A stretch of 58,062 nucleotides of DNA from Flavobacteriales bacterium (lineage in GTDB: Bacteria > Bacteroidota > Bacteroidia > Flavobacteriales_D > Sanyastnellaceae), in contig JAIXWX010000031.1 of the NCBI GenBank assembly GCA_027491075.1, positions 1-58,062 on the forward strand. Reading direction: 5' to 3'. The notes under the pieces were generated by a model. That model did no database searches. It worked only from the letters and a program-made list of their open reading frames with translations, and had not been told where the DNA came from. The translations under genes were made by a program, and so were the position numbers. This document shows, piece after piece, positions 1 through 58,062 of this stretch (position 1 is its first letter; each line of letters begins with the position of its first letter).

Positions 1-90
1 CAGCAACACTCAGCAACACTCAGCAACACTCAGCAACACTCAGCAACACTCAGCAACACTCAGCAACACTCAGCAACACTCAGCAACACT
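1..90. repeat. Nine perfect tandem copies of a 10-bp unit
   Basis: The decamer CAGCAACACT is repeated nine times without a mismatch from the first base of the window. In the frame of the downstream gene it has no stop and would encode a 10-residue period (QQHSATLSNT). It stops abruptly just before the codons of a signal peptide. It may be a real microsatellite or an assembly artefact at a contig end; perfect identity and its position at the edge favour an artefact. Confidence 0.9.
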
Positions 91-3000
91 CTAAAATCTC
101 AATTAAGTGGTTTCTCTTTTTACAGATAACTATGTTGTCACTTACAACCAGCTATGCTCAAAGCGATTCAATTCCTAAATACTCTTCTTATGGAATATTT
201 GATAAAGTCATAGACAGGTTTGGTCGCGAGTTAGTCTGGAATGATATCGTAATTGATTCGGTTAGTTCCAGTTCACATTTAGTGCTAAACGAAGGGGTAT
301 TCGAAATACACTACTATCCAAACTCAGGATTTGAGCAAGTCAATAACGTAGAGCACCAAGCAAGAAGGTTAATAATTCAAGAATTATTCTCCGTGGCCGA
401 TTCGATGTGGGGAAATTCTTTGGGCAGTGAAAAAATTATTATCCGCTTTCTTCCCATACCCTCGAATATTTCCTTAAATGAGACCTGGCCCCTTCTTGCA
501 TCATCATTTTATCTGACTCCTCAGTTTACCAATAACTTTAGCGAAGCTAGTGACTGTATTATAGCCCAATATATTCAAAGTGGAAAAAACCCATTTTATA
601 CACTTGGAAATGCCAATACTAAGTCTTTCATTAATTCAGAGAAAATAAAGTTTTCTCACCTCGATTTCTATACTAACTTAAATGGATTTAACATAAATAG
701 TGATCTGCTAAGAAACAATATCAATCCTAATGAAATTGACTTATACTCTATCGCCTTGCGTGAGCTAGTCGTTGGTTTAGGAGTGAATAGTTTCATCTCA
801 CCCCTTGGAGTCAGCACGTCTTCCAACCCTCATCAGTTTACGCGGTGGGACAGTCAGCTAAAGTTCCAGAATCAAAATCTCATTTCTTACGATTCAATAC
901 AAAAGAAATATGTTCCAGTAGCTCTACCTTCTTGGGTCTCTAGTCTCTCTCCAACCTCTGACTGCGATTCGCTTTATTTATGCTCTCAAAGTCCGTATTT
1001 TGGAGGATCTCTCACTAACGTTTCGGTATCCCATTGTTTTGATAAAGGAATAGAATGCAGTTATTTGAATGAATTATGTAGCACTGATTCTTCTGTCTTG
1101 GGCAGAAGTTGGCTACATGGAGTATTGAGAAGGAGGCTATCTCCATTGGACCTTTCTGTTCTTGAAGCGCTCGGTTATTTTTCTAATATTTGTGTTGGTA
1201 ATGCAATAAACCAAAATGACTTTTGTGCCAATCTCATCGGGGTTGCTAAATACATACACTTCTCCAATACCGAACTTAATCAGGCTTATTTAGGAATAAT
1301 CGAGGAAAATTCAAGCCAAAGCTTACATATCTCCTCTCTATTTCCGAATTCTAACTCCTTGTTGGGAATAGAGCTTTTAGATCATATAGGCAGCCCAGTA
1401 ACTTTTAGTCTAATAAACGACTCAATAAAAGTGAACAATTTTCAGAAAGGTATTAACTTTCTTCGGTTTAAACACACCAACAGCGCTGGAGACGTTTTGA
1501 ATGCTTTCGCAAGGGTTCAGCTTCTAGGAGGCGAAGTATGTGAAGGCGTACCATGTGAGAATCTAATAAGTAATTCATCTTTTGAAAATCTAGCTGGAAA
1601 TGAACCTTGCGGAATAATTGACGAATTAGGGGTACCTGATCCAGATTGGCCAAATGTATTTATTGATTGTTGGAGAGCCTTCACAGCAGACCCAGATATC
1701 CATTTCGAAAATTGTACAGATAACCGCTTTGATTTTGCAAGCGGTCCGAGTTCTGACGATACAGGAGGAAATATACCAATCATACCAGACACCGATAACA
1801 ATAATATTTTAAAGCTGTTTGCCAGAGTTTATAATGACAATCCAGCTCAATGGGAAGAGTCCATTCAAGGAACACTGGCGCAGCCCCTCGTTCCTGGCGC
1901 CACTTACGAAATATCCATGCGGATATTCAGAAGACAAGGAGGAAGCCCCCTATTAAGTATTTATTTTCGTGAAGGTGAATTTTTTACAGATGCTAACTTC
2001 ATCGATTCGCCTACAGATTGGAATCTGATACCAGGTCCCTCACAAGAAATTTTAGCATTTGCTCAACCTCCTCAATGGCAAACTTGGACATCTACATTTA
2101 CGGTTCCGTTGAATGAGACTAATTTGGATCGAATGATCATTGCCAATGAAATTGGAAATTTAAGTAATACAAATCCGAATCTAAGGAGACAATTATTCAT
2201 CGACGACGTACAATTGCGAAGAACAGAACCTGTAACATTTGATATTCCTAATACATTTATTTGTGGCGGTACAATTGGCTCGCTTCAGAATTTTGCCACG
2301 CCTGCTGGGGGCATCGTATCGGGACCTGGAGTCTTTGGTAATACTTCCTTTACCTTCGTTAGCCAACTTGCGGGAGTAGGCACACACACCCTTACTTACA
2401 CCTTTACTAGTCCCGACGGTTGCGAACACGTGGCAACAGATCAAATTACGGTTCATCCAACGGTGAGTTTTAACACTGCCGTCATCAACCCTACTTGCGG
2501 TGGCAGTTGTAGCGGTTCTATTAGCGTTGCTCCAACAGCAAGTGCCCCTGCCAATGTAGTATATACATGGCAAGGTCCAAGTATCAATTCGAACAACATA
2601 AATTCTCTTTCCCTCAATAATCTGTGCGCAGGAACTTATACCCTTACAGCTACCATCAATGGCGCCTGTACCCAAACCCAGAGCTATACTATCAGCACCG
2701 TTGCACCACCCACGGCGAATGCTACGGTGAGCAATAATATTTGTGGAGGCGCGTGCAGTAACACCATCTCGGTTGTTTCCAACAGTCCAAACAACACCAT
2801 CAGTTGGACAGGAGGATTGAGTGGTTTCAATCCAACCAACGTCTGTCCAGGGTTATATACCGCAACCATCACAAGTCCGCAGGGGTGCAGCACTATTTTA
2901 ACTGTAACAGTAACGAACTCATCGAGTGCAGGACAAAATGTAACAATTAACAATACTCAAACTTGGAATGGATTCAATGCTGGTTATAACAACATCACCA

Positions 3001-5717
3001 TTAGTAACACAGGATACCTGACCATTGAAGGACAAAGCGCGCTGATCATCAGCGGTACTATCTTGGTTCAAGACGGAGCTAGGTTAATGATTGAATCCTC
3101 CACTATTTCATTTACTCCAAATGGCCGTATTTTGGTTCAACCCGGAGGAAGAGCTTTTCTACAAAAAGCTGTTCTTACAAGTCACTGTCAGAACCAATAT
3201 TGGTTAGGCATAGAGGTTCAAGGGAGCAATGCATACTCTCAAAGTGATACATTCATGAGCCTAGATCCAACAATGGCAAACCCAGTAAACAATATTCAAG
3301 GAACTAATCAAGGTGGCATTCGTATATACAAAGACTCGCGTATCGAATTTGCTAATGTGGGGGTAAAACTTCATGCAGGTACATGGCCAACCACCCAGAT
3401 CTTTAATTCAGGGGGATTAATAGTAGCTGAAGAATCGACATTTAGAAATAATAGAAGGGACATTACATTTAGCACCTATGGATTTTCTAGCTCTCAAACT
3501 CCTTCTCAGAATTACCTAAATCAATCTTCTTTCTCTCGTTGCAACTTTGAAGTTAATTCAAATCACTACAGCTCTGGGGGACCTTTATTGGAAAGAGTTG
3601 CCATGTATCAAACAACGAATGTTTATTTCAGGGGGTGCCGTTGGATTAACAGTAGCGATGCTATAGCGAATCCAGGCCCTTCACAAGGACAAAATGTTCC
3701 AAATCAAGCTGCCCTCCGTCTAAACCAAGCAAGTTGTAAGCTTGGTGCTTTTGTATCAGGAACCACTACTATTAAAAGTGAATTTTCTGGTTTTGTCTAT
3801 GGAGTATTTGCGTCAAGTTCGTATCTTAACTCTCCAAATTCAATAAAAGGAGTGAACTTTAAATGCTACAGAGGAATTCTATGTTCTACATCATCCCCTG
3901 GTTTGCTAATTGACGATTGTAGGTTTGAAGCTCTAAATGCCAATAACTCACCAATAAGTTTTGCTATTCCTGCCATCTTTATAAACAACACTTCTAATCC
4001 TTGGGTGAATTCTGCGGCCACTATCCCAGCCTTTACTCAAGGCCCTTCATATGGTGTTTATCTTAATGCATGCGCGAGCTCAACAATTAAAAATAACATC
4101 TTTAACATAGTTGGTATAATATCAAATCAACGAGTCGGATTGTATGTAAACAATTGTGGTGGAAGTGTCATCGACATCAGAGACAATGAATTCAGAGGCA
4201 ATAGTTTTGGAATACGTTTTTTAAATAGTAATCGTAGTAGCAGCAGTGCTACAATAGATGGAACATCGTTCAAATGCAACCAATTTTCTATAAACGACCT
4301 CCATGTAGAGATAAATGCACAAAATCCAGCTTCCACTAATGTAGGAATAAATCAAAATATTTTCTTCAATCTTAATACCTCAAATTCAAATATATTCGAT
4401 GCACATTTGAGTCCATTAACCTTTTTGCCTGTGGGCAGAAACATTTGGGATAATGTACTAAACTTTCACAATTACAAAGGGAGATTAGACGAGGTACAAG
4501 ACAATGACGATCGAGTCTCTGGAATAGGAGGCTCAGGATCAATCTTAGCGGAGTATTCGGCAAATTTTCAAGCTTTTCCAGGCTGCGGGATTAGTGGAAT
4601 GTCCACCAATCTGAATGCCCTTTTAACAGACTTTCAAGAGAAGAAAACAGCTCTTGAAAGCTATAGGGATGATGGAAATCCGGAATACTACCAATATCTC
4701 ATTGAAACCATTAACACATCTAATGTTATTCAAAGATTTAATGAATTGTCGCTTATAAGTCCTGCATTGTCGGTGGACCGAATAGTAGAGGTTATGGATA
4801 AGGAGACTGATTTGCCAAGGCCCTTTCTTTTGAATATTTTGATAAATAACATTTCGTCCCTTAAAAACGGAGAGGCATTAATTAGAATCGACTCTTTACA
4901 AATACCTTTTGCTCAATGGGAAAAAGATTCGCTGTTTGGAAAATTCAATCAATTAGATGCAAAAGGTATTTTGGAAATGCAATTAAACCAATCTGCAAAC
5001 AATGCCTTTAAAGCTATTAATGAGGAACTACACACCATTTTACAAGATACGTTGATCGATAATCCTTCCATGGCTATCATTGATTTCAATTCGAAACTTG
5101 AACTAATTTCTGATGATTACAGCCGATTCCAGCGAGCACAAGAAAACTATGATTTCAATTATCTAGTCGATTATATTGATAATCGTCTTAACGAAATACA
5201 GGCATCATCCATTGAAAGTAAGGATTTGAATAGCTTAAAACAGTTGATTGAAGAAACTATGCTATTACAGGAGACCGATTCCATTACGTCATACAATTAC
5301 ACGGGTTTTGCTTCGAATTATATACTACCAGAGTTACCCCTTACCTATCGCTTTGCTTGCCAGATAATAGAAAAGTATGATTCTCTTGGCTTCCATGGAG
5401 ATTTAGAATACCCTTATGAAATCCCAAGTTCTCGCTCATTAAAAAAGCCATTTGGTAAAGTTAATTCTAGTGAGCTTAGCCTTTTTCCCAATCCTGCTAT
5501 TGACTACGTACAAATTCAATCGCATGAGACCGATTTGACAGACTGTGAAATTTTTGCCTACGATATGAGTGGTCGAAAAATTCAAATAACCCCTGTAATA
5601 CAGTCTAAACATGAGTGGATTCTGAATGTTAATAACTGGCCTAACGGATTTTATATAATTGAATTAAGAAAACAAGGCACATTTATCTTTTCAAGCAATT
5701 TTGCTATTTCAAAATAA
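3..5717 (+). CDS. T9SS cargo: degenerate metalloprotease-like domain, SprB-like repeats, beta-helix (5' partial)
   Basis: Large secreted protein of about 1870 residues, 5'-partial. The first ATG is at 132, but the frame is open back to the window edge. The codons just before it (93-131: KISIKWFLFLQIT) supply the charged and hydrophobic part of a signal peptide that ends in TTSYAQ, so the real start is lost in or before the repeat. Counting from the ATG at 132: a metalloprotease-like region lies at about 20-350, with RELVV (210-214) where HExxH would be expected. A cysteine-rich carbohydrate-binding-like segment follows at about 475-700, PKD/SprB-like repeats at about 705-930, a beta-helix-like repeat region at about 936-1490, a helical stretch at about 1490-1760, and a T9SS type A sorting domain at the C-terminus (LSLFPNPAIDYVQI). 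It is probably exported by T9SS and anchored at the surface or released. The next T9SS gene starts 2 nt downstream. The function is unknown. Confidence 0.85.
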   Translation, partial: ATLSNTQQHSATLSNTQQHSATLSNTQQHSKISIKWFLFLQITMLSLTTSYAQSDSIPKYSSYGIFDKVIDRFGRELVWNDIVIDSVSSSSHLVLNEGVFEIHYYPNSGFEQVNNVEHQARRLIIQELFSVADSMWGNSLGSEKIIIRFLPIPSNISLNETWPLLASSFYLTPQFTNNFSEASDCIIAQYIQSGKNPFYTLGNANTKSFINSEKIKFSHLDFYTNLNGFNINSDLLRNNINPNEIDLYSIALRELVVGLGVNSFISPLGVSTSSNPHQFTRWDSQLKFQNQNLISYDSIQKKYVPVALPSWVSSLSPTSDCDSLYLCSQSPYFGGSLTNVSVSHCFDKGIECSYLNELCSTDSSVLGRSWLHGVLRRRLSPLDLSVLEALGYFSNICVGNAINQNDFCANLIGVAKYIHFSNTELNQAYLGIIEENSSQSLHISSLFPNSNSLLGIELLDHIGSPVTFSLINDSIKVNNFQKGINFLRFKHTNSAGDVLNAFARVQLLGGEVCEGVPCENLISNSSFENLAGNEPCGIIDELGVPDPDWPNVFIDCWRAFTADPDIHFENCTDNRFDFASGPSSDDTGGNIPIIPDTDNNNILKLFARVYNDNPAQWEESIQGTLAQPLVPGATYEISMRIFRRQGGSPLLSIYFREGEFFTDANFIDSPTDWNLIPGPSQEILAFAQPPQWQTWTSTFTVPLNETNLDRMIIANEIGNLSNTNPNLRRQLFIDDVQLRRTEPVTFDIPNTFICGGTIGSLQNFATPAGGIVSGPGVFGNTSFTFVSQLAGVGTHTLTYTFTSPDGCEHVATDQITVHPTVSFNTAVINPTCGGSCSGSISVAPTASAPANVVYTWQGPSINSNNINSLSLNNLCAGTYTLTATINGACTQTQSYTISTVAPPTANATVSNNICGGACSNTISVVSNSPNNTISWTGGLSGFNPTNVCPGLYTATITSPQGCSTILTVTVTNSSSAGQNVTINNTQTWNGFNAGYNNITISNTGYLTIEGQSALIISGTILVQDGARLMIESSTISFTPNGRILVQPGGRAFLQKAVLTSHCQNQYWLGIEVQGSNAYSQSDTFMSLDPTMANPVNNIQGTNQGGIRIYKDSRIEFANVGVKLHAGTWPTTQIFNSGGLIVAEESTFRNNRRDITFSTYGFSSSQTPSQNYLNQSSFSRCNFEVNSNHYSSGGPLLERVAMYQTTNVYFRGCRWINSSDAIANPGPSQGQNVPNQAALRLNQASCKLGAFVSGTTTIKSEFSGFVYGVFASSSYLNSPNSIKGVNFKCYRGILCSTSSPGLLIDDCRFEALNANNSPISFAIPAIFINNTSNPWVNSAATIPAFTQGPSYGVYLNACASSTIKNNIFNIVGIISNQRVGLYVNNCGGSVIDIRDNEFRGNSFGIRFLNSNRSSSSATIDGTSFKCNQFSINDLHVEINAQNPASTNVGINQNIFFNLNTSNSNIFDAHLSPLTFLPVGRNIWDNVLNFHNYKGRLDEVQDNDDRVSGIGGSGSILAEYSANFQAFPGCGISGMSTNLNALLTDFQEKKTALESYRDDGNPEYYQYLIETINTSNVIQRFNELSLISPALSVDRIVEVMDKETDLPRPFLLNILINNISSLKNGEALIRIDSLQIPFAQWEKDSLFGKFNQLDAKGILEMQLNQSANNAFKAINEELHTILQDTLIDNPSMAIIDFNSKLELISDDYSRFQRAQENYDFNYLVDYIDNRLNEIQASSIESKDLNSLKQLIEETMLLQETDSITSYNYTGFASNYILPELPLTYRFACQIIEKYDSLGFHGDLEYPYEIPSSRSLKKPFGKVNSSELSLFPNPAIDYVQIQSHETDLTDCEIFAYDMSGRKIQITPVIQSKHEWILNVNNWPNGFYIIELRKQGTFIFSSNFAISK

Positions 5718-5719
5718 CA

Positions 5720-7216
5720 ATGAAAACAAAACTAATTTTATCTTTTGCATTCTTGCTTTGTAACCTTGGAGGCTTTTGTCAATTCAACAACTTCTATCTC
5801 ACCGAGCAGAGAGGTCATGGTATGGCCATAGAAGTCGATGATCAAAACGGTAACTATGTTGTTCCTTTTTTTTACGGTGATCCATCTTTAGGCGAAACCA
5901 GTTTGGCTTTTTTAAACATAGATCCTAGTGGCACGTTAAATAACGTTTCATACGTTCTCAGTAATCAACCACAACTTCTATTAGCTGAACAGTCAGGTTT
6001 TTTTAAAACAGCGGATAATGGGTATGTTATTGCCAATGGTAACAACGGACTACAGTTATTAAAATTAAATGAAAACCTTGATGTCCAATGGACTGTTGCC
6101 GAAAATAACGGTAGTAATGAGGGCTACTGGGGTGGGCACGAGTTGTTCAATAATGATTTAATTCTTGCCTATATTGATTTTTCAGAACCGTATAATACAC
6201 TTTCAATGCAACGATTTTCTCAACAAGGAGAGCTAGAATTTGAATTCGATATTGAACTTGATTATCCCTTTTCATATCCTTACTCTTTTGCAGTGAATGA
6301 TTCTTTGATTTTTGTTTCTTTTCATAACCTAGTGTTCTCTGAATATAGAAGAAATTTCGTTGTTTGCTATAATGTGTTCACTGGAGAAGAAGTGTGGGAG
6401 TTCCATCAAATTGAAGATAGCATCGACTTGGCATACACAGATCCAATCCTTTGTTGGAGCACATCAGGAGAGCTGCTCTATGTATATCATGAAATTAATA
6501 CACTTTCGGCTCCAAATAACTTTTCCTCTGGTTATTTCGGACGAATAAAGTTAGCAAAGCTTAATCCTCAAACAGGTCAGTTCATAAACGACGAATATGT
6601 GTGTGAAACCACAATTCAAATATGGCTGTTGGATGCCATTGCAACAGATGACGGAGGAGTCGCTTATTTATGGCAAGGATTCTCTGATGAATATCCAGGA
6701 GCTTTCGCCCCGAAAATAACAAAACTTAATGCCGATCTTCAAACAGAATGGGTTTCTATTTATGTCCCACCCGACCCCTATTATAATAGCAGTGGGGGAA
6801 GTTACTTTCTACTAGACTTGGAGGTTACGAACGATGACTGTTTAGTCGCAGGAGGTGTATGCTCAGGCCCAGACATCAACTGGGAATTATTCCAACACCC
6901 GTGGGTGCTCAAGGTGGATGCGTGCGGGAATCAAGTGGTCAGTGATTGTACCTTAAGCGGACTGGCAGAGCTGGGGGAAAGCAAACAATTGGCCGTCTAT
7001 CCCAACCCTGCAAGAGACCGTATATTTCTTAAAGCAGAAGATGCCATACAGCACGCTACCATCTTCGACATGAGCGGTAAAATCGTTCACAACGAAAGTT
7101 TCAGTGGCGCTCTCGAACAAACATTATTCGTCGATCACCTTCCACAAGGTTTGTACCTCGTGCAAGTAACTACCAGCGCAGGCGTGGTGAGTAAGAGGAT
7201 CATCATCGGGAGCTAG
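5720..7216 (+). CDS. T9SS type A sorting domain-containing secreted protein
   Basis: 498 residues. It has a clear signal peptide (MKTKLILSFAFLLCNLGGFCQ) and a C-terminal T9SS type A sorting domain beginning LAVYPNPARDRIFL and ending in basic/hydrophobic residues. The middle reads as repeated beta-strand blades with recurring DG.. and KLN.. turns, suggesting a beta-propeller-like fold of the kind found in many Bacteroidota cargo proteins. I do not recognise a catalytic motif. It starts 2 nt after the stop of the preceding T9SS gene, so the two are probably co-transcribed. It ends against a dyad-rich region shared with the convergent tetR gene. Predicted location is the cell surface or secreted; the substrate is unknown. 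Confidence 0.85.
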   Translation: MKTKLILSFAFLLCNLGGFCQFNNFYLTEQRGHGMAIEVDDQNGNYVVPFFYGDPSLGETSLAFLNIDPSGTLNNVSYVLSNQPQLLLAEQSGFFKTADNGYVIANGNNGLQLLKLNENLDVQWTVAENNGSNEGYWGGHELFNNDLILAYIDFSEPYNTLSMQRFSQQGELEFEFDIELDYPFSYPYSFAVNDSLIFVSFHNLVFSEYRRNFVVCYNVFTGEEVWEFHQIEDSIDLAYTDPILCWSTSGELLYVYHEINTLSAPNNFSSGYFGRIKLAKLNPQTGQFINDEYVCETTIQIWLLDAIATDDGGVAYLWQGFSDEYPGAFAPKITKLNADLQTEWVSIYVPPDPYYNSSGGSYFLLDLEVTNDDCLVAGGVCSGPDINWELFQHPWVLKVDACGNQVVSDCTLSGLAELGESKQLAVYPNPARDRIFLKAEDAIQHATIFDMSGKIVHNESFSGALEQTLFVDHLPQGLYLVQVTTSAGVVSKRIIIGS

Positions 7217-7237
7217 CGCAACTCGCTCCGCTCGGGG

Positions 7238-7290
7238 AGTACCTCGCCTGTGGCGAGCCAATACTACTCTCTCGCCGAAGGCGAGGTACT
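7238..7290. terminator. Nested inverted repeats between convergent genes (possible bidirectional terminator)
   Basis: An 11-bp perfect outer dyad (AGTACCTCGCC at 7238-7248, GGCGAGGTACT at 7280-7290) encloses two small hairpins built from the same hexamer: CTCGCC-TGT-GGCGAG (7243-7257) and CTCGCC-GAA-GGCGAG (7271-7285). The structure lies between the convergent T9SS and tetR genes and includes the tetR stop codon. There is no long T-run, so it may be a REP-like element rather than a classic terminator. Confidence 0.55.
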
Positions 7291-7852
7291 ATTTCCTCAT
7301 TGCGGACCAGGTAAGGTCGCGGAAGGCCGAAAACTCTTTGGAATTCTTCTTCGATCTACTTGCATAACGCGCCGAGGAGAACATCGCACCGAACAAGTAT
7401 TCGGTTGCAACAGATGCTTCTAATTTTCCTAGTTCCTTAGACTTTACTCCTTCAGCAATGAAATCCAGTAACGCTTTGTCTGCCTTCTCCCCCTCTTTCT
7501 GAGCATTCGCAGAGATTACTGAAGAGGAAGAATACTGGGCGAGAAAGGATACTTCTGTTGGATTCGTGATGTAATGACTAATGAAGTTATCCCATAGTTT
7601 ATCGTATTTCTTTCTGAAGTTTCCTTTACCATCCAGGCCCGATGTTATGGCTTGCACAAGATGCTGCTTGCAGTGAACGTACATAGCGTCGGTAAGGGCT
7701 TCCTTGGATGAAAAATGGTGGTAAATGGTACCTACCGCCACTTTAGATTTTGATGCTATTTCAGAAATTGGTGCTGCTTGGAATCCTCCAGCTGCTACCA
7801 TCTGAAGAGCGGTTTTTAGTACTTTTTCTTTTCGTGATAAGGTTTTTTTCAT
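7289..7852 (-). CDS. TetR/AcrR family transcriptional regulator
   Basis: 187 residues from the ATG at 7852. The N-terminal helix-turn-helix is typical of TetR (LKTALQMVAAGGFQAAPISE, then VAVGTIYHHFSSKEAL). The rest is an all-helical ligand-binding domain that cannot be assigned a ligand. A longer frame reaches an ATG at 7888. However, a TATATTTG -7 element (7876-7883, minus strand) and an operator-like palindrome lie between the two ATGs, so the inner start is preferred. The gene therefore probably represses its own promoter. It is divergent from the gatB/yqeY gene, with 122 bp between starts, so it could also control that gene. A second near-copy of the palindrome lies inside the coding region at 7389-7404. 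Confidence 0.88.
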   Translation of the reverse strand: MKKTLSRKEKVLKTALQMVAAGGFQAAPISEIASKSKVAVGTIYHHFSSKEALTDAMYVHCKQHLVQAITSGLDGKGNFRKKYDKLWDNFISHYITNPTEVSFLAQYSSSSVISANAQKEGEKADKALLDFIAEGVKSKELGKLEASVATEYLFGAMFSSARYASRSKKNSKEFSAFRDLTWSAMRK

Positions 7853-7858
7853 AGCCAT

Positions 7859-7875
7859 TCGAATGAGCATTCGGT
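7859..7875 (-). promoter_or_regulatory. Operator-like palindrome in the tetR promoter
   Basis: On the minus strand it reads ACCGAATGCTCATTCGA, with symmetric 6-bp arms CGAATG/CATTCG around a 2-nt centre. It directly follows the predicted -7 element and precedes the ATG at 7852, a position where a bound dimer would block initiation. It matches the CCGAAT-N4-ATTCGG motif found elsewhere in the window, with one arm mismatch. Autorepression is inferred. Confidence 0.6.
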
Positions 7876-7883
7876 CAAATATA
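7876..7883 (-). promoter_or_regulatory. Promoter -7 element of tetR
   Basis: TATATTTG on the minus strand fits the Bacteroidota TAnnTTTG consensus. The predicted transcript start is about 17 nt before the ATG at 7852. No good -33 TTG was found at the usual spacing. Confidence 0.5.
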
Positions 7884-7945
7884 GACATTTTTTAATTCTT
7901 AATACCTTGATTCAAAGTGTTTCCATCACATCTCCGCATTTTTTC

Positions 7946-7953
7946 TACTTTTG
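7946..7953 (+). promoter_or_regulatory. Promoter -7 element of the gatB/yqeY gene
   Basis: TACTTTTG fits TAnnTTTG and lies 21 nt before the ATG at 7975, giving a short leader. Confidence 0.5.
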
Positions 7954-7974
7954 CTATTCCAAAAAATAGTTACC

Positions 7975-8427
7975 ATGAACCTTGCAGACAGAATCAACGA
8001 TGACATCAAGAATGCCATGAAGGCTGGAGAAAAAGATAAACTGATGGCGTTGCGCGATATTAAATCGAAACTTCTTCTAGAAATGACCAAAGAGGGCGGT
8101 GACGGCAGTGTAGACGACGCAAGAGGTATGGCAATTCTCAACAAGCTCTATAAACAAAGAATGGAAAGTATTGAAATTTATAAATCTCAAAATAGACCAG
8201 AGCTTGCAGAAGAAGAACAAAAACAAGCCAATGTCATTGCAGCGTACTTGCCAGAACAAATCACTGGCGAGAAACTCGAAGCTGCCATTAAGGAAGTTAT
8301 CGCTTCGGTCGGTGCTTCAGGTCCTTCTGATCTTGGAAAAGTGATGGGTGCAGCGAATAAAGCACTTGCCGGAAAAGCGGATGGCAAAGCCATTTCTGAA
8401 ATTGTAAAAAAACTTTTGCAACCTTAA
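7975..8427 (+). CDS. GatB/YqeY domain-containing protein
   Basis: 150 residues. The sequence matches the YqeY family throughout: LADRINDDIKNAMKAGEKDK at the N-terminus, then ALRDIKSKLL, a Y-x-Q-R-x-E-S-IEIY segment, and the C-terminal helical domain ending GKAISEIVKKLL. The family shares its tail with the tRNA-binding domain of the GatB amidotransferase subunit, but stand-alone members have no firmly established reaction. An in-frame TTG lies upstream at 7951, inside the predicted promoter, so the ATG at 7975 is used. It ends 1 nt before the rimB-like gene and probably shares its transcript. Confidence 0.92.
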   Translation: MNLADRINDDIKNAMKAGEKDKLMALRDIKSKLLLEMTKEGGDGSVDDARGMAILNKLYKQRMESIEIYKSQNRPELAEEEQKQANVIAAYLPEQITGEKLEAAIKEVIASVGASGPSDLGKVMGAANKALAGKADGKAISEIVKKLLQP

Positions 8428-8428
8428 A

Positions 8429-8869
8429 ATGAGCAAATCACATCATCATTTGCAAATCATTGGTAGACGGGAGAACATCGGTCTACCTGACTTGCAGGCG
8501 ACGAACGTGATCGCTAAAATTGATACTGGCGCGTTTCGAACCGCTATTCATTGCATTAGTTGTCAGAAAATTTTTAAAGAAGATAAAGAAGTACTAGAAG
8601 CCATTTTTGATCTTGATGGAAAAGGACCCAAAACATTTTACTTCGAGCAATTTTCATTAAAAGAAATAAAAAACTCATTCGGTCAAAGTGAGAAGCGCTT
8701 CTGTGTTCGCACTAAACTGCGCATAGGAGGAAGAGATATACGATCAGAGGTATCTCTCACCGATAGATCGGAAATGAAATACCAAGTGCTTATTGGCAGA
8801 AAAACACTACTAAAGAAATTTTTAGTCGATGTCAATCAAATTTTTGTGACCGCTCCTTCTCCGCATTAG
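8429..8869 (+). CDS. RimB/AtgB-like ATP-dependent zinc protease family (retropepsin-like), RimK-associated
   Basis: 146 residues of the family historically named ATP-dependent zinc protease (DUF785). Its fold is that of retropepsin-like aspartic proteases, and an Asp-Thr-Gly-Ala signature is visible at residues 32-35 ([12 protein letters not shown]). A second conserved segment, VLIGRKTL, lies near the C-terminus. Members are commonly encoded beside rimK and are thought to trim poly-glutamate or act with RimK. Here rimK is convergent, with the last 4 bp overlapping, which supports the functional link. It follows the gatB/yqeY gene by 1 nt. The exact substrate is not shown by the sequence. Confidence 0.85.
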
Positions 8870-9738
8870 GCATTTTTTTCGACGTACTTAATAATCTGGC
8901 CCGCGATGTCCTTGCTGGTTGCGGCCTCTATGCCTTCCAATCCTGGAGAGGAATTCACTTCAATGATTAGAGGTCCGCGATCGCTTTGAAGTATATCTAC
9001 TCCGGCAATTCCAAGCTTCAGGGCACTTGCTGCTTTGATAGCAGCCAATTCTTCCTCCCTAGATAGCTCTATAATTTCTGCCGTACCTCCTCTGTGCAAA
9101 TTCGATCTAAACTCACCTTCCTTGGCTTGGCGCTTCATTGCACCCACCACGTGTCCATCCACTACAAACGCTCGGATATCGGCACCTTTGGCCTCTTTGA
9201 TAAATTCCTGAACGATGACCCGCGCTTTCAAACCATTGAATGCCTCGATCACGCTCACTGCTGCTTTTTTATTATCGGCCAAAACAACGCCCAATCCTTG
9301 CGTTCCCTCCAATAATTTAATTACTACTGGAGCTCCACCAGTCTCTTTGATAATCCTTTCAACATCCCTGGAATAATTTGTGAAGACCGTCTTGGGCAAA
9401 CCAAGTCCTGCGCGTGACAGAATTTGAAGACTACGCAGTTTATCGCGGCTTCTCACTAAAGCCTGTGACTCCACGGCAGTAAACACGCCCATCATCTCAA
9501 ATTGACGCACAACCGCGGTGCCATAAAATGTTACCGATGCTCCAATCCTAGGAATCACCGCGTCGATGCCCAAAATCTCTTCGCCATTGTAAATGATCTT
9601 CGGATTTTTCTTCTCAATTACGAGATTGCATTTCAGGTGATCCAAAACTCTTACGTTGTGACCACGTTGTTCGCCCGCCTCTACCAATCTCTTGGTGCTA
9701 TATAATTTCGGGTCTCTGGAAAGAATGATGATGTTCAT
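8866..9738 (-). CDS. rimK: RimK-type alpha-L-glutamate ligase (ATP-grasp)
   Basis: 290 residues, the usual RimK length. Diagnostic segments are [20 protein letters not shown] in the N-terminal domain, then the ATP-grasp core with [34 protein letters not shown] and the metal-binding end [15 protein letters not shown]. RimK adds glutamate residues to the C-terminus of ribosomal protein S6 or related acceptors in the cytoplasm. It converges on the RimB-like gene with a 4-bp overlap of stop codons, an arrangement that would make the two transcripts antisense at their ends. Confidence 0.95.
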
Positions 9739-9828
9739 CGAGTAAATATCTATGTCTAAGGTAAAAAAGAATTGAAGGAGCTGTATTAATGAAATGTGAA
9801 AAACACGTTTTCCTTAAGTTATCATGAT

Positions 9829-10968
9829 TTATTCGAATAAAAGTTTGTGCTTCTGAATAATACCAGGATCTAAAGCGCGGCTCCTTCCGTAGGCCACCGC
9901 GTTCTTGCTCCAAATTTGAAACTCAGAAGCATCCATTTCAGCAAATCTCTTGATTGCACTTAAAAAGACTTCTTTTTCCAATGGCAAATCAAATCCGCAC
10001 TGCTGCTGTTCCAAACCTCTCCAAGGTGTTTTATTAGAAATGATAACTGGAGTTCCTGTCATTAAACTCTCGGCGATGGCATGCCCAAAATTCTCACCCC
10101 AAGTAGGAAGAAGAAACACATCATAGTTTGCATACATGCTCTCTATTTCAGCAGGGTCCACCTCTCCTTTTAAAGAGCATCGAGGATTTGAAGTCTTCTG
10201 TGTTTCTTTAGCACACTGCATGGAATAGTCGTTATCGGGAACAGAACCATATATATCAAGTATCACCGAATATTCATTCGGCACACTATTAACAATGCGA
10301 ATGGCTTCCAAGATACCTTTTTCTGGAGAAACTCTAGAAAAACAAACCATTCGTAATGTTTGAGGATTCTTCTGCGAGGTCTTCTTTCTAGATTCTAGCA
10401 AAGTTGGTAATACTTCCGCTACGCGCGCCTCCACTTTGCTTCCGAATACACTTCTTATTTCAGATTGTTCTGTTTCTGAAGTAGCGTGCCATCTGACCTC
10501 TGCAAATAAATCTATTTTCTTAGCTAGCCATAAAAAAAACTGCTTTTTCGGAGCTTTTACGCTGAGTGCACCGGTTTTTAACATCCCTCTCGGAGCCACG
10601 ATTACCTTTGCTTTCGACTCATTAAGAGAACGAAGCACCCACAGTACTTTTACCGTAAACAGAGGTGAAAAAAGGGAGTTCAAATAAATAAAGTCATACT
10701 TATCAGACAAAATACATTCCCGAATAAACATTCGGTTCATTCTTTCTTCTGAAACATAGATCACATTACAATTGTCAAATACTTTATACCTCTTACCTTC
10801 CTCTATGTTTGGATATACGGCATTGGCGTGATAATCTTTGATACGGGTAATGACTACAAACGAAACTTCAGGTAGTGCTTTGATCATATTAACCAAAGAG
10901 CGTATGGGTCCTCCAGCCTTGAATCCAGGAATGAACCAGTCTGAAAAAACCAATACCTTTTTAGTCAT
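9829..10968 (-). CDS. Glycosyltransferase family 4, surface polysaccharide
   Basis: 379 residues of GT-B fold. The N-terminal domain opens with VLVFSDWFIPGFKAGGPIRS, the acceptor-side glycine-rich start of GT4 enzymes. The C-terminal nucleotide-sugar domain has FSRVSPEKGILEAI and the E-x7-E motif in GENFGHAIAESLMTGTPVI. It is expected to transfer a sugar to a growing lipid-linked glycan at the inner membrane, donor unknown. It is the last gene of the minus-strand run, and its start overlaps the end of the asnB-like gene by 8 bp, so the two are probably translationally coupled. Two copies of the CCGAAT-N4-ATTCGG palindrome lie inside it. Confidence 0.9.
   Translation of the reverse strand: MTKKVLVFSDWFIPGFKAGGPIRSLVNMIKALPEVSFVVITRIKDYHANAVYPNIEEGKRYKVFDNCNVIYVSEERMNRMFIRECILSDKYDFIYLNSLFSPLFTVKVLWVLRSLNESKAKVIVAPRGMLKTGALSVKAPKKQFFLWLAKKIDLFAEVRWHATSETEQSEIRSVFGSKVEARVAEVLPTLLESRKKTSQKNPQTLRMVCFSRVSPEKGILEAIRIVNSVPNEYSVILDIYGSVPDNDYSMQCAKETQKTSNPRCSLKGEVDPAEIESMYANYDVFLLPTWGENFGHAIAESLMTGTPVIISNKTPWRGLEQQQCGFDLPLEKEVFLSAIKRFAEMDASEFQIWSKNAVAYGRSRALDPGIIQKHKLLFE
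10266..10281. repeat. CCGAAT-N4-ATTCGG palindrome, copy 1
   Basis: Exact arms CCGAAT/ATTCGG with spacer ATTC, inside the GT4 gene at 9829-10968. Confidence 0.7.
10720..10735. repeat. CCGAAT-N4-ATTCGG palindrome, copy 2
   Basis: Exact arms with spacer AAAC, 454 bp from copy 1 and in the same gene. Confidence 0.7.
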
Positions 10969-12829
10969 GAATTCTATTTTCTTTAATCCAATGACCCAAT
11001 ACCACGAGCGGCCAAATCTTCGACCAAGAAACGCTTACATCATCCGATAAAAATCTTTGCCAACGCATTTGCACCGCTTGATAATTGATTGCTTCAATCT
11101 CTTTCAAGCCCTCAAGTCCCTCTTCACAGAAGTCTTTCAGCTCTCCTTTCATCCATACCTTCCATGGGAAGGTAAAACCCATCTTTGGCCTATCTACAAT
11201 TTCAGAAGGGATCAAATCTCCACAGCTTTCTACCAAAAGTTGTTTCGGTGTACTTGGATATTTTACCATGTCATTCACTCCAAGAACGTATTCGACCAAT
11301 CGATGATCCAAGAATGGCACGCGCAATTCCAATGCGCTTGCCATACTCATCTGGTCAGAATCCCGAAGGAGAACATTTGACATGTATGATCCCATTTCTG
11401 CAACACTTACTCCAGACAAGACTTTATCAGCGCGAATGTTCAGAGAAGCGGCCAGATCCAACACGGCATTTAAAGGATTATAACTTTCTCCTAGAATTTC
11501 GGATATGTCCCCTTCCATCCAAACCTGTCTCGAAAGGGCGTAAGCACGTTTCATGTCCCACTCGCCGTCTTTTAGAAGAGCAGCGATCTTTTCACTCGCT
11601 ACACCCGGCTTATACTTGGTAAGCGCAGATGCCGCCATTGTCTTCATAAATTGTGGTAAAGCTGCAAGCCACTTCTTCTGATGAAGGCTATACATTCGTT
11701 TAAATACATCGTAGCCTGCAAATACTTCATCACCACCAAGTCCGGAGAGCGCCATCTTCACCCCTGCTTCTCGTGTGACTTTAGAAACTACATACGTATT
11801 CGGGCCATCTCCACTAGGATGATCCATAGCCTTCAATGCACTTGGAATCCATTTTAAAAAATCACTCGCTGAAAGTGAGATGGCGGTATGATCTGTCGCA
11901 AAGCGACGAGCTATCATGGAAGAATATTCGCTTTCGTCGTACTCTTTCTCTTCGAACACCACACTAAAAGTCTTCACCGCGTGAGAAGAAGCTTTGCTCA
12001 TCAATCCAACAACAATACTACTGTCAATGCCTCCTGAAAGAAACGCGCCAAATGGCACATCGGCTCTCATTTGCATCGATACCGCATCATGAAGAATATT
12101 ATAAATATGATCTCGAATTTCTTCTGGCTCAGCTGCAATATTTGGAGTAATAAAATCAGTTGCATTCCAGTACTTTTCCAATCGAATGGTTTGGCTTGCA
12201 TCGACTGTCATGATTTCTCCGGGCATCAGCATTTTAACTTCCGATAAGATCGTATTCGGCGCATGCACTGTTTGGTAGCGCAAGTAATCCGAAAGCGCAG
12301 TCGTATTTATTTTTCTACTCACCTTGCCAGAGGCAAGAAGAGAGCGTACCTCCGAGGCGAAAAAAACCCCGTCCTCATTTATGCTATAGTATATTGGCTT
12401 TATTCCTAGTCGGTCCCTTACTAAGTATGACGTTTTAGTTGATCTATCTGTAAGGGCAAAACCGAACATACCTATAAAGTGATGCACGCATGCTATGCCC
12501 CATTTCTTATATGCAGCAATGATTACTTCTGTGTCTGTTCCTGTATGAAATTGAAACTCGCCACTCAATTCTTCACGAAGTTCAAGGTAGTTGTAAATCT
12601 CTCCATTGAAGACCAGAATGATCATTCGGTCTTCCGAAAAGAACGGTTGATTCCCAGCAGAAGAAGTATCTAAAATACTCAATCTCCGATGGCCAAGACT
12701 AGACAATTCAGATTCAAAGCATCCATCTGCATCTGGACCACGATGAGCCATGGCGGCATTCATCCGTCTAACTTCATTCTCAAAAGAAGTTTCAGGATGC
12801 TTACGAAACACACCGTTTATACCGCACAT
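10961..12829 (-). CDS. asnB: Asparagine synthase (glutamine-hydrolysing)-type amidotransferase
   Basis: 622 residues. The N-terminal glutaminase domain has the catalytic Cys2 (MCGINGVF) and AHRGPDADG. The C-terminal synthetase domain has the PP-loop SGGIDSS at 265-271, followed by FEEKEYDESEY and SGLGGDEVFAGYDVF. The family uses glutamine nitrogen to amidate an ATP-activated carboxylate: aspartate in true AsnB, or the carboxyl of uronic-acid sugars in homologues within O-antigen loci. The location in a polysaccharide cluster, between two GT4 genes, favours sugar amidation, but the sequence alone does not exclude asparagine synthesis. It overlaps the downstream glycosyltransferase by 8 bp. A near-copy of the recurrent palindrome (CAGAATGATCATTCGG) lies at 12614-12629. 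Confidence 0.92.
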   Translation of the reverse strand: MCGINGVFRKHPETSFENEVRRMNAAMAHRGPDADGCFESELSSLGHRRLSILDTSSAGNQPFFSEDRMIILVFNGEIYNYLELREELSGEFQFHTGTDTEVIIAAYKKWGIACVHHFIGMFGFALTDRSTKTSYLVRDRLGIKPIYYSINEDGVFFASEVRSLLASGKVSRKINTTALSDYLRYQTVHAPNTILSEVKMLMPGEIMTVDASQTIRLEKYWNATDFITPNIAAEPEEIRDHIYNILHDAVSMQMRADVPFGAFLSGGIDSSIVVGLMSKASSHAVKTFSVVFEEKEYDESEYSSMIARRFATDHTAISLSASDFLKWIPSALKAMDHPSGDGPNTYVVSKVTREAGVKMALSGLGGDEVFAGYDVFKRMYSLHQKKWLAALPQFMKTMAASALTKYKPGVASEKIAALLKDGEWDMKRAYALSRQVWMEGDISEILGESYNPLNAVLDLAASLNIRADKVLSGVSVAEMGSYMSNVLLRDSDQMSMASALELRVPFLDHRLVEYVLGVNDMVKYPSTPKQLLVESCGDLIPSEIVDRPKMGFTFPWKVWMKGELKDFCEEGLEGLKEIEAINYQAVQMRWQRFLSDDVSVSWSKIWPLVVLGHWIKENRIHD

Positions 12830-12866
12830 TGTGTAATGAACTTTCGGGCGAAAATAAGGCGTGAAT

Positions 12867-13913
12867 TCATAGTTTCATCATTTTTAAAATGCTTTGAGCG
12901 TATTGTTCTTCATCCAGCACAGAGGACAATTGGTGGCTTTTCCTTCCCATTTGAAGCAATTGTTCCTCTGTCCATTGCGACATGGCCACGAGCGCCGCTT
13001 CCAGAGCAGATTTGTTTCCAGCTTCGAAAAGAATTCCATTCTCCAGATACAAAGCACTTGCAGCACCTACGGCAGTGCTTAAAATAAGGGGATATCCCGC
13101 CAGTGCAAACTCGTTGACCACCACGCCCCACGGCTCATACTTACTAGGAAGTATAAAGACATCGCCAGACTCCATGATATCATCCATGGCTTTGCCTTGT
13201 AAAAAACCGTGGTGTACTATCGAATGATCTTTAACTGCAGAATTTTGGAGCGGTCCCGTTCCAATGCAATGCAACGTCCAGTTTTCTAAAGTTCCCGCTT
13301 TCTTTAGCTTGAGAAAAACATCCCATAAACTCTGAATATCCTTTTCTTCTGCGTAGCGTCCGGCATAGACCAAACGCTTCTCACTCGATTTCTTAATACT
13401 TTCTCTCTTGAGAAAAAGACGTTCGAAACGTTGCGTCTCACAAATGTATGCGCCTTGAAAAATTGCTCTTTCTGGAAAGCCCATTGCACGAGCGAAGCAT
13501 TGTTGCTGCTTTCCTGGAACGAATGCATACTTAAAGTATGGCTTTACCGCCCATCGTAAATAAGTGGAGCCCAAGCGATCTCTTAGACTTCCCAACCATT
13601 GCTTATCAAATCCCACCAAAGCAGGAATTTTCTGATGCGCTCTCACTACTTTCAAATACTCCTTGTCAGACCAACCTCCGCAAAAAATCAATTGAGGCTG
13701 GGTTGATGCAATCAGTTCGATGATGGATTCTTCGGTCATTTCCTCTCTGGAATGGACTCGAATTCTTTCACTAAATTCGAAGCGGAAAGGAGCGTCGCTT
13801 TTTACAGGATAGGCCACGATGTCTATGTAGACACCATGCGTATCTGCTAGATAGTTCATGGCATGCACAAAATAGCCCGCCAATTCCCTGTACAAAACGA
13901 TCATTTTTTTCAT
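12867..13913 (-). CDS. Glycosyltransferase family 4
   Basis: 348 residues. The C-terminal domain carries LVYAGRYAEEKDIQSLWDV, the tail VHHGFLQGKAMDDIMESGDV and the E-x7-E motif EPWGVVVNEFALAG, all typical of GT4. The N-terminal domain is short and begins IVLYRELAGYFVHAMNYLA. Predicted role is sugar transfer during surface-polysaccharide assembly. The downstream asnB-like gene follows after 37 bp. Its start lies 25 bp from the divergent GNAT gene, so one or both promoters must lie inside neighbouring coding sequence. Confidence 0.88.
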   Translation of the reverse strand: MKKMIVLYRELAGYFVHAMNYLADTHGVYIDIVAYPVKSDAPFRFEFSERIRVHSREEMTEESIIELIASTQPQLIFCGGWSDKEYLKVVRAHQKIPALVGFDKQWLGSLRDRLGSTYLRWAVKPYFKYAFVPGKQQQCFARAMGFPERAIFQGAYICETQRFERLFLKRESIKKSSEKRLVYAGRYAEEKDIQSLWDVFLKLKKAGTLENWTLHCIGTGPLQNSAVKDHSIVHHGFLQGKAMDDIMESGDVFILPSKYEPWGVVVNEFALAGYPLILSTAVGAASALYLENGILFEAGNKSALEAALVAMSQWTEEQLLQMGRKSHQLSSVLDEEQYAQSILKMMKL

Positions 13914-13938
13914 AACCCGAACTAAGACAATTGCAAAT

Positions 13939-14886
13939 ATGGAGATTTTACCCTACCAAGATTGGATGCGTCCGCAAGTTATTGCGATGTTTGTCGACGA
14001 GTACGGTGTCATTGCCGATGATTTTGAAAAGCTGTTCACGGACTTTTATGAATCCGCTTTTCAAAAGGGAAAGTGCATCCGCATTGTTGCAGTAGAAGGG
14101 GATAAAGTAGGGGGATTTCAGTCGTTCTTTTATTGGCCCATTTCCATAAATGGGGAAAAAAAATACACCTTACAAAGCGGAAACTCCTTGGTACATCCAG
14201 ATTTCAGAGGAAAAGGATTGTTTGCAAAAATGTTGGACTACATCCATCTACCAGAAAACAATTACAATGTAGACGGTTTGATTGGTTTCCCAGTTCAAAT
14301 GAGCTACAATTCCTTTATTCGCAACAAATGGTCGAATCCGTTCAATTTACAGTGGTATGTAAAGCCCATCAATCCGTTACTTTCTCTGTTTTCGAGTGCT
14401 GAGGACAAACTTTCTCAACAATTCGGCCCGCGCAAGGCAATGACCATAGTCAATTCGGAAACCTTTGCAAGAATAGAGCAGAGCGAAGCATTCGATGGGT
14501 ACCGTTTTGCATTTCAACAAGGCACCTATTGGCGCTACCTCTTTACACAAGGAGAAGAAACGTGTTTGTTTGAGTTTAAGATTCAAATTCGAAAAAAGTG
14601 GATTCAGGAATTGGTTATTGGAAAATGTGTTCCTTCTTCGTATGACGAATCATTTATAACAAAAGCGTTCTTTAGTTTCACAAAAGAAATTCAAAGAACG
14701 ACCTCTGTAACGCTGATGAGTTTCGCATGCAATCCTCTGGTGTCTGTTTATACCCGCGTCATGAGAAATACTGGTTTCAGAAAAATAGATAAGTCTATTT
14801 ACTTTATCACTAAAGGAAAAATTGCAAATTACACTACTGATTGGAGCAATTGGGACATTCAAAGGGGCGATATTGATACATGGTAA
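13939..14886 (+). CDS. GNAT family N-acetyltransferase
   Basis: 315 residues. The acetyl-CoA-binding motif of the GNAT fold is visible as SLVHPDFRGKGLFAKMLDYI (about 90-110), preceded by a beta-strand pair (VGGFQSFFYWPI). Proteins of this size with an extra C-terminal half occur in exopolysaccharide loci and are thought to acetylate sugar amines. It overlaps the following deacetylase by 7 bp, suggesting translational coupling and opposing acyl chemistry on the same glycan. It is one of two plus-strand genes inside an otherwise minus-strand locus. Substrate unknown. Confidence 0.82.
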   Translation: MEILPYQDWMRPQVIAMFVDEYGVIADDFEKLFTDFYESAFQKGKCIRIVAVEGDKVGGFQSFFYWPISINGEKKYTLQSGNSLVHPDFRGKGLFAKMLDYIHLPENNYNVDGLIGFPVQMSYNSFIRNKWSNPFNLQWYVKPINPLLSLFSSAEDKLSQQFGPRKAMTIVNSETFARIEQSEAFDGYRFAFQQGTYWRYLFTQGEETCLFEFKIQIRKKWIQELVIGKCVPSSYDESFITKAFFSFTKEIQRTTSVTLMSFACNPLVSVYTRVMRNTGFRKIDKSIYFITKGKIANYTTDWSNWDIQRGDIDTW

Positions 14887-15746
14887 ATATGAAGCAACTT
14901 ATTGTCAACTGCTATAAAAATGTCTTTGGGACGGCAGAGTATTATATTCGAACTTCAAACAGAAAAAGCGAACTCTTCGTTTTTGCAATGCATGGCACTC
15001 CATTGTTTCATAGAAAACGTCTAGAGCGCCTTGTAGATGAACTGATTTCTATATATCGACCTATATCTCCGAGTGATGCGATTCGATTTTTGAATAACAA
15101 AGAAGCATTTCAAGAAGGTCCTTATTGCTTATTTACTTTTGATGATGGGTTAAAGAACAATTTGCTCATCGCTGAAATACTTGCTGAAAAAGGTGTTTCT
15201 GGATTATTTTTTATTGTACCCGACTTCGTAGAATCATCTGAGCCAGAGCGATTCTATCGAACAAACATTCGGCCCGAGGTACTTCCAGGACTTGAATATG
15301 GCCCTCAGGATCTGACGTGCATGAATCGCGCAGATCTTATGAGCCTTCAAAAGAGCGGACACACAATAGGTTGTCATACCAGCGATCATTTGCTGCGCTC
15401 CAATGACACTAGCGAGAAGTTGCGTTTAAGAATAATAGAATCCAAGAATAGATTAGAAGATTGGAGTGGCGTTGCAGTGGAACACTTCGCATCTCCGATA
15501 GATACTTTATTCACTGTAAACCCCGAAGCCGCCGATCTAATAAGAGAGAGCTATGCCGTGCATCATTTGACTTTACCAGGCAAGAATGATAGTATTCCCA
15601 CTTCAATGAAAGCACTTTATCGCCGGAATTTCGAAGTGCATTGGAGTAAAGGGCGTATTAGGTATGCGCTGGGGGATTTTGATTTATCGCGCTGGAAAAA
15701 ACAGCAAAACGACGTTTATCATCTTCTTCAGCCGCGGCCTCTCTGA
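14880..15746 (+). CDS. Polysaccharide deacetylase (NodB-like)
   Basis: 288 residues. NodB-homology motifs are present: motif 1 LFTFDDGLKNN, motif 2 HTIGCHTSDHLLRS (H-x3-S/D-H type) and an active-site-like HFASPIDTLF. An upstream FAMHGTPLF also fits the family. There is no evident signal peptide, so it may act in the cytoplasm or be anchored by partners. The expected reaction is N- or O-deacetylation of a sugar. It is coupled to the GNAT gene by a 7-bp overlap. Its last 89 bp run antisense to the 3' end of the convergent Wzy-like gene. Confidence 0.85.
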   Translation: MVNMKQLIVNCYKNVFGTAEYYIRTSNRKSELFVFAMHGTPLFHRKRLERLVDELISIYRPISPSDAIRFLNNKEAFQEGPYCLFTFDDGLKNNLLIAEILAEKGVSGLFFIVPDFVESSEPERFYRTNIRPEVLPGLEYGPQDLTCMNRADLMSLQKSGHTIGCHTSDHLLRSNDTSEKLRLRIIESKNRLEDWSGVAVEHFASPIDTLFTVNPEAADLIRESYAVHHLTLPGKNDSIPTSMKALYRRNFEVHWSKGRIRYALGDFDLSRWKKQQNDVYHLLQPRPL

Positions 15747-16971
15747 GCTTCCAATTCTCTTGTGCTATGTAATAATACAACCATAAGAAGAAAGGGAAAC
15801 CATTTAAAAAGTAGTGTCCTTGTCGAACTAAGTAGAGAATGATAATAATGGAGGTTGCATTCGACATGACCCACAATTCAGTATCTACGGTGCGTTGTCG
15901 AGGAACCCAACAACGAAACAACAAATAAAGCATTAAGAAAAGTCCATACAGCCCCGTTTCCGACATCAGACGAAGAAACATAGAGTTGGCATCCATCTTA
16001 TTAAAGTCGATATCCACGGCACCTTCCAAATTGGTTAAACTGTATTTATCAAAAGCAGTAGGGTGAGAGCCCAGACCTGTTCCAAAAAATGGATTCCGTT
16101 TAAAATTTTCTAGTGCAACATGGTAATTGTTGTACAATACGAAACTACTACCATTGATCTGATAACTCTTGTAGTTTCCTGTTCCAAACACCTCAACGGT
16201 TCCATCGTATCGGTCTCGGAATTCATCCACATTTTCGTAGGAATAATTGAAGAGAAGTACCGCTAAAGGAATGAAGATGATGGCGTAGCGAAAAAATCCG
16301 AAATTGATAAGCAGCAATAGGATTACCAAGAAGATACCAATGATACCTACTGAAGAATACGTCACTGCGTAGGCCGCAATTATGAAGAGACTCTGTCTTC
16401 GCGTGATAAACAGAGGCTTAGCGACCGTCCAGTTATAAACAGCCACAAAAAAAGCAGGACCAATACTGGCAGCGAAATAAGCCGGTTCGCTGAATACTGA
16501 ATTCACACGAATACCCAATCCACCTCTAACCACGTTCCATTTATTGAATCCTATCCAGTGCAAGTCGTAGCCTGGAGTAAAGCCCACCCAGTAAGAAACC
16601 AATTGAAACAATCCGATGAGGGAGATAATCAAAGCCGCTATCATGTAATACCGAAACAACAATTTCAAATTGAATTGAAACAGCTCTAAAACATAATGGT
16701 AAAACAATACCGAGCTAAAAAACCCTATGAATACTTTATAAAACTGTGCGCTCGTGTTTAAACCTATGGATACATAGGTGACACCGGCAATAAGCAAAGG
16801 AAGAAACAGTAAGACAGGTGCTCTAGGCACACCAAACTTTACAAAAAAGACAGGAAAGAACAGTGCGAAAATGGCATAACTCAGATACGCTTCAAAAGGA
16901 GTCGTAAAAAATCGATACGAACTAATGAAGATACTGATAAAAATACAGATGACGACAAACCATCTAAACAT
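15658..16971 (-). CDS. O-antigen ligase/polymerase (Wzy/WaaL-like) membrane protein
   Basis: 437 residues, very hydrophobic, with about 11-12 predicted transmembrane segments. A long periplasmic loop at roughly 255-340 contains the conserved-type element NPFFGTGLGSHPTAFDKY, followed by DANSMFLRLMSETGLYG, characteristic of the Wzy_C/O-antigen ligase family. It would polymerise or transfer undecaprenyl-linked glycan on the periplasmic face. Its start overlaps the acyltransferase stop by 1 bp. The charged C-terminal tail (EAAAEEDDKRRF) is encoded antisense to the deacetylase gene. Confidence 0.87.
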   Translation of the reverse strand: MFRWFVVICIFISIFISSYRFFTTPFEAYLSYAIFALFFPVFFVKFGVPRAPVLLFLPLLIAGVTYVSIGLNTSAQFYKVFIGFFSSVLFYHYVLELFQFNLKLLFRYYMIAALIISLIGLFQLVSYWVGFTPGYDLHWIGFNKWNVVRGGLGIRVNSVFSEPAYFAASIGPAFFVAVYNWTVAKPLFITRRQSLFIIAAYAVTYSSVGIIGIFLVILLLLINFGFFRYAIIFIPLAVLLFNYSYENVDEFRDRYDGTVEVFGTGNYKSYQINGSSFVLYNNYHVALENFKRNPFFGTGLGSHPTAFDKYSLTNLEGAVDIDFNKMDANSMFLRLMSETGLYGLFLMLYLLFRCWVPRQRTVDTELWVMSNATSIIIILYLVRQGHYFLNGFPFFLWLYYYIAQENWKLREAAAEEDDKRRFAVFSSAINQNPPAHT

Positions 16972-18197
16972 TATGCTCCTTTTTTGGCATTTTCTCCGCT
17001 TATAATATGCGTTACCTTTTTCTTTCGCTGAATAAACGGCAGTTCAAAATAACGGTAACTTAGGGAAGAAACCAAAATCGTAAGAAGAATAGTGGCCGAA
17101 TAGACAAATAATATTTGAGGAGCCTTTAAATCCGCACCAAAATGCAAAACATCTTTAGAGAAATGCAGAACAAATGCTGCAATCATCATATGATACATGT
17201 AAATTCCGAAGGAAATCTTCCCAAGATGATCGAAGACTCTATTTTCCAATTTGATAAAACAAGCAGGATTTGTAGCCACATTGAGAATTATCACCAAAGA
17301 GCAGAGGGAATAATACAAATGTGCACCATTTTGTAAAAACTTTGGAACGATGAGGATACAAATAAAGATAGATACAACTGACCATATCAATGTGATTGGT
17401 TTATATACCCATTTCAATATATTTTCTTTCTTATAATACAACACATAAGCACCGAGGCCTCCCAATGCCATACATTCCAATTTGGACATCGCAAAAAACT
17501 TCTTCGCCACACCTACCCAATATCCTTGAACATTTGAAGAAAAAATCAAAAATGCCAATTTGAATGCGACTAGCAGCACAATGAAGACCACGATAGTTCG
17601 AATAAAATTCTTAGACTTCTTCATCAACCAAGGCCAAATCAAATAGAACTGCTCTTCAACGCCTATAGACCACAATTGGCCAATATTCGGCACAGCGATA
17701 AACATAGAGAAAGCTAAATTGGGCAAGAAAAAAAGATAGAGAAAGAAATTCTCCCAGTAATAAGCATTCATTGCTCGGGTCTGCACCTTCACCTCAAACC
17801 ATTCAAAGTTTGGGAGTACCATGAATCCGAGAACAAAAACTAGAAAATAGAGGGGCCAAATGCGTAAAATTCTTCGGATATAAAAATCCTTGACCGCAAT
17901 GACTCCTGTTTTCTCTTTCTCTACAAAAAGTAGATAAGTGATAAGAAAACCAGAGAGCACGAAAAAGAATACAACGCCGAGCGGACCACTGTTGGAGATA
18001 AACGGAGTAATCCAACTAATCTCCCTTCTTACAATAGCCTCTATCGGAGTATCGTATGAGATTTTTTCGAGATCAAGCCAGTGGCTCCCAAAACCAAGAA
18101 ATTTCTTTAATAATTCGACATGAGTAAAAATCACTGCTAATGCAGCAAAAAATCGAAGCCCATTAAGACCAGGAAAGTAGACTCGTGTTAGACTCAT
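16971..18197 (-). CDS. Acyltransferase family 3 (OafA/YrhL-like)
   Basis: 408 residues with about ten transmembrane helices. The N-terminal signature PGLNGLRFFAALAVIFTHVE contains the Arg and His typical of acyltransferase-3 proteins. Further family elements are SGFLITYLLFVEKEK, YIRRILRIWPLYF and WSIGVEEQFYLIWP. These inner-membrane enzymes transfer acetyl or other acyl groups onto periplasm-facing glycans. It sits between a GT4 gene and the Wzy-like gene, with 7-bp spacing and a 1-bp overlap respectively, indicating one operon. Confidence 0.92.
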   Translation of the reverse strand: MSLTRVYFPGLNGLRFFAALAVIFTHVELLKKFLGFGSHWLDLEKISYDTPIEAIVRREISWITPFISNSGPLGVVFFFVLSGFLITYLLFVEKEKTGVIAVKDFYIRRILRIWPLYFLVFVLGFMVLPNFEWFEVKVQTRAMNAYYWENFFLYLFFLPNLAFSMFIAVPNIGQLWSIGVEEQFYLIWPWLMKKSKNFIRTIVVFIVLLVAFKLAFLIFSSNVQGYWVGVAKKFFAMSKLECMALGGLGAYVLYYKKENILKWVYKPITLIWSVVSIFICILIVPKFLQNGAHLYYSLCSLVIILNVATNPACFIKLENRVFDHLGKISFGIYMYHMMIAAFVLHFSKDVLHFGADLKAPQILFVYSATILLTILVSSLSYRYFELPFIQRKKKVTHIISGENAKKGA

Positions 18198-18204
18198 TAC
18201 TCAT

Positions 18205-19356
18205 TCAAAGGCGGCCAAAAGTAGAGAGAATTATTTTATCTGAAATAGAATCCCAAATAAAATCTCGAAGAACTTTTGACTGCGATATGCTGCCTTTGAT
18301 AGGAATTTCAGACCAATCGCCATTTATTATACTCTCTATAGTCGAATTTAATCGATGAATGTCTTGTGGCGGGATCAACCATCCATTGGTTGAATCCACC
18401 AAAGCAGCAACCGCTCCAACATCAGTGGCCACAATGGCCAATCCCCTGCTCATTCCCTCAAGAATAACATTGGGCATACCTTCCGAATGTGACGGGACCA
18501 GCAATACATTGCACGCATCGAAAACTGCTTTCATCTCTTCGGCTTTCCGTATTTCTCCGTGATATATTACATCTTCGCGCACCACTCTTTTGGAATAATC
18601 TATAGGACCCACGAAATGAAACATCACCTTCTCCCTTACAGGAAGTTGTTTTATAACTTCAGATAATTCTTCGATCCCCTTTCTCCTTTCGTATCGGCCT
18701 ACAAATAAAAAATTCAGAACATCGATCTGAGTGCTCTTCTTTTGGCTCACCCAGCTTTTATCTATTCCACTCGCCACCTCAATGATTCGCTGGGTAGGAA
18801 TACCTAGACCTTTTATCAATTCAGTAATTTTTCCCCCATAAGAAAAGACAAAATCTGCGTGGGAGGTGATCCATTTCGTAGGACCTTTCAGCAACATCCT
18901 CTCCCAATATAGCCTCCATCCACCGCCCTTCTGAAACATCTCATAACCATGAAACTTTACACCTATTGGCGGCATTGACTCGCCTGACTTTTTTTTCTTA
19001 AGAAAATACCATCCAGAGAATCCCTTGCAGTAAATAAAATCAAACTCTTTCAATCTGTCTTTCAGTAGAAAATACACCTGCATAGAATACAAGTAAGACT
19101 CCGATAAATAGTGTCCCGGCACAAAACCTGGTTTTGGGAACTTCATACCTATGACCTCCAACGACGATTCAATCGCCATACCCATGGATTCCAATACTTC
19201 TTCGCGCGAAGGAACTTTTTTGTCGTAGGGTACACAATGAACTAGGGTAACAGTAACTCCTTTTTGAGAAAGATGCTTCGCTATTCCTGCGCTATGCTTT
19301 TGCATACCTCCAATTACGAAAGGAGTAATGCCGTCTGTAATTAAGAGCAACTTCAT
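18205..19356 (-). CDS. Glycosyltransferase family 4
   Basis: 383 residues from the ATG at 19356, which overlaps the stop of the upstream GT4 gene as ATGA; a longer frame to 19446 would overlap by 94 bp and is less likely. The N-terminus (MKLLLITDGITPFVIGGMQK) is a classic GT4 start with a GG acceptor loop. The donor domain shows FLFVGRYERRKGIEEL and the E-x7-E motif SEGMPNVILEGMSRG. The predicted role is sugar transfer in surface-polysaccharide synthesis; donor and acceptor are unknown. Confidence 0.9.
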   Translation of the reverse strand: MKLLLITDGITPFVIGGMQKHSAGIAKHLSQKGVTVTLVHCVPYDKKVPSREEVLESMGMAIESSLEVIGMKFPKPGFVPGHYLSESYLYSMQVYFLLKDRLKEFDFIYCKGFSGWYFLKKKKSGESMPPIGVKFHGYEMFQKGGGWRLYWERMLLKGPTKWITSHADFVFSYGGKITELIKGLGIPTQRIIEVASGIDKSWVSQKKSTQIDVLNFLFVGRYERRKGIEELSEVIKQLPVREKVMFHFVGPIDYSKRVVREDVIYHGEIRKAEEMKAVFDACNVLLVPSHSEGMPNVILEGMSRGLAIVATDVGAVAALVDSTNGWLIPPQDIHRLNSTIESIINGDWSEIPIKGSISQSKVLRDFIWDSISDKIILSTFGRL

Positions 19357-20531
19357 TCCCAACCCTCCGTGATTTGTTCCGTTACCTTTTCCCAAGTATG
19401 TTGAGCTTGTACTTTCTTCATAAAATGTGTTGCCATTTCTTGGCATTTCCCTGGTTCTTGAATAAATGTGATCATCCCTTTTCTCAGATCTTCAATACTT
19501 CCGTTGCAGACATATCCATCAATGCCATGAACCATAACATCCCTAACCGGGCCTTTATCTGGAGCAATGATATATTTTCCGAGCGCTCCATATTCAAAAA
19601 TCTTCACCGGAGAGCCATACCAATTGGACCATGCCATCACCGTCACATCCATGCATGCGATGAATTTAGGAACTTGAATGGGTGCTACGTTGCCAGTGAA
19701 AACAACCAAGTGATCAATGGCTAATAGCATAGCGCGCTGCTTCAATTCGGGTAGCATCTCCCCGTCTCCCACGATCAATAATCTACAATTTTCTTTTTCT
19801 GGAAGATCCGCGAAAGCATCCAACAAACGATCTACCCCGTGATAGGGGAATATACTTCCAACAAATCCAAAAACAGTGCACCCTGTTAAGGAATATTCTT
19901 GCATCAACGTTGCGACCGCCTTCTCATCTACTCGATGAAAATCATTTCGCACTGCATTCGGGGTTACGATTATTTTACTTCCCGTCACTCCAGTGCGACG
20001 AATGAAATAATCCCTCATTGCACTTGAAACTACGACGATCTTTGATGCCCACTGCGACTGTTTTGTCTCAGCACTGTGTGAGAGAAAATGCAAAAGACCA
20101 CCCCCCCCCATGTGTTTCACTTCTTCCGGATAGGGAGCATTTATCTCACAAAAAATTTCAATATTCTTTTCCTTTGCCACCTCCACTGCCGCTGTCATGA
20201 GATAATAACTTCTTTCGTAAATAAAGTCAGGAGAAAAGGTTTCGATTTTCTTTCGCAAAAGAGATTTCATCCTGTGATTGTGTCTCAGAAGTGATAGTTC
20301 TTTTAATGTATTCCAAATCAATTTAGGGATCCACTTCTTCCATTTACTCTTTTTAAAAGAAATACTTTGTAGAGGCACAGTCAACTCTTCACCACCTGCA
20401 ATAAATGTCTGCACTTCATGTCCCATTGCACGAAATGCAGCCACCACTTCTCGAATGTGCGTACCTGGGCCACTAGGAGCGGCCAAGTTCAAGTGAGGGT
20501 GTGTACTAATGTATAGTATTCTCTTCTTCAA
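19353..20531 (-). CDS. Glycosyltransferase family 4, with an internal G9 tract
   Basis: About 392 residues from a TTG at 20531. An ATG at 20606 would extend it by 25 residues but overlap the upstream gene by 101 bp; the TTG places the core strand KRILYISTHPHLN at the N-terminus. The donor domain has FGFVGSIFPYHGVDRLLDAF, RLLIVGDGEMLPEL and SPVKIFEYGALGKYIIAPD, a GT4 pattern. A run of nine G (plus-strand C at 20101-20109) encodes four glycines after KHM; a slip there would abort the protein, so phase variation is conceivable. The downstream GT4 gene is coupled by an ATGA overlap. Confidence 0.87.
   Translation of the reverse strand: MKKRILYISTHPHLNLAAPSGPGTHIREVVAAFRAMGHEVQTFIAGGEELTVPLQSISFKKSKWKKWIPKLIWNTLKELSLLRHNHRMKSLLRKKIETFSPDFIYERSYYLMTAAVEVAKEKNIEIFCEINAPYPEEVKHMGGGGLLHFLSHSAETKQSQWASKIVVVSSAMRDYFIRRTGVTGSKIIVTPNAVRNDFHRVDEKAVATLMQEYSLTGCTVFGFVGSIFPYHGVDRLLDAFADLPEKENCRLLIVGDGEMLPELKQRAMLLAIDHLVVFTGNVAPIQVPKFIACMDVTVMAWSNWYGSPVKIFEYGALGKYIIAPDKGPVRDVMVHGIDGYVCNGSIEDLRKGMITFIQEPGKCQEMATHFMKKVQAQHTWEKVTEQITEGWE
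20101..20109. repeat. C9/G9 homopolymer in a GT4 gene
   Basis: Nine consecutive C on the plus strand (G on the coding strand), inside codons for four Gly. The frame is intact at this length. Confidence 0.85.
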
Positions 20532-21834
20532 ATCTCTTTCGGTTTTTCCATGCGTAGCCTTCAATATTATATTTCGAAAAAAAGGCCTCTTCAGAAATCT
20601 CGTCATTATCCAAGATCAATCGAGTCATTCCTTCTTGGTCATCGAACTTTAGTCTTGCTAAAGTAGAACCTTTCATTGGAAAACCTTGAATTTCTTTTGT
20701 ACACAAAATCGTCTTAAATCCTGCGTAAAGACGCTCGTATATGATGGTCGAAAATGTAGAAATCCCGATACTACATTCCTCAAATAGAGAAGCAGACGTA
20801 GCATTTAGATCACCGAATGACCATTCGGTTCCGTTAAATATTTTTTTGTAGTGCGCTTCCGTCTGTGGCCATAAATCTTTTTTTCTCTCCCGCGGATGCG
20901 TAAAAATGATCACTGAGTAATCCTTATTGTTCTTCAAAAAGGAAATAATCAATTCAACACAAGCATCTTCAGCAGCGTGTAGGTTCATTTCTGTTTGGAT
21001 ATGTCCCAACTTCATGCGGAGCCAGCTGCCGTGAGAATAAAACCCAATGACTTTTTTCTTTCCCACCAGACCCGTGTCTTCATACTTTGAAAAATAGGTA
21101 TGGGCCGATTCTGGGCCCCAAAAGAGAATTTTAGAAAATCGCATTGTTGCTTTATGTACTTGATACTCCTCGAAATGATAAGGAGTACTAAATACGATTT
21201 CATCACACAATTGAATTCTATTCCAAGTAGACAGAGGCCCAGAGGAAGGAATGTGGACTACATGATGCTCGTGACCTCTCCAATACAGCGCTAGAGCGTT
21301 AGAGTCTATTTCAAATGGAACAAAATTGTATATCCGCAAATTTCGATTCTCGCCCATAAATTCTTGGATGAGCATTCCTGTGCAAACGGAACGAATCAAC
21401 AATGCCCGATTCACGCGATCTTCTGCATAGAGGCATTGCATCGACGTCTTAAATCCAAACCACAAAAAAGAAAGCTTTTCTAGAATGGAAAGCGAGGCGC
21501 CGCCCGTTAACTCGTCTTTAGCAATGATAGTGTCAATAACAACTCCACTGGACTTTTCTATATAATCTGTGACTAATTTTGAAACACGTCCATTTCCTAA
21601 GATCAAAACATTTTTTCCATTGGATCGCTTTTGAATTCCATTCGGCTTGGACCATCTTCTGCAAGCGCGAATTAATTCTCTAAACCCAATAAGTGCATCT
21701 TGGGCGCTTTCAGCAGGCAACTGAAACGATCGTCCATGGCGCAATACCTGTCCAGCAAGATCCATGTCTGAACCATCACGATCATGAAAAAAACAATGAA
21801 TAAAGTGGCGTGATACCGAATTAAAAATACGCAT
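20506..21834 (-). CDS. Unrecognised protein of the polysaccharide locus, possible transferase
   Basis: 442 residues from the ATG at 21834, which overlaps the stop of the ThiF-rhodanese gene as ATGA; a longer frame to 21969 would overlap by 136 bp. I do not recognise a named family. Visible features are a Rossmann-like strand-loop (KNVLILGNGRVSKLV, about 73-87), later segments VIGFYSHGSWLRMKL and YSVIIFTHPRERKK, and a serine-rich stretch EECSIGISTFSTIIYERLYAGF. The order resembles the second half of GT-B or CDP-glycerol transferase-like enzymes, but this is inference. There are no transmembrane segments. Context suggests a cytoplasmic role in glycan assembly or modification. One copy of the CCGAAT-N4-ATTCGG palindrome lies inside. 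Confidence 0.75.
   Translation of the reverse strand: MRIFNSVSRHFIHCFFHDRDGSDMDLAGQVLRHGRSFQLPAESAQDALIGFRELIRACRRWSKPNGIQKRSNGKNVLILGNGRVSKLVTDYIEKSSGVVIDTIIAKDELTGGASLSILEKLSFLWFGFKTSMQCLYAEDRVNRALLIRSVCTGMLIQEFMGENRNLRIYNFVPFEIDSNALALYWRGHEHHVVHIPSSGPLSTWNRIQLCDEIVFSTPYHFEEYQVHKATMRFSKILFWGPESAHTYFSKYEDTGLVGKKKVIGFYSHGSWLRMKLGHIQTEMNLHAAEDACVELIISFLKNNKDYSVIIFTHPRERKKDLWPQTEAHYKKIFNGTEWSFGDLNATSASLFEECSIGISTFSTIIYERLYAGFKTILCTKEIQGFPMKGSTLARLKFDDQEGMTRLILDNDEISEEAFFSKYNIEGYAWKNRKRFEEENTIH
20813..20828. repeat. CCGAAT-N4-ATTCGG palindrome, copy 3
   Basis: Exact arms with spacer GACC. Symmetry extends by one more base pair each side (ACCGAATGACCATTCGGT). Confidence 0.7.
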
Positions 21835-22949
21835 CAATATTTCGGAATGGATGGATCTATTTCGTTGGCCCAAGCAAGAATTCCTCCCTTCAAATTGTAC
21901 AAGTTGGAATAGCCATGTTGTTGCTGTAAGTACTGAATAACATTTGCACTCCTTACTCCGCTCTTGCAATGTATAACCACTTTACCTTCTCTTGGAACTT
22001 CTTTCCAGCGCTCACCAAACTCCGACATCGGTATCAAAACACCTCCCATTTGTGAATACGCGTACTCATTTTGTTCGCGCACATCAATTAAGGTGAAAGC
22101 CTCCTTTCGAAGTTTCATTTCATGTAGCTCTTGGACTGAAAGTTCTCTTACCATATCGCTTTGTATTTCGTGACTGCTGGATTGACAAAATTCGACATAT
22201 TCCTCTGAATTCAAAATTATAGGTGGTTTAGGGTCTGACCCAACGAGTGATGTACAATCAAAGACGTGTTGCTCGAAAGAGTCAGCGTCTATGACTAAAA
22301 GCTTGTTTACCCATTTGGGTCTTTTTAAGACTACATCTATAGTCTCTGCCGCCATGATTGATCCTATAAGAGCACAAAAAGCAGGAGAAACTCCAGCTGA
22401 TTCACAATCTGGTGCTAAATAATCCGAAGGGGGAGCAGGGTACAGATCTCGATAGCTTAATCCACCTGCCATAAATGTTGAAATCTGCCCTTCAAATTTG
22501 TAGATCGATCCGTGTACGAGCACCTTTTTATAAAATCCAGCGGCATCGCCCAATAGATATCGCGATGTGAATCGATCAGTGGCATCAATTACAATGTCGT
22601 ATTCATTGACTATGCCGGCATTTTCCGGAGAAAGATATTGGTTGATCGCCACAAAAGAAGTATCACTATTTCGATTCACTAGTTGTTCATATGCTACCGC
22701 CGCTTTGAGCTTACCTAGATGTTTTTCACCAAAAAGAGTTTGTCTGTGTAGGTTGTGCGTTGCAACACTATCACCGTCCATTATACCAATCCTCCTCAAA
22801 CCTATTCCTGAAAGAATCGAAAGAATTGGACATCCCAAGCCGCCCGCACCCACTACTAGAACAGAAGATTTTGAAAGTAAGGCTTGACCCTCTGCTCCCC
22901 ATCCTGGAAGCAATAACTGACGATTATATTTTTCAAAGGAACCTTGCAC
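21834..22949 (-). CDS. ThiF/MoeB-type E1-like adenylyltransferase fused to a rhodanese domain
   Basis: 371 residues. The N-terminal adenylation domain shows KYNRQLLLPGWG, the nucleotide loop VVGAGGLGCPILS (33-45), MDGDSVATHNLHRQ and ATDRFTSRYLL, and keeps the catalytic-type cysteine at 182 (DCESAGVSP). The C-terminal rhodanese domain (about 270-365) has the active loop CKSGVR (328-333). Such fusions adenylate a ubiquitin-like carrier C-terminus and pass sulfur to it in thiamine, molybdopterin or tRNA thiolation pathways. The zinc-binding CxxC pairs of E. coli MoeB are absent (SYRDLY in place of CYRCLS). It is the first gene of the coupled minus-strand run and overlaps the next gene as ATGA. 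No carrier protein is visible nearby. Confidence 0.9.
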   Translation of the reverse strand: MQGSFEKYNRQLLLPGWGAEGQALLSKSSVLVVGAGGLGCPILSILSGIGLRRIGIMDGDSVATHNLHRQTLFGEKHLGKLKAAVAYEQLVNRNSDTSFVAINQYLSPENAGIVNEYDIVIDATDRFTSRYLLGDAAGFYKKVLVHGSIYKFEGQISTFMAGGLSYRDLYPAPPSDYLAPDCESAGVSPAFCALIGSIMAAETIDVVLKRPKWVNKLLVIDADSFEQHVFDCTSLVGSDPKPPIILNSEEYVEFCQSSSHEIQSDMVRELSVQELHEMKLRKEAFTLIDVREQNEYAYSQMGGVLIPMSEFGERWKEVPREGKVVIHCKSGVRSANVIQYLQQQHGYSNLYNLKGGILAWANEIDPSIPKY

Positions 22950-23144
22950 GCCTCAACTTTGGCTGCGCAATGTAAAAGAAATATAAAGGAAGGAGCAATA
23001 GATCAAAATGCGAAGAGGACAAGGTCTTGGGATTTTAAGAAGAAAAAAGGCAATCTGGTGAAGAAAAATGTGAAAATAAACACGATAAAAATATTGATTT
23101 ACAATAACTTAATTTCCAAAAGGGCTCCTCTTCTCAAAATTTTA

Positions 23145-23174
23145 TTTGCCACGTGATTAAATAATTTACTTTTG
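23145..23174 (+). promoter_or_regulatory. Promoter of acpP-fabF-rnc
   Basis: TTTG at 23145-23148, an 18-nt spacer, then TACTTTTG at 23167-23174: the best match in the window to the two-part Bacteroidota promoter TTTG-N18-19-TAnnTTTG. It lies 32 nt before the acpP ATG. The rest of the 22950-23206 gap is AT-rich with no credible gene. Confidence 0.7.
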
Positions 23175-23206
23175 AGGCCGCATTTAACCTTTAAAATAAA
23201 TTTACA

Positions 23207-23443
23207 ATGTCTGAAATTGCAAAGAAAGTCACCGCAATCATCGTTGATAAGCTTGGTGTTGATGAAGCTGAAGTAACCCGTGAAGCGAGCTTCACGAATG
23301 ACCTTGGTGCAGACTCTTTGGACACAGTTGAACTCATCATGGAATTTGAAAAAGAGTTCAATATTGCTATTCCTGATGATCAAGCCGAGAAAATCGCTAC
23401 AGTAGGTCAAGCCATTGACTACATCGAAACCAACGGCAAGTAA
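23207..23443 (+). CDS. acpP: Acyl carrier protein
   Basis: 78 residues, the standard ACP length. The phosphopantetheine attachment site is Ser37 in [10 protein letters not shown], and the acidic helix [20 protein letters not shown] is typical. It carries acyl chains as thioesters in type II fatty-acid synthesis in the cytoplasm. It is followed 30 bp later by fabF and then rnc, an order common in bacteria. The strong upstream promoter fits a highly expressed gene. Confidence 0.98.
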
Positions 23444-23473
23444 TATACATTACGCCTTACTATCTATCCGCCT

Positions 23474-24721
23474 ATGGAGCTCAAAAGGGTTGTTGTAACC
23501 GGACTTGGAGCCCTGACTCCCCTTGGTAATACCGTTGCAGAATACTGGAACGGTCTTATCAATGGAGTTAGCGGAGCCAACCTGATTACTCGTTTCGACG
23601 CTACCAAATTCAAAACAAAATTTGCTTGCGAACTCAAAGGATTCAATGTGGAAGACCATATTGAACGAAAGGACGCACGCAAGATGGATCCTTTCACCCA
23701 GTACGCAATGGTTTGTGTAAAAGAGGCCATTGGGGATTCTGGAATGGATTTGGAAACCGTAAACAAAGACAGAATTGGAGTTATCTGGGGCTCCGGAATT
23801 GGTGGTTTATACACTTTTCAAGAAGAGTGTTTCAATTACGCCAAAGGAGACGGAACACCACGATTCAATCCTTTTTTCATCCCAAAAATGATCGCTGATA
23901 TAGCTTCAGGGCATATCTCCATCAATTACGGATTCAGAGGTCCTAATTACACCACCGTTTCTGCTTGTGCGTCTTCCACCAATGCGTTGGTGGATTCGTT
24001 CAATTATATCCGCTTGGGTAAAGCAGATATAATTGTGAGCGGGGGTTCAGAAGCGGCTATTACCGAAGCCGGCGTAGGTGGTTTCAACGCGTTGAAAGCG
24101 CTGTCTGAAAACAACGAAAATTATGCAACCGCCTCACGTCCATTCGACCAAACAAGAGATGGTTTTGTATTGGGAGAAGGTGCCGGTTGTATTATTCTAG
24201 AAGAATACGAGCACGCTAAAGCAAGAGGTGCAAAAATCTACTGTGAATTAGTAGGCGGCGGAATGTCCGCGGATGCATATCACATTACCGCTCCACACCC
24301 GGATGGATTGGGAGCAAGAAACGTAATGAAATATGCCCTCGAAGACGCAGGAATGAATCCTGATGAAATCGACTATATCAATGTTCATGGTACTTCAACT
24401 CCTTTAGGAGACGTACAAGAGGCCAAGGCTATTCAACATGTTTTTGGAGAACATGCGTATAACCTCAACATTTCCTCTACTAAGTCTATGACAGGACACT
24501 TATTGGGAGCTGCCGGCGCCATTGAGTCGATTGCGACCATACTTGCAATCAAATATGGCATCGTACCTCCTACCATCAACTTTACCACTGCAGATCCTGA
24601 TCTCGATCCCAAATTGAATTTCACTTTCAACAAGGCCCAACATCGTGAGATTCGAGCTGCTATTAGCAACACCTTTGGATTCGGTGGACACAATACCTCT
24701 GCAGTATTCAAGAAGATCTGA
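23474..24721 (+). CDS. fabF: Beta-ketoacyl-ACP synthase II
   Basis: 415 residues, full length. The condensing-enzyme active site is complete: Cys165 in VSACASSTNA, His305 in NVHGTSTPLGD, Lys337 and His342 in TKSMTGHLLGAAGA, and the C-terminal FGFGGHNTSAVFK. It condenses malonyl-ACP with acyl-ACP during fatty-acid elongation. It overlaps rnc by 1 bp and shares the acpP promoter. Confidence 0.98.
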   Translation: MELKRVVVTGLGALTPLGNTVAEYWNGLINGVSGANLITRFDATKFKTKFACELKGFNVEDHIERKDARKMDPFTQYAMVCVKEAIGDSGMDLETVNKDRIGVIWGSGIGGLYTFQEECFNYAKGDGTPRFNPFFIPKMIADIASGHISINYGFRGPNYTTVSACASSTNALVDSFNYIRLGKADIIVSGGSEAAITEAGVGGFNALKALSENNENYATASRPFDQTRDGFVLGEGAGCIILEEYEHAKARGAKIYCELVGGGMSADAYHITAPHPDGLGARNVMKYALEDAGMNPDEIDYINVHGTSTPLGDVQEAKAIQHVFGEHAYNLNISSTKSMTGHLLGAAGAIESIATILAIKYGIVPPTINFTTADPDLDPKLNFTFNKAQHREIRAAISNTFGFGGHNTSAVFKKI

Positions 24722-25440
24722 TGAGCTGGAAGTTGTTCTCTTTATTTCGATCTAAAAATCAAAATCCCAATATAAAGGCGTTCGTTAAGAACGCCTTTGG
24801 TATTTCTGCAGGGAGCACTTCACTCTATGAGCAGGCCCTTCGTCACAGCAGTGCTGCTCAAAAAATCAAGCCTGGAGTTAAAAACAGCAACGAGCGATTG
24901 GAATTTCTTGGAGATGCTGTTCTCGATGCAATCGTAGCGCATTATTTATACAATAAGTATCCTACCATCGCAGAGGGTGAACTTACCAAGATGAAGAGCA
25001 AAGTAGTGAGAAGGGAAAATCTGAATATGATAGGATACACCCTTGGAATCGATGAAATGTTGCATTTGAACTTGGGACGCCAAGAAATGCATGACAGCAT
25101 CGTGGGTAACGCACTGGAAGCGCTTATTGGCGCCTTGTACATGGACAAAGGGTATGTTACTACCAGGGACATTATTCTAAAAATTCTAAAGAAGCATGGA
25201 CTGGATTCTCGTGTTCATGACGACATCGATTATAAAAGTAAACTCCATGAATGGAGTCAGAAATACAAAAGAACCCTGAGTTTCAAAGTACTTAGTCACC
25301 GCAACGAAGGCGGCGCCAGCCACTACGAAATTGCACTCTACATTGACGAGAAAGAATATGGCAAAGGAACCGGAGGTTCCAAGAAAGTAGCCGAGCAAAA
25401 AGCTGCAAAGCAAGCTTGTGAGTCATTGTTTAAGTCTTGA
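24721..25440 (+). CDS. rnc: Ribonuclease III
   Basis: 239 residues. The signature [16 protein letters not shown] (about 60-75) contains the conserved acidic catalytic residues, with a second set at [18 protein letters not shown]-terminal double-stranded-RNA-binding domain follows ([11 protein letters not shown] to [19 protein letters not shown]). It cleaves dsRNA in rRNA and mRNA maturation. It overlaps the fabF stop by 1 bp. The last codons also hold the likely -33 element of the kbl promoter. Confidence 0.97.
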
Positions 25441-25457
25441 GCTCTGCACTATCTTCG
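25426..25457 (+). promoter_or_regulatory. Promoter of kbl (TATCTTCG variant)
   Basis: TTG at 25426-25428, a 21-nt spacer, then TATCTTCG at 25450-25457, a TTCG variant of the TAnnTTTG element, 17 nt before the ATG at 25475. Confidence 0.5.
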
Positions 25458-25474
25458 CGCCAAATACATTGGCT

Positions 25475-26665
25475 ATGTACGGCAAGCTTAAAGACCATTT
25501 AACAGCAGAACTCGCATCCATTCAAGAGGCAGGTCTGTTTAAAAAAGAGAGAATCATTGTCACCCCTCAAGACGCAGTTATTCGGACCGATGATGGAAAG
25601 GAAGTTCTGAATTTTTGTGCGAATAATTACCTTGGATTATCTAGCCACCCTCTAGTGGTAGAAGCTGCTAAAAATGCCATAGATACTCACGGTTTCGGAA
25701 TGTCCAGTGTACGTTTCATTTGTGGAACCCAAGACATTCATAAGACACTGGAAAGAAAAATAGCAGAGTTCTTACATACCGAAGACACCATTCTCTACGC
25801 AGCTGCTTTCGATGCAAATGGAGGAGTATTTGAGCCCCTATTCAATGATCAAGATGCCATAATCAGTGATGAACTCAATCATGCTTCTATCATTGACGGC
25901 GTGCGACTCTGTAAGGCTCAACGATTTCGTTATAAAAACAACGATATGGCAGATTTAGAGCAGCAGCTCATTGCCGCATCAAATGCTCGATTTAGAATTA
26001 TTGTTACAGACGGAGTTTTCTCCATGGATGGCTATGTGGCGCAACTCGACAAAATATGCGACCTAGCAGATAAATACGATGCCCTAGTGATGGTAGATGA
26101 GTGCCATGCAACAGGTTTTATCGGAAAAACGGGAAGGGGAACGATCGAGTTGAAAAATGTGCTAGGCCGTGTCGACATTATAACGGGTACACTTGGCAAA
26201 GCGCTAGGTGGAGCAATGGGAGGTTTTACGACAGGTAAAAAAGAAATCATTGAGTTGCTCCGTCAACGTTCACGTCCATATTTATTTTCTAATTCACTGG
26301 CACCTTCTATAGTAGGAGCGTCTATTGCGGTGTTCGACTTACTGACAGGAACGACAGAGTTAAGAGATAAACTAGAAAGCAACATTCAACGCTTCAAAAA
26401 AGGAATCAAGGCTGCCGGTTTCGAAATCAAAGACGGAGACTCTGCTATCGTCCCGGTGATGCTTTATGATGCAAAGCTATCACAAGATTTTGCAGACAAA
26501 TTGCTAGAAGAAGGCATATACGTGATTGGATTCTTCTACCCTGTCGTACCCAAGGGGCAAGCGAGAATTCGCGTTCAGTTGAGCGCGGGGCATCAAGAAG
26601 AGCATATCGATAAAGCCATTGCTGCATTTGCCAAGGTGGGCAAAGAACTCGGCGTATTGAAATAA
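25475..26665 (+). CDS. kbl: Glycine C-acetyltransferase (2-amino-3-ketobutyrate CoA ligase)
   Basis: 396 residues from the ATG at 25475, matching the usual family length. An upstream in-frame ATG at 25418 lies within rnc and before the predicted promoter, so it is not used. This PLP enzyme of the alpha-oxoamine synthase family has its lysine at 242 in [14 protein letters not shown], plus [19 protein letters not shown]-type and VDECHATGF segments. It cleaves 2-amino-3-ketobutyrate with CoA to glycine and acetyl-CoA in threonine degradation. No threonine dehydrogenase is in the window. The stop overlaps the next start as TAATG. Confidence 0.96.
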
Positions 26666-27666
26666 TGAAGGAATTAAAAGTATTGATAGTAGGCCAGGGA
26701 ATCGCAGGTAGCTCCCTGGCTTTTTGTTTATTGGAAAAAGGTGCAAACGTCACCCTCATTGACGATGGCTTCAAGTCGTCAAGTAGTCTTGTCGCCGCAG
26801 GGATGTGGAATCCCCTGTCATTCAAAAAACTAACCACCGGCTGGCGTTCTTCAGAATTTGTGAAAGCAGCCTATGAGTTTTATGGAAAAACCGAACAATT
26901 GCTCGGTTTGTCCTTCTTTCATACAAAACCACTGTACCGAATATTTGCGGATCAGCATCAAGCCAATGAATGGGATGAGAAAAGCGACCGAATGGATATT
27001 CGGGAATTTGTAAGATCCAACTTCACCCAAAAATTAAATCATGTAAAAGCTCCTTTTGGTTTTGGAGTAGTAGATGTGGCCGGGTGGTGTGATATTCCGC
27101 TATATCTCAAAACGGCCAGGAAATACTTTCAAGAAAAGAATATTCTTATAGAAAATAGAATCAAATTTGAAGACATTGAAGTTGACTCCGAAAGAGCATT
27201 TTATCGTGCAGAAGAATATGATTATATGGTTTTCGCCACAGGTTGGAAAAATAATGAAAACCCATTCTTTAAGCATATAGAGATACATCCGAACAAGGGT
27301 CAAGTTCTTCAAATTAAACTGAAGAATGCCCATATTGAACCCATGCTCAATTATGGGAATTTTCTTTTACCGATGGGAGATGACACCTACAAGGTGGGGG
27401 CGACCTATGAATTCAACGATCCCAACCCTTTACCCACTGAGGAAACCAAGCAAAAGACTTTGGAAAAATTGAAAGCAGTAGTAGAGTCTGAAATTGAAGT
27501 AATAGAGCATTTGGCAGGTTATCGACCTACTATTCCCTCCAGAAAACCCATCGTAACAGCCCATCCGGAATTCAAGAAGCTATACATTTTCAATGGATTT
27601 GGGTCAAAAGGTGTCCTTTATGTGCCACTCCACGCCATGCAACTTTCGGATGCCCTAAGTCAATGA
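26665..27666 (+). CDS. FAD-dependent oxidoreductase (DAO family)
   Basis: 333 residues. The N-terminus shows the dinucleotide-binding fold VLIVGQGIAGSSLAFCLLEKG ending in the acidic TLIDD. The C-terminus has the second flavin-contact segment YIFNGFGSKGVLYVPLHA, typical of D-amino-acid-oxidase-like flavoproteins. The middle contains AGYRPTIPSRKPIV. It probably oxidises an amino acid or amine, but the substrate cannot be read from the sequence. It is coupled to kbl by TAATG, hinting at a related role in amino-acid catabolism. One palindrome copy (26988-27003) lies within. Confidence 0.85.
   Translation: MKELKVLIVGQGIAGSSLAFCLLEKGANVTLIDDGFKSSSSLVAAGMWNPLSFKKLTTGWRSSEFVKAAYEFYGKTEQLLGLSFFHTKPLYRIFADQHQANEWDEKSDRMDIREFVRSNFTQKLNHVKAPFGFGVVDVAGWCDIPLYLKTARKYFQEKNILIENRIKFEDIEVDSERAFYRAEEYDYMVFATGWKNNENPFFKHIEIHPNKGQVLQIKLKNAHIEPMLNYGNFLLPMGDDTYKVGATYEFNDPNPLPTEETKQKTLEKLKAVVESEIEVIEHLAGYRPTIPSRKPIVTAHPEFKKLYIFNGFGSKGVLYVPLHAMQLSDALSQ
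26988..27003. repeat. CCGAAT-N4-ATTCGG palindrome, copy 4
   Basis: Exact arms with spacer GGAT, inside the FAD oxidoreductase gene. Confidence 0.7.
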
Positions 27667-27752
27667 ATTTTAATGGATGGCCCACTCCAAAGGGCTTTTA
27701 ATTCAAGGCGCAAACAAATACAGTGCTCATTAGTTATTATTGAAGAAAGTAG

Positions 27753-27760
27753 TAACTTTG
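27753..27760 (+). promoter_or_regulatory. Promoter -7 element of the ferritin gene
   Basis: TAACTTTG, an exact TAnnTTTG match, 16 nt before the ferritin ATG. No clear -33 TTG at the usual spacing. Confidence 0.5.
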
Positions 27761-27776
27761 AATAAAAATAAAAATC

Positions 27777-28292
27777 ATGTTGAATAAGAAAATAGAGAAA
27801 GCTCTCAACGATCAAATAAAGATAGAGGCTGAAAGCTCTCAAGCCTACTTGGCTATGGCTTCTTGGGCAGAGTCCAACGGTTTTTCGGGCACCAGTGCAT
27901 TCCTTTACAAGCACAGTGATGAGGAGCGCATGCATATGTTGAAGTTGATCAAATTTGTCAATGACCGCGGCGGTCAAGCGATCATTCCTGATCTAAAGGC
28001 TCCGGGAAAAGAGTATAAAAATCTTCAGAACATTTTCAAGCTTTTACTCGATCACGAAACACATGTCACCAATGAGATCAACTCAGTGGTGGATGTGTGT
28101 CTGAAGGAAAAAGATTATACCACACACAACTTTATGCAATGGTACGTGGCAGAGCAAATTGAGGAGGAAACACTTGCCAGAAACATTTTAGACAAGCTCA
28201 AACTTGTTGGCAACGACAATGGTGCGCTTTACCTGTTTGACAGAGATCTATCCGCCATGGCCGCCGCATCAGGCACTGAAGCGGGGGAGTAA
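27777..28292 (+). CDS. Ferritin
   Basis: 171 residues of the bacterial non-haem ferritin family. Iron-site residues appear in helix A (KIEAESSQAYLAMASWAES), helix B (YKHSDEERMHMLKLIKFVNDRG) and helix D (QWYVAEQIEEETLARNIL). The family forms a 24-subunit shell that oxidises and stores iron in the cytoplasm. It has its own promoter and a strong terminator at 28321-28357, so it is monocistronic. Confidence 0.95.
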   Translation: MLNKKIEKALNDQIKIEAESSQAYLAMASWAESNGFSGTSAFLYKHSDEERMHMLKLIKFVNDRGGQAIIPDLKAPGKEYKNLQNIFKLLLDHETHVTNEINSVVDVCLKEKDYTTHNFMQWYVAEQIEEETLARNILDKLKLVGNDNGALYLFDRDLSAMAAASGTEAGE

Positions 28293-28320
28293 TATCTTTC
28301 CACTGTCCTCTTAAAATAAC

Positions 28321-28357
28321 ACCTCGGTTGGAACGATTCAAACCGAGGTTTTTTTTT
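28321..28357 (+). terminator. Rho-independent terminator after ferritin
   Basis: A 9-bp perfect stem, ACCTCGGTT/AACCGAGGT, with an 11-nt loop, followed by nine T. Confidence 0.92.
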
Positions 28358-28430
28358 GAACTCAATTCACAACTCATTGATATTTAACGTTTCTTCTCAC
28401 TTTATTTACTTAATTCTTCCCGTTTCATCC

Positions 28431-28438
28431 TACGTTTG
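28431..28438 (+). promoter_or_regulatory. Promoter -7 element of the poly-G T9SS gene
   Basis: TACGTTTG fits TAnnTTTG. The predicted transcript would start near 28445 and have a leader of about 94 nt before the ATG at 28539. Confidence 0.5.
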
Positions 28439-28476
28439 TCTCATGTTGTTGTCCAGAAAATTTTTCATTAAAGCAT

Positions 28477-28527
28477 GACATGTGGAAAATGAAGTGAGAC
28501 ACATGTCGTGTCCACTCATTTCACTTC
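28477..28527 (+). promoter_or_regulatory. Leader with two mutually exclusive hairpins
   Basis: Dyad A pairs GACATGTG (28477-28484) with CACATGTC (28500-28507). Dyad B pairs GAAGTGA (28491-28497) with TCACTTC (28521-28527), stacked on GACAC (28498-28502) and GTGTC (28508-28512). The two use the same bases around 28498-28507 and cannot form together, as in an RNA switch. They could instead be overlapping operators. Confidence 0.45.
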
Positions 28528-28538
28528 AACAAAACAAC

Positions 28539-30073
28539 ATGAAAAAGTTTATTTTACTATTACTTATGAATTGGGGGGGGTGTTTGGCACCTTGTCTGCA
28601 CAAAGAAATGACCTCGTGGCACTCGATCCTAATCTGAGTAGAGGAATTCTAGCCGTGAACTCTTCCTTGGCGGGATTGAGGAATTATGAATTGAAAATTT
28701 TCAAACGCAATGCTCCGCCAACTCCACCAACGTTTATTGAAAAAATAGAGCTTTGGAGAGAAAACTATCTTGCCATTCCTGATTATGTATTCAACACTTT
28801 TCCTCAAGTATATGAGCTCGAGTTAGCCGCTTTAGATCATAGCGGAGCAATTATCGACACGGAATTAATCCCTGTGGCACTCGACCCTCAAAACGATCCT
28901 TTGGACGAGTACCGAATTTGGGACTGTGAGTCCAATCGTACTTCTTTTCGAATTACTGAGTTTATAGACGGCGGAACCATTCACTACTCCGTAAGTCGTG
29001 CTCCGAATAAGTACATGTATTTCGGTGAGGAAGAATTACCTCGCTCTTTTTATGGGCATAACGGCATATTCAATACTCCTACTTCTGTAGATAATATCTC
29101 AGGCATAGTTGGAGAAGGACATCAAGGCATACAAAACCATGGTGATCTTGTTTACCGACGAGACGATGGAACGTATGTCAATCCAAGTCCAGACAGTTAT
29201 GTTGTCGCTGTCCCCAAGACTAAAATTGACTGGTGCGGGCATAGCACCCTATTTGGCAGCAGGCCTAACGCAGCTACACTGAACGCCGACGAAGCCGCTT
29301 TTTACATCAGCAATGACTCCGACTGGCCCTGCGATGAGTTGTTGTGTGTAGAAATGTTTGACTTCGGCTGGAGCACCGTAAGCGATGGAGAAACAGAGAC
29401 AGTAGATTATCTATGGTATTGGTACCTCCTTAGTCAAACCATCGCCATAAAAAACGATAAGATAGAAGACCTGCTTGGTACAGGAAGTTTCGACGAGGAC
29501 AATGATGGAGATACTGATTTTTGGGACTACTACCATCGCACGATCTTGAAGTTTGGTCAAGACAATGGTCTTGATTGGTCCACTTCGAATCTGTCCTACC
29601 TCACCATTTCAAAAGTCGGAGAATCTTCTTTCCCAACGATAACCTTGAACGAACAGCATTTCAATGCCAATGGATCCGGTGTTCAAATACCATCTTTCAA
29701 CTTTTCAGAAGGTCTATATGCTTGCACCTTTATTTTTGAAGGGCACAAGCCTTATGAAATCTATTTTCCCGTAAAGGCTCCCATCGCCAATACGTTTGCT
29801 TTGAGCAGCCTTCTAGAAGCCACTCCGTTTCCAGTACCATTTGCAGGAAATACTTTTAACATTCGCTTCCAATCTTTAGCAAGCATGAGTTTTTCTCTCC
29901 AAATCCTAGATTTGAACGGGCGCCCTGTGTTCAGCAATCAATATATCGTGAGGAAAGATCACGATGCCGTCCATCAAATTGTATTTGAACAAGGAATTCA
30001 ACCAGGCTTGTATGTTATACGACTGACGTTTTCTGATGGAAGTTTTAAAAATATTTTAATCAGCAAATCATAA
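28539..30073 (+). CDS. T9SS type A cargo protein with signal peptide out of frame at a G8 tract
   Basis: The signal peptide starts at the ATG at 28539 (MKKFILLLLMNW) and runs into eight G at 28573-28580. One more G (or two fewer) would continue as GGVFGTLSAQ, a normal Bacteroidota signal-peptide end, and then the long frame to 30073. As sequenced, the two parts are in different frames. A continuous frame can only be drawn from a GTG at 28508 with a nonsense N-terminus. The mature protein is about 500 residues. It has repeated DxDxDGD-like acidic turns (FDEDNDGDTDFWDY) and a C-terminal T9SS sorting domain (PFPVPFAGNTFNIR to LYVIRLTFSDGSFK). No catalytic family was recognised. The gene is either phase-variable and now OFF, or has a homopolymer sequencing error. 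Confidence 0.8.
28573..28580 (+). repeat. G8 homopolymer inside a signal-peptide region
   Basis: Eight G directly after codons for Asn-Trp at the end of the signal-peptide core. The length puts the downstream mature frame out of phase. Confidence 0.85.
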
Positions 30074-30080
30074 AAACACA

Positions 30081-30116
30081 AAAGCAAGGAGCGTGCAGCA
30101 GCACTCTCCTTGCTTT
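30081..30116. terminator. Terminator hairpin between two T9SS genes
   Basis: An 11-bp perfect stem, AAAGCAAGGAG/CTCCTTGCTTT, with a 14-nt loop. It ends 16 nt before the next ATG, leaving little space for a separate promoter. Confidence 0.75.
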
Positions 30117-30132
30117 CTAAAAGATCCATCTA

Positions 30133-32433
30133 ATGAAAAAAAATCTACTTCTCCTACTCTTATTTGTAATCTGTTTCAAACTAGGATTCGGACACCACGG
30201 ATTCATAGAAAACAAAGGTCAAGTGGTTGATCAAAATGGTGCTCCTGTTCCTCAAGTGCTGTATGTGTTGTCGGTGAATGGATACAACGTGTCGCTGCTG
30301 AAGGATGGATTTAGTTATGATTTTATTCAAAGTGATAAACAAAATGAAACACTCAAAATCCACCGTGTAGAAATCAAATTCGAAAACATCCAGAATGATT
30401 TTTTTATCACTACACCCGCTGCGCACACCGCTCCCATCCACTTTTACAACGAAAATGGAGCCTTCGAGAATGTCAGAAGCTACGATAAAATTACCTTTCA
30501 AAACGTCTATGAAGGTGTGGATATAGAATTTGTTTTTCATGCTGAAAAAGGGTTTGAATACAATTTCATTTGCGACTCACCGGAAAGCATGAATAGAATA
30601 AAGCTGCGCTATACTTCCGACCATCCCGTGGAACTGGCAAACAACCAACTCGTTTTTAATACCCGATTTGGTGCCATTTTAGAACACATTCCAGCTTCGT
30701 TTAAAAACAGTGATCAAACTGCTCTGGATATACGATACAAAATAAACAATGGACTCGTTACATTTCATGCACCTCATAAACTGCCGCACGAATCGTTCAC
30801 CATTGATCCCTCTCCCATCCTTTCCTATGCGACGTACTTCGGAGGCACGCTCAGCGATGTCTTTGTTGACCTATGTACCACAGCAGATCAAAAAAACATC
30901 TATGTGGGTCGATCAGCAAGCCCCACTTCCCTGGCTACTACCGGCGCCTTCCAGCTTGAAATGGCCGGCATTCAAGACGGTTTGATTCTAGCCATGGACC
31001 CTAACAACAATGAGCTTTGGACCACCTACTTCGGAGGGACAGAAAGTGACAATCTATTTAGTTGTGATGTACAAGATGAAAGTCTATTCATCGTTGGATC
31101 AACATCTAGTTATGGACTTGCTACTGCAGATGCTTTTCAGAACATCAATCAAATCGGTGGAACTTCTGGTTTAATTGCCAAATTTAGCCTCAGTGGCATA
31201 AGAGTTTGGTCCTCTTATTTCGGTTCGGATACAACAACAATCTCTGACTGTAAATTACTATCCAGTGGACACCTAGTTTTTATTGGTGTTGTATCATTTA
31301 CAACACTACCTATTCTAATAAACCCCTTCGACTCCTCGATAGAGTGGTCCTCCGAAGGCTTTATTGCAGAATTTTCGCCCGATGGAGCGCTTACTTTTTG
31401 CAGCTATATCGGTGGAAACAAAGCAGACACGCCCATCAGCCTTGATGTCGACAACGTAGGGAATATTTACGTCGCAGGCGGCACTACCTCTGATCAGGGA
31501 ATTGCCTTCAATACCGATTTTCAACCCACCTATCAAGGGGAGAGAGATGGTTTTATTCTAAAGATATCTCCTGATTATGTACCTCTAGAAGCCACTTATT
31601 TTGGTGCCACAAGCGAAGATCTTATATATAACATCCTCTGCTCCGAAAACATGGTGATAGTTAGCGGTAATTCTCGTTTGCCTTTTCCTTTGGCAACCGT
31701 CACCACAGAACTTGGAGAAGGGAATAAATTCCTCGCTCTGTTTGATAACGAATTAAACCAGCAATGGTGCATGTTGGCTGGAGAATATGATTCGTTTGGA
31801 GGTGTTAGTTCCGCTCGAGCCATAGACTTGAGTTCTGGTTCTATCTACTTCGCTTTTGAAACTGCAATTCCCGACCTTCCCACCACCCTTGACGCCTATC
31901 GATCATTCGCTCTATATGATGGTGAGACCGAGTCCTATTCCGATATCTTCTTTACTGTATTGGATTTCAATGGTGCCATTCAGTATGCTACCTACTTCGG
32001 TGATGTAGGAAGAGATTTCTGTAATGTGGTTCGAGCAGTGGACAATCGCATTATTCTGGCAGGGAGTACTGTTCGATCCACCGCTGATATAGAACCCTTC
32101 AACACACCCGATGCCTTGCAATCGCAGAACAATGGAGAATCAGATGGCCTCATTGCTATTTTTGATCTAACCACATCGGTTTTTGAAACCACAACAAATG
32201 CCCGTTTGAATGCATTCCCCGTGCCCGCAAACACTAACCTACAACTCTCTTCAGAATTTCAATTTAACAGAGTGCAATTGGTGGACATGAAAGGAGCTCT
32301 TGTAATGGATCAAATGATATCTCCAACGCTGATGTATAACCTGAATATTGCCAACGTTCCCAATGGTCTGTATCAGTTGATTGCAACAGGACCAACCGGA
32401 GTTCAAAACAAAAAAATTGCGATTCAGCGGTGA
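30133..32433 (+). CDS. SBBP-repeat T9SS cargo protein
   Basis: 766 residues. The signal peptide MKKNLLLLLLFVICFKLGFG is followed by a DUF7948-like N-terminal domain (GFIENKGQVVD..., residues about 22-225). A beta-propeller with at least six recurrent blades comes next (SYATYFGGTLSDV, WTTYFGGTESDN, CSYIGGNKAD, ATYFGATSED, ATYFGDVGRD), typical of SBBP repeats. A T9SS type A sorting domain (NAFPVPANTNLQLSS to GVQNKKIAIQR) closes the protein. It is predicted to be surface-exposed or secreted; its ligand is unknown. No promoter of its own is obvious, since a hairpin ends 16 nt upstream, so it may depend on read-through from the poly-G gene. Confidence 0.9.
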   Translation: MKKNLLLLLLFVICFKLGFGHHGFIENKGQVVDQNGAPVPQVLYVLSVNGYNVSLLKDGFSYDFIQSDKQNETLKIHRVEIKFENIQNDFFITTPAAHTAPIHFYNENGAFENVRSYDKITFQNVYEGVDIEFVFHAEKGFEYNFICDSPESMNRIKLRYTSDHPVELANNQLVFNTRFGAILEHIPASFKNSDQTALDIRYKINNGLVTFHAPHKLPHESFTIDPSPILSYATYFGGTLSDVFVDLCTTADQKNIYVGRSASPTSLATTGAFQLEMAGIQDGLILAMDPNNNELWTTYFGGTESDNLFSCDVQDESLFIVGSTSSYGLATADAFQNINQIGGTSGLIAKFSLSGIRVWSSYFGSDTTTISDCKLLSSGHLVFIGVVSFTTLPILINPFDSSIEWSSEGFIAEFSPDGALTFCSYIGGNKADTPISLDVDNVGNIYVAGGTTSDQGIAFNTDFQPTYQGERDGFILKISPDYVPLEATYFGATSEDLIYNILCSENMVIVSGNSRLPFPLATVTTELGEGNKFLALFDNELNQQWCMLAGEYDSFGGVSSARAIDLSSGSIYFAFETAIPDLPTTLDAYRSFALYDGETESYSDIFFTVLDFNGAIQYATYFGDVGRDFCNVVRAVDNRIILAGSTVRSTADIEPFNTPDALQSQNNGESDGLIAIFDLTTSVFETTTNARLNAFPVPANTNLQLSSEFQFNRVQLVDMKGALVMDQMISPTLMYNLNIANVPNGLYQLIATGPTGVQNKKIAIQR

Positions 32434-32468
32434 ACCGAAGCGAACCAAGAAGAATAAAAACAACACTC

Positions 32469-32502
32469 AAAACCCTGATAATCAAATGTTATCAGGGTTT
32501 TT
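32469..32502. terminator. Rho-independent terminator
   Basis: AAAACCCTGATAA (32469-32481) and TTATCAGGGTTTT (32489-32501) form a 13-bp perfect stem with a 7-nt loop and flanking A/T tracts on both strands. Confidence 0.88.
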
Positions 32503-32593
32503 GCTTTTAACAGGGGCGGGTGAAGAAGTCGTGGAATAAACCTTACCCCATCCTTGTTTACCCCATACCTTTACTTTGGAGAATAGTGTGTCT

Positions 32594-33124
32594 ATGGCTT
32601 TTAAACTCAAATTATTCGGCGGTATCCTTTTGCTCTTACTGGCAAGCACCGAATTATTTGCCCAAAAAATAGACGAAGCGGACACCAGGGCTATTGTCCA
32701 AGCCAACTATATCTATCAATTCGCTACCAATTGCAACTGGCCCAACGAGGTTAAAAAAGGAAAGTTCTATATCGGCGTACTTGGCAATGTGCCATTGGTA
32801 GAAAACCTTAAAGAGAAGTACGGCTCGAAACCCGCAGGCACGCAAATCATCGAAATATCTTCCCTAACTGACATACCAACTACTCAGTTTTTTCATATCC
32901 TCTTCATTGATAAATCGAGAAAAAACGATTTGGCAAAAGCGATCAAGGAACTTAAATCAAAAAACACCCTGATTATTACTAATTGGGAAGGAGCCATCGC
33001 TGGCGGTGCACATATCAATTTTAAAAGTTTATCGAACGCCATTCGATATGAAATGAATGAGACATTGATGCTTGAAAAAAAAATTCAGCCCGGGATTAAA
33101 ATTCTTCAATGGAAAATAGATTGA
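32594..33124 (+). CDS. YfiR family periplasmic protein
   Basis: 176 residues from the ATG at 32594, which starts a textbook signal peptide (MAFKLKLFGGILLLLLASTELFAQ); an upstream TTG at 32576 only adds six residues. The mature part matches the YfiR/DUF4154 pattern: VQANYIYQFATNCNWP near the N-terminus, FYIGVLGNVPLVENL, FFHILFIDKS, LIITNWEGAIAGGAHINF and a C-terminal RYEMNETLMLEKKIQPGIKIL. Known YfiR binds the periplasmic domain of the diguanylate cyclase YfiN and inhibits it. Here no GGDEF protein is present. The operon instead continues with a TPR protein (1 nt later) and a HAMP-SpoIIE phosphatase. Confidence 0.87.
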   Translation: MAFKLKLFGGILLLLLASTELFAQKIDEADTRAIVQANYIYQFATNCNWPNEVKKGKFYIGVLGNVPLVENLKEKYGSKPAGTQIIEISSLTDIPTTQFFHILFIDKSRKNDLAKAIKELKSKNTLIITNWEGAIAGGAHINFKSLSNAIRYEMNETLMLEKKIQPGIKILQWKID

Positions 33125-33125
33125 C

Positions 33126-34016
33126 ATGACGAAAAATCTCATCATACTATTTGCCGTTCTTTTCCCAATCTGGGCAAAAGCTCAAGACCCTTTAGCTAAA
33201 ACTAATGCCGCTATCCTCGCATGCAAAGCGGAGAAATGGGAAGAAGCTGTTTCCATGGCTGACCAAGCTATTGCAGACCCTCAAGAAGCTTCTCAGGCTT
33301 ACACATGGTATGTAGCAGGTTTTATATGGAAGGAACTCTACAAGCTCGAGGAATCTTCATTTCGAACAAGTCCCATGAGGGAAAAATCCATTCAATACCT
33401 CCAAAAAGCGATCACGTTGGATAAGGATAAGAAGTATAAAAAAGACATCGACGCAGCGCTTCGCTATCTTGCCATCAGCTATTTCAATGATGCGCTAAAA
33501 AGATCGAAAGAAATAAGTGCCATATCTGAAAATGAACCCGAAGAAATCTATTCCAAATTCAGAGATCTATTGCATTCCATTGCACCTCTTACAGATTTTA
33601 GTGAATACGACAAACAAATGTTTAAATCACTTGGCCAATCGCATTATCGCCTGTGGGAGTTGAATACCACCGATAGAACCCATGCGATAAAAAGCAACTC
33701 CTATTTTCAAAAAGTTTTGATACTTGATGAAAATGATTGCGACGCTTTGCACAACTTGGTAATTCTCCATTACAATCAAGGAGTATATGCTATTCGCTCC
33801 GTAGATGTGCAATCAGATATTTCGGAATTGATAATAAAACAAGAAGAAGCCATTCGTCAATTTCACCTTGCCCTTCCCTACGCTCAAAAATGCTTTGACG
33901 TTTGTAAAAAAACTCCAGAATACTACAAAGCTTTGATGTATTGTTACAGGGCACTCGGTAATGACGAAGCATACGATCGACTTAAATTAGAATTCGATAA
34001 CTCACGCGGAAAATGA
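33126..34016 (+). CDS. Periplasmic TPR-repeat protein
   Basis: 296 residues. The signal peptide MTKNLIILFAVLFPIWAKAQ is followed by helical repeats. TPR-like pairs are visible around 25-60 (AILACKAEKWEEAVSMADQA), 88-120 (KSIQYLQKAITLDKD), 185-220 (SNSYFQKVLILDENDCDALHNLVILHYNQG) and 230-285. It probably acts as a periplasmic scaffold. It sits between the YfiR-like and HAMP-SpoIIE genes with 1-nt spacing and a 4-bp ATGA overlap, indicating tight co-expression and possibly a three-part sensor. I know of no named family for the whole protein. Confidence 0.8.
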   Translation: MTKNLIILFAVLFPIWAKAQDPLAKTNAAILACKAEKWEEAVSMADQAIADPQEASQAYTWYVAGFIWKELYKLEESSFRTSPMREKSIQYLQKAITLDKDKKYKKDIDAALRYLAISYFNDALKRSKEISAISENEPEEIYSKFRDLLHSIAPLTDFSEYDKQMFKSLGQSHYRLWELNTTDRTHAIKSNSYFQKVLILDENDCDALHNLVILHYNQGVYAIRSVDVQSDISELIIKQEEAIRQFHLALPYAQKCFDVCKKTPEYYKALMYCYRALGNDEAYDRLKLEFDNSRGK

Positions 34017-35797
34017 AGAAAATGAGGTTTACCATCTCCAGAAGAATAACGCTCGGTTTTGGGCTGTTCATCTCTGTAGTTGCCTTATTGTTTCTTATCA
34101 CCAACTCCACGCTTCGTCAAAGCGCTCAGATCAATAAGCGCATCAACGAAAACTTTGTTCCCTCTCTTTACGCTCTTCAGGAATTAGACAATCATTTGAT
34201 GCGAAGCCAAGACCTTGCAAGACAATGGACCTTCGTACAGCGCTTAGAAGACGATAGCCAACGTCAAGAATTCGTTCTTCTCATTGAAAAGATAATTCCC
34301 GCTCAACTGCATAAACTAAATGAATCATCCCTTTACTGGAGCAATGAAGACAAGCAACATCATGAAGCACTCGGTAAGGCAGTTAGACAGCTCATGCACC
34401 ACTATCAAAGCATCCGTGAGCTATTGCCTACTTTTGAAAGTTACGCCGATCCATTGGCCACCATGGAGGCCGAGCAATTCTTTATTCAGGAAGATCAAAT
34501 TCCTCAAACGTATGCTGTTATTCGTGCAGAAATAGACACGCTGATTGGAAACCAACAGCGCTATATGAACAACGACATTGCGTTGATGAATAATTCTTTT
34601 GATCAATTGAATATGCTTTTGATCAATATATCGATCAGTGTTGTTGTAGCCGGTATATTAATCGCTTTCTTCACCTCACGCTCGATCGTAAAGCCGATAA
34701 ACTCTCTTCGCAGAAAACTTACAAACCTATCGCAAGGTATTTACTCATTGCATCCTACCAAAGCCGGAAATGATGAAGTGGGCGACATGGCCATTGCAGT
34801 AAATCGTCTTATATCCAATTTCGAAAGAACCAAAGAATTTGCTATTCACGTCGGAGGTGGAAACTTTAATCTTCATTTCGAACCATTGAGCGAGCACGAT
34901 GAGATGGGCAAAGCGCTTCTTCGAATGAAAGAAGATCTTCTCTCCTACCGAAATGAAATGGAAGCAAAGGTGCGCGAGCAAACAAAAGAAATCCGCAAGC
35001 AAAAAGAAGAAGTTGAAATCCAAAAAGAAAAAGTAACAGCCCTATATATCGATCTGCAATCGAGCATTGATTACGCGCAGCGCCTTCAGGAAACCATTCT
35101 TCCAAATGACCTTACTATAAAAAGAATGTTTCCTGATTCATTTGTTTTGTTTAGACCTAAAGCTACTGTTAGTGGTGATTTTTATTGGTTCAAAGAATTG
35201 GGAGGCAAGAAGGTATTTGCAGCCGCTGATTGTACTGGCCATGGCGTACCGGGAGCTTTCATGAGTCTTGTGGGTCACAACGTCTTAAATACGGTCACCA
35301 AAGTTTTCACAAAGCCTTCTCAAATCCTCAACAATGCCAATAGATTGGCGGTTGATGTATTGCGTTCAGACGATGGCGAAAGCTATATGCGAGATGGCAT
35401 GGACATCGCTCTTTGCACGATTGACAACAAATCCATGACCATGGAATTCAGCGGCGCTCACAACCCTGTATACATCATTCGCAATAAAGAAATCATTACT
35501 ATTGAAAGCGACCCTTTCAGCATTGGCAGTTATATAAATAATGAAAAGGAATTTACCAATCATCTATTTCAGCTTCAAAGCGATGATTGTATCTACATCT
35601 TTAGCGATGGATATGTAGATCAATTTGGTGGACCCAAAGGAAAAAAATTCATGCGGAAAAATTTCCGTCAGTTGCTCTTGGAAGTGGCACACCTTCCTAT
35701 GCCAGAGCAGAAGTGGCGATTAGCCGAAACCCTTGATAAGTGGCAGGGCAACGAAGAGCAAGTAGATGATATTCTAGTAATAGGACTTCGTGTCTAA
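34013..35797 (+). CDS. Membrane-bound HAMP-SpoIIE (PP2C-type) serine phosphatase
   Basis: 594 residues. TM1 is at about 12-30, a helical periplasmic sensor domain at 32-198 and TM2 at about 199-222. HAMP and HAMP-like linkers follow at about 222-310, a charged coiled coil at 310-350, and the SpoIIE/PP2C domain at about 375-594. Phosphatase metal-binding elements are intact: SGDFYWF, AAADCTGHGVPGAFMS, ALCTID, FSGAHNP, IYIFSDGYVDQFGG and the final VDDILVIGL. Such enzymes dephosphorylate anti-sigma-factor antagonists in partner-switching pathways. No STAS protein or anti-sigma kinase lies nearby. It overlaps the TPR gene by 4 bp. Its stop abuts the convergent uspA stop without a gap. Confidence 0.93.
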   Translation: MKKMRFTISRRITLGFGLFISVVALLFLITNSTLRQSAQINKRINENFVPSLYALQELDNHLMRSQDLARQWTFVQRLEDDSQRQEFVLLIEKIIPAQLHKLNESSLYWSNEDKQHHEALGKAVRQLMHHYQSIRELLPTFESYADPLATMEAEQFFIQEDQIPQTYAVIRAEIDTLIGNQQRYMNNDIALMNNSFDQLNMLLINISISVVVAGILIAFFTSRSIVKPINSLRRKLTNLSQGIYSLHPTKAGNDEVGDMAIAVNRLISNFERTKEFAIHVGGGNFNLHFEPLSEHDEMGKALLRMKEDLLSYRNEMEAKVREQTKEIRKQKEEVEIQKEKVTALYIDLQSSIDYAQRLQETILPNDLTIKRMFPDSFVLFRPKATVSGDFYWFKELGGKKVFAAADCTGHGVPGAFMSLVGHNVLNTVTKVFTKPSQILNNANRLAVDVLRSDDGESYMRDGMDIALCTIDNKSMTMEFSGAHNPVYIIRNKEIITIESDPFSIGSYINNEKEFTNHLFQLQSDDCIYIFSDGYVDQFGGPKGKKFMRKNFRQLLLEVAHLPMPEQKWRLAETLDKWQGNEEQVDDILVIGLRV

Positions 35798-36640
35798 TCA
35801 AGGCACGAACATTGGCTTATCGATCACATAAGTATCCACAGGATTCACACAAAGTACAGGAATCTGTGACTCGTTAGTGATGATTTGTTGTTCATAGCTT
35901 TGATTGAAGATGCTCATGATGCTATTATCATAAAAATTCATGATACAGATCAAGTCTGCTTCCACTGCAGCGCTATACTTGAGCAGAGATTTTACAAATC
36001 CATCCGTTTTTGATTCCGTGATTTCCACCTCGTAAGGAATCTCTTTTTTCGTTAGATATTCTTCTGCAAAGCGAATGTTTCTATCCAATTGATTTCTCAA
36101 AAACTCATCCGTTTCGCCTGGAGAAATGAGATATACTTTTGAACCGAAATACTTCGCCATATCCGCCACCAAGCTAAGTTTTTGCTTGGTTTCCTTGTGT
36201 AAATCAAGCGGAACGACAAGTCTATGATATCCGTGGGCACGTATCGGACGTTCTTGAACTACGATGAAGGGAATGCTAGACTCGGTGACAATTCTCAAGG
36301 CACGACTTCCTGTGATAAACTGCATACCACGGAGACCATGAGTACCCATGATGATGAGAGAAGCATCATTCTCCACTGCGACCTTATCAATATCCTCGTA
36401 AATATTTCCGATTCGAACGATGGTTTTGATTTCAACACCTGACTCTCTGGCAATCATTTCGCGCAGCGCGTTCAATTTTACACGCGCCTCTGCAATATGT
36501 TTTTTGCTATCAATAATATGCAAGACATGTAGCTCTGCATTAATGGTGCTACCCATCGAGAGCGCATGGTTGATAGCCGTTTCACTCACTTTAGTGAAAT
36601 CTGTCGGGACTAAAATAATCTTATCGTACGCCATGGTCAT
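35798..36640 (-). CDS. Tandem-domain universal stress protein
   Basis: 280 residues with two UspA folds. Domain 1 (about 3-130) has KIILVPTDFTKVSETAINHA and the nucleotide-loop-like MGTHGLRGMQFITGSRALRIV followed by PFIVV. Domain 2 (about 138-275) begins RLVVPLDLHKETKQ and ends PVLCVNP, with a degenerate loop. It is a cytoplasmic stress-related nucleotide-binding protein of unspecific role. A TACCTTCG -7 element precedes it. The ATG at 36640 gives a very short leader; a second Met two codons later is also possible. Confidence 0.92.
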   Translation of the reverse strand: MTMAYDKIILVPTDFTKVSETAINHALSMGSTINAELHVLHIIDSKKHIAEARVKLNALREMIARESGVEIKTIVRIGNIYEDIDKVAVENDASLIIMGTHGLRGMQFITGSRALRIVTESSIPFIVVQERPIRAHGYHRLVVPLDLHKETKQKLSLVADMAKYFGSKVYLISPGETDEFLRNQLDRNIRFAEEYLTKKEIPYEVEITESKTDGFVKSLLKYSAAVEADLICIMNFYDNSIMSIFNQSYEQQIITNESQIPVLCVNPVDTYVIDKPMFVP

Positions 36641-36654
36641 TATATAAATCGATG

Positions 36655-36662
36655 CGAAGGTA
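36655..36662 (-). promoter_or_regulatory. Promoter -7 element of uspA (TACCTTCG)
   Basis: TACCTTCG on the minus strand, 14 nt before the uspA ATG, in the 36-bp gap after the hydrolase gene. Confidence 0.45.
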
Positions 36663-36676
36663 ACGTGAAATACGTA

Positions 36677-37441
36677 TTAATGAATGCCCACAAAGCGATT
36701 AACCGAGGCCATAAAATCCGATGGCGCTTCGGCATGCACCCAGTGGCCTGCGTTCGAGATGACATCAAAAGTCACTTGAGGTATAAGATCATGGATACTT
36801 TTAAAGTCAGACTCAGGAACATAGCCACTTTTTCCGCCAATAATCATAAGCGTTTCGCAGAGAATCTTCTCTTTTGGAAGCGCTTCTAGAATTCGATCTA
36901 TTTTATCAAAAAGAACGGGCAGATTAAATCTCCAAGCCATTTTTCCAGGTTCCTTCCAATACAAATTTTTCATTAGAAACTGAACCGTAGAAGGCTCCGA
37001 TACAAATTTTCTCAGCCGTTCTTCCGCTGTTTTTCGATCAGGAACATTCTCAACTTGAACATTAAAAAGACCTTGAAATATGGTATCATGATGCCGCGGA
37101 TAGGCTTTGATTCCCATATCTGCGACTATCAGTTTTTCCAACAAAAAAGCATGAGATTGTGCAAATCGCATGGCTGTTTTTCCACCCATGCTGTGGCCTA
37201 AAAGTATGGCGTCTCGCAAGCCCTCTTCCGCAAACAACTCCAGCAAATCGTCCGCCAAGAGATTATAATTGCAATCGTTCACGTGCTCAGCATGGCCGTG
37301 ATTCGCTTGATCCACTAAGTACACTTTATACCCATTGGCCAATTGCTTCGCGTGACTTTGCCAGTTATCACTGCTGCCAAATAGACCGTGCAGAATAATG
37401 AAAGGCTTTCCTTCGCCTAAGGTTCTATACTTCAATTTCAT
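36677..37441 (-). CDS. Alpha/beta-fold hydrolase (YbfF-like esterase)
   Basis: 254 residues. The oxyanion motif HGLFGSSDNW (about 18-27), nucleophile elbow LLGHSMGGKTAMRFA (Ser about 97) and C-terminal catalytic His in SNAGHWVHAEAP are present; an acidic residue before it completes the triad. It resembles the YbfF esterase group with DQANHGHAEH after the oxyanion strand. Substrate unknown. The start overlaps the pdxJ stop as ATGA, a pairing common in Bacteroidota. Confidence 0.9.
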   Translation of the reverse strand: MKLKYRTLGEGKPFIILHGLFGSSDNWQSHAKQLANGYKVYLVDQANHGHAEHVNDCNYNLLADDLLELFAEEGLRDAILLGHSMGGKTAMRFAQSHAFLLEKLIVADMGIKAYPRHHDTIFQGLFNVQVENVPDRKTAEERLRKFVSEPSTVQFLMKNLYWKEPGKMAWRFNLPVLFDKIDRILEALPKEKILCETLMIIGGKSGYVPESDFKSIHDLIPQVTFDVISNAGHWVHAEAPSDFMASVNRFVGIH

Positions 37442-38154
37442 GGCCGCAATTCTCGCTTGTACATTCCAACCGCATTCTCCAAACCGAGATACAGCGCATC
37501 ACTGATCAATGCGTGGCCGATGCTTACTTCCAACAACTTTGGTATTTCTTGAGAAAAAAAACGCAAATTCTCAAGAGATAAATCGTGCCCAGCATTCAGG
37601 CCCAAACCAACCTCTTCTGCTTTTTTTGCAGCCAAAATAAAAGGAGCAATAGCATTCGATTTATTGTGGGCATAGTGAGCAGCATAGCTTTCAGTATATA
37701 ACTCAATGCGATCCGTTCTGGTAAGCACTGCGGCCTCTACCATTATGGGGTCTGGGTTAACAAAAATGCTTACACGAATACCCTTGCTTTTGAGCTCTTG
37801 AACGATTTCTTTTAGAAAATCACTATTTCTGATGGTATCCCAGCCGTTATTGCTCGTCAGCGCATTTGGAGGATCCGGCACCAAAGTCACTTGATGCGGC
37901 AATACCTCCAGAACCAAATCCATGAAGCCTTTATCGGGATATCCCTCTACGTTGAATTCTGTGGAAACAACTTTCTTTAGTTCACGAACGTCTTGATAAC
38001 GTATATGGCGCTGATCAGGACGAGGATGCACAGTGATGCCGTCAGCACCAAAACGTTCGATGTTCATTGCTGCTTTGATTACATCTGGCACATTACCACC
38101 CCTCGCATTGCGAATCGTGGCGATCTTATTTATGTTCACACTGAGCTTCGTCAT
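37438..38154 (-). CDS. pdxJ: Pyridoxine 5'-phosphate synthase
   Basis: 238 residues, the usual PdxJ length. Conserved segments are LSVNINKIATIRNARGG, FGADGITVHPRPDQRHIR, FNVEGYPDKGFMDLVLEVLP, TLVPDPPNALTSNNGWD, RIELYTESYA, GLNAGHDLSLENL and the end VSIGHALISDALYLGLENAV. It condenses 1-deoxyxylulose 5-phosphate with 3-amino-2-oxopropyl phosphate in vitamin B6 synthesis. It is divergent from the CBS-nadK block across a 196-bp gap. Confidence 0.97.
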   Translation of the reverse strand: MTKLSVNINKIATIRNARGGNVPDVIKAAMNIERFGADGITVHPRPDQRHIRYQDVRELKKVVSTEFNVEGYPDKGFMDLVLEVLPHQVTLVPDPPNALTSNNGWDTIRNSDFLKEIVQELKSKGIRVSIFVNPDPIMVEAAVLTRTDRIELYTESYAAHYAHNKSNAIAPFILAAKKAEEVGLGLNAGHDLSLENLRFFSQEIPKLLEVSIGHALISDALYLGLENAVGMYKRELRP

Positions 38155-38350
38155 GTATAAATGTTATTAATGAATCTTCATTTGTGCAAAACTCCGAAGG
38201 ATATCTTTTGTCTGTACATGAAAGACCTGCAATTTTTGGAACAATATTTATTGTTAGAAATAAAACTTATTTCTTTTGCCTCTGTATAATGAGTAGGGTG
38301 TCGTTAATCCACCATTGTATGATAGCAAAAGTACCTAACACCTAAGAAAA

Positions 38351-39013
38351 TTGATAATCGCAAAGAACCTTATAGATCCAGCCATCCCGACGATGATTCC
38401 CTCGGAGGATCCAGTGGAGGCGCTCAATATTATGGATGAGTATCGTATTGCTCACCTGCCGATTGTGGAAAACGGAAAATTTCTTGGAATGGCCTCAGAA
38501 ACTGCTATGTTGTCAGCTTCTGGCGTTATTTCGGATCCGCTTCTTCAATACAGCAATTTGATTGATGGAAGCGTCACTCCCGAAGAACATATTCTTGAAG
38601 TTCTAAAGTCAGCTGGTGAACTCCACCTCACAGTGGTTCCAGTAGTTGATGCCGAAAAGAACTATATAGGGTGCATCACCCTTGAAGATCTCGTTGAAAA
38701 GCTTAGTGACATGCAAGGCGCAACGCGTCCTGGAGGTATTATCGTTTTGGAAATGAAAGAAAATGATTATAGCCTTCAACAAATAGCACGGATTGTGGAA
38801 GAAAACGACGCAAAGATTTTGTCTACCTCAGTAAGCGCAGGAGAAGAAGGAATGATTGAAGTAAATTTAAAGATTAGCGAACCCGATCTCAATCCCATCT
38901 TGCAGAGTTTCCATCGCTTCGGATATAATATCAAAGGAAGTTATCAAGAGCCAGAATACACTGAAGATTTGAAAAAGAGATACGAAGAATTAATGCGCTA
39001 TCTCAATATTTAA
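38351..39013 (+). CDS. CBS-pair domain protein with C-terminal ACT-like domain
   Basis: 220 residues from a TTG start. An in-frame TAA at 38336 and no ATG in between make TTG (or a later codon) necessary. CBS 1 covers about 3-58 (TMIPSEDPVEALNIMDEYRIAHLPIVENGKFLGM); CBS 2 about 73-125 (HLTVVPVVDAEKNYIGCITLEDLVEKL). The C-terminal 85 residues (GGIIVLEMKENDYSLQQIARIVEENDAKIL) look ACT-like. It is probably an adenosine-nucleotide sensor. It heads the conserved nadK-DUF6089-uppS-bamA block, with nadK 36 bp downstream. Confidence 0.85.
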   Translation: MIIAKNLIDPAIPTMIPSEDPVEALNIMDEYRIAHLPIVENGKFLGMASETAMLSASGVISDPLLQYSNLIDGSVTPEEHILEVLKSAGELHLTVVPVVDAEKNYIGCITLEDLVEKLSDMQGATRPGGIIVLEMKENDYSLQQIARIVEENDAKILSTSVSAGEEGMIEVNLKISEPDLNPILQSFHRFGYNIKGSYQEPEYTEDLKKRYEELMRYLNI

Positions 39014-39016
39014 AAC

Positions 39017-39024
39017 TACCTTCG
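39017..39024 (+). promoter_or_regulatory. Possible -7 element before nadK (TACCTTCG)
   Basis: TACCTTCG, the TTCG variant, 25 nt before the nadK ATG. Confidence 0.4.
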
Positions 39025-39049
39025 TGTATTACAACCTGAAGGTGGATTT

Positions 39050-39925
39050 ATGAAATTTGCAATCTACGGGAAAAGATTCGAGGCCGAATACGCAGAACAT
39101 GTAGAGTCTTTGTTTGACGCCCTCATTCGTCGCGGCGTTAAGATTACCGTCAATGAGAAATTCAAGCGATTTATAACCCAATTTTTTGCTTTACCAGACA
39201 CAGTGGGTGTGTATACCTCTCATCAAGAAATGCGGGATAGCAATTTCTTGATAAGCGTCGGAGGTGACGGCACCCTACTCGATACTGCTCGATATATTCG
39301 AGACAGCAAGATTCCAGTTTTGGGGGTAAACACGGGCCGCTTAGGTTTTTTATCACTCGTAGATGTTGGTCACATTGAGCAAGCAGTAGAAGCGCTTATC
39401 AATGGGGAATTTACTCTCGATAAACGCACCCTGCTTGAAATTAAAAGTGAGCAACAAGAATTTGGTGAGTTTCCCTACGCTTTGAATGAAGTGACCATTC
39501 TCAATAGAGAACGCAATAGTATGGTTACCATCCACGCCTACGTGAACGATTTGTACATGAGTACTTACTGGGCCGATGGCCTGATTGTAGCAACCCCAAC
39601 TGGGTCCACTGCTTACAGCTTGAGTTGTGGCGGTCCAATAGTAACCCCAGATTCGAACAACATCATTATTTCTCCCATTGCACCACATAATCTTACGGTC
39701 AGACCTTTGGTTCTTTCGAGCACCAACAAGGTATCTCTGCGCGCAGAAGGCAGGAGCACCGAGTTTCAACTGACCATAGACAGCCGTTCTTACTTTATTA
39801 ATCCCGAGACCATTATAGAATTACAACGCGCTCCATTTGAGTTTCACCTTGTGTCATTAGAAGGTCAGAGTTTTTTCAACACCATCCGTAATAAAATGGG
39901 CTGGGGACTTGACCGCAGGAACTAA
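39050..39925 (+). CDS. nadK: NAD kinase
   Basis: 291 residues. The GGDG motif is at 71-74 (ISVGGDGTLLDTA), followed by GVNTGRLGFLS and the family elements NEVTILNRERNSMV, ADGLIVATPTGSTAYSLSCGGPI and ISPIAPHNLTVRPLVL. It phosphorylates NAD to NADP in the cytoplasm. It lies between the CBS protein and the DUF6089 gene in the usual Bacteroidota order. Confidence 0.97.
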   Translation: MKFAIYGKRFEAEYAEHVESLFDALIRRGVKITVNEKFKRFITQFFALPDTVGVYTSHQEMRDSNFLISVGGDGTLLDTARYIRDSKIPVLGVNTGRLGFLSLVDVGHIEQAVEALINGEFTLDKRTLLEIKSEQQEFGEFPYALNEVTILNRERNSMVTIHAYVNDLYMSTYWADGLIVATPTGSTAYSLSCGGPIVTPDSNNIIISPIAPHNLTVRPLVLSSTNKVSLRAEGRSTEFQLTIDSRSYFINPETIIELQRAPFEFHLVSLEGQSFFNTIRNKMGWGLDRRN

Positions 39926-39982
39926 TAAGTTCCAATACCTTTGGAACGCAATAAAAAGTCATTTTTTACGATACATGGGACG

Positions 39983-40834
39983 ATGAAACGCCTCTTTCTG
40001 CTGTTAATTATTTCTTTTTCAGCCATTTCAAGTCATTCTCAAGCCTCCAAATACGACAAGAGCAAAGAGATTGGTCTACTTGCTGGCACTGCTTACTATT
40101 TAGGAGAAATCAATCCCTACCGTCATTTTGGAACGGCGTTAAAAATGTGTGGCGGTCTTTCATTCAGAAACAACTTCAACAAGAGATGGACGTTCAAAGC
40201 ATCATTGCTCTATGGGAATGTGGAAGCCTACGATGCAGATAGTAAAGATCCATGGATACGCAACCGCAATCTTCACTTCCGCAATCAATTTTTAGAAAGC
40301 AGCCTGCAATTCGAGCTCAATTATTTTAATTATCAAATTGGGAGTGAAGATTGGATAAGTCCATATTTGTTTTTAGGATTTGCATACACCAATATGCGGC
40401 CCCAAGCTAGCTATAATGGATTGTGGTATGAGACCCAACCTTTAGGAACAGAAGGTCAAGGAACTTCTATTGGTGGCTCAGATTATAGCAACAATATTTT
40501 TGCTATACCTGCGGGCATGGGAGTCAAGGTCAACCTCTACGCGATATTCGGATTTTCATTGGAATGGGGAGTTCGCAGAACGTTTACAGACTATTTCGAT
40601 GACATTTCTGGAACCTACATTGACAACGAAATCCTACAAGACGAGAATGGAAATGCCGCATCTACCTTGGCAGATCAAAGTTTCGTAGCCGGTCGACCCG
40701 ACGGGTCAAATGTGGATTATCAGCGCGGTGATCCTGGTCGTAAAGACCTGTATTTCTTTATTTTAGGCTCCCTAAACGTACGCATCGATAAAAAGGCGAC
40801 ATCCTGCTGGAATGGTAGGGTTTTAATCCCTTGA
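39983..40834 (+). CDS. DUF6089 family outer-membrane beta-barrel-like protein
   Basis: 283 residues from the ATG at 39983, the start of the signal peptide MKRLFLLLIISFSAISSHSQA; an upstream ATG at 39941 would place charged residues before it. The mature part alternates aromatic strands (EIGLLAGTAYYLGEINPYRHFG, GGLSFRNNFNKRWTFKASLLYG, SPYLFLGFAYTNM, FGFSLEWGVRRTFTDYFDDISGTY) as in small outer-membrane barrels. The family recurs between nadK and uppS/bamA in Bacteroidota, suggesting an envelope role, not experimentally defined as far as I know. Confidence 0.85.
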   Translation: MKRLFLLLIISFSAISSHSQASKYDKSKEIGLLAGTAYYLGEINPYRHFGTALKMCGGLSFRNNFNKRWTFKASLLYGNVEAYDADSKDPWIRNRNLHFRNQFLESSLQFELNYFNYQIGSEDWISPYLFLGFAYTNMRPQASYNGLWYETQPLGTEGQGTSIGGSDYSNNIFAIPAGMGVKVNLYAIFGFSLEWGVRRTFTDYFDDISGTYIDNEILQDENGNAASTLADQSFVAGRPDGSNVDYQRGDPGRKDLYFFILGSLNVRIDKKATSCWNGRVLIP

Positions 40835-40840
40835 ACATCG

Positions 40841-40848
40841 TACATTTG
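40841..40848 (+). promoter_or_regulatory. Promoter -7 element of uppS-bamA
   Basis: TACATTTG followed by GCGCCC, an exact TAnnTTTG match, 34 nt before the uppS ATG. Confidence 0.5.
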
Positions 40849-40882
40849 CGCCCGCGAAAAAGGCCTTTTTAGTACCAAAACC

Positions 40883-41641
40883 ATGAGTTACTTCGAACAA
40901 ATTGACCCTCTCAAGGTGCCCAGTCACGTAGCTGTGATCATGGACGGGAATGGTCGTTGGGCTAAAAGCCATGGGAAAGAACGCATTTTTGGACACTTCA
41001 ACGGAGTTGAATCGGTACGAGCAACGCTAAAGGCAGCGGTAAAATCTGGGGTGAAGTACTTGACCCTTTATGCATTTTCGACAGAAAACTGGAACAGGCC
41101 AAAAGAAGAAGTAGAGGCCTTAATGAACTTGTTGGTGCACACCATTACGGGAGAAATTGATGAACTTGATAAAAATGAAGTCCGACTTCATGCGATAGGC
41201 GACATTGACTCTCTTCCTGAAAGTTGTAAAACTGAACTGCATGCAGCCATGGAAAGGACATCGGGAAATAACAAAGTGAACTTGATTTTGGCACTCAGTT
41301 ATTCATCTCGTTGGGAAATCAATCAAGCGGTAAAACGAATTCTTGCAGAGGGTTTAAAACCCGAAGAGATTTCTGATCATTTGATATCCTCCTATTTGTG
41401 TACTGCAGCCTTTCCAGATCCAGAGCTGTTAATTCGCACCAGCGGGGAAAAACGCATCAGTAACTTTTTGCTCTGGCAAATCGCTTATTCAGAGTTATAC
41501 TTTACCGAAACTCATTGGCCAGATTTTAATGAAGAAGAATTTTATAAAGCCATCTGCGATTATCAGACACGGGAGCGGAGATTCGGAAAAACTTCCGAGC
41601 AAATTCACACCGGTATGGGGATCAATGAAAAGACCACGTAG
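40883..41641 (+). CDS. uppS: Isoprenyl transferase (undecaprenyl diphosphate synthase)
   Basis: 252 residues. The catalytic Asp21 lies in [13 protein letters not shown]. Other conserved parts are [47 protein letters not shown], and the C-terminal [25 protein letters not shown]. It adds cis-isoprene units to give the carrier lipid for peptidoglycan and the surface glycans of the 10-23 kb locus. The bamA start overlaps its last codons. Confidence 0.97.
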
Positions 41642-44249
41642 AACATCCATGAGCGCATTCCCCTCTTTTTTAGCTATCTGTTTTTTTCTAATGTCACTTG
41701 TGATTACTCCAAGTGTGTCACAAGCCCAAAGTTTGATTGGTAGTGGAATTGACTACAAAGAACCAAAAGCATATCGAATTGCAGGTATAAGTGTTATAGG
41801 CACTAAATTCTCAGATGTTCAAGCCGTAAAACTCTTCAGTGGTTTGCAGGAAGGTCAGGAAATTCTTATTCCAGGTGATCAGATCACCGATGCCATTCGT
41901 AAACTTTGGAAGCAAAAGCTCTTCAACAACATTAGTATTTCTGTTGCTGAATTTCGTGGCTCGGATGTCTATCTTGTAATTAGTTTAGAAGAAATGCCGC
42001 GCCTCGCGAGGTTTTTCTTCAAAGGAATAAAAAAATCTGAAGCTGAAAATCTTCGCGAGAAATTAGACTTGCGTACTGGACAAGTAGCGAATGAAAACCT
42101 AAAGTCCAACGCGATCAATATTATCAAAAACTATTACGTAGAAAAAGGTTTTTACAACGCGGATATTAAGATCAACGAGTATCCAGATGAAATTCTTCCC
42201 AATAGTGTAAAGTTGGAGTTCGATATAGATCATGGCAATAGAGTAAAGATTGAACACATCCATTTTACGGGAGTAAGTCCGAAGCAACGCAAACTTCTTG
42301 GTGTATACTCTTATGAAAGCTCATCCGAGAAAGAAGTAAAACGTCTTAAGAGAAAGCTTAAAAACACTAAGGAGAAAAAGCTCACACGAATTTTCAAATC
42401 ATCAAAATTCGTAGAGAAAGAATACATCGACGATAAGAACAAAGTGCTCGCTTTTTATAACAAAGAAGGTTATAGAAATGCGAAAATTCTTTCCGATAGC
42501 GTTTATCGCATCGATAATGATCGAATTGGAATTACCATCCATTTAGAAGAGGACAGAAAGTTTTATTTTCGAAATATATCCTTTGCAGGAAATCAGAAGT
42601 ATCGCACCTCCACACTCGACTCCGTTTTGAATATCAACAAGGGAGATGTGTATGATTTGGAGCTGTTGAATAGCAGAATCAGCTATAACCCCAACGGTAG
42701 GGACATAAGCAGTTTGTATACCGATGATGGATACCTGACCTTTATAGCTTATCCGGTAGAGACGATCATTTATCCCGATAGCATTGATGTTGAAGTTCGA
42801 ATAGACGAGGGAAGGCAGTATCGTATCGGCAATGTTCGCGTTGTAGGAAACACAAAAACCAACGACCGTGTTATTTATCGAGAGATTAGAACCAGACCAG
42901 GCGATCTCTTTAACAGAAGTGACTTAATGCGAACACAACGCGAATTGATAGCGTTGGGTTATTTCAATCAAGAAGCGATGGATATTCAAACCAACGAGCG
43001 ACCAGAAGAAGGGCTTGTTGATTTAACCTATGTGGTAGAAGAACGTCCTTCAGATCAGATACAGCTTTCCGGTGGATTCGGTGGTGGACGTGTCGTGGGT
43101 TCATTGGGTTTAAGTTTCACGAATTTCTCCATGCGTAATGCGTTTAAGAAAAATGCATGGACGCCTCTTCCATCGGGAGATGGCCAGCGTTTTAGCATCA
43201 ATGCAACATCGAATGGGTTGTTTTTCCAGAGTTACAATCTCAGCTTTACAGAGCCATGGTTGGGAGGGAAGAAACCTAATTCACTTACGTTTTCTGTAGT
43301 TCACAGCGTGCAGACCAATGGTCAGCGCAAATTCATTGAAGGACGAACGGTCAATCCTAACCGACAGTCATTGATTATTACTGGTGCGAATGTCAATTTT
43401 GGTCAACGTTGGCAACGCCCCGATGACTGGTTTGTATTTTTCGCAGGTATAAGCTATCAGCACTTTGATTTGAATCGATTTGGATCTTTCTTCAGTTTCA
43501 GTGAAGGATTTTCTAACAACTTAGCAGCTACAGCGACCCTCGAAAGAAATTCTGTGAGTGATCCTATTTACCCTACTTGGGGATCAAAAATTACACTGAG
43601 CACCAAGGCAACTGCACCTTATACCTTCATTGGTCAGAATGTTCTGGGCAGAACTTATGATTTTGTGAATATGTCAGATCAAGAGCGATTTGATTGGGTA
43701 GAATATTACAAGGTTAAGTTCACTGCCAATTGGTACACCGCTTTGAATAAGCACAAGACTCACAAACTTGTTTTGCATACCAGCGTCGGTTTTGGATTCT
43801 TGGGGTCCTATAATCGCGACTTAGGAGAATCTCCCTTCGAGCGTTTCTATTTAGGTGGTGTATTCTTAAGTGGATTCTTGCTTGATGGACGTGAAATTGT
43901 GAATTTACGAGGTTACGATGATTTGTCATTGACTCGTCCAAGCCAGCGTGTAGGGGCTCCAATTATCACGAAGTACAACGCAGAACTTCGATTCCCATTA
44001 TCCACCAATCCACAAGCAACCATATTTGCCTTGTCGTTTGTAGAAGCAGGTCGTACTTGGGTAGACTTTAGTGATTACAATCCATTTAATCTATATCGTT
44101 CGGCAGGCGTTGGACTTCGTATATTCCTTCCTATGTTTGGACTACTTGGATTTGATTATGGATGGCGTTTAGACGATTTGGATACGCAGCCCAATATGGC
44201 ACGAGGACAATTCCACTTCTCCATCGGTATGAATCTTGGAGAGTTATAA
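41625..44249 (+). CDS. bamA: Outer-membrane protein assembly factor BamA (Omp85)
   Basis: 874 residues from the ATG at 41625, giving a signal peptide with a basic n-region (MKRPRRTSM) and hydrophobic core ending SVSQAQ; an ATG at 41649 is an alternative. POTRA-type repeats fill about 45-480 (for example [58 protein letters not shown]). The C-terminal barrel (about 490-874) has the Omp85 loop-6-type VNLRGYDD and ends with an [12 protein letters not shown]-like strand. It inserts beta-barrel proteins into the outer membrane. Two Skp-like chaperone genes follow. Confidence 0.96.
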
Positions 44250-44251
44250 CC

Positions 44252-44929
44252 ATGAAAACATTGACCATGAGAAATATCTTTTTTTCATTGCTATTGACCC
44301 TATTGATGGCTAATGGCTTATCCGCTCAGAAATTTGCATACGTTGATTCCAAGTATATTTTGAGCCACGTACCCGAATATCAAGAAGCTCAAAAGACCAT
44401 TAATAAGCTAAGTGAAAACTGGCAAAAGGATATTGAGGCAAAATATGAGACTATAGAAAAATTAGAAAAAGCATATCAAGCCGAGAAGATTCTTCTGACC
44501 GAAGACATGCGCAAGAAACGAGAAGAGGAAATTGTAGAAAAAAGAAAAGAGGCTAAAGAACTTCAAAAAACAAAATTTGGAGTCGATGGTGAACTTTTTC
44601 AAAAAAGAGAGGAGTTGATCAAGCCCATCCAGGATCAGATTTATACAGCTATTCAGGAAGTAGCTAGTCAGAGTGCCTTGATGGTTGTGTTCGATAAAGC
44701 AAATCATAGTAATCTTCTTTATACAAATCCGAAGCACGATATCAGCGACAAGGTATTGCGCAAGATGGGGTTGAAGCCTGGTGAGGTATTGGAAGAAGAA
44801 GGGGATGAAGGCGGCGAAGAAGAAGATGGTCAAAAAGCTCCAGGTGGTGGAAGTCCGGGCAAAGGTGGATCAGAAAAGGCACCGGCACGTGGAGGAGAAA
44901 AATCACCAACTCGAGGAGGAGGAAAGTAA
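44252..44929 (+). CDS. OmpH/Skp family periplasmic chaperone with low-complexity tail
   Basis: 225 residues from the ATG at 44252, 2 nt after the bamA stop. The signal peptide is followed by FAYVDSKYILSHVPEYQEAQ, the OmpH start, then a long charged coiled coil (about 45-130) and the C-terminal strand ALMVVFDKANHSNLLYTNP. Skp-like proteins hold unfolded outer-membrane proteins for BamA. The last 45 or so residues are unusual: an acidic Glu/Gly run (EEEGDEGGEEEDG) turning into Gly/Lys/Arg/Pro-rich sequence ending RGGGK. Confidence 0.93.
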   Translation: MKTLTMRNIFFSLLLTLLMANGLSAQKFAYVDSKYILSHVPEYQEAQKTINKLSENWQKDIEAKYETIEKLEKAYQAEKILLTEDMRKKREEEIVEKRKEAKELQKTKFGVDGELFQKREELIKPIQDQIYTAIQEVASQSALMVVFDKANHSNLLYTNPKHDISDKVLRKMGLKPGEVLEEEGDEGGEEEDGQKAPGGGSPGKGGSEKAPARGGEKSPTRGGGK

Positions 44930-44996
44930 TATCTAGCGTAATTTGGCCTCGCTTTTGTTTAGAGGCTTTCACAAATAGTAAATACCAATTTTAAAA

Positions 44997-45548
44997 ATGA
45001 AAAAATTAATTGTTCTCTCGGTAGCAGTGATAACTTCAGTTGTTTCTTTTGCTCAAAAAATAGGACATCTAGATCGCACTGCATTGATCAAAGTAATGCC
45101 AGAGACTGCCGAGGTAGAAAAGAAACTTGCCGGAATCCAGCAAGAATATACTACCACCTATCAAATGATGGAGCAAGAATACAATGCCATGGTTCAGGAA
45201 GCTCAAGCTAAGCAGAAAGAGTGGCCTGAGGCAATTCTACAGACGAAGATCAAGGCCATCCAGGACAAGGAACAACAAATTTCTCAATTTGAGCAGCAAG
45301 CAGCACAGGATCTTCAAGATCAGCAGGCTAAAATGTATCAGCCAATCATTGATAAGGCTACCAAGGCGATTGAGGATGTAGCCAAAGAAAACGGTTTCTC
45401 TTATATTATTGATAGCGGAATCGGCGTATTGCTCTTCACAGGAGGAGAAGACGTTGCACCTATGGTTCGTACCAAGTTGGGAATTTCAAATACCCCTACT
45501 CCAATTCCAGCTCCAGCACCGTCACCGGCTCCAGCACCTAAGAAATAA
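44997..45548 (+). CDS. OmpH/Skp family periplasmic chaperone
   Basis: 183 residues. The signal peptide MKKLIVLSVAVITSVVSFAQ is followed by KIGHLDRTALIKVMPETAEVEK, a coiled coil rich in Gln/Glu (about 40-125), and the C-terminal FSYIIDSGIGVLLFTGGEDVAP. The protein ends in a Pro-Ala tail (PIPAPAPSPAPAPKK). It is the second Skp-like gene after bamA, 67 bp after the first. A weak GCCTC/GAGGC hairpin lies in that gap. It is followed by a terminator and murI. Confidence 0.94.
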   Translation: MKKLIVLSVAVITSVVSFAQKIGHLDRTALIKVMPETAEVEKKLAGIQQEYTTTYQMMEQEYNAMVQEAQAKQKEWPEAILQTKIKAIQDKEQQISQFEQQAAQDLQDQQAKMYQPIIDKATKAIEDVAKENGFSYIIDSGIGVLLFTGGEDVAPMVRTKLGISNTPTPIPAPAPSPAPAPKK

Positions 45549-45570
45549 TTTATTTTTAGAAAAATATGAG

Positions 45571-45606
45571 ATCCCTCCGCAATTCACGGGGGGATTTCTT
45601 TTTTTT
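45571..45606 (+). terminator. Rho-independent terminator before murI
   Basis: ATCCCTCCG/CGGGGGGAT stem (9 bp with one G-T pair), 7-nt loop, then a T-rich tract that ends just before the murI ATG at 45613. It may act as an attenuator for murI. Confidence 0.72.
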
Positions 45607-45612
45607 GTAGTC

Positions 45613-46425
45613 ATGAAATCAACCCATTCCCCGATAGGCATCTTTGACTCAGGCATTGGCGGTCTTACCGTTGCTGCTGCTATAAAAAAAGTATTGCCTC
45701 ATGAATCATTTGTTTATTTCGGGGACACTGCACACCTACCCTATGGCGATAAATCTCCCGAGAGCATTCGTCATTATGCAGCGCGCATTGCAGCCTTTCT
45801 TTTAGATAAGAAATGCAAGGCAATCGTTATTGCTTGTAATACTGCTTCTGCTCATGCCTTAAAAACGGTTGTAGATATTGCAGGTCCAACCATTCCAGTG
45901 ATCAATGTTGTAGATCCAGTGGCGTCCTATGCTGCTTCTCACTATAATGATTGCAAAGTGGGGGTTATAGGTACTAAGGGAACCATTCAAAGTAGAATTT
46001 ATGTCAATCGGATAGAGCGAATGAATAAATCCTTGAAGGTGTTATCCAATGCAACTCCCCTCCTTGCGCCAATGATTGAAGAGGGTTTCTTTAATAATAG
46101 CATTTCTCAAACAGTAATAAATAGTTATTTAAGCAAGAAGAGTTTTTCCGGTATCAAAGCCCTCATTCTAGGATGTACTCACTATCCTTTGATAAAGAAA
46201 GAAGTTGAAAGCTATTACAAGAAAAATGTTGAGATTATAGACAGCGCAAGCGTAGTTGCTCAAACCGTAAAGCAAGTTTTGAAAGAAGAAAAGCTCTTGA
46301 AACAAACTTCAACAGCTGGAAAGTATAGTTTCTATGTGTCTGATTACACCGCATCGTTTGAGCAGAGCACGAAGATTTTCTTTAGGGAAAAGATTAAATT
46401 GGTAGAAGCGAGAATCTGGGATTAG
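45613..46425 (+). CDS. murI: Glutamate racemase
   Basis: 270 residues from the ATG at 45613. A longer frame back to 45409 overlaps the ompH gene and spans the terminator, so it is rejected. Catalytic cysteines are Cys75 (VIACNTASA) and Cys188 (ILGCTHYPL); the start IGIFDSGIGGLTV and YFGDTAHLPYG are diagnostic. It makes D-glutamate for peptidoglycan. It converges on lspA with a 4-bp overlap. Confidence 0.96.
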   Translation: MKSTHSPIGIFDSGIGGLTVAAAIKKVLPHESFVYFGDTAHLPYGDKSPESIRHYAARIAAFLLDKKCKAIVIACNTASAHALKTVVDIAGPTIPVINVVDPVASYAASHYNDCKVGVIGTKGTIQSRIYVNRIERMNKSLKVLSNATPLLAPMIEEGFFNNSISQTVINSYLSKKSFSGIKALILGCTHYPLIKKEVESYYKKNVEIIDSASVVAQTVKQVLKEEKLLKQTSTAGKYSFYVSDYTASFEQSTKIFFREKIKLVEARIWD

Positions 46426-47078
46426 ACTTGAGTTTCCAGATTATCAATTGGCCTTTCAGCTTCCTTGCTTTCCTCTTCTTTTTTATCGAAAAATTTCTTT
46501 TGAAAAAGCAGAATGATAATGATTCCCACGGTAATTGCAGAGTCTGCAATATTGAAGACAGGAGGGAACAATTCCACTTGCTTGCCATTCCATACGATGG
46601 TTTTGTCGAAGTGAAACATGTCTACCACATTCCCCATGAGAAACGGGGCATATCCTCCTCCATTCATTTGAGCCTTTCCGAAATAAGCTGTGTAGTCATT
46701 GATATCTGGATCAAAAACAGATCCGCGGTCGAACACTAACCCATAAATCGCAGAGTCGATAATGTTTCCGAGTGCTCCTGCCACGATTAAGGAAATACAA
46801 ATTACATACGCACTATTGGCCTTTTCCTTGATCAATTTCCAGAGATACCAAGAAATACCGGCAACTACTACGATACGAAAGATACTCAGCGCTAGTTTTC
46901 CTCCATTCCCGGGGATCATCCAACCGAAGGCCATTCCTGGGTTTTCTACAAATTGCAAGTCGAACCACCCATCAATTAGCGTCAAGCTTTCACCATAATG
47001 GAAATTGAGCTTGACCCAAACTTTGAGCAGTTGATCCGCAAAAAGGACGAGCAATATTGTAAATAGCGCCTTTTTCAA
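46422..47078 (-). CDS. lspA: Lipoprotein signal peptidase (signal peptidase II)
   Basis: 218 residues. Four transmembrane segments carry the catalytic aspartates Asp108 (GALGNIIDSAIYG) and Asp179 (FNIADSAITVG), plus VENPGMAFG. An insertion between the third and fourth segments (about 116-170) is larger than in E. coli, as usual for Bacteroidota. The C-terminal tail is acidic and cytoplasmic. It cleaves prolipoprotein signal peptides at the inner membrane. It follows the TraR/DksA gene by 8 bp. Confidence 0.96.
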   Translation of the reverse strand: MKKALFTILLVLFADQLLKVWVKLNFHYGESLTLIDGWFDLQFVENPGMAFGWMIPGNGGKLALSIFRIVVVAGISWYLWKLIKEKANSAYVICISLIVAGALGNIIDSAIYGLVFDRGSVFDPDINDYTAYFGKAQMNGGGYAPFLMGNVVDMFHFDKTIVWNGKQVELFPPVFNIADSAITVGIIIILLFQKKFFDKKEEESKEAERPIDNLETQV

Positions 47079-47086
47079 ACCTAACC

Positions 47087-47500
47087 TTATTGCTGCATGT
47101 TTTTAGCCTCGATGCTAAGAGTAGCATGAGGTACCAGACGCAGCCTTTCCTTTGGAATTAGCTTACCCGTTACACGACAAATGCCGTACGTTTTGTTTTT
47201 GATTCGAAGAAGTGCGTTCTCCAAAGACTGAATAAACTTCTCTTGGCGAGCTGCTAGTTGAGCAACTTCCTCACGACTCATGGTATCGTTTCCATCTTCC
47301 ATCATTTTGAAAGTTGGAGAAGTATCATCGGTGCTATTGTCACCTTCATGAGAGAGGGATTGACGCAATTCGTCAAGGTCAGCCTTCGCTTGGGTCAATT
47401 TTAAATGAATCAAGTCTTCGAACTCTTTCAGATCTTTATCTGAATATCTTGTTGACTCTGCTTTTGGAGCCTCGTTTGTTGGTTCTTTCTTCTTTGCCAT
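47087..47500 (-). CDS. TraR/DksA family protein with degenerate zinc finger
   Basis: 137 residues. The N-terminal helical hairpin (about 20-100, with DGNDTMSREEVAQLAARQEK) and C-terminal YGICRVTGKLIPKERLRLVP match the DksA/TraR layout. Of the four zinc-ligand cysteines only Cys108 remains; the others are Thr111, Ser129 and Ala132. DksA proteins bind the RNA-polymerase secondary channel. The fold may here be held without zinc. It sits between ileS (4 bp) and lspA (8 bp), a conserved Bacteroidota operon. Confidence 0.92.
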   Translation of the reverse strand: MAKKKEPTNEAPKAESTRYSDKDLKEFEDLIHLKLTQAKADLDELRQSLSHEGDNSTDDTSPTFKMMEDGNDTMSREEVAQLAARQEKFIQSLENALLRIKNKTYGICRVTGKLIPKERLRLVPHATLSIEAKNMQQ

Positions 47501-47504
47501 AATC

Positions 47505-50500
47505 TCAATTCCATTTAGCTATTTGAATCAATGTAGTAAGCCCTTCTTCAATTTCGACGGGCATACCTTCATCAAGTTTAGTTGTCACCTCTATTTGCGC
47601 TGCTAAAACTTGCGCGCGAATATATTCCGAATTTAATTCTATTGCTTCATTCAGGTCATCATTCGAGAGAATCTTCACAGAAATTTTATCCGTTACCTCC
47701 AATCCAGATTCCTTTCTCATGGTTTGAATCCTATTTACAATTTCGCGGGCAAGCCCTTCTCTCTTAAGCTCCTGTGTTACAGTCACATCCAATGCAACCG
47801 TTAAAGCACCCATATTTGCCACTTTCCATCCTGGGATATCCACAGGAATGATTTCGACATCCTCCTCAATCAAGTCAATGGTAGAACTATCTGATGTAGA
47901 ATACACGTATAAGCCAGATTGTTCAATTGCCTTAATAATTTCATTTCCATTAGTTTGAGCAAAAGCTTGTAGTTCTTTCATGAACTTTCCGCATTTTCTC
48001 CCCAACGTTTTAAAATTGAGTTTCAGCTGCTTGACAATTTGAGCTTGAGACTCATCTACGAACTCTATTTTTTTGACGTTTACCTCAGTAAGTATCAAAT
48101 CAGCTACCTCTTTAATTCTGGCTTCAACAGTATTATCCAAGATAGGAATACGAATCGTTGCCAGAGGCTGTCTCACCCTCAAGTTTTCCTTTTTACGAAT
48201 GCTTAGAATCATCGAAGAAACTTGTTGAGCCAGTTCCATTCTTTTTTCGAGATCTTGGTCAATGGCATCTTTTCTAGCACTTCTCCATTTGCTAAGATGC
48301 ACAGATGCTCCATCATCATTTGTGAGGTTTCTGAATAACCAATCGCCGAAAAACGGTGCGAATGAGCTCATTAATTGAGCAGAAGCGATAAGGCATTCAT
48401 AAAGCGTATCAAAAGCAGCTTTTTTATCCGCAGTCATTTCTCCATGCCAGAATCTCTTTCTAGAAAGTCGAACGTACCAGTTAGAAAGATGCTCACAAAC
48501 GAATTCCTCAATTGCCCTAGCCGCAGGAGTAGGATTGAAGTCACTCAATGATTGATCCACTAGTTCAGTTAGACTATTTAGTTTAGAAATAACCCAGCGA
48601 TCCAGTTCTTGTCTTAAATGCAGCGGGGTGGCCTTATCATCCGAATACTCATATTGATCAATATTCGCATAGATTGCAAAAAATCCATAGGTATTGAAAA
48701 GAGTACCAAAGAACTTTCTCTGCACCTCTTCTATTCCAAGGAGGTCAAATTTCAAATTATCCCAGGGCTGCGCGTTAGAAATCATATACCAACGAGTAGC
48801 ATCTGGGCCATATTTCGCGATAGTTTCAAACGGATCGATTGCGTTTCCCAAGCGCTTCGACATCTTGTTGCCGTTTTTATCCAAAACCAATCCATTTGAG
48901 ACTACATTTTTATAGGCCACACTATCAAAGCACATTGTAGCAATGGCATGGAGTGTATAGAACCACCCACGCGTTTGATCGACACCTTCAGCAATAAAGT
49001 CTGCGGGGAAGTTTTTACCTGAATCAATTAACTCTTTATTTTCAAATGGGTAATGAAGTTGAGCGTAAGGCATTGCTCCGCTATCAAACCACACGTCAAT
49101 CAAATCAGACTCTCGAGTCATTTTCTTTCCTGAAATACTCACAAGAAAGATATCATCCACATAAGGTTTATGCAAATCAAAAACCGAATAGTTGTTCGCC
49201 GAATGATCATTCGGTACAAAATCTTCAAGAGGATTCTTGGTCATAAATCCTGCGGCTATTGATTTGTCAATTTCTTTCTTTAACGTTTCTAAAGAGTTGA
49301 TACAAATTTCTTCTTTACCATCTTCTGTTCTCCAAATAGGAAGTGGTATTCCCCAGAATCTTGATCTTGACAAATTCCAATCGTTAGCATTTTCCAACCA
49401 ATTACCGAAGCGCCCGGTACCCGTGGCTTCAGGCTTCCAATTGATAGTATTGTTCAATGCTACCATTCTATTCTTTACTTCTGTAACCTTAATAAACCAA
49501 CTGTCAAGTGGATAGTATAAAACAGGTTTATCGGTTCTCCAACAATGTGGGTAGTTGTGTTCGTACTTTTCGATTTTGAAAGCCTTATTTTCCAACTTAA
49601 GTTTAAGCGCAATTACATCATCAGCGCTCATGAATTTATCAAGGCTTGGAATAATTGGACTCAGTATAGATTTTTGAAAACTCAATTCTTGTTCTTTCTC
49701 TGATTCCGAATAATAAGATTCTTTTACATATATATTTTTCAAAGGGAATTGAGGATCGTCTACCTCTTCAGTAAATCGGCCAGACTTCTCTACTAATGTT
49801 AAAGAGCCAATCCCGTTTTGTTTAGCGACTCTAAAGTCATCTGCTCCAAAGCTAGGAGCTATGTGTACAATACCTGTTCCGTCCTCCGTGGTAACAAAGT
49901 CACCGATAATGACTCTGAATGCATCCCCGTCGGTTGGTTGAGCATATGGTAGCAATTGGTGATATCTTACACCTTCTAATTCTTGAGAAGAAAGCTCTTT
50001 TAAAATTTTAAAAGGAATTGCTTTATCCCCCGGTTTGAAATCCTCTAATTGTAAAGTTGCATTCTTCTCCGGAAAATATTTTGAGAGAAGATCTTTCGCC
50101 AATATCACATTAATTCTTTGATGCGTATATTGATTAAAAGTATCTACCACTAGATACGTAATTTTTTTACCTATTGCGAGAGCTGTATTCGAAGGCAATG
50201 TCCATGGAGTGGTAGTCCAAGCCAACAAGTAAACGTCTGCGGAAGTTTGGTATGATGCTCTCCATTTATCTTGGTCTACAGCTTTAAACATGGCCACTAC
50301 CGACGTGTCCTTTACATTTTTGTACGTACCCGGTTGATTGAGTTCATGAGTACTGAGACCTGTTCCAGCGGCAGGCGAAAAAGGTTGGATAGTATACCCT
50401 TTATATAGTAATCCTTTTTTATGTATTTGAGACAGCAACCACCAAACAGACTCGATATACTTGTTGTCATAGGTAATGTATGGATTTTTCATATCCACCC

Positions 50501-50939
50501 AATAGCCCATGATCTTCGTTAAATCCTCCCATTTATCTGTATACTTCATCACTTCCGAACGACATGCCTTATTGTAGTCCTCCACAGATATTTTGGTTCC
50601 GATATCATCTTTTCGAATACCTAATGTTTTTTCAACTGCAAGTTCAATGGGCAATCCATGTGTGTCCCACCCCGCTTTTCTTTCCACACGTTTACCTTTC
50701 AGCGTTTGAAATCGACAAAAAATATCCTTGATTGTTCTCGCCATTACGTGATGAATGCCAGGCATACCATTAGCGCTGGGAGGCCCTTCATAAAATACAA
50801 ATGCATTTTTAGGATCTCTCATTTCCACACTCTTCTCAAAAATATTGTTATCACTCCAATACGCAAGTGATTCCTCAGCGATTTGTGGCAAATCCAATCC
50901 TTTATATTCCTTGTATTTCGTAGCGGCCATGGTGTTCAT
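47505..50939 (-). CDS. ileS: Isoleucyl-tRNA synthetase with GIHH signature
   Basis: 1144 residues, the size of the eukaryote-like type 2 IleRS. The first class I signature reads GIHH (61-64, in NGMPGIHHVMAR) instead of HIGH. The second is KMSKR in GNKMSKRLGNAIDPF. The editing domain (WTTTPWTLPSNTALA, DDGTGIVHIAPSFGADD-type) is intact, as is the tRNA-binding C-terminus. It charges tRNA-Ile. A Met at codon 4 is an alternative start. It leads the ileS-traR-lspA operon. A copy of the recurrent palindrome is at 49199-49214. Confidence 0.97.
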   Translation of the reverse strand: MNTMAATKYKEYKGLDLPQIAEESLAYWSDNNIFEKSVEMRDPKNAFVFYEGPPSANGMPGIHHVMARTIKDIFCRFQTLKGKRVERKAGWDTHGLPIELAVEKTLGIRKDDIGTKISVEDYNKACRSEVMKYTDKWEDLTKIMGYWVDMKNPYITYDNKYIESVWWLLSQIHKKGLLYKGYTIQPFSPAAGTGLSTHELNQPGTYKNVKDTSVVAMFKAVDQDKWRASYQTSADVYLLAWTTTPWTLPSNTALAIGKKITYLVVDTFNQYTHQRINVILAKDLLSKYFPEKNATLQLEDFKPGDKAIPFKILKELSSQELEGVRYHQLLPYAQPTDGDAFRVIIGDFVTTEDGTGIVHIAPSFGADDFRVAKQNGIGSLTLVEKSGRFTEEVDDPQFPLKNIYVKESYYSESEKEQELSFQKSILSPIIPSLDKFMSADDVIALKLKLENKAFKIEKYEHNYPHCWRTDKPVLYYPLDSWFIKVTEVKNRMVALNNTINWKPEATGTGRFGNWLENANDWNLSRSRFWGIPLPIWRTEDGKEEICINSLETLKKEIDKSIAAGFMTKNPLEDFVPNDHSANNYSVFDLHKPYVDDIFLVSISGKKMTRESDLIDVWFDSGAMPYAQLHYPFENKELIDSGKNFPADFIAEGVDQTRGWFYTLHAIATMCFDSVAYKNVVSNGLVLDKNGNKMSKRLGNAIDPFETIAKYGPDATRWYMISNAQPWDNLKFDLLGIEEVQRKFFGTLFNTYGFFAIYANIDQYEYSDDKATPLHLRQELDRWVISKLNSLTELVDQSLSDFNPTPAARAIEEFVCEHLSNWYVRLSRKRFWHGEMTADKKAAFDTLYECLIASAQLMSSFAPFFGDWLFRNLTNDDGASVHLSKWRSARKDAIDQDLEKRMELAQQVSSMILSIRKKENLRVRQPLATIRIPILDNTVEARIKEVADLILTEVNVKKIEFVDESQAQIVKQLKLNFKTLGRKCGKFMKELQAFAQTNGNEIIKAIEQSGLYVYSTSDSSTIDLIEEDVEIIPVDIPGWKVANMGALTVALDVTVTQELKREGLAREIVNRIQTMRKESGLEVTDKISVKILSNDDLNEAIELNSEYIRAQVLAAQIEVTTKLDEGMPVEIEEGLTTLIQIAKWN
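49199..49214. repeat. CCGAAT-N4-ATTCGG palindrome, copy 5
   Basis: CCGAATGATCATTCGG, a perfect 16-bp palindrome inside ileS. Confidence 0.75.
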
Positions 50940-50950
50940 TTTTGGACGCG

Positions 50951-50958
50951 CGAAGATA
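50951..50958 (-). promoter_or_regulatory. Promoter -7 element of ileS (TATCTTCG)
   Basis: TATCTTCG followed by CGCG on the minus strand, 11 nt before the first ileS ATG. The octamer is the same as before kbl. Confidence 0.45.
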
Positions 50959-51166
50959 CAATAGGTTAAGCATAAGTTAGCTGAACAGCTTTGATATTGA
51001 TAATCAATGTTTTTTGTTTATATAAATCTCAACAATTTGCTTTTCATAACACGTTTCAAGCAGCCTATAATCTTCTTTTTACACTTCATTACTTTACATC
51101 GGGAATTTGCATTCACTTCATTGGCCGCAATGATATGGTGCCCTACCAAAACCAAGAACAGCTAGT

Positions 51167-54100
51167 ATGCACTCTTACAACCTCGTCATCAGAATAGCTC
51201 TGATATTGATAATTTCCTTTCAAGGGCTCGAGTTTAATGCTCAAAGTCAAGGTCCACAATCGACCCTGCAGGGAACCAATGTAGCAACCATCGGAAGCAC
51301 AGCATGGACCAGTCCTAATAATGTTTTAAGTAGCAATGATGCTTGGGCAAACGGCACTTTTCTTCAACAATCGAATTATCTTTTGGCCAACAACTTCAGT
51401 TTTTCTATACCCAGTTGTGCCACCATCACGGGAGTTGAAGTGTCAGTTGAGAGAGGAACGGCTGCAAAACCTGGAGTGAGCATATTAAATCCATGGGCAC
51501 AACGAACTCCCTCCACCTTTCCAGCGGCATTTACATATAGCACTATAGCAGGAGCTAACCGAATGTTAGTTCTTGTAGTTGGAATAGAAAACGGCACAGA
51601 TAGAGATGTCACAGCAGTAACTTATGGGGGGCAGGCGATGACCCTAGCAGGCGAAGTGGCGGTAACAGGAAATGGAACCTTCTTTAATCGTACAGAAATT
51701 TGGATTTTGAATGATGCAGGGATAACAGCAGCTACCGGAAATGCTTTCGCACTAACTGTCACAGGAACTCCATTCGAATACGTAGAACACTTATCAGCAG
51801 TTCTTCTTGCTAACGTTGATCAAAGCAATCCTATTTTCGATACTTCCTCCAACACCCAAGCCAATTCAACACCAACGATCAACTTAGGCAGTGATCCTTT
51901 GAATGTGGGAATAGGAGATATGGTATTGACCAGCGTCGTTTGTGGAAATGTCGGCAGTTTCACTCCATCCGCCAGCTACAATGAAGGTTTTGATCAGAAT
52001 GGTGCTTCTGGTGGCGGGGGCTCTCCATCCACCACACAAGCGCAAACAAGAGCAATAACCGCTGCTGGGACTGAAAATCCAACTTTAACATTTTCAGCAA
52101 CTCCAAATAGACAAGCCCTTTTAGGAGTTGTTTTCCGCAGGCAAGTATATCGCGACGTACAGGTGCGTTTGTTTTCAGCGGGATCTCCAGTAGGCAACAA
52201 TTTGGCGAATACAACGGTAGATTGGCCCACAACGGACGCTTCAGTGACGTATGGTGGTGCAGGAAATTTATGGGGAGCGACATTAACACCAGCGATAATA
52301 AACAACACCAATTTTGGTGTTGGAATATCTGTTATTGGAGGCAATGCAGCGATGCGTATTGATCATGTTACAATGCGTGTATTTTTCACGAATGAAAATA
52401 CTCCACCTACTATTACTTGTCCTGCGAATATTTCAGTGGCTGCTCCAGCGGGATCATGCAATGCGGTCGTCAATTATTCCGTGAGTGCAAGTGATAATTG
52501 TGATTGTTTTAATCAAACAGCAGCTATTCCTGGATTTACTTTCATTGCACAGTTCAACGGACGCAGCTACTATAGATCCAACGGCAGTGCTACCTGGCCA
52601 GTGGCAAGAAACACAGCGATTTCGCTTGGCGCTCATTTAGTCACCATCTCCAGCGTTGCCGAAAACAATCTCTTTACTGGTTTAGGTTTACATTGGGGGG
52701 GGCTGACCGATGAAGTGACTGAAGGCACATGGTTATGGAGCAATGGTGAGCCAGTTACCTACACCAACTGGTCGCCTGGAGAACCCAACAACTCAGGGGG
52801 CAATCAAGATTATTTAGTACTAAATTGGAGCGGCACTGCATGGGATGATCAAGGAACTATTACAGGAACAAGTTATCCGTATATCATTGAGTTTAGTTGT
52901 TTACCATTAAACTTAGTGAGTGGATTGGCAAGCGGCAGTACCTTTCCTCTAGGAACGACTACAGTTTCCTACAATGCAACAGATGCCGCTGGAAACATAT
53001 CTTCCACTTGCTCATTTACTGTCACTGTCACTGATGCAACAGGACCCACTATAACTTGCAGTCCAACAGTAACTCTCAATGCAGGAACAGTTCAAACAGA
53101 AGACTTCGAAGCAGGAGCAATTGGATGGATTCCCAATACTACAGAAACCGATCCTGCTACAACGAGAATACTCGGCCGATTTGGTGCGAGTTCGGGAGCT
53201 CAAGAAGTAAGTAAAACATATACTCTTCCTGGTACATTAAATAAAGTAGTGTCATTCGATTTACTAAGATTAGACTCTTGGGATGGTGAGAACATTGTAA
53301 TATATGTAAATGACGTGGTTGTTGCGTCCTATAATCCAGCTATCAATAATAGTGGGACAACGGGACCCGTTTCTTGGACATCGACAGTGCTCGGAACCAT
53401 CACACCGAACGCATTCAGCGGAACGTGGGCCGATCAAAGAGTACGAGTTGTATTAAATGTAAATGACGGACTTAGCGTTCTTAAACTTGGATTTGGTTCT
53501 ACATTAAACCAAAGTATTCCTGACGAATCGTACGGGATTGACAACTTAAGCATTCAATATAATGACGCAGGGGCTTGCACCGCTGCGGCCATACTTCCAT
53601 CTCCTATTGTTACAGATAATTGTGGCGTTGCTACCCTCACCAATAATGCTCCTGGTCAATTTTCTTTGGGCGCGACATCAGTAACTTGGACTGCAACGGA
53701 TGTAAATGGTAATGTTAGTACATGCCTCACTAATGTTACAGTAGTTGACAATATTTCTCCAAACATTACTTGTCCTAGCAATCAAACGGTGAGTGTAGGG
53801 GCAGGATGTACGGTAGCCCTTGCAAACTATACCACCCTGGCTACAACTAGTGACAATTGCGGAGGAGTAGTAACCGTTACTCAAACCCCTGCCGAAGGGA
53901 CTATATTAACTGGGCCAGGGACAACCGCTGTAACACTTACAGCGACTGATGGTTCTGGAAACATTTCAACATGTACCTTCAACGTGATCCGAACAGATAA
54001 CACACTTCCTGTGATGACCTGTCCGAGCAACATAACAGTCAATGCAAACAGCAATTGTCAAGCTGTGGTAACCTATACTACACCCACTGCCACAGATAAT

Positions 54101-57100
54101 TGTAACTGCGCACCAGCAAGTATTCCCGGTTATACATTGATTGGAACTTTCAATGGGCATACTTATTTTAGATCCACGGCAACCAGCACCTGGAGCGCTG
54201 CAAACACTTCTAGTCAAGCGTTGGGGGGCCATCTTGTTACAATAACGAGTGCTGCTGAAAATGCTTTCTTAGCAGGAATTGGACAGCATTGGATTGGAGT
54301 AAGTGACCAACTGGTAGAGGGCACATGGGTTTGGGTCAACAATGAGCCATCCATTTACACCAATTGGGCAGGCGGCCAGCCAGATAATGGTGGCAACCAA
54401 GATTTTGGAGTAATAAATTTTTCAGGTGCGCAATGGGACGATCAAAGTGCGACCGCGACGTTTTCTCATATCCTTGAGTTTGATTGTACCACTTCAGCGC
54501 TAGGACCCGTGATATTGAATGGGTTTCCTTCAGGCTCTACTTTTCCCCTAGGTACCACTGTGGTTACTTATCAAGCTGCTGATGGTAATGGTAACGTAAA
54601 CACCTGTAGCTTTAACGTAACAGTTTTAGACAACACCCCGCCTACTTTAAACTGCCCGAGTAATGTTAATGCTGTGATTTCGGGATGTAGTGGATCCGTG
54701 ACTGTGCCAACCCCAATTAATTTAACTAGTTCTAGCGCTTGCACTCCCATCCCCGCCGGTGGAAGTTGCGGTGTTGGTAATGGAGAAGCATTTACGGGTA
54801 TGACCATTAATGCAGGTCAGACATTTTGGTATTCCAGCACAGGCACCTTTGCCAATATCACTTTGAATGGAGGAATCCTAAGGGTTTGTGGAAACTTAAC
54901 TCTGAGCAATATTACGTTCACTTCAGGAAGTATTTTCATTGAGCCAGGAGGAACACTCACTATTTCTGCAGGAGGCGCATTTAACTTGAACGGAAACTGC
55001 AATATAATTAATCGTGGGACAATTAATCTGAATCGAAACACCACACTTCAAAATCCCAATAATTTATTAGCCAATGCAACTTCTTCTGCTGTGTGGAATC
55101 AAAATGCCAATCTTGTCATAAACAACAACGCTTCTAGATTCGTAAATCTAGGAACTGCGACGATTAACAATTTAACCCTTCAAAACAGCACCAATATTAC
55201 ACAGGTATGTTTAGGGCCTGCGAGCACGTTGGCCCTTGCTAGTATATCAAATAGCAGTACCAACGCAGTTTCAACAAGTGGAGGTCCGGCATGCATCCGA
55301 TACACTGGCAGTGCAGCTCTCAATAATAATTTCACTAGTTCAAGTGATTTAAACATATGTCGTGCAACGGGATCCACTGTATCAGGTACGGGAACGTGGG
55401 GCTCCGCTATAGTTTCATTGAATTGTAGTTCCTGTTCTCCATTGCTTTCAGTACTTACCGTGAATGATAACTGCAGCATTGCAAGTATCACTAACTCCAT
55501 AAATGGTACCAATAACGCAAGTGGCACTTATCCCGTTGGTACTACTAACATTGTATGGACCGTTACAGACAATGCGGGAAATACGAGTACTTGTACACAG
55601 GTACTAACAGTAACAGAAAATATTCCTCCAACAATAACATGCCCAGGCGCACAAAACTTGATTTTAAATTCAAGTTGTAGTGCCACACTTCCTGATTACA
55701 GAAGCTTAGCTACGATCGCTGACAACTGCACACCTGTGGGTAATTTAGTAGTTACTCAGAGTCCAGCCGTCGGAACTGTATATACTAGTGAGGCTTCACT
55801 TACCGTAACACTCACGGTGACAGATGCATCTGGAAATTCTTCCAATTGTAGTTTCATCGTAAACATTGATGACACTACTAACCCTACAGCAATTTGTCAA
55901 AATGCGACACTGACATTAAACACCGTACCACCCAATAGTGGAAATGCCAGCATATCTGGTATAATCAACACGTACGCTCCAGTCACAGCAATAGGATCTA
56001 ACACCATCACTATTGGATCAACCAGTGGAGCCTCAACTCCATTCGCTATAGGAAGTAAAGTGTTGGTTATTCAAATGAAGGGAGCAAGCTACACTACCAC
56101 CAATGACGTTAATCATGGAAGTCTTATCAATATTGGAAATGCTGGTAATTTTGAGTTTGCAAGAATCTCCGAAATCGTTGGTAATACCATAACACTTCAG
56201 TTCAATTTAGTCAACACCTATGATATTCAGGGCGTCGTTCAGCTAGTGAGAATTCCAGAATACAACAACGTGACAGTATCTGGAGTGGTGAGTCCATTGG
56301 ATTGGAACGGCACCGTTGGAGGTGTTGTTGCTTTTGATGCCGCTGGAACTGTCACACTTAACGCAAACGTAAGTGCTCAAGGTAATGGGTTAAGAGGAGG
56401 GGCTAGGTCAACAAATTTCTTTGATGGATGTCCTGGAGTAACCGGGTTTGTTTACCCTAGCCCTTCTGGTTTATCAGGAGAAAAAGGAGAGAGCATCGCC
56501 TTACCTCAAGTAATTTTAGGTATTAATCAGAATTCAGGCAGGGGAAGGATTGTAAATGGAGGTGGTGGCGGAAATGACACAAACACTGGTGGAGGAGGAG
56601 GATCCAATGGTGGAGCTGGAGGCTCTGGGGGCACAGACTTTTGTAATAACCCAAACATTGGAGGAGTTGCTGGTCTATCCATGGTTACCCAACTTAATGC
56701 CAACAGACTATTCTTAGGTGGTGCCGGAGGTGGCGGCCATCAAAATGACGGTAATGCGACCGCAGGAGCAGATGGAGGCGGAATTATCATTTTAAAAGCA
56801 AATTCAATAGTACCCAATGGATTTACCATAAACGCGAATGGTTCAAACGCCGCTAATGCTGGCAATGACGGTGGTGGTGGTGGTGGAGCTGGAGGCTCCA
56901 TTCTGCTTGAAGTTAACACAATAAGTGCCGCTCTCCCCATCAGTGCAAACGGTGGTAATGGAGGTAATTGCTCCAGTAGTCACGGGCCAGGTGCAGGTGG
57001 AGGTGGTGGGTACATTTGGCACTCTGGATCTTCTCTTCCTGCTAATTTAACCACCAATGTTAGCGGAGGTTCCGCCGGCACCGACGGTACAACCTCTCGC

Positions 57101-58062
57101 GGATCCACAGCGGGATCTGCAGGATTAACACGAAACAACTTTTCCTCGCCAGTAACAGCGTTTACCATTTTAAACCCAAGTCTTGTAAATAACGGAAGCT
57201 TCGACAATTGTGGAATTGCTAACCTTTCCGTTAGTCCAAGTCTATTCGATTGTACTGATGTAGGAACCAACTCCGTCACATTGACTGTCACGGATATAAA
57301 CGGAAATGTATCTACATGTACTTCTACCGTTACTGTAACTGAGACGGTACCTCCTACTATTGTTTGTCCTTCAAATATCACCGCGAACGTGACAGCAGGC
57401 GCCTGCAACAGATCCGTTGTGACGCCCAATCCTACTACAGGAGACAACTGCGGTGTTACTATATTGACATGGGCACTCACTGGTGCTACTACTGGTGCAT
57501 CAGCTGCAACTGGTATCAATAACCTTGGGACGTTTACATTCAACGTTGGTGTAACCACTGTAACTTACACCGTAAGAGACGCTGCGGGAAATACCGCAAC
57601 ATGTAGTTTTAATGTAACTATAAATGACAACATCCCTCCATCTATTACTTGTCCCAGTAACATCACCGCAAATGCGAGTGCAACCGCTTGCAACGCGTCC
57701 ATTACTGTTCCTAATGCAACCACAAGCGACAACTGTGGGATCGCACAACTCACATGGATTTCATCTGGAGCAACCATAGCTGCTTCACCGGTTACGGGCA
57801 TCAATAACATCGGAACAAGAACATTCAACGTAGGTGTATCAAATATTACCTATATCATAGTAGACGTTAATGGATTAGTCAGTTCATGTACATTTACAAT
57901 AACCGTAACCGACAACGTCCCTCCAACCGTTACTTGTCCTGCCAACATCACCGCCAACGTGGGTGCAGGAACATGTACCGCTTCTGTGAACACTCCGAAC
58001 CCAACCACAGGAGACAACTGTGCAGTGACCGTGCTTACTTGGGCACTCACTGGTGCAACCAC
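51167..58062 (+). CDS. Giant HYR-domain adhesin with two inserted C-type lectin domains (3' partial)
   Basis: One frame stays open from the ATG at 51167 to the window end: at least 2298 residues, no stop reached. An in-frame TGA at 51131 supports this start, and the N-terminus is a signal peptide (MHSYNLVIRIALILIISFQG, ending NAQS). Approximate order: N-terminal beta domain 30-410; HYR domain 413-624 split by a C-type lectin domain (456-580); jelly-roll-like domain 645-803; further HYR 810-945; second split HYR 948-1150 with a lectin domain (987-1107); strand-repeat region 1200-1430; HYR 1430-1580; unknown domain 1600-1735; glycine-rich segment 1735-1948; then 95-residue HYR repeats. Lectin 1 has EPN (539-541) and WDD (559-561); lectin 2 has QPD (1071-1073) and WDD (1090-1092). 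It is probably a surface adhesin binding sugars; T9SS export is expected, but the C-terminus is not in view. Confidence 0.92.
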   Translation, partial: MHSYNLVIRIALILIISFQGLEFNAQSQGPQSTLQGTNVATIGSTAWTSPNNVLSSNDAWANGTFLQQSNYLLANNFSFSIPSCATITGVEVSVERGTAAKPGVSILNPWAQRTPSTFPAAFTYSTIAGANRMLVLVVGIENGTDRDVTAVTYGGQAMTLAGEVAVTGNGTFFNRTEIWILNDAGITAATGNAFALTVTGTPFEYVEHLSAVLLANVDQSNPIFDTSSNTQANSTPTINLGSDPLNVGIGDMVLTSVVCGNVGSFTPSASYNEGFDQNGASGGGGSPSTTQAQTRAITAAGTENPTLTFSATPNRQALLGVVFRRQVYRDVQVRLFSAGSPVGNNLANTTVDWPTTDASVTYGGAGNLWGATLTPAIINNTNFGVGISVIGGNAAMRIDHVTMRVFFTNENTPPTITCPANISVAAPAGSCNAVVNYSVSASDNCDCFNQTAAIPGFTFIAQFNGRSYYRSNGSATWPVARNTAISLGAHLVTISSVAENNLFTGLGLHWGGLTDEVTEGTWLWSNGEPVTYTNWSPGEPNNSGGNQDYLVLNWSGTAWDDQGTITGTSYPYIIEFSCLPLNLVSGLASGSTFPLGTTTVSYNATDAAGNISSTCSFTVTVTDATGPTITCSPTVTLNAGTVQTEDFEAGAIGWIPNTTETDPATTRILGRFGASSGAQEVSKTYTLPGTLNKVVSFDLLRLDSWDGENIVIYVNDVVVASYNPAINNSGTTGPVSWTSTVLGTITPNAFSGTWADQRVRVVLNVNDGLSVLKLGFGSTLNQSIPDESYGIDNLSIQYNDAGACTAAAILPSPIVTDNCGVATLTNNAPGQFSLGATSVTWTATDVNGNVSTCLTNVTVVDNISPNITCPSNQTVSVGAGCTVALANYTTLATTSDNCGGVVTVTQTPAEGTILTGPGTTAVTLTATDGSGNISTCTFNVIRTDNTLPVMTCPSNITVNANSNCQAVVTYTTPTATDNCNCAPASIPGYTLIGTFNGHTYFRSTATSTWSAANTSSQALGGHLVTITSAAENAFLAGIGQHWIGVSDQLVEGTWVWVNNEPSIYTNWAGGQPDNGGNQDFGVINFSGAQWDDQSATATFSHILEFDCTTSALGPVILNGFPSGSTFPLGTTVVTYQAADGNGNVNTCSFNVTVLDNTPPTLNCPSNVNAVISGCSGSVTVPTPINLTSSSACTPIPAGGSCGVGNGEAFTGMTINAGQTFWYSSTGTFANITLNGGILRVCGNLTLSNITFTSGSIFIEPGGTLTISAGGAFNLNGNCNIINRGTINLNRNTTLQNPNNLLANATSSAVWNQNANLVINNNASRFVNLGTATINNLTLQNSTNITQVCLGPASTLALASISNSSTNAVSTSGGPACIRYTGSAALNNNFTSSSDLNICRATGSTVSGTGTWGSAIVSLNCSSCSPLLSVLTVNDNCSIASITNSINGTNNASGTYPVGTTNIVWTVTDNAGNTSTCTQVLTVTENIPPTITCPGAQNLILNSSCSATLPDYRSLATIADNCTPVGNLVVTQSPAVGTVYTSEASLTVTLTVTDASGNSSNCSFIVNIDDTTNPTAICQNATLTLNTVPPNSGNASISGIINTYAPVTAIGSNTITIGSTSGASTPFAIGSKVLVIQMKGASYTTTNDVNHGSLINIGNAGNFEFARISEIVGNTITLQFNLVNTYDIQGVVQLVRIPEYNNVTVSGVVSPLDWNGTVGGVVAFDAAGTVTLNANVSAQGNGLRGGARSTNFFDGCPGVTGFVYPSPSGLSGEKGESIALPQVILGINQNSGRGRIVNGGGGGNDTNTGGGGGSNGGAGGSGGTDFCNNPNIGGVAGLSMVTQLNANRLFLGGAGGGGHQNDGNATAGADGGGIIILKANSIVPNGFTINANGSNAANAGNDGGGGGGAGGSILLEVNTISAALPISANGGNGGNCSSSHGPGAGGGGGYIWHSGSSLPANLTTNVSGGSAGTDGTTSRGSTAGSAGLTRNNFSSPVTAFTILNPSLVNNGSFDNCGIANLSVSPSLFDCTDVGTNSVTLTVTDINGNVSTCTSTVTVTETVPPTIVCPSNITANVTAGACNRSVVTPNPTTGDNCGVTILTWALTGATTGASAATGINNLGTFTFNVGVTTVTYTVRDAAGNTATCSFNVTINDNIPPSITCPSNITANASATACNASITVPNATTSDNCGIAQLTWISSGATIAASPVTGINNIGTRTFNVGVSNITYIIVDVNGLVSSCTFTITVTDNVPPTVTCPANITANVGAGTCTASVNTPNPTTGDNCAVTVLTWALTGAT
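52694..52701 (+). repeat. G8 homopolymer in the lectin 1 coding region
   Basis: Eight G encode the end of Trp plus two Gly (HWGGLTDEV; the paralogous lectin 2 has HWIGVSDQL). The frame is intact at this length. Confidence 0.8.
57350..58062 (+). repeat. 285-bp tandem HYR repeats
   Basis: Units begin at 57350, 57635 and 57920, exactly 285 bp (95 residues) apart; the third is cut by the window end. Each encodes PPxxxCPxNITAN, then a DNC and a GINN[LI]GTxTFNVGV segment. They are diverged at the DNA level, so they look biological rather than an assembly duplication. Confidence 0.88.

Follow-up and report, generated by a model that had tools for sequence, protein, structure and literature searches.

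Predicted C-type lectin domains inserted into HYR domains of a likely giant surface protein from an aquatic bacterium

Introduction

Split Ig-like domains are described for the RTX adhesins MpIBP, FrhA and AhLap in the accessible sections of two reports (PMC12077191, PMC10865825). The term 'C-type lectin' is absent from the main text of both, and 'HYR' and 'Bacteroid' are absent from the main text of PMC12077191. Phage C-type lectin domains (CTLDs) and Ig-type domains are treated in PMC9853417, the accessible part of which does not state that one is inserted in the other. Titles and abstract openings of the papers listed by literature searches yielded no CTLD inserted in HYR or Ig-like domains; subscription journals are thinly covered there, and this is weak evidence of absence.

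Among bacterial adhesins, invasin and intimin combine Ig-like with CTLD-like domains, the CTLD-like domain being terminal and outside the Ig-like domain. CTLD folds are also common variable domains of diversity-generating retroelements, and C-type lectin-like domains without sugar binding are well known. Here a bacterial gene is described in which two HYR domains are each interrupted by a predicted CTLD.

The gene and its split HYR domains

The window, that is, the whole stretch of DNA analysed (58,062 nucleotides), contains a stop-free frame that the end of the 58062-base contig cuts off; its product, from an aquatic bacterium, is likely a giant surface protein. Residues were numbered from the M at 51167. 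A Pfam scan of the frame returned HYR in 12 stretches and Lectin_C in 2 stretches.

51167..58060, + strand: open frame encoding the likely giant surface protein; 2298 codons, with the 3' end lying off the contig
52403..52507, + strand: HYR domain 1, first half, residues 413-447, PPTITCPANI..DNCDC
52901..53041, + strand: HYR domain 1, second half, SGSTFPLGTTTVSY..CSFTVTV
54008..54109, + strand: HYR domain 2, first half, residues 948-981, PVMTCPSNI..DNCNC
54494..54634, + strand: HYR domain 2, second half, SGSTFPLGTTVVTY..CSFNVTV

A second contig (C3) was tried as the continuation of the gene and was not joined. It carries an HYR fragment with a type IX tail (C3:1-2142), lacks an exact end overlap with the window gene, and its first 2500 bases share 0 17-mers with the window's last 3000.

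A sequence-only reading had proposed two HYR domains with a CTLD interrupting the same loop of each, and this was confirmed by profiles, joined shells and a structure model of unit 1. Units 1 and 2, which are mutually 53% identical, scored 54.8 and 58.7 bits against Pfam HYR (cut-off 21.7). With the lectin cut out, each shell gave one continuous HYR match above the cut-off (59.2 and 61.7 bits), spanning profile positions 3-81 in unit 1 and 2-81 in unit 2. By sequence, the host HYR domain is discontinuous and is completed after the guest in both units, and the unit 1 model shows strands before and after the insert. DNCxC was located at 443-447 and 977-981 and the resumption at SGSTFPLG at 589 and 1122, as first read; the insert, put at about 120 residues, measured 122-125. 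A sequence search at E 0.01 for solved HYR structures found none.

Split shells clustered on a tree (14 label changes, against a lowest value of 45 in 200 shuffles), and shell and insert distances were correlated (r 0.31, the highest of 2000 permutations being 0.17), both values being uncorrected for genome kinship. The shell tree left out 99 of the 209 intact HYR domains.

Fold and motifs of the inserts

52526..52900, + strand: C-type lectin domain 1, residues 454-578, inserted after DNC (Lectin_C; unit 1 model)
52781..52789, + strand: EPN motif of lectin 1, residues 539-541
52841..52849, + strand: WDD of lectin 1, residues 559-561
54122..54487, + strand: C-type lectin domain 2, residues 986-1107 (Lectin_C)
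54377..54385, + strand: QPD motif of lectin 2, residues 1071-1073
54434..54442, + strand: WDD of lectin 2, residues 1090-1092

Both inserts were confirmed as having a true CTLD fold, as predicted by the model for unit 1 and as judged from sequence for unit 2. Pfam Lectin_C matched lectins 1 and 2 at 39.6 and 46.6 bits (cut-off 22.6). Structure prediction, proposed as a check on the sequence-only reading, returned a CTLD fold in unit 1 (pLDDT 92.4, pTM 0.77; model built from 85 natural sequences, with 14/99 alignment rows dropped), and the CTLD part of this model was superimposed on 1tdq_B at Z 20.1 and rmsd 1.4 over 122 residues. Among the 50 matches listed by the structure search, solved CTLDs lay at Z 18.0-20.1; CTLD matches filled the list, and the HYR shell was scarcely probed by that search. 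The positions of EPN and QPD were reproduced from sequence, and WDD was found where it had been read, 20 residues past the motif in lectin 1 and 19 in lectin 2.

A paired swap in the second ligand pair

52805..52807, + strand: Gln547, at the position normally occupied by the Glu ligand; its pair partner is Asp560 of WDD
54398..54400, + strand: Gln1078, at the position normally occupied by the Glu ligand; its pair partner is Asp1091 of WDD

In mincle the site includes E176, near EPN 168-170 and WND 191-193, according to the accessible part of PMC7618208. The replacement of the usual Glu ligand by Gln in both lectins (Q547, Q1078), claimed from the first reading, holds; in each lectin it forms one side of a paired swap from Glu..Asn to Gln..Asp. 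CTLDs (266) were reduced to 198 after removing redundancy and gaps, and a further 79/198 were dropped because pair 1 had Q/N or pair 2 had residues of other kinds. Among the 119 eligible CTLDs, pair 2 was E..N in 101 and Q..D in 18, with 0 mixed. Across both pairs, the four states were found in 85, 14, 11 and 3 of 113 CTLDs. On the tree, 4/4 independent pairs agreed at well-supported branches (p 0.125, not significant) and 9 independent pairs were counted over all branches; the CTLD trees are built on few columns, and many of their forks are unresolved.

The resulting ligand sets are E/N + Q/D/D in lectin 1 and Q/D + Q/D/D in lectin 2. The number of acids is kept, and the canonical site 2 set (E/N or Q/D, + E/N/D) is found in neither lectin. 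No acid was present at any of the four pair positions in 49/266 CTLDs; these form a mostly Saprospiraceae group, so that a calcium site of the canonical kind cannot apply to every relative.

Cysteines at the ends of the insert

52505..52507, + strand: Cys447, an additional cysteine at the insert 1 entry; probable partner Cys578 (52898-52900) at the exit
54107..54109, + strand: Cys981, an additional cysteine at the insert 2 entry; probable partner Cys1107 (54485-54487)

An additional Cys after the DNC Cys was found in 33/68 split and 0/209 intact HYR domains by the same test. All 33 split shells with the entry Cys also had the exit Cys; in 15/68 the exit Cys was present but no entry Cys was recognised, and 20/68 had neither. 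When 108 split CTLDs were tested more loosely, 83 had both, 13 the entry only, 1 the exit only and 11 neither. The cysteine pair is not general among split shells.

Relatives, viruses and secretion

The same CTLD insertion, sought in other HYR proteins as had been suggested, recurs in related bacteria. At cellular loci chosen by similarity, HYR sequence followed the CTLD in 112/159 distinct CTLDs. The undeduplicated count was 118/165 (75 flanked on both sides, 43 followed only), in which some genes are counted twice since the locus sets overlap. One locus source took the best 80 among 560 confirmed stretches by likeness to the chimera, and the split-HYR share is therefore biased upwards. A genome search at E 1e-10 gave matches in 35/395 genomes, many of them HYR halves only. 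In most of the inspected members of the 43 CTLDs followed only, the upstream half appeared HYR-like by eye.

Related CTLDs were also located within repeat domains of other kinds and in a protein encoded on viral contigs; by profile, an HYR half was detected at 0/81 viral CTLDs (the viral alignment left out 20/62 rows). A PNP-type motif was present in the last 95 residues of 38/47 split-HYR frames ending inside their locus, and the curated NCBIfam model recognised type IX tails in 3/3 split-HYR proteins scanned (L039, L042 from Ulvibacter antarcticus DSM 23424, and L045). No RTX family was matched at E up to 1 in the 2298 residues of the window protein, whose C-terminus lies beyond the contig.

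Proposed architecture and alternative explanations

We consider it probable that the window protein is a surface adhesin in which CTLDs are carried in loops of an HYR rod and project sideways, probably to bind glycans with Ca2+. The HYR repeats would form the rod, and at two places a CTLD would be inserted into the HYR loop past the DNC motif. The HYR shell would close around the insert and bring the lectin's two ends together, so that the lectin would project sideways with its sugar site facing away from the rod. Where present, the entry and exit cysteines would probably staple the base of the lectin by a disulfide. Export would be by the type IX route, the end of the gene lying outside the contig.

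The gene is repeat-rich and its inserts could stem from recombination, in which case two truncated HYR halves would merely lie beside a lectin by accident. We regard such an accident as very improbable: in an HYR model of 77 columns (DNC Cys at column 33), the lectin starts after columns 32-44 among 68 distinct split shells, the same 13-column stretch in 68/68 shells passing the both-halves test, and one confident model covers the whole of unit 1. A target of a diversity-generating retroelement, as other microbial CTLDs are, was rejected as extremely unlikely, with 0 matches to reverse transcriptase (PF00078) in the window's draft genome and 3/14 control genomes positive. The lectin folds might instead be structural or protein-binding modules that have lost sugar binding, to which the non-canonical site of both lectins and the group of relatives without acids at the four pair positions would point. 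This is unlikely in our view, given that the pair 2 residues change together, as under selection, and that EPN or QPD and the last Asp are kept in both lectins.

Which sugars would be bound is a separate matter. The sequence-only reading had suggested that one protein combines a mannose-type (EPN) with a galactose-type (QPD) lectin. Both motifs are real, and mixed EPN/QPD recurs in 13/66 frame entries with at least 2 CTLDs (the 13 being 8 distinct genes after same-contig merging, the 66 unmerged). Against the assignment, pair 2 is reversed in both lectins, and the EPN/QPD rule therefore cannot be applied simply. The stacking Trp of CEL-I stands two places past the motif; the residue there is Ser in lectin 1 and Gly in lectin 2, and is aromatic in just 4/22 QPD CTLDs (2 F, 2 Y). 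In the accessible parts of the literature, a Trp of CEL-I stacks on GalNAc (PMC10377782), the EPN/QPD rule is described as simplified, and known lectins break it: CEL-IV has EPN yet binds galactose, and QPD-to-EPN alone gave no conversion of CEL-I (PMC10377782, PMC12842671). One protein serving two sugar classes in this way is thus doubtful, and sugar specificity cannot be read from sequence alone.

A wider and tentative idea, which we also regard as doubtful, is that the CTLD is a general plug-in of Bacteroidota and their viruses, accepted by unrelated beta-sandwich hosts and carrying two independent amide/acid switches. If so, the switches would be EPN/QPD and Glu..Asn/Gln..Asp, the second of which the usual rule does not cover, and specificity would depend on both. 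A single pair 2 swap might then act like QPD and a double swap like EPN again, which would invert the mannose/galactose assignment of the two lectins. As all four switch states occur, lectins for several sugar classes could sit on a single rod.

Comparison with known systems

Joined shells match the HYR profile (PF02494) of bacterial surface proteins end to end; the ordinary HYR domain is uninterrupted, whereas a domain of 122-125 residues lies inside it here. Invasin and intimin share the pairing of Ig-like and CTLD-like domains, but the CTLD is inserted here and terminal there. With animal C-type lectins (MBP, CEL-I, the mannose receptor family) the inserts share the common CTLD fold, EPN/QPD and W-x-D. 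They differ in ligand pair 2, which is Gln..Asp here and Glu..Asn in the animal lectins, and in the proposed disulfide, which would join the ends of the insert, whereas the animal disulfides occupy canonical places distinct from these. WDD is listed for two bivalve lectins (EPN/WDD, QPN/WDD), without sugar data, in the accessible part of PMC12842671. The paired swap at the calcium site offers a testable prediction on C-type lectin specificity generally, and the split arrangement gives a sequence signature for locating sugar-reading modules in those surface proteins of Bacteroidota that are very long and poorly understood.

A close likeness in architecture is to the RTX adhesins, in which, as far as the accessible sections of the two reports go, a ligand-binding domain buds with adjacent ends from a discontinuous Ig-like domain of a giant repeat adhesin, and some guests are calcium-assisted sugar binders. 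The guests there are PA14, a peptide-binding domain, a CBM or other sugar-binding domain, RTX and vWFA, and here a CTLD; the host is Ig-like there and HYR here; and AhLap carries a type I secretion signal, whereas relatives of the window protein carry type IX tails. Split-domain display, as described for RTX adhesins, would thereby be extended to a different phylum, host domain and guest.

Lectin-split HYR units of the window protein

The window spans contig C18 from end to end; the draft genome to which it belongs (G000) measures 3.02 Mb. The gene under study was placed as follows.

51167 to contig end (still open), + strand: giant surface protein gene, with a signal-peptide-like start (by eye)

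Numbered from this start, the residue positions of the sequence-only reading were correct. HYR and Lectin_C were detected above the Pfam cut-offs in both units, which were 53% identical. When the C-type lectin domain (CTLD) was removed, the joined HYR halves (the shells) matched HYR end to end in one piece at 59.2 and 61.7 bits, bearing out the view that HYR domains are here interrupted by a lectin; the intact HYR domain at 57344-57622 scored 48.3 bits in a whole-genome search, a different search that serves as a rough yardstick only. The lectin within a split HYR domain is a real observation.

The model of unit 1 was built from an alignment of 85 natural units (of 99 listed) and reached a pLDDT of 92.4 and a pTM of 0.77. 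Strands were placed upstream (model residues 6-8, 13-16, 23-25 and 31-33) and downstream (model residues 172-176, 183-185, 187-196 and 206-213) of the insert. The predicted CTLD fold expected from sequence was recovered: model residues ~39-168 aligned to C-type lectins of known structure, and Z was 18.0-20.1 among the 50 matches listed. We infer a calcium site, a disulfide and a sideways projection of the lectin.

Elsewhere in the protein, residues 1212-1287 (window 54800-55027) weakly resembled a G8 domain, scoring 16 bits where the cut-off is 22.9. At window 132-7216, two genes lying side by side both carried type IX sorting tails.

Recurrence in other genomes

One genome per species was scanned, yielding at least 593 pattern matches. 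Confirmation succeeded for 560, and the best 80 of the 560 were taken. These were mostly from Bacteroidota (Flavobacteriales, Chitinophagaceae, Cytophagales, Saprospiraceae and Marinifilaceae) and included nine cyanobacterial loci and one planctomycete. The same insertion, which the sequence-only reading had proposed to seek in other HYR proteins, was found within these best 80 in other Bacteroidota. Split-HYR species among the matches listed included Ulvibacter antarcticus, Psychroflexus salarius, Aequorivita antarctica, Dokdonia sinensis, Flavobacterium buctense, Rufibacter psychrotolerans and Flaviaesturariibacter aridisoli, and Flavobacteriales relatives with the same units were found at loci L034, L036 and L061.

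For 165 CTLDs of cellular loci (some genes counted twice), profiles recognised both HYR halves in 75, the downstream half only in 43, the upstream half only in 2 and neither in 45; counted as distinct sequences, 112 of 159 cellular CTLDs were followed by HYR. Neither half was recognised by profile around any of 81 viral CTLDs. Matches at E 1e-20 were obtained in 29 of 299 genomes of the order sample, and in 8 of those 29 (G000, G002, G009, G010, G020, G516, G617 and G670) a match covered nearly the entire unit; G009, G010 and G020 belong to the family of the window's genome. Lectin_C was present in 19/296 genomes of the phylum sample versus 0/14 control genomes. The design is therefore patchy yet widespread. 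The split-HYR/CTLD architecture is recurrent and probably functional.

Insertion point, cysteines and history

Insertion points were placed on a 77-column HYR model made from 209 intact HYR domains, in which the Cys of DNC is column 33. Across 68 distinct split shells the lectin started after columns 32-44, so the insertion place lies just behind this Cys. By one test applied to both sets, an extra Cys behind the DNC Cys was present in 33/68 split versus 0/209 intact domains. A Cys at the lectin exit accompanied it in all 33; 15/68 split shells had the exit Cys but no entry Cys that the test recognised, and 20/68 had neither. Under a looser test (entry taken as two or more Cys within 24 residues upstream of the lectin), 108 distinct split CTLDs comprised 83 with both, 13 with entry alone, 1 with exit alone and 11 with neither. 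The entry and exit Cys would form a disulfide stapling the lectin base. Such a pair was also present in 14 of 22 CTLDs of other settings that passed the same length filter, and may therefore belong to the lectin module.

Most split units probably arose by copying of an old unit and not by fresh insertion, because split shells cluster on a tree (built from the 68 split shells and from 110 intact domains out of 209; 14 label changes versus at least 45 in 200 shuffles) and because shell and insert covary (r 0.31 versus at most 0.17 in 2000 permutations), with genome kinship left in for both comparisons.

Tandem CTLDs apparently inside one HYR domain were seen at L089 (four), L109 (three; upstream HYR half seen by eye only) and L102 (two; downstream half undetected by profile).

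Other hosts of related CTLDs

An unnamed Ig-like repeat hosted or adjoined CTLDs in genomes G016 (6 copies) and G452 (5 copies), and the one joined shell of this repeat that was scanned had no meaningful Pfam match. At L095 (the same gene as L253) a CTLD stood behind SprB repeats, and the joined shell of viral locus L120 gave a weak HYDIN/BACON-like Ig match across the junction (at most 23 bits, below cut-off). The other viral loci held 62 distinct CTLD proteins, those listed having 269-334 residues. In the one viral protein modelled, two CTLD-flanking stretches reached pLDDT ~90 and the CTLD itself was poor (35-72); the whole protein resembled transthyretin-like folds at no more than Z 6.8-7.7, which may reflect just a common arrangement, and its joined shell had no Pfam match above cut-off. 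Together, these hosts suggest that the CTLD may be a general plug-in for repeat domains.

The viral-contig proteins (L113-L192 except L120, e.g. L119:2-976) were mostly ~325 residues long. Those examined by eye had a signal-peptide-like start; a beta-sandwich interrupted by the CTLD was predicted, and an EF-hand/dockerin-like stretch matched weakly, below cut-off. At L167 the viral CTLD gene neighboured DnaB-like helicase and ribonucleotide reductase genes, and the genes behind it had no PHROGs match. In cyanobacterial L092, L100, L104, L107 and L110, CTLDs alternated with GGxGND-type repeats resembling RTX calcium-binding repeats (by eye). A third CTLD of the window's genome (L022, G000:C14:220905-221177) lay in a 1820-aa frame with a different domain setting.

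Sugar classes and the calcium site

The sequence-only reading had linked the EPN of lectin 1 to mannose-type and the QPD of lectin 2 to galactose-type sugars, so that the two lectins may differ in sugar class. The EPN/QPD rule is a weak guide, because CEL-IV is reported to have EPN yet bind galactose, a QPD-to-EPN change alone is reported to have left CEL-I unconverted (both PMC10377782), and a bivalve lectin review describes the rule as simplified (PMC12842671). Proteins mixing EPN and QPD recurred in 8 distinct genes; lectin variation along one rod may therefore be selected.

Positions 1 and 3 of EPN (pair 1) and the usual Glu with the Asn of WND (pair 2) are described as part of the site in mincle (PMC7618208). 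Lectin 1 had E/N + Q/D and lectin 2 Q/D + Q/D. Combinations in 266 distinct CTLDs were E/N + E/N (145), Q/N + Q/N (49), E/N + Q/D (15), Q/D + E/N (12), Q/D + Q/D (3) and others (42). Of 198 non-redundant CTLDs, 119 lay outside the Q/N background and had E or Q followed by N or D at pair 2; among these, 101 had E..N, 18 had Q..D and none was mixed. On the tree, pair 2 switched state 9 times or more, both places changing together in 4/4 independent pairs on well-supported branches, too few for significance. Since pair 2 was never mixed and both window lectins had Q/D, the Gln already noticed in the usual Glu place is half of a compensated exchange, which at sequence level retains one acid and one amide.

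Pair 1 was looser (n=141: E/N 115, Q/D 21, Q/N 4, E/D 1), and no association between the pairs was found (85, 14, 11 and 3 of 113 CTLDs; 3 independent pairs, p 1). By analogy with pair 1, pair 2 might be a second switch; the Q/N + Q/N group (QPN with Gln and WND; 49/266), with no acid at the four places, counts against this as a general rule. Many of the L046-L099 split-HYR lectins, mostly from Saprospiraceae, fell in this group.

Secretion and comparison with RTX adhesins

A type IX-type tail was found by simple motif in 38/47 relatives, and by curated models in 3/3 split-HYR proteins scanned. A second HYR gene fragment (L023:1-2142, on G000:C3) stood at a contig start, had a type IX type B tail and was followed by a PorP/SprF-like gene (named by eye). 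It is possibly the continuation of the window gene; no overlap between the two was found.

The split Ig-like domain found in RTX adhesins offers the best precedent for the window protein: it is described as projecting a ligand-binding domain whose two ends lie next to each other and whose binding site lies well away from the rod (PMC12077191, PMC10865825). No RTX family was found by Pfam in the 2298 residues of the window protein, whose C-terminal end lies beyond the contig, and its relatives carry type IX tails. By analogy, the window protein would work like the RTX split domain, its lectins projected from an HYR rod.
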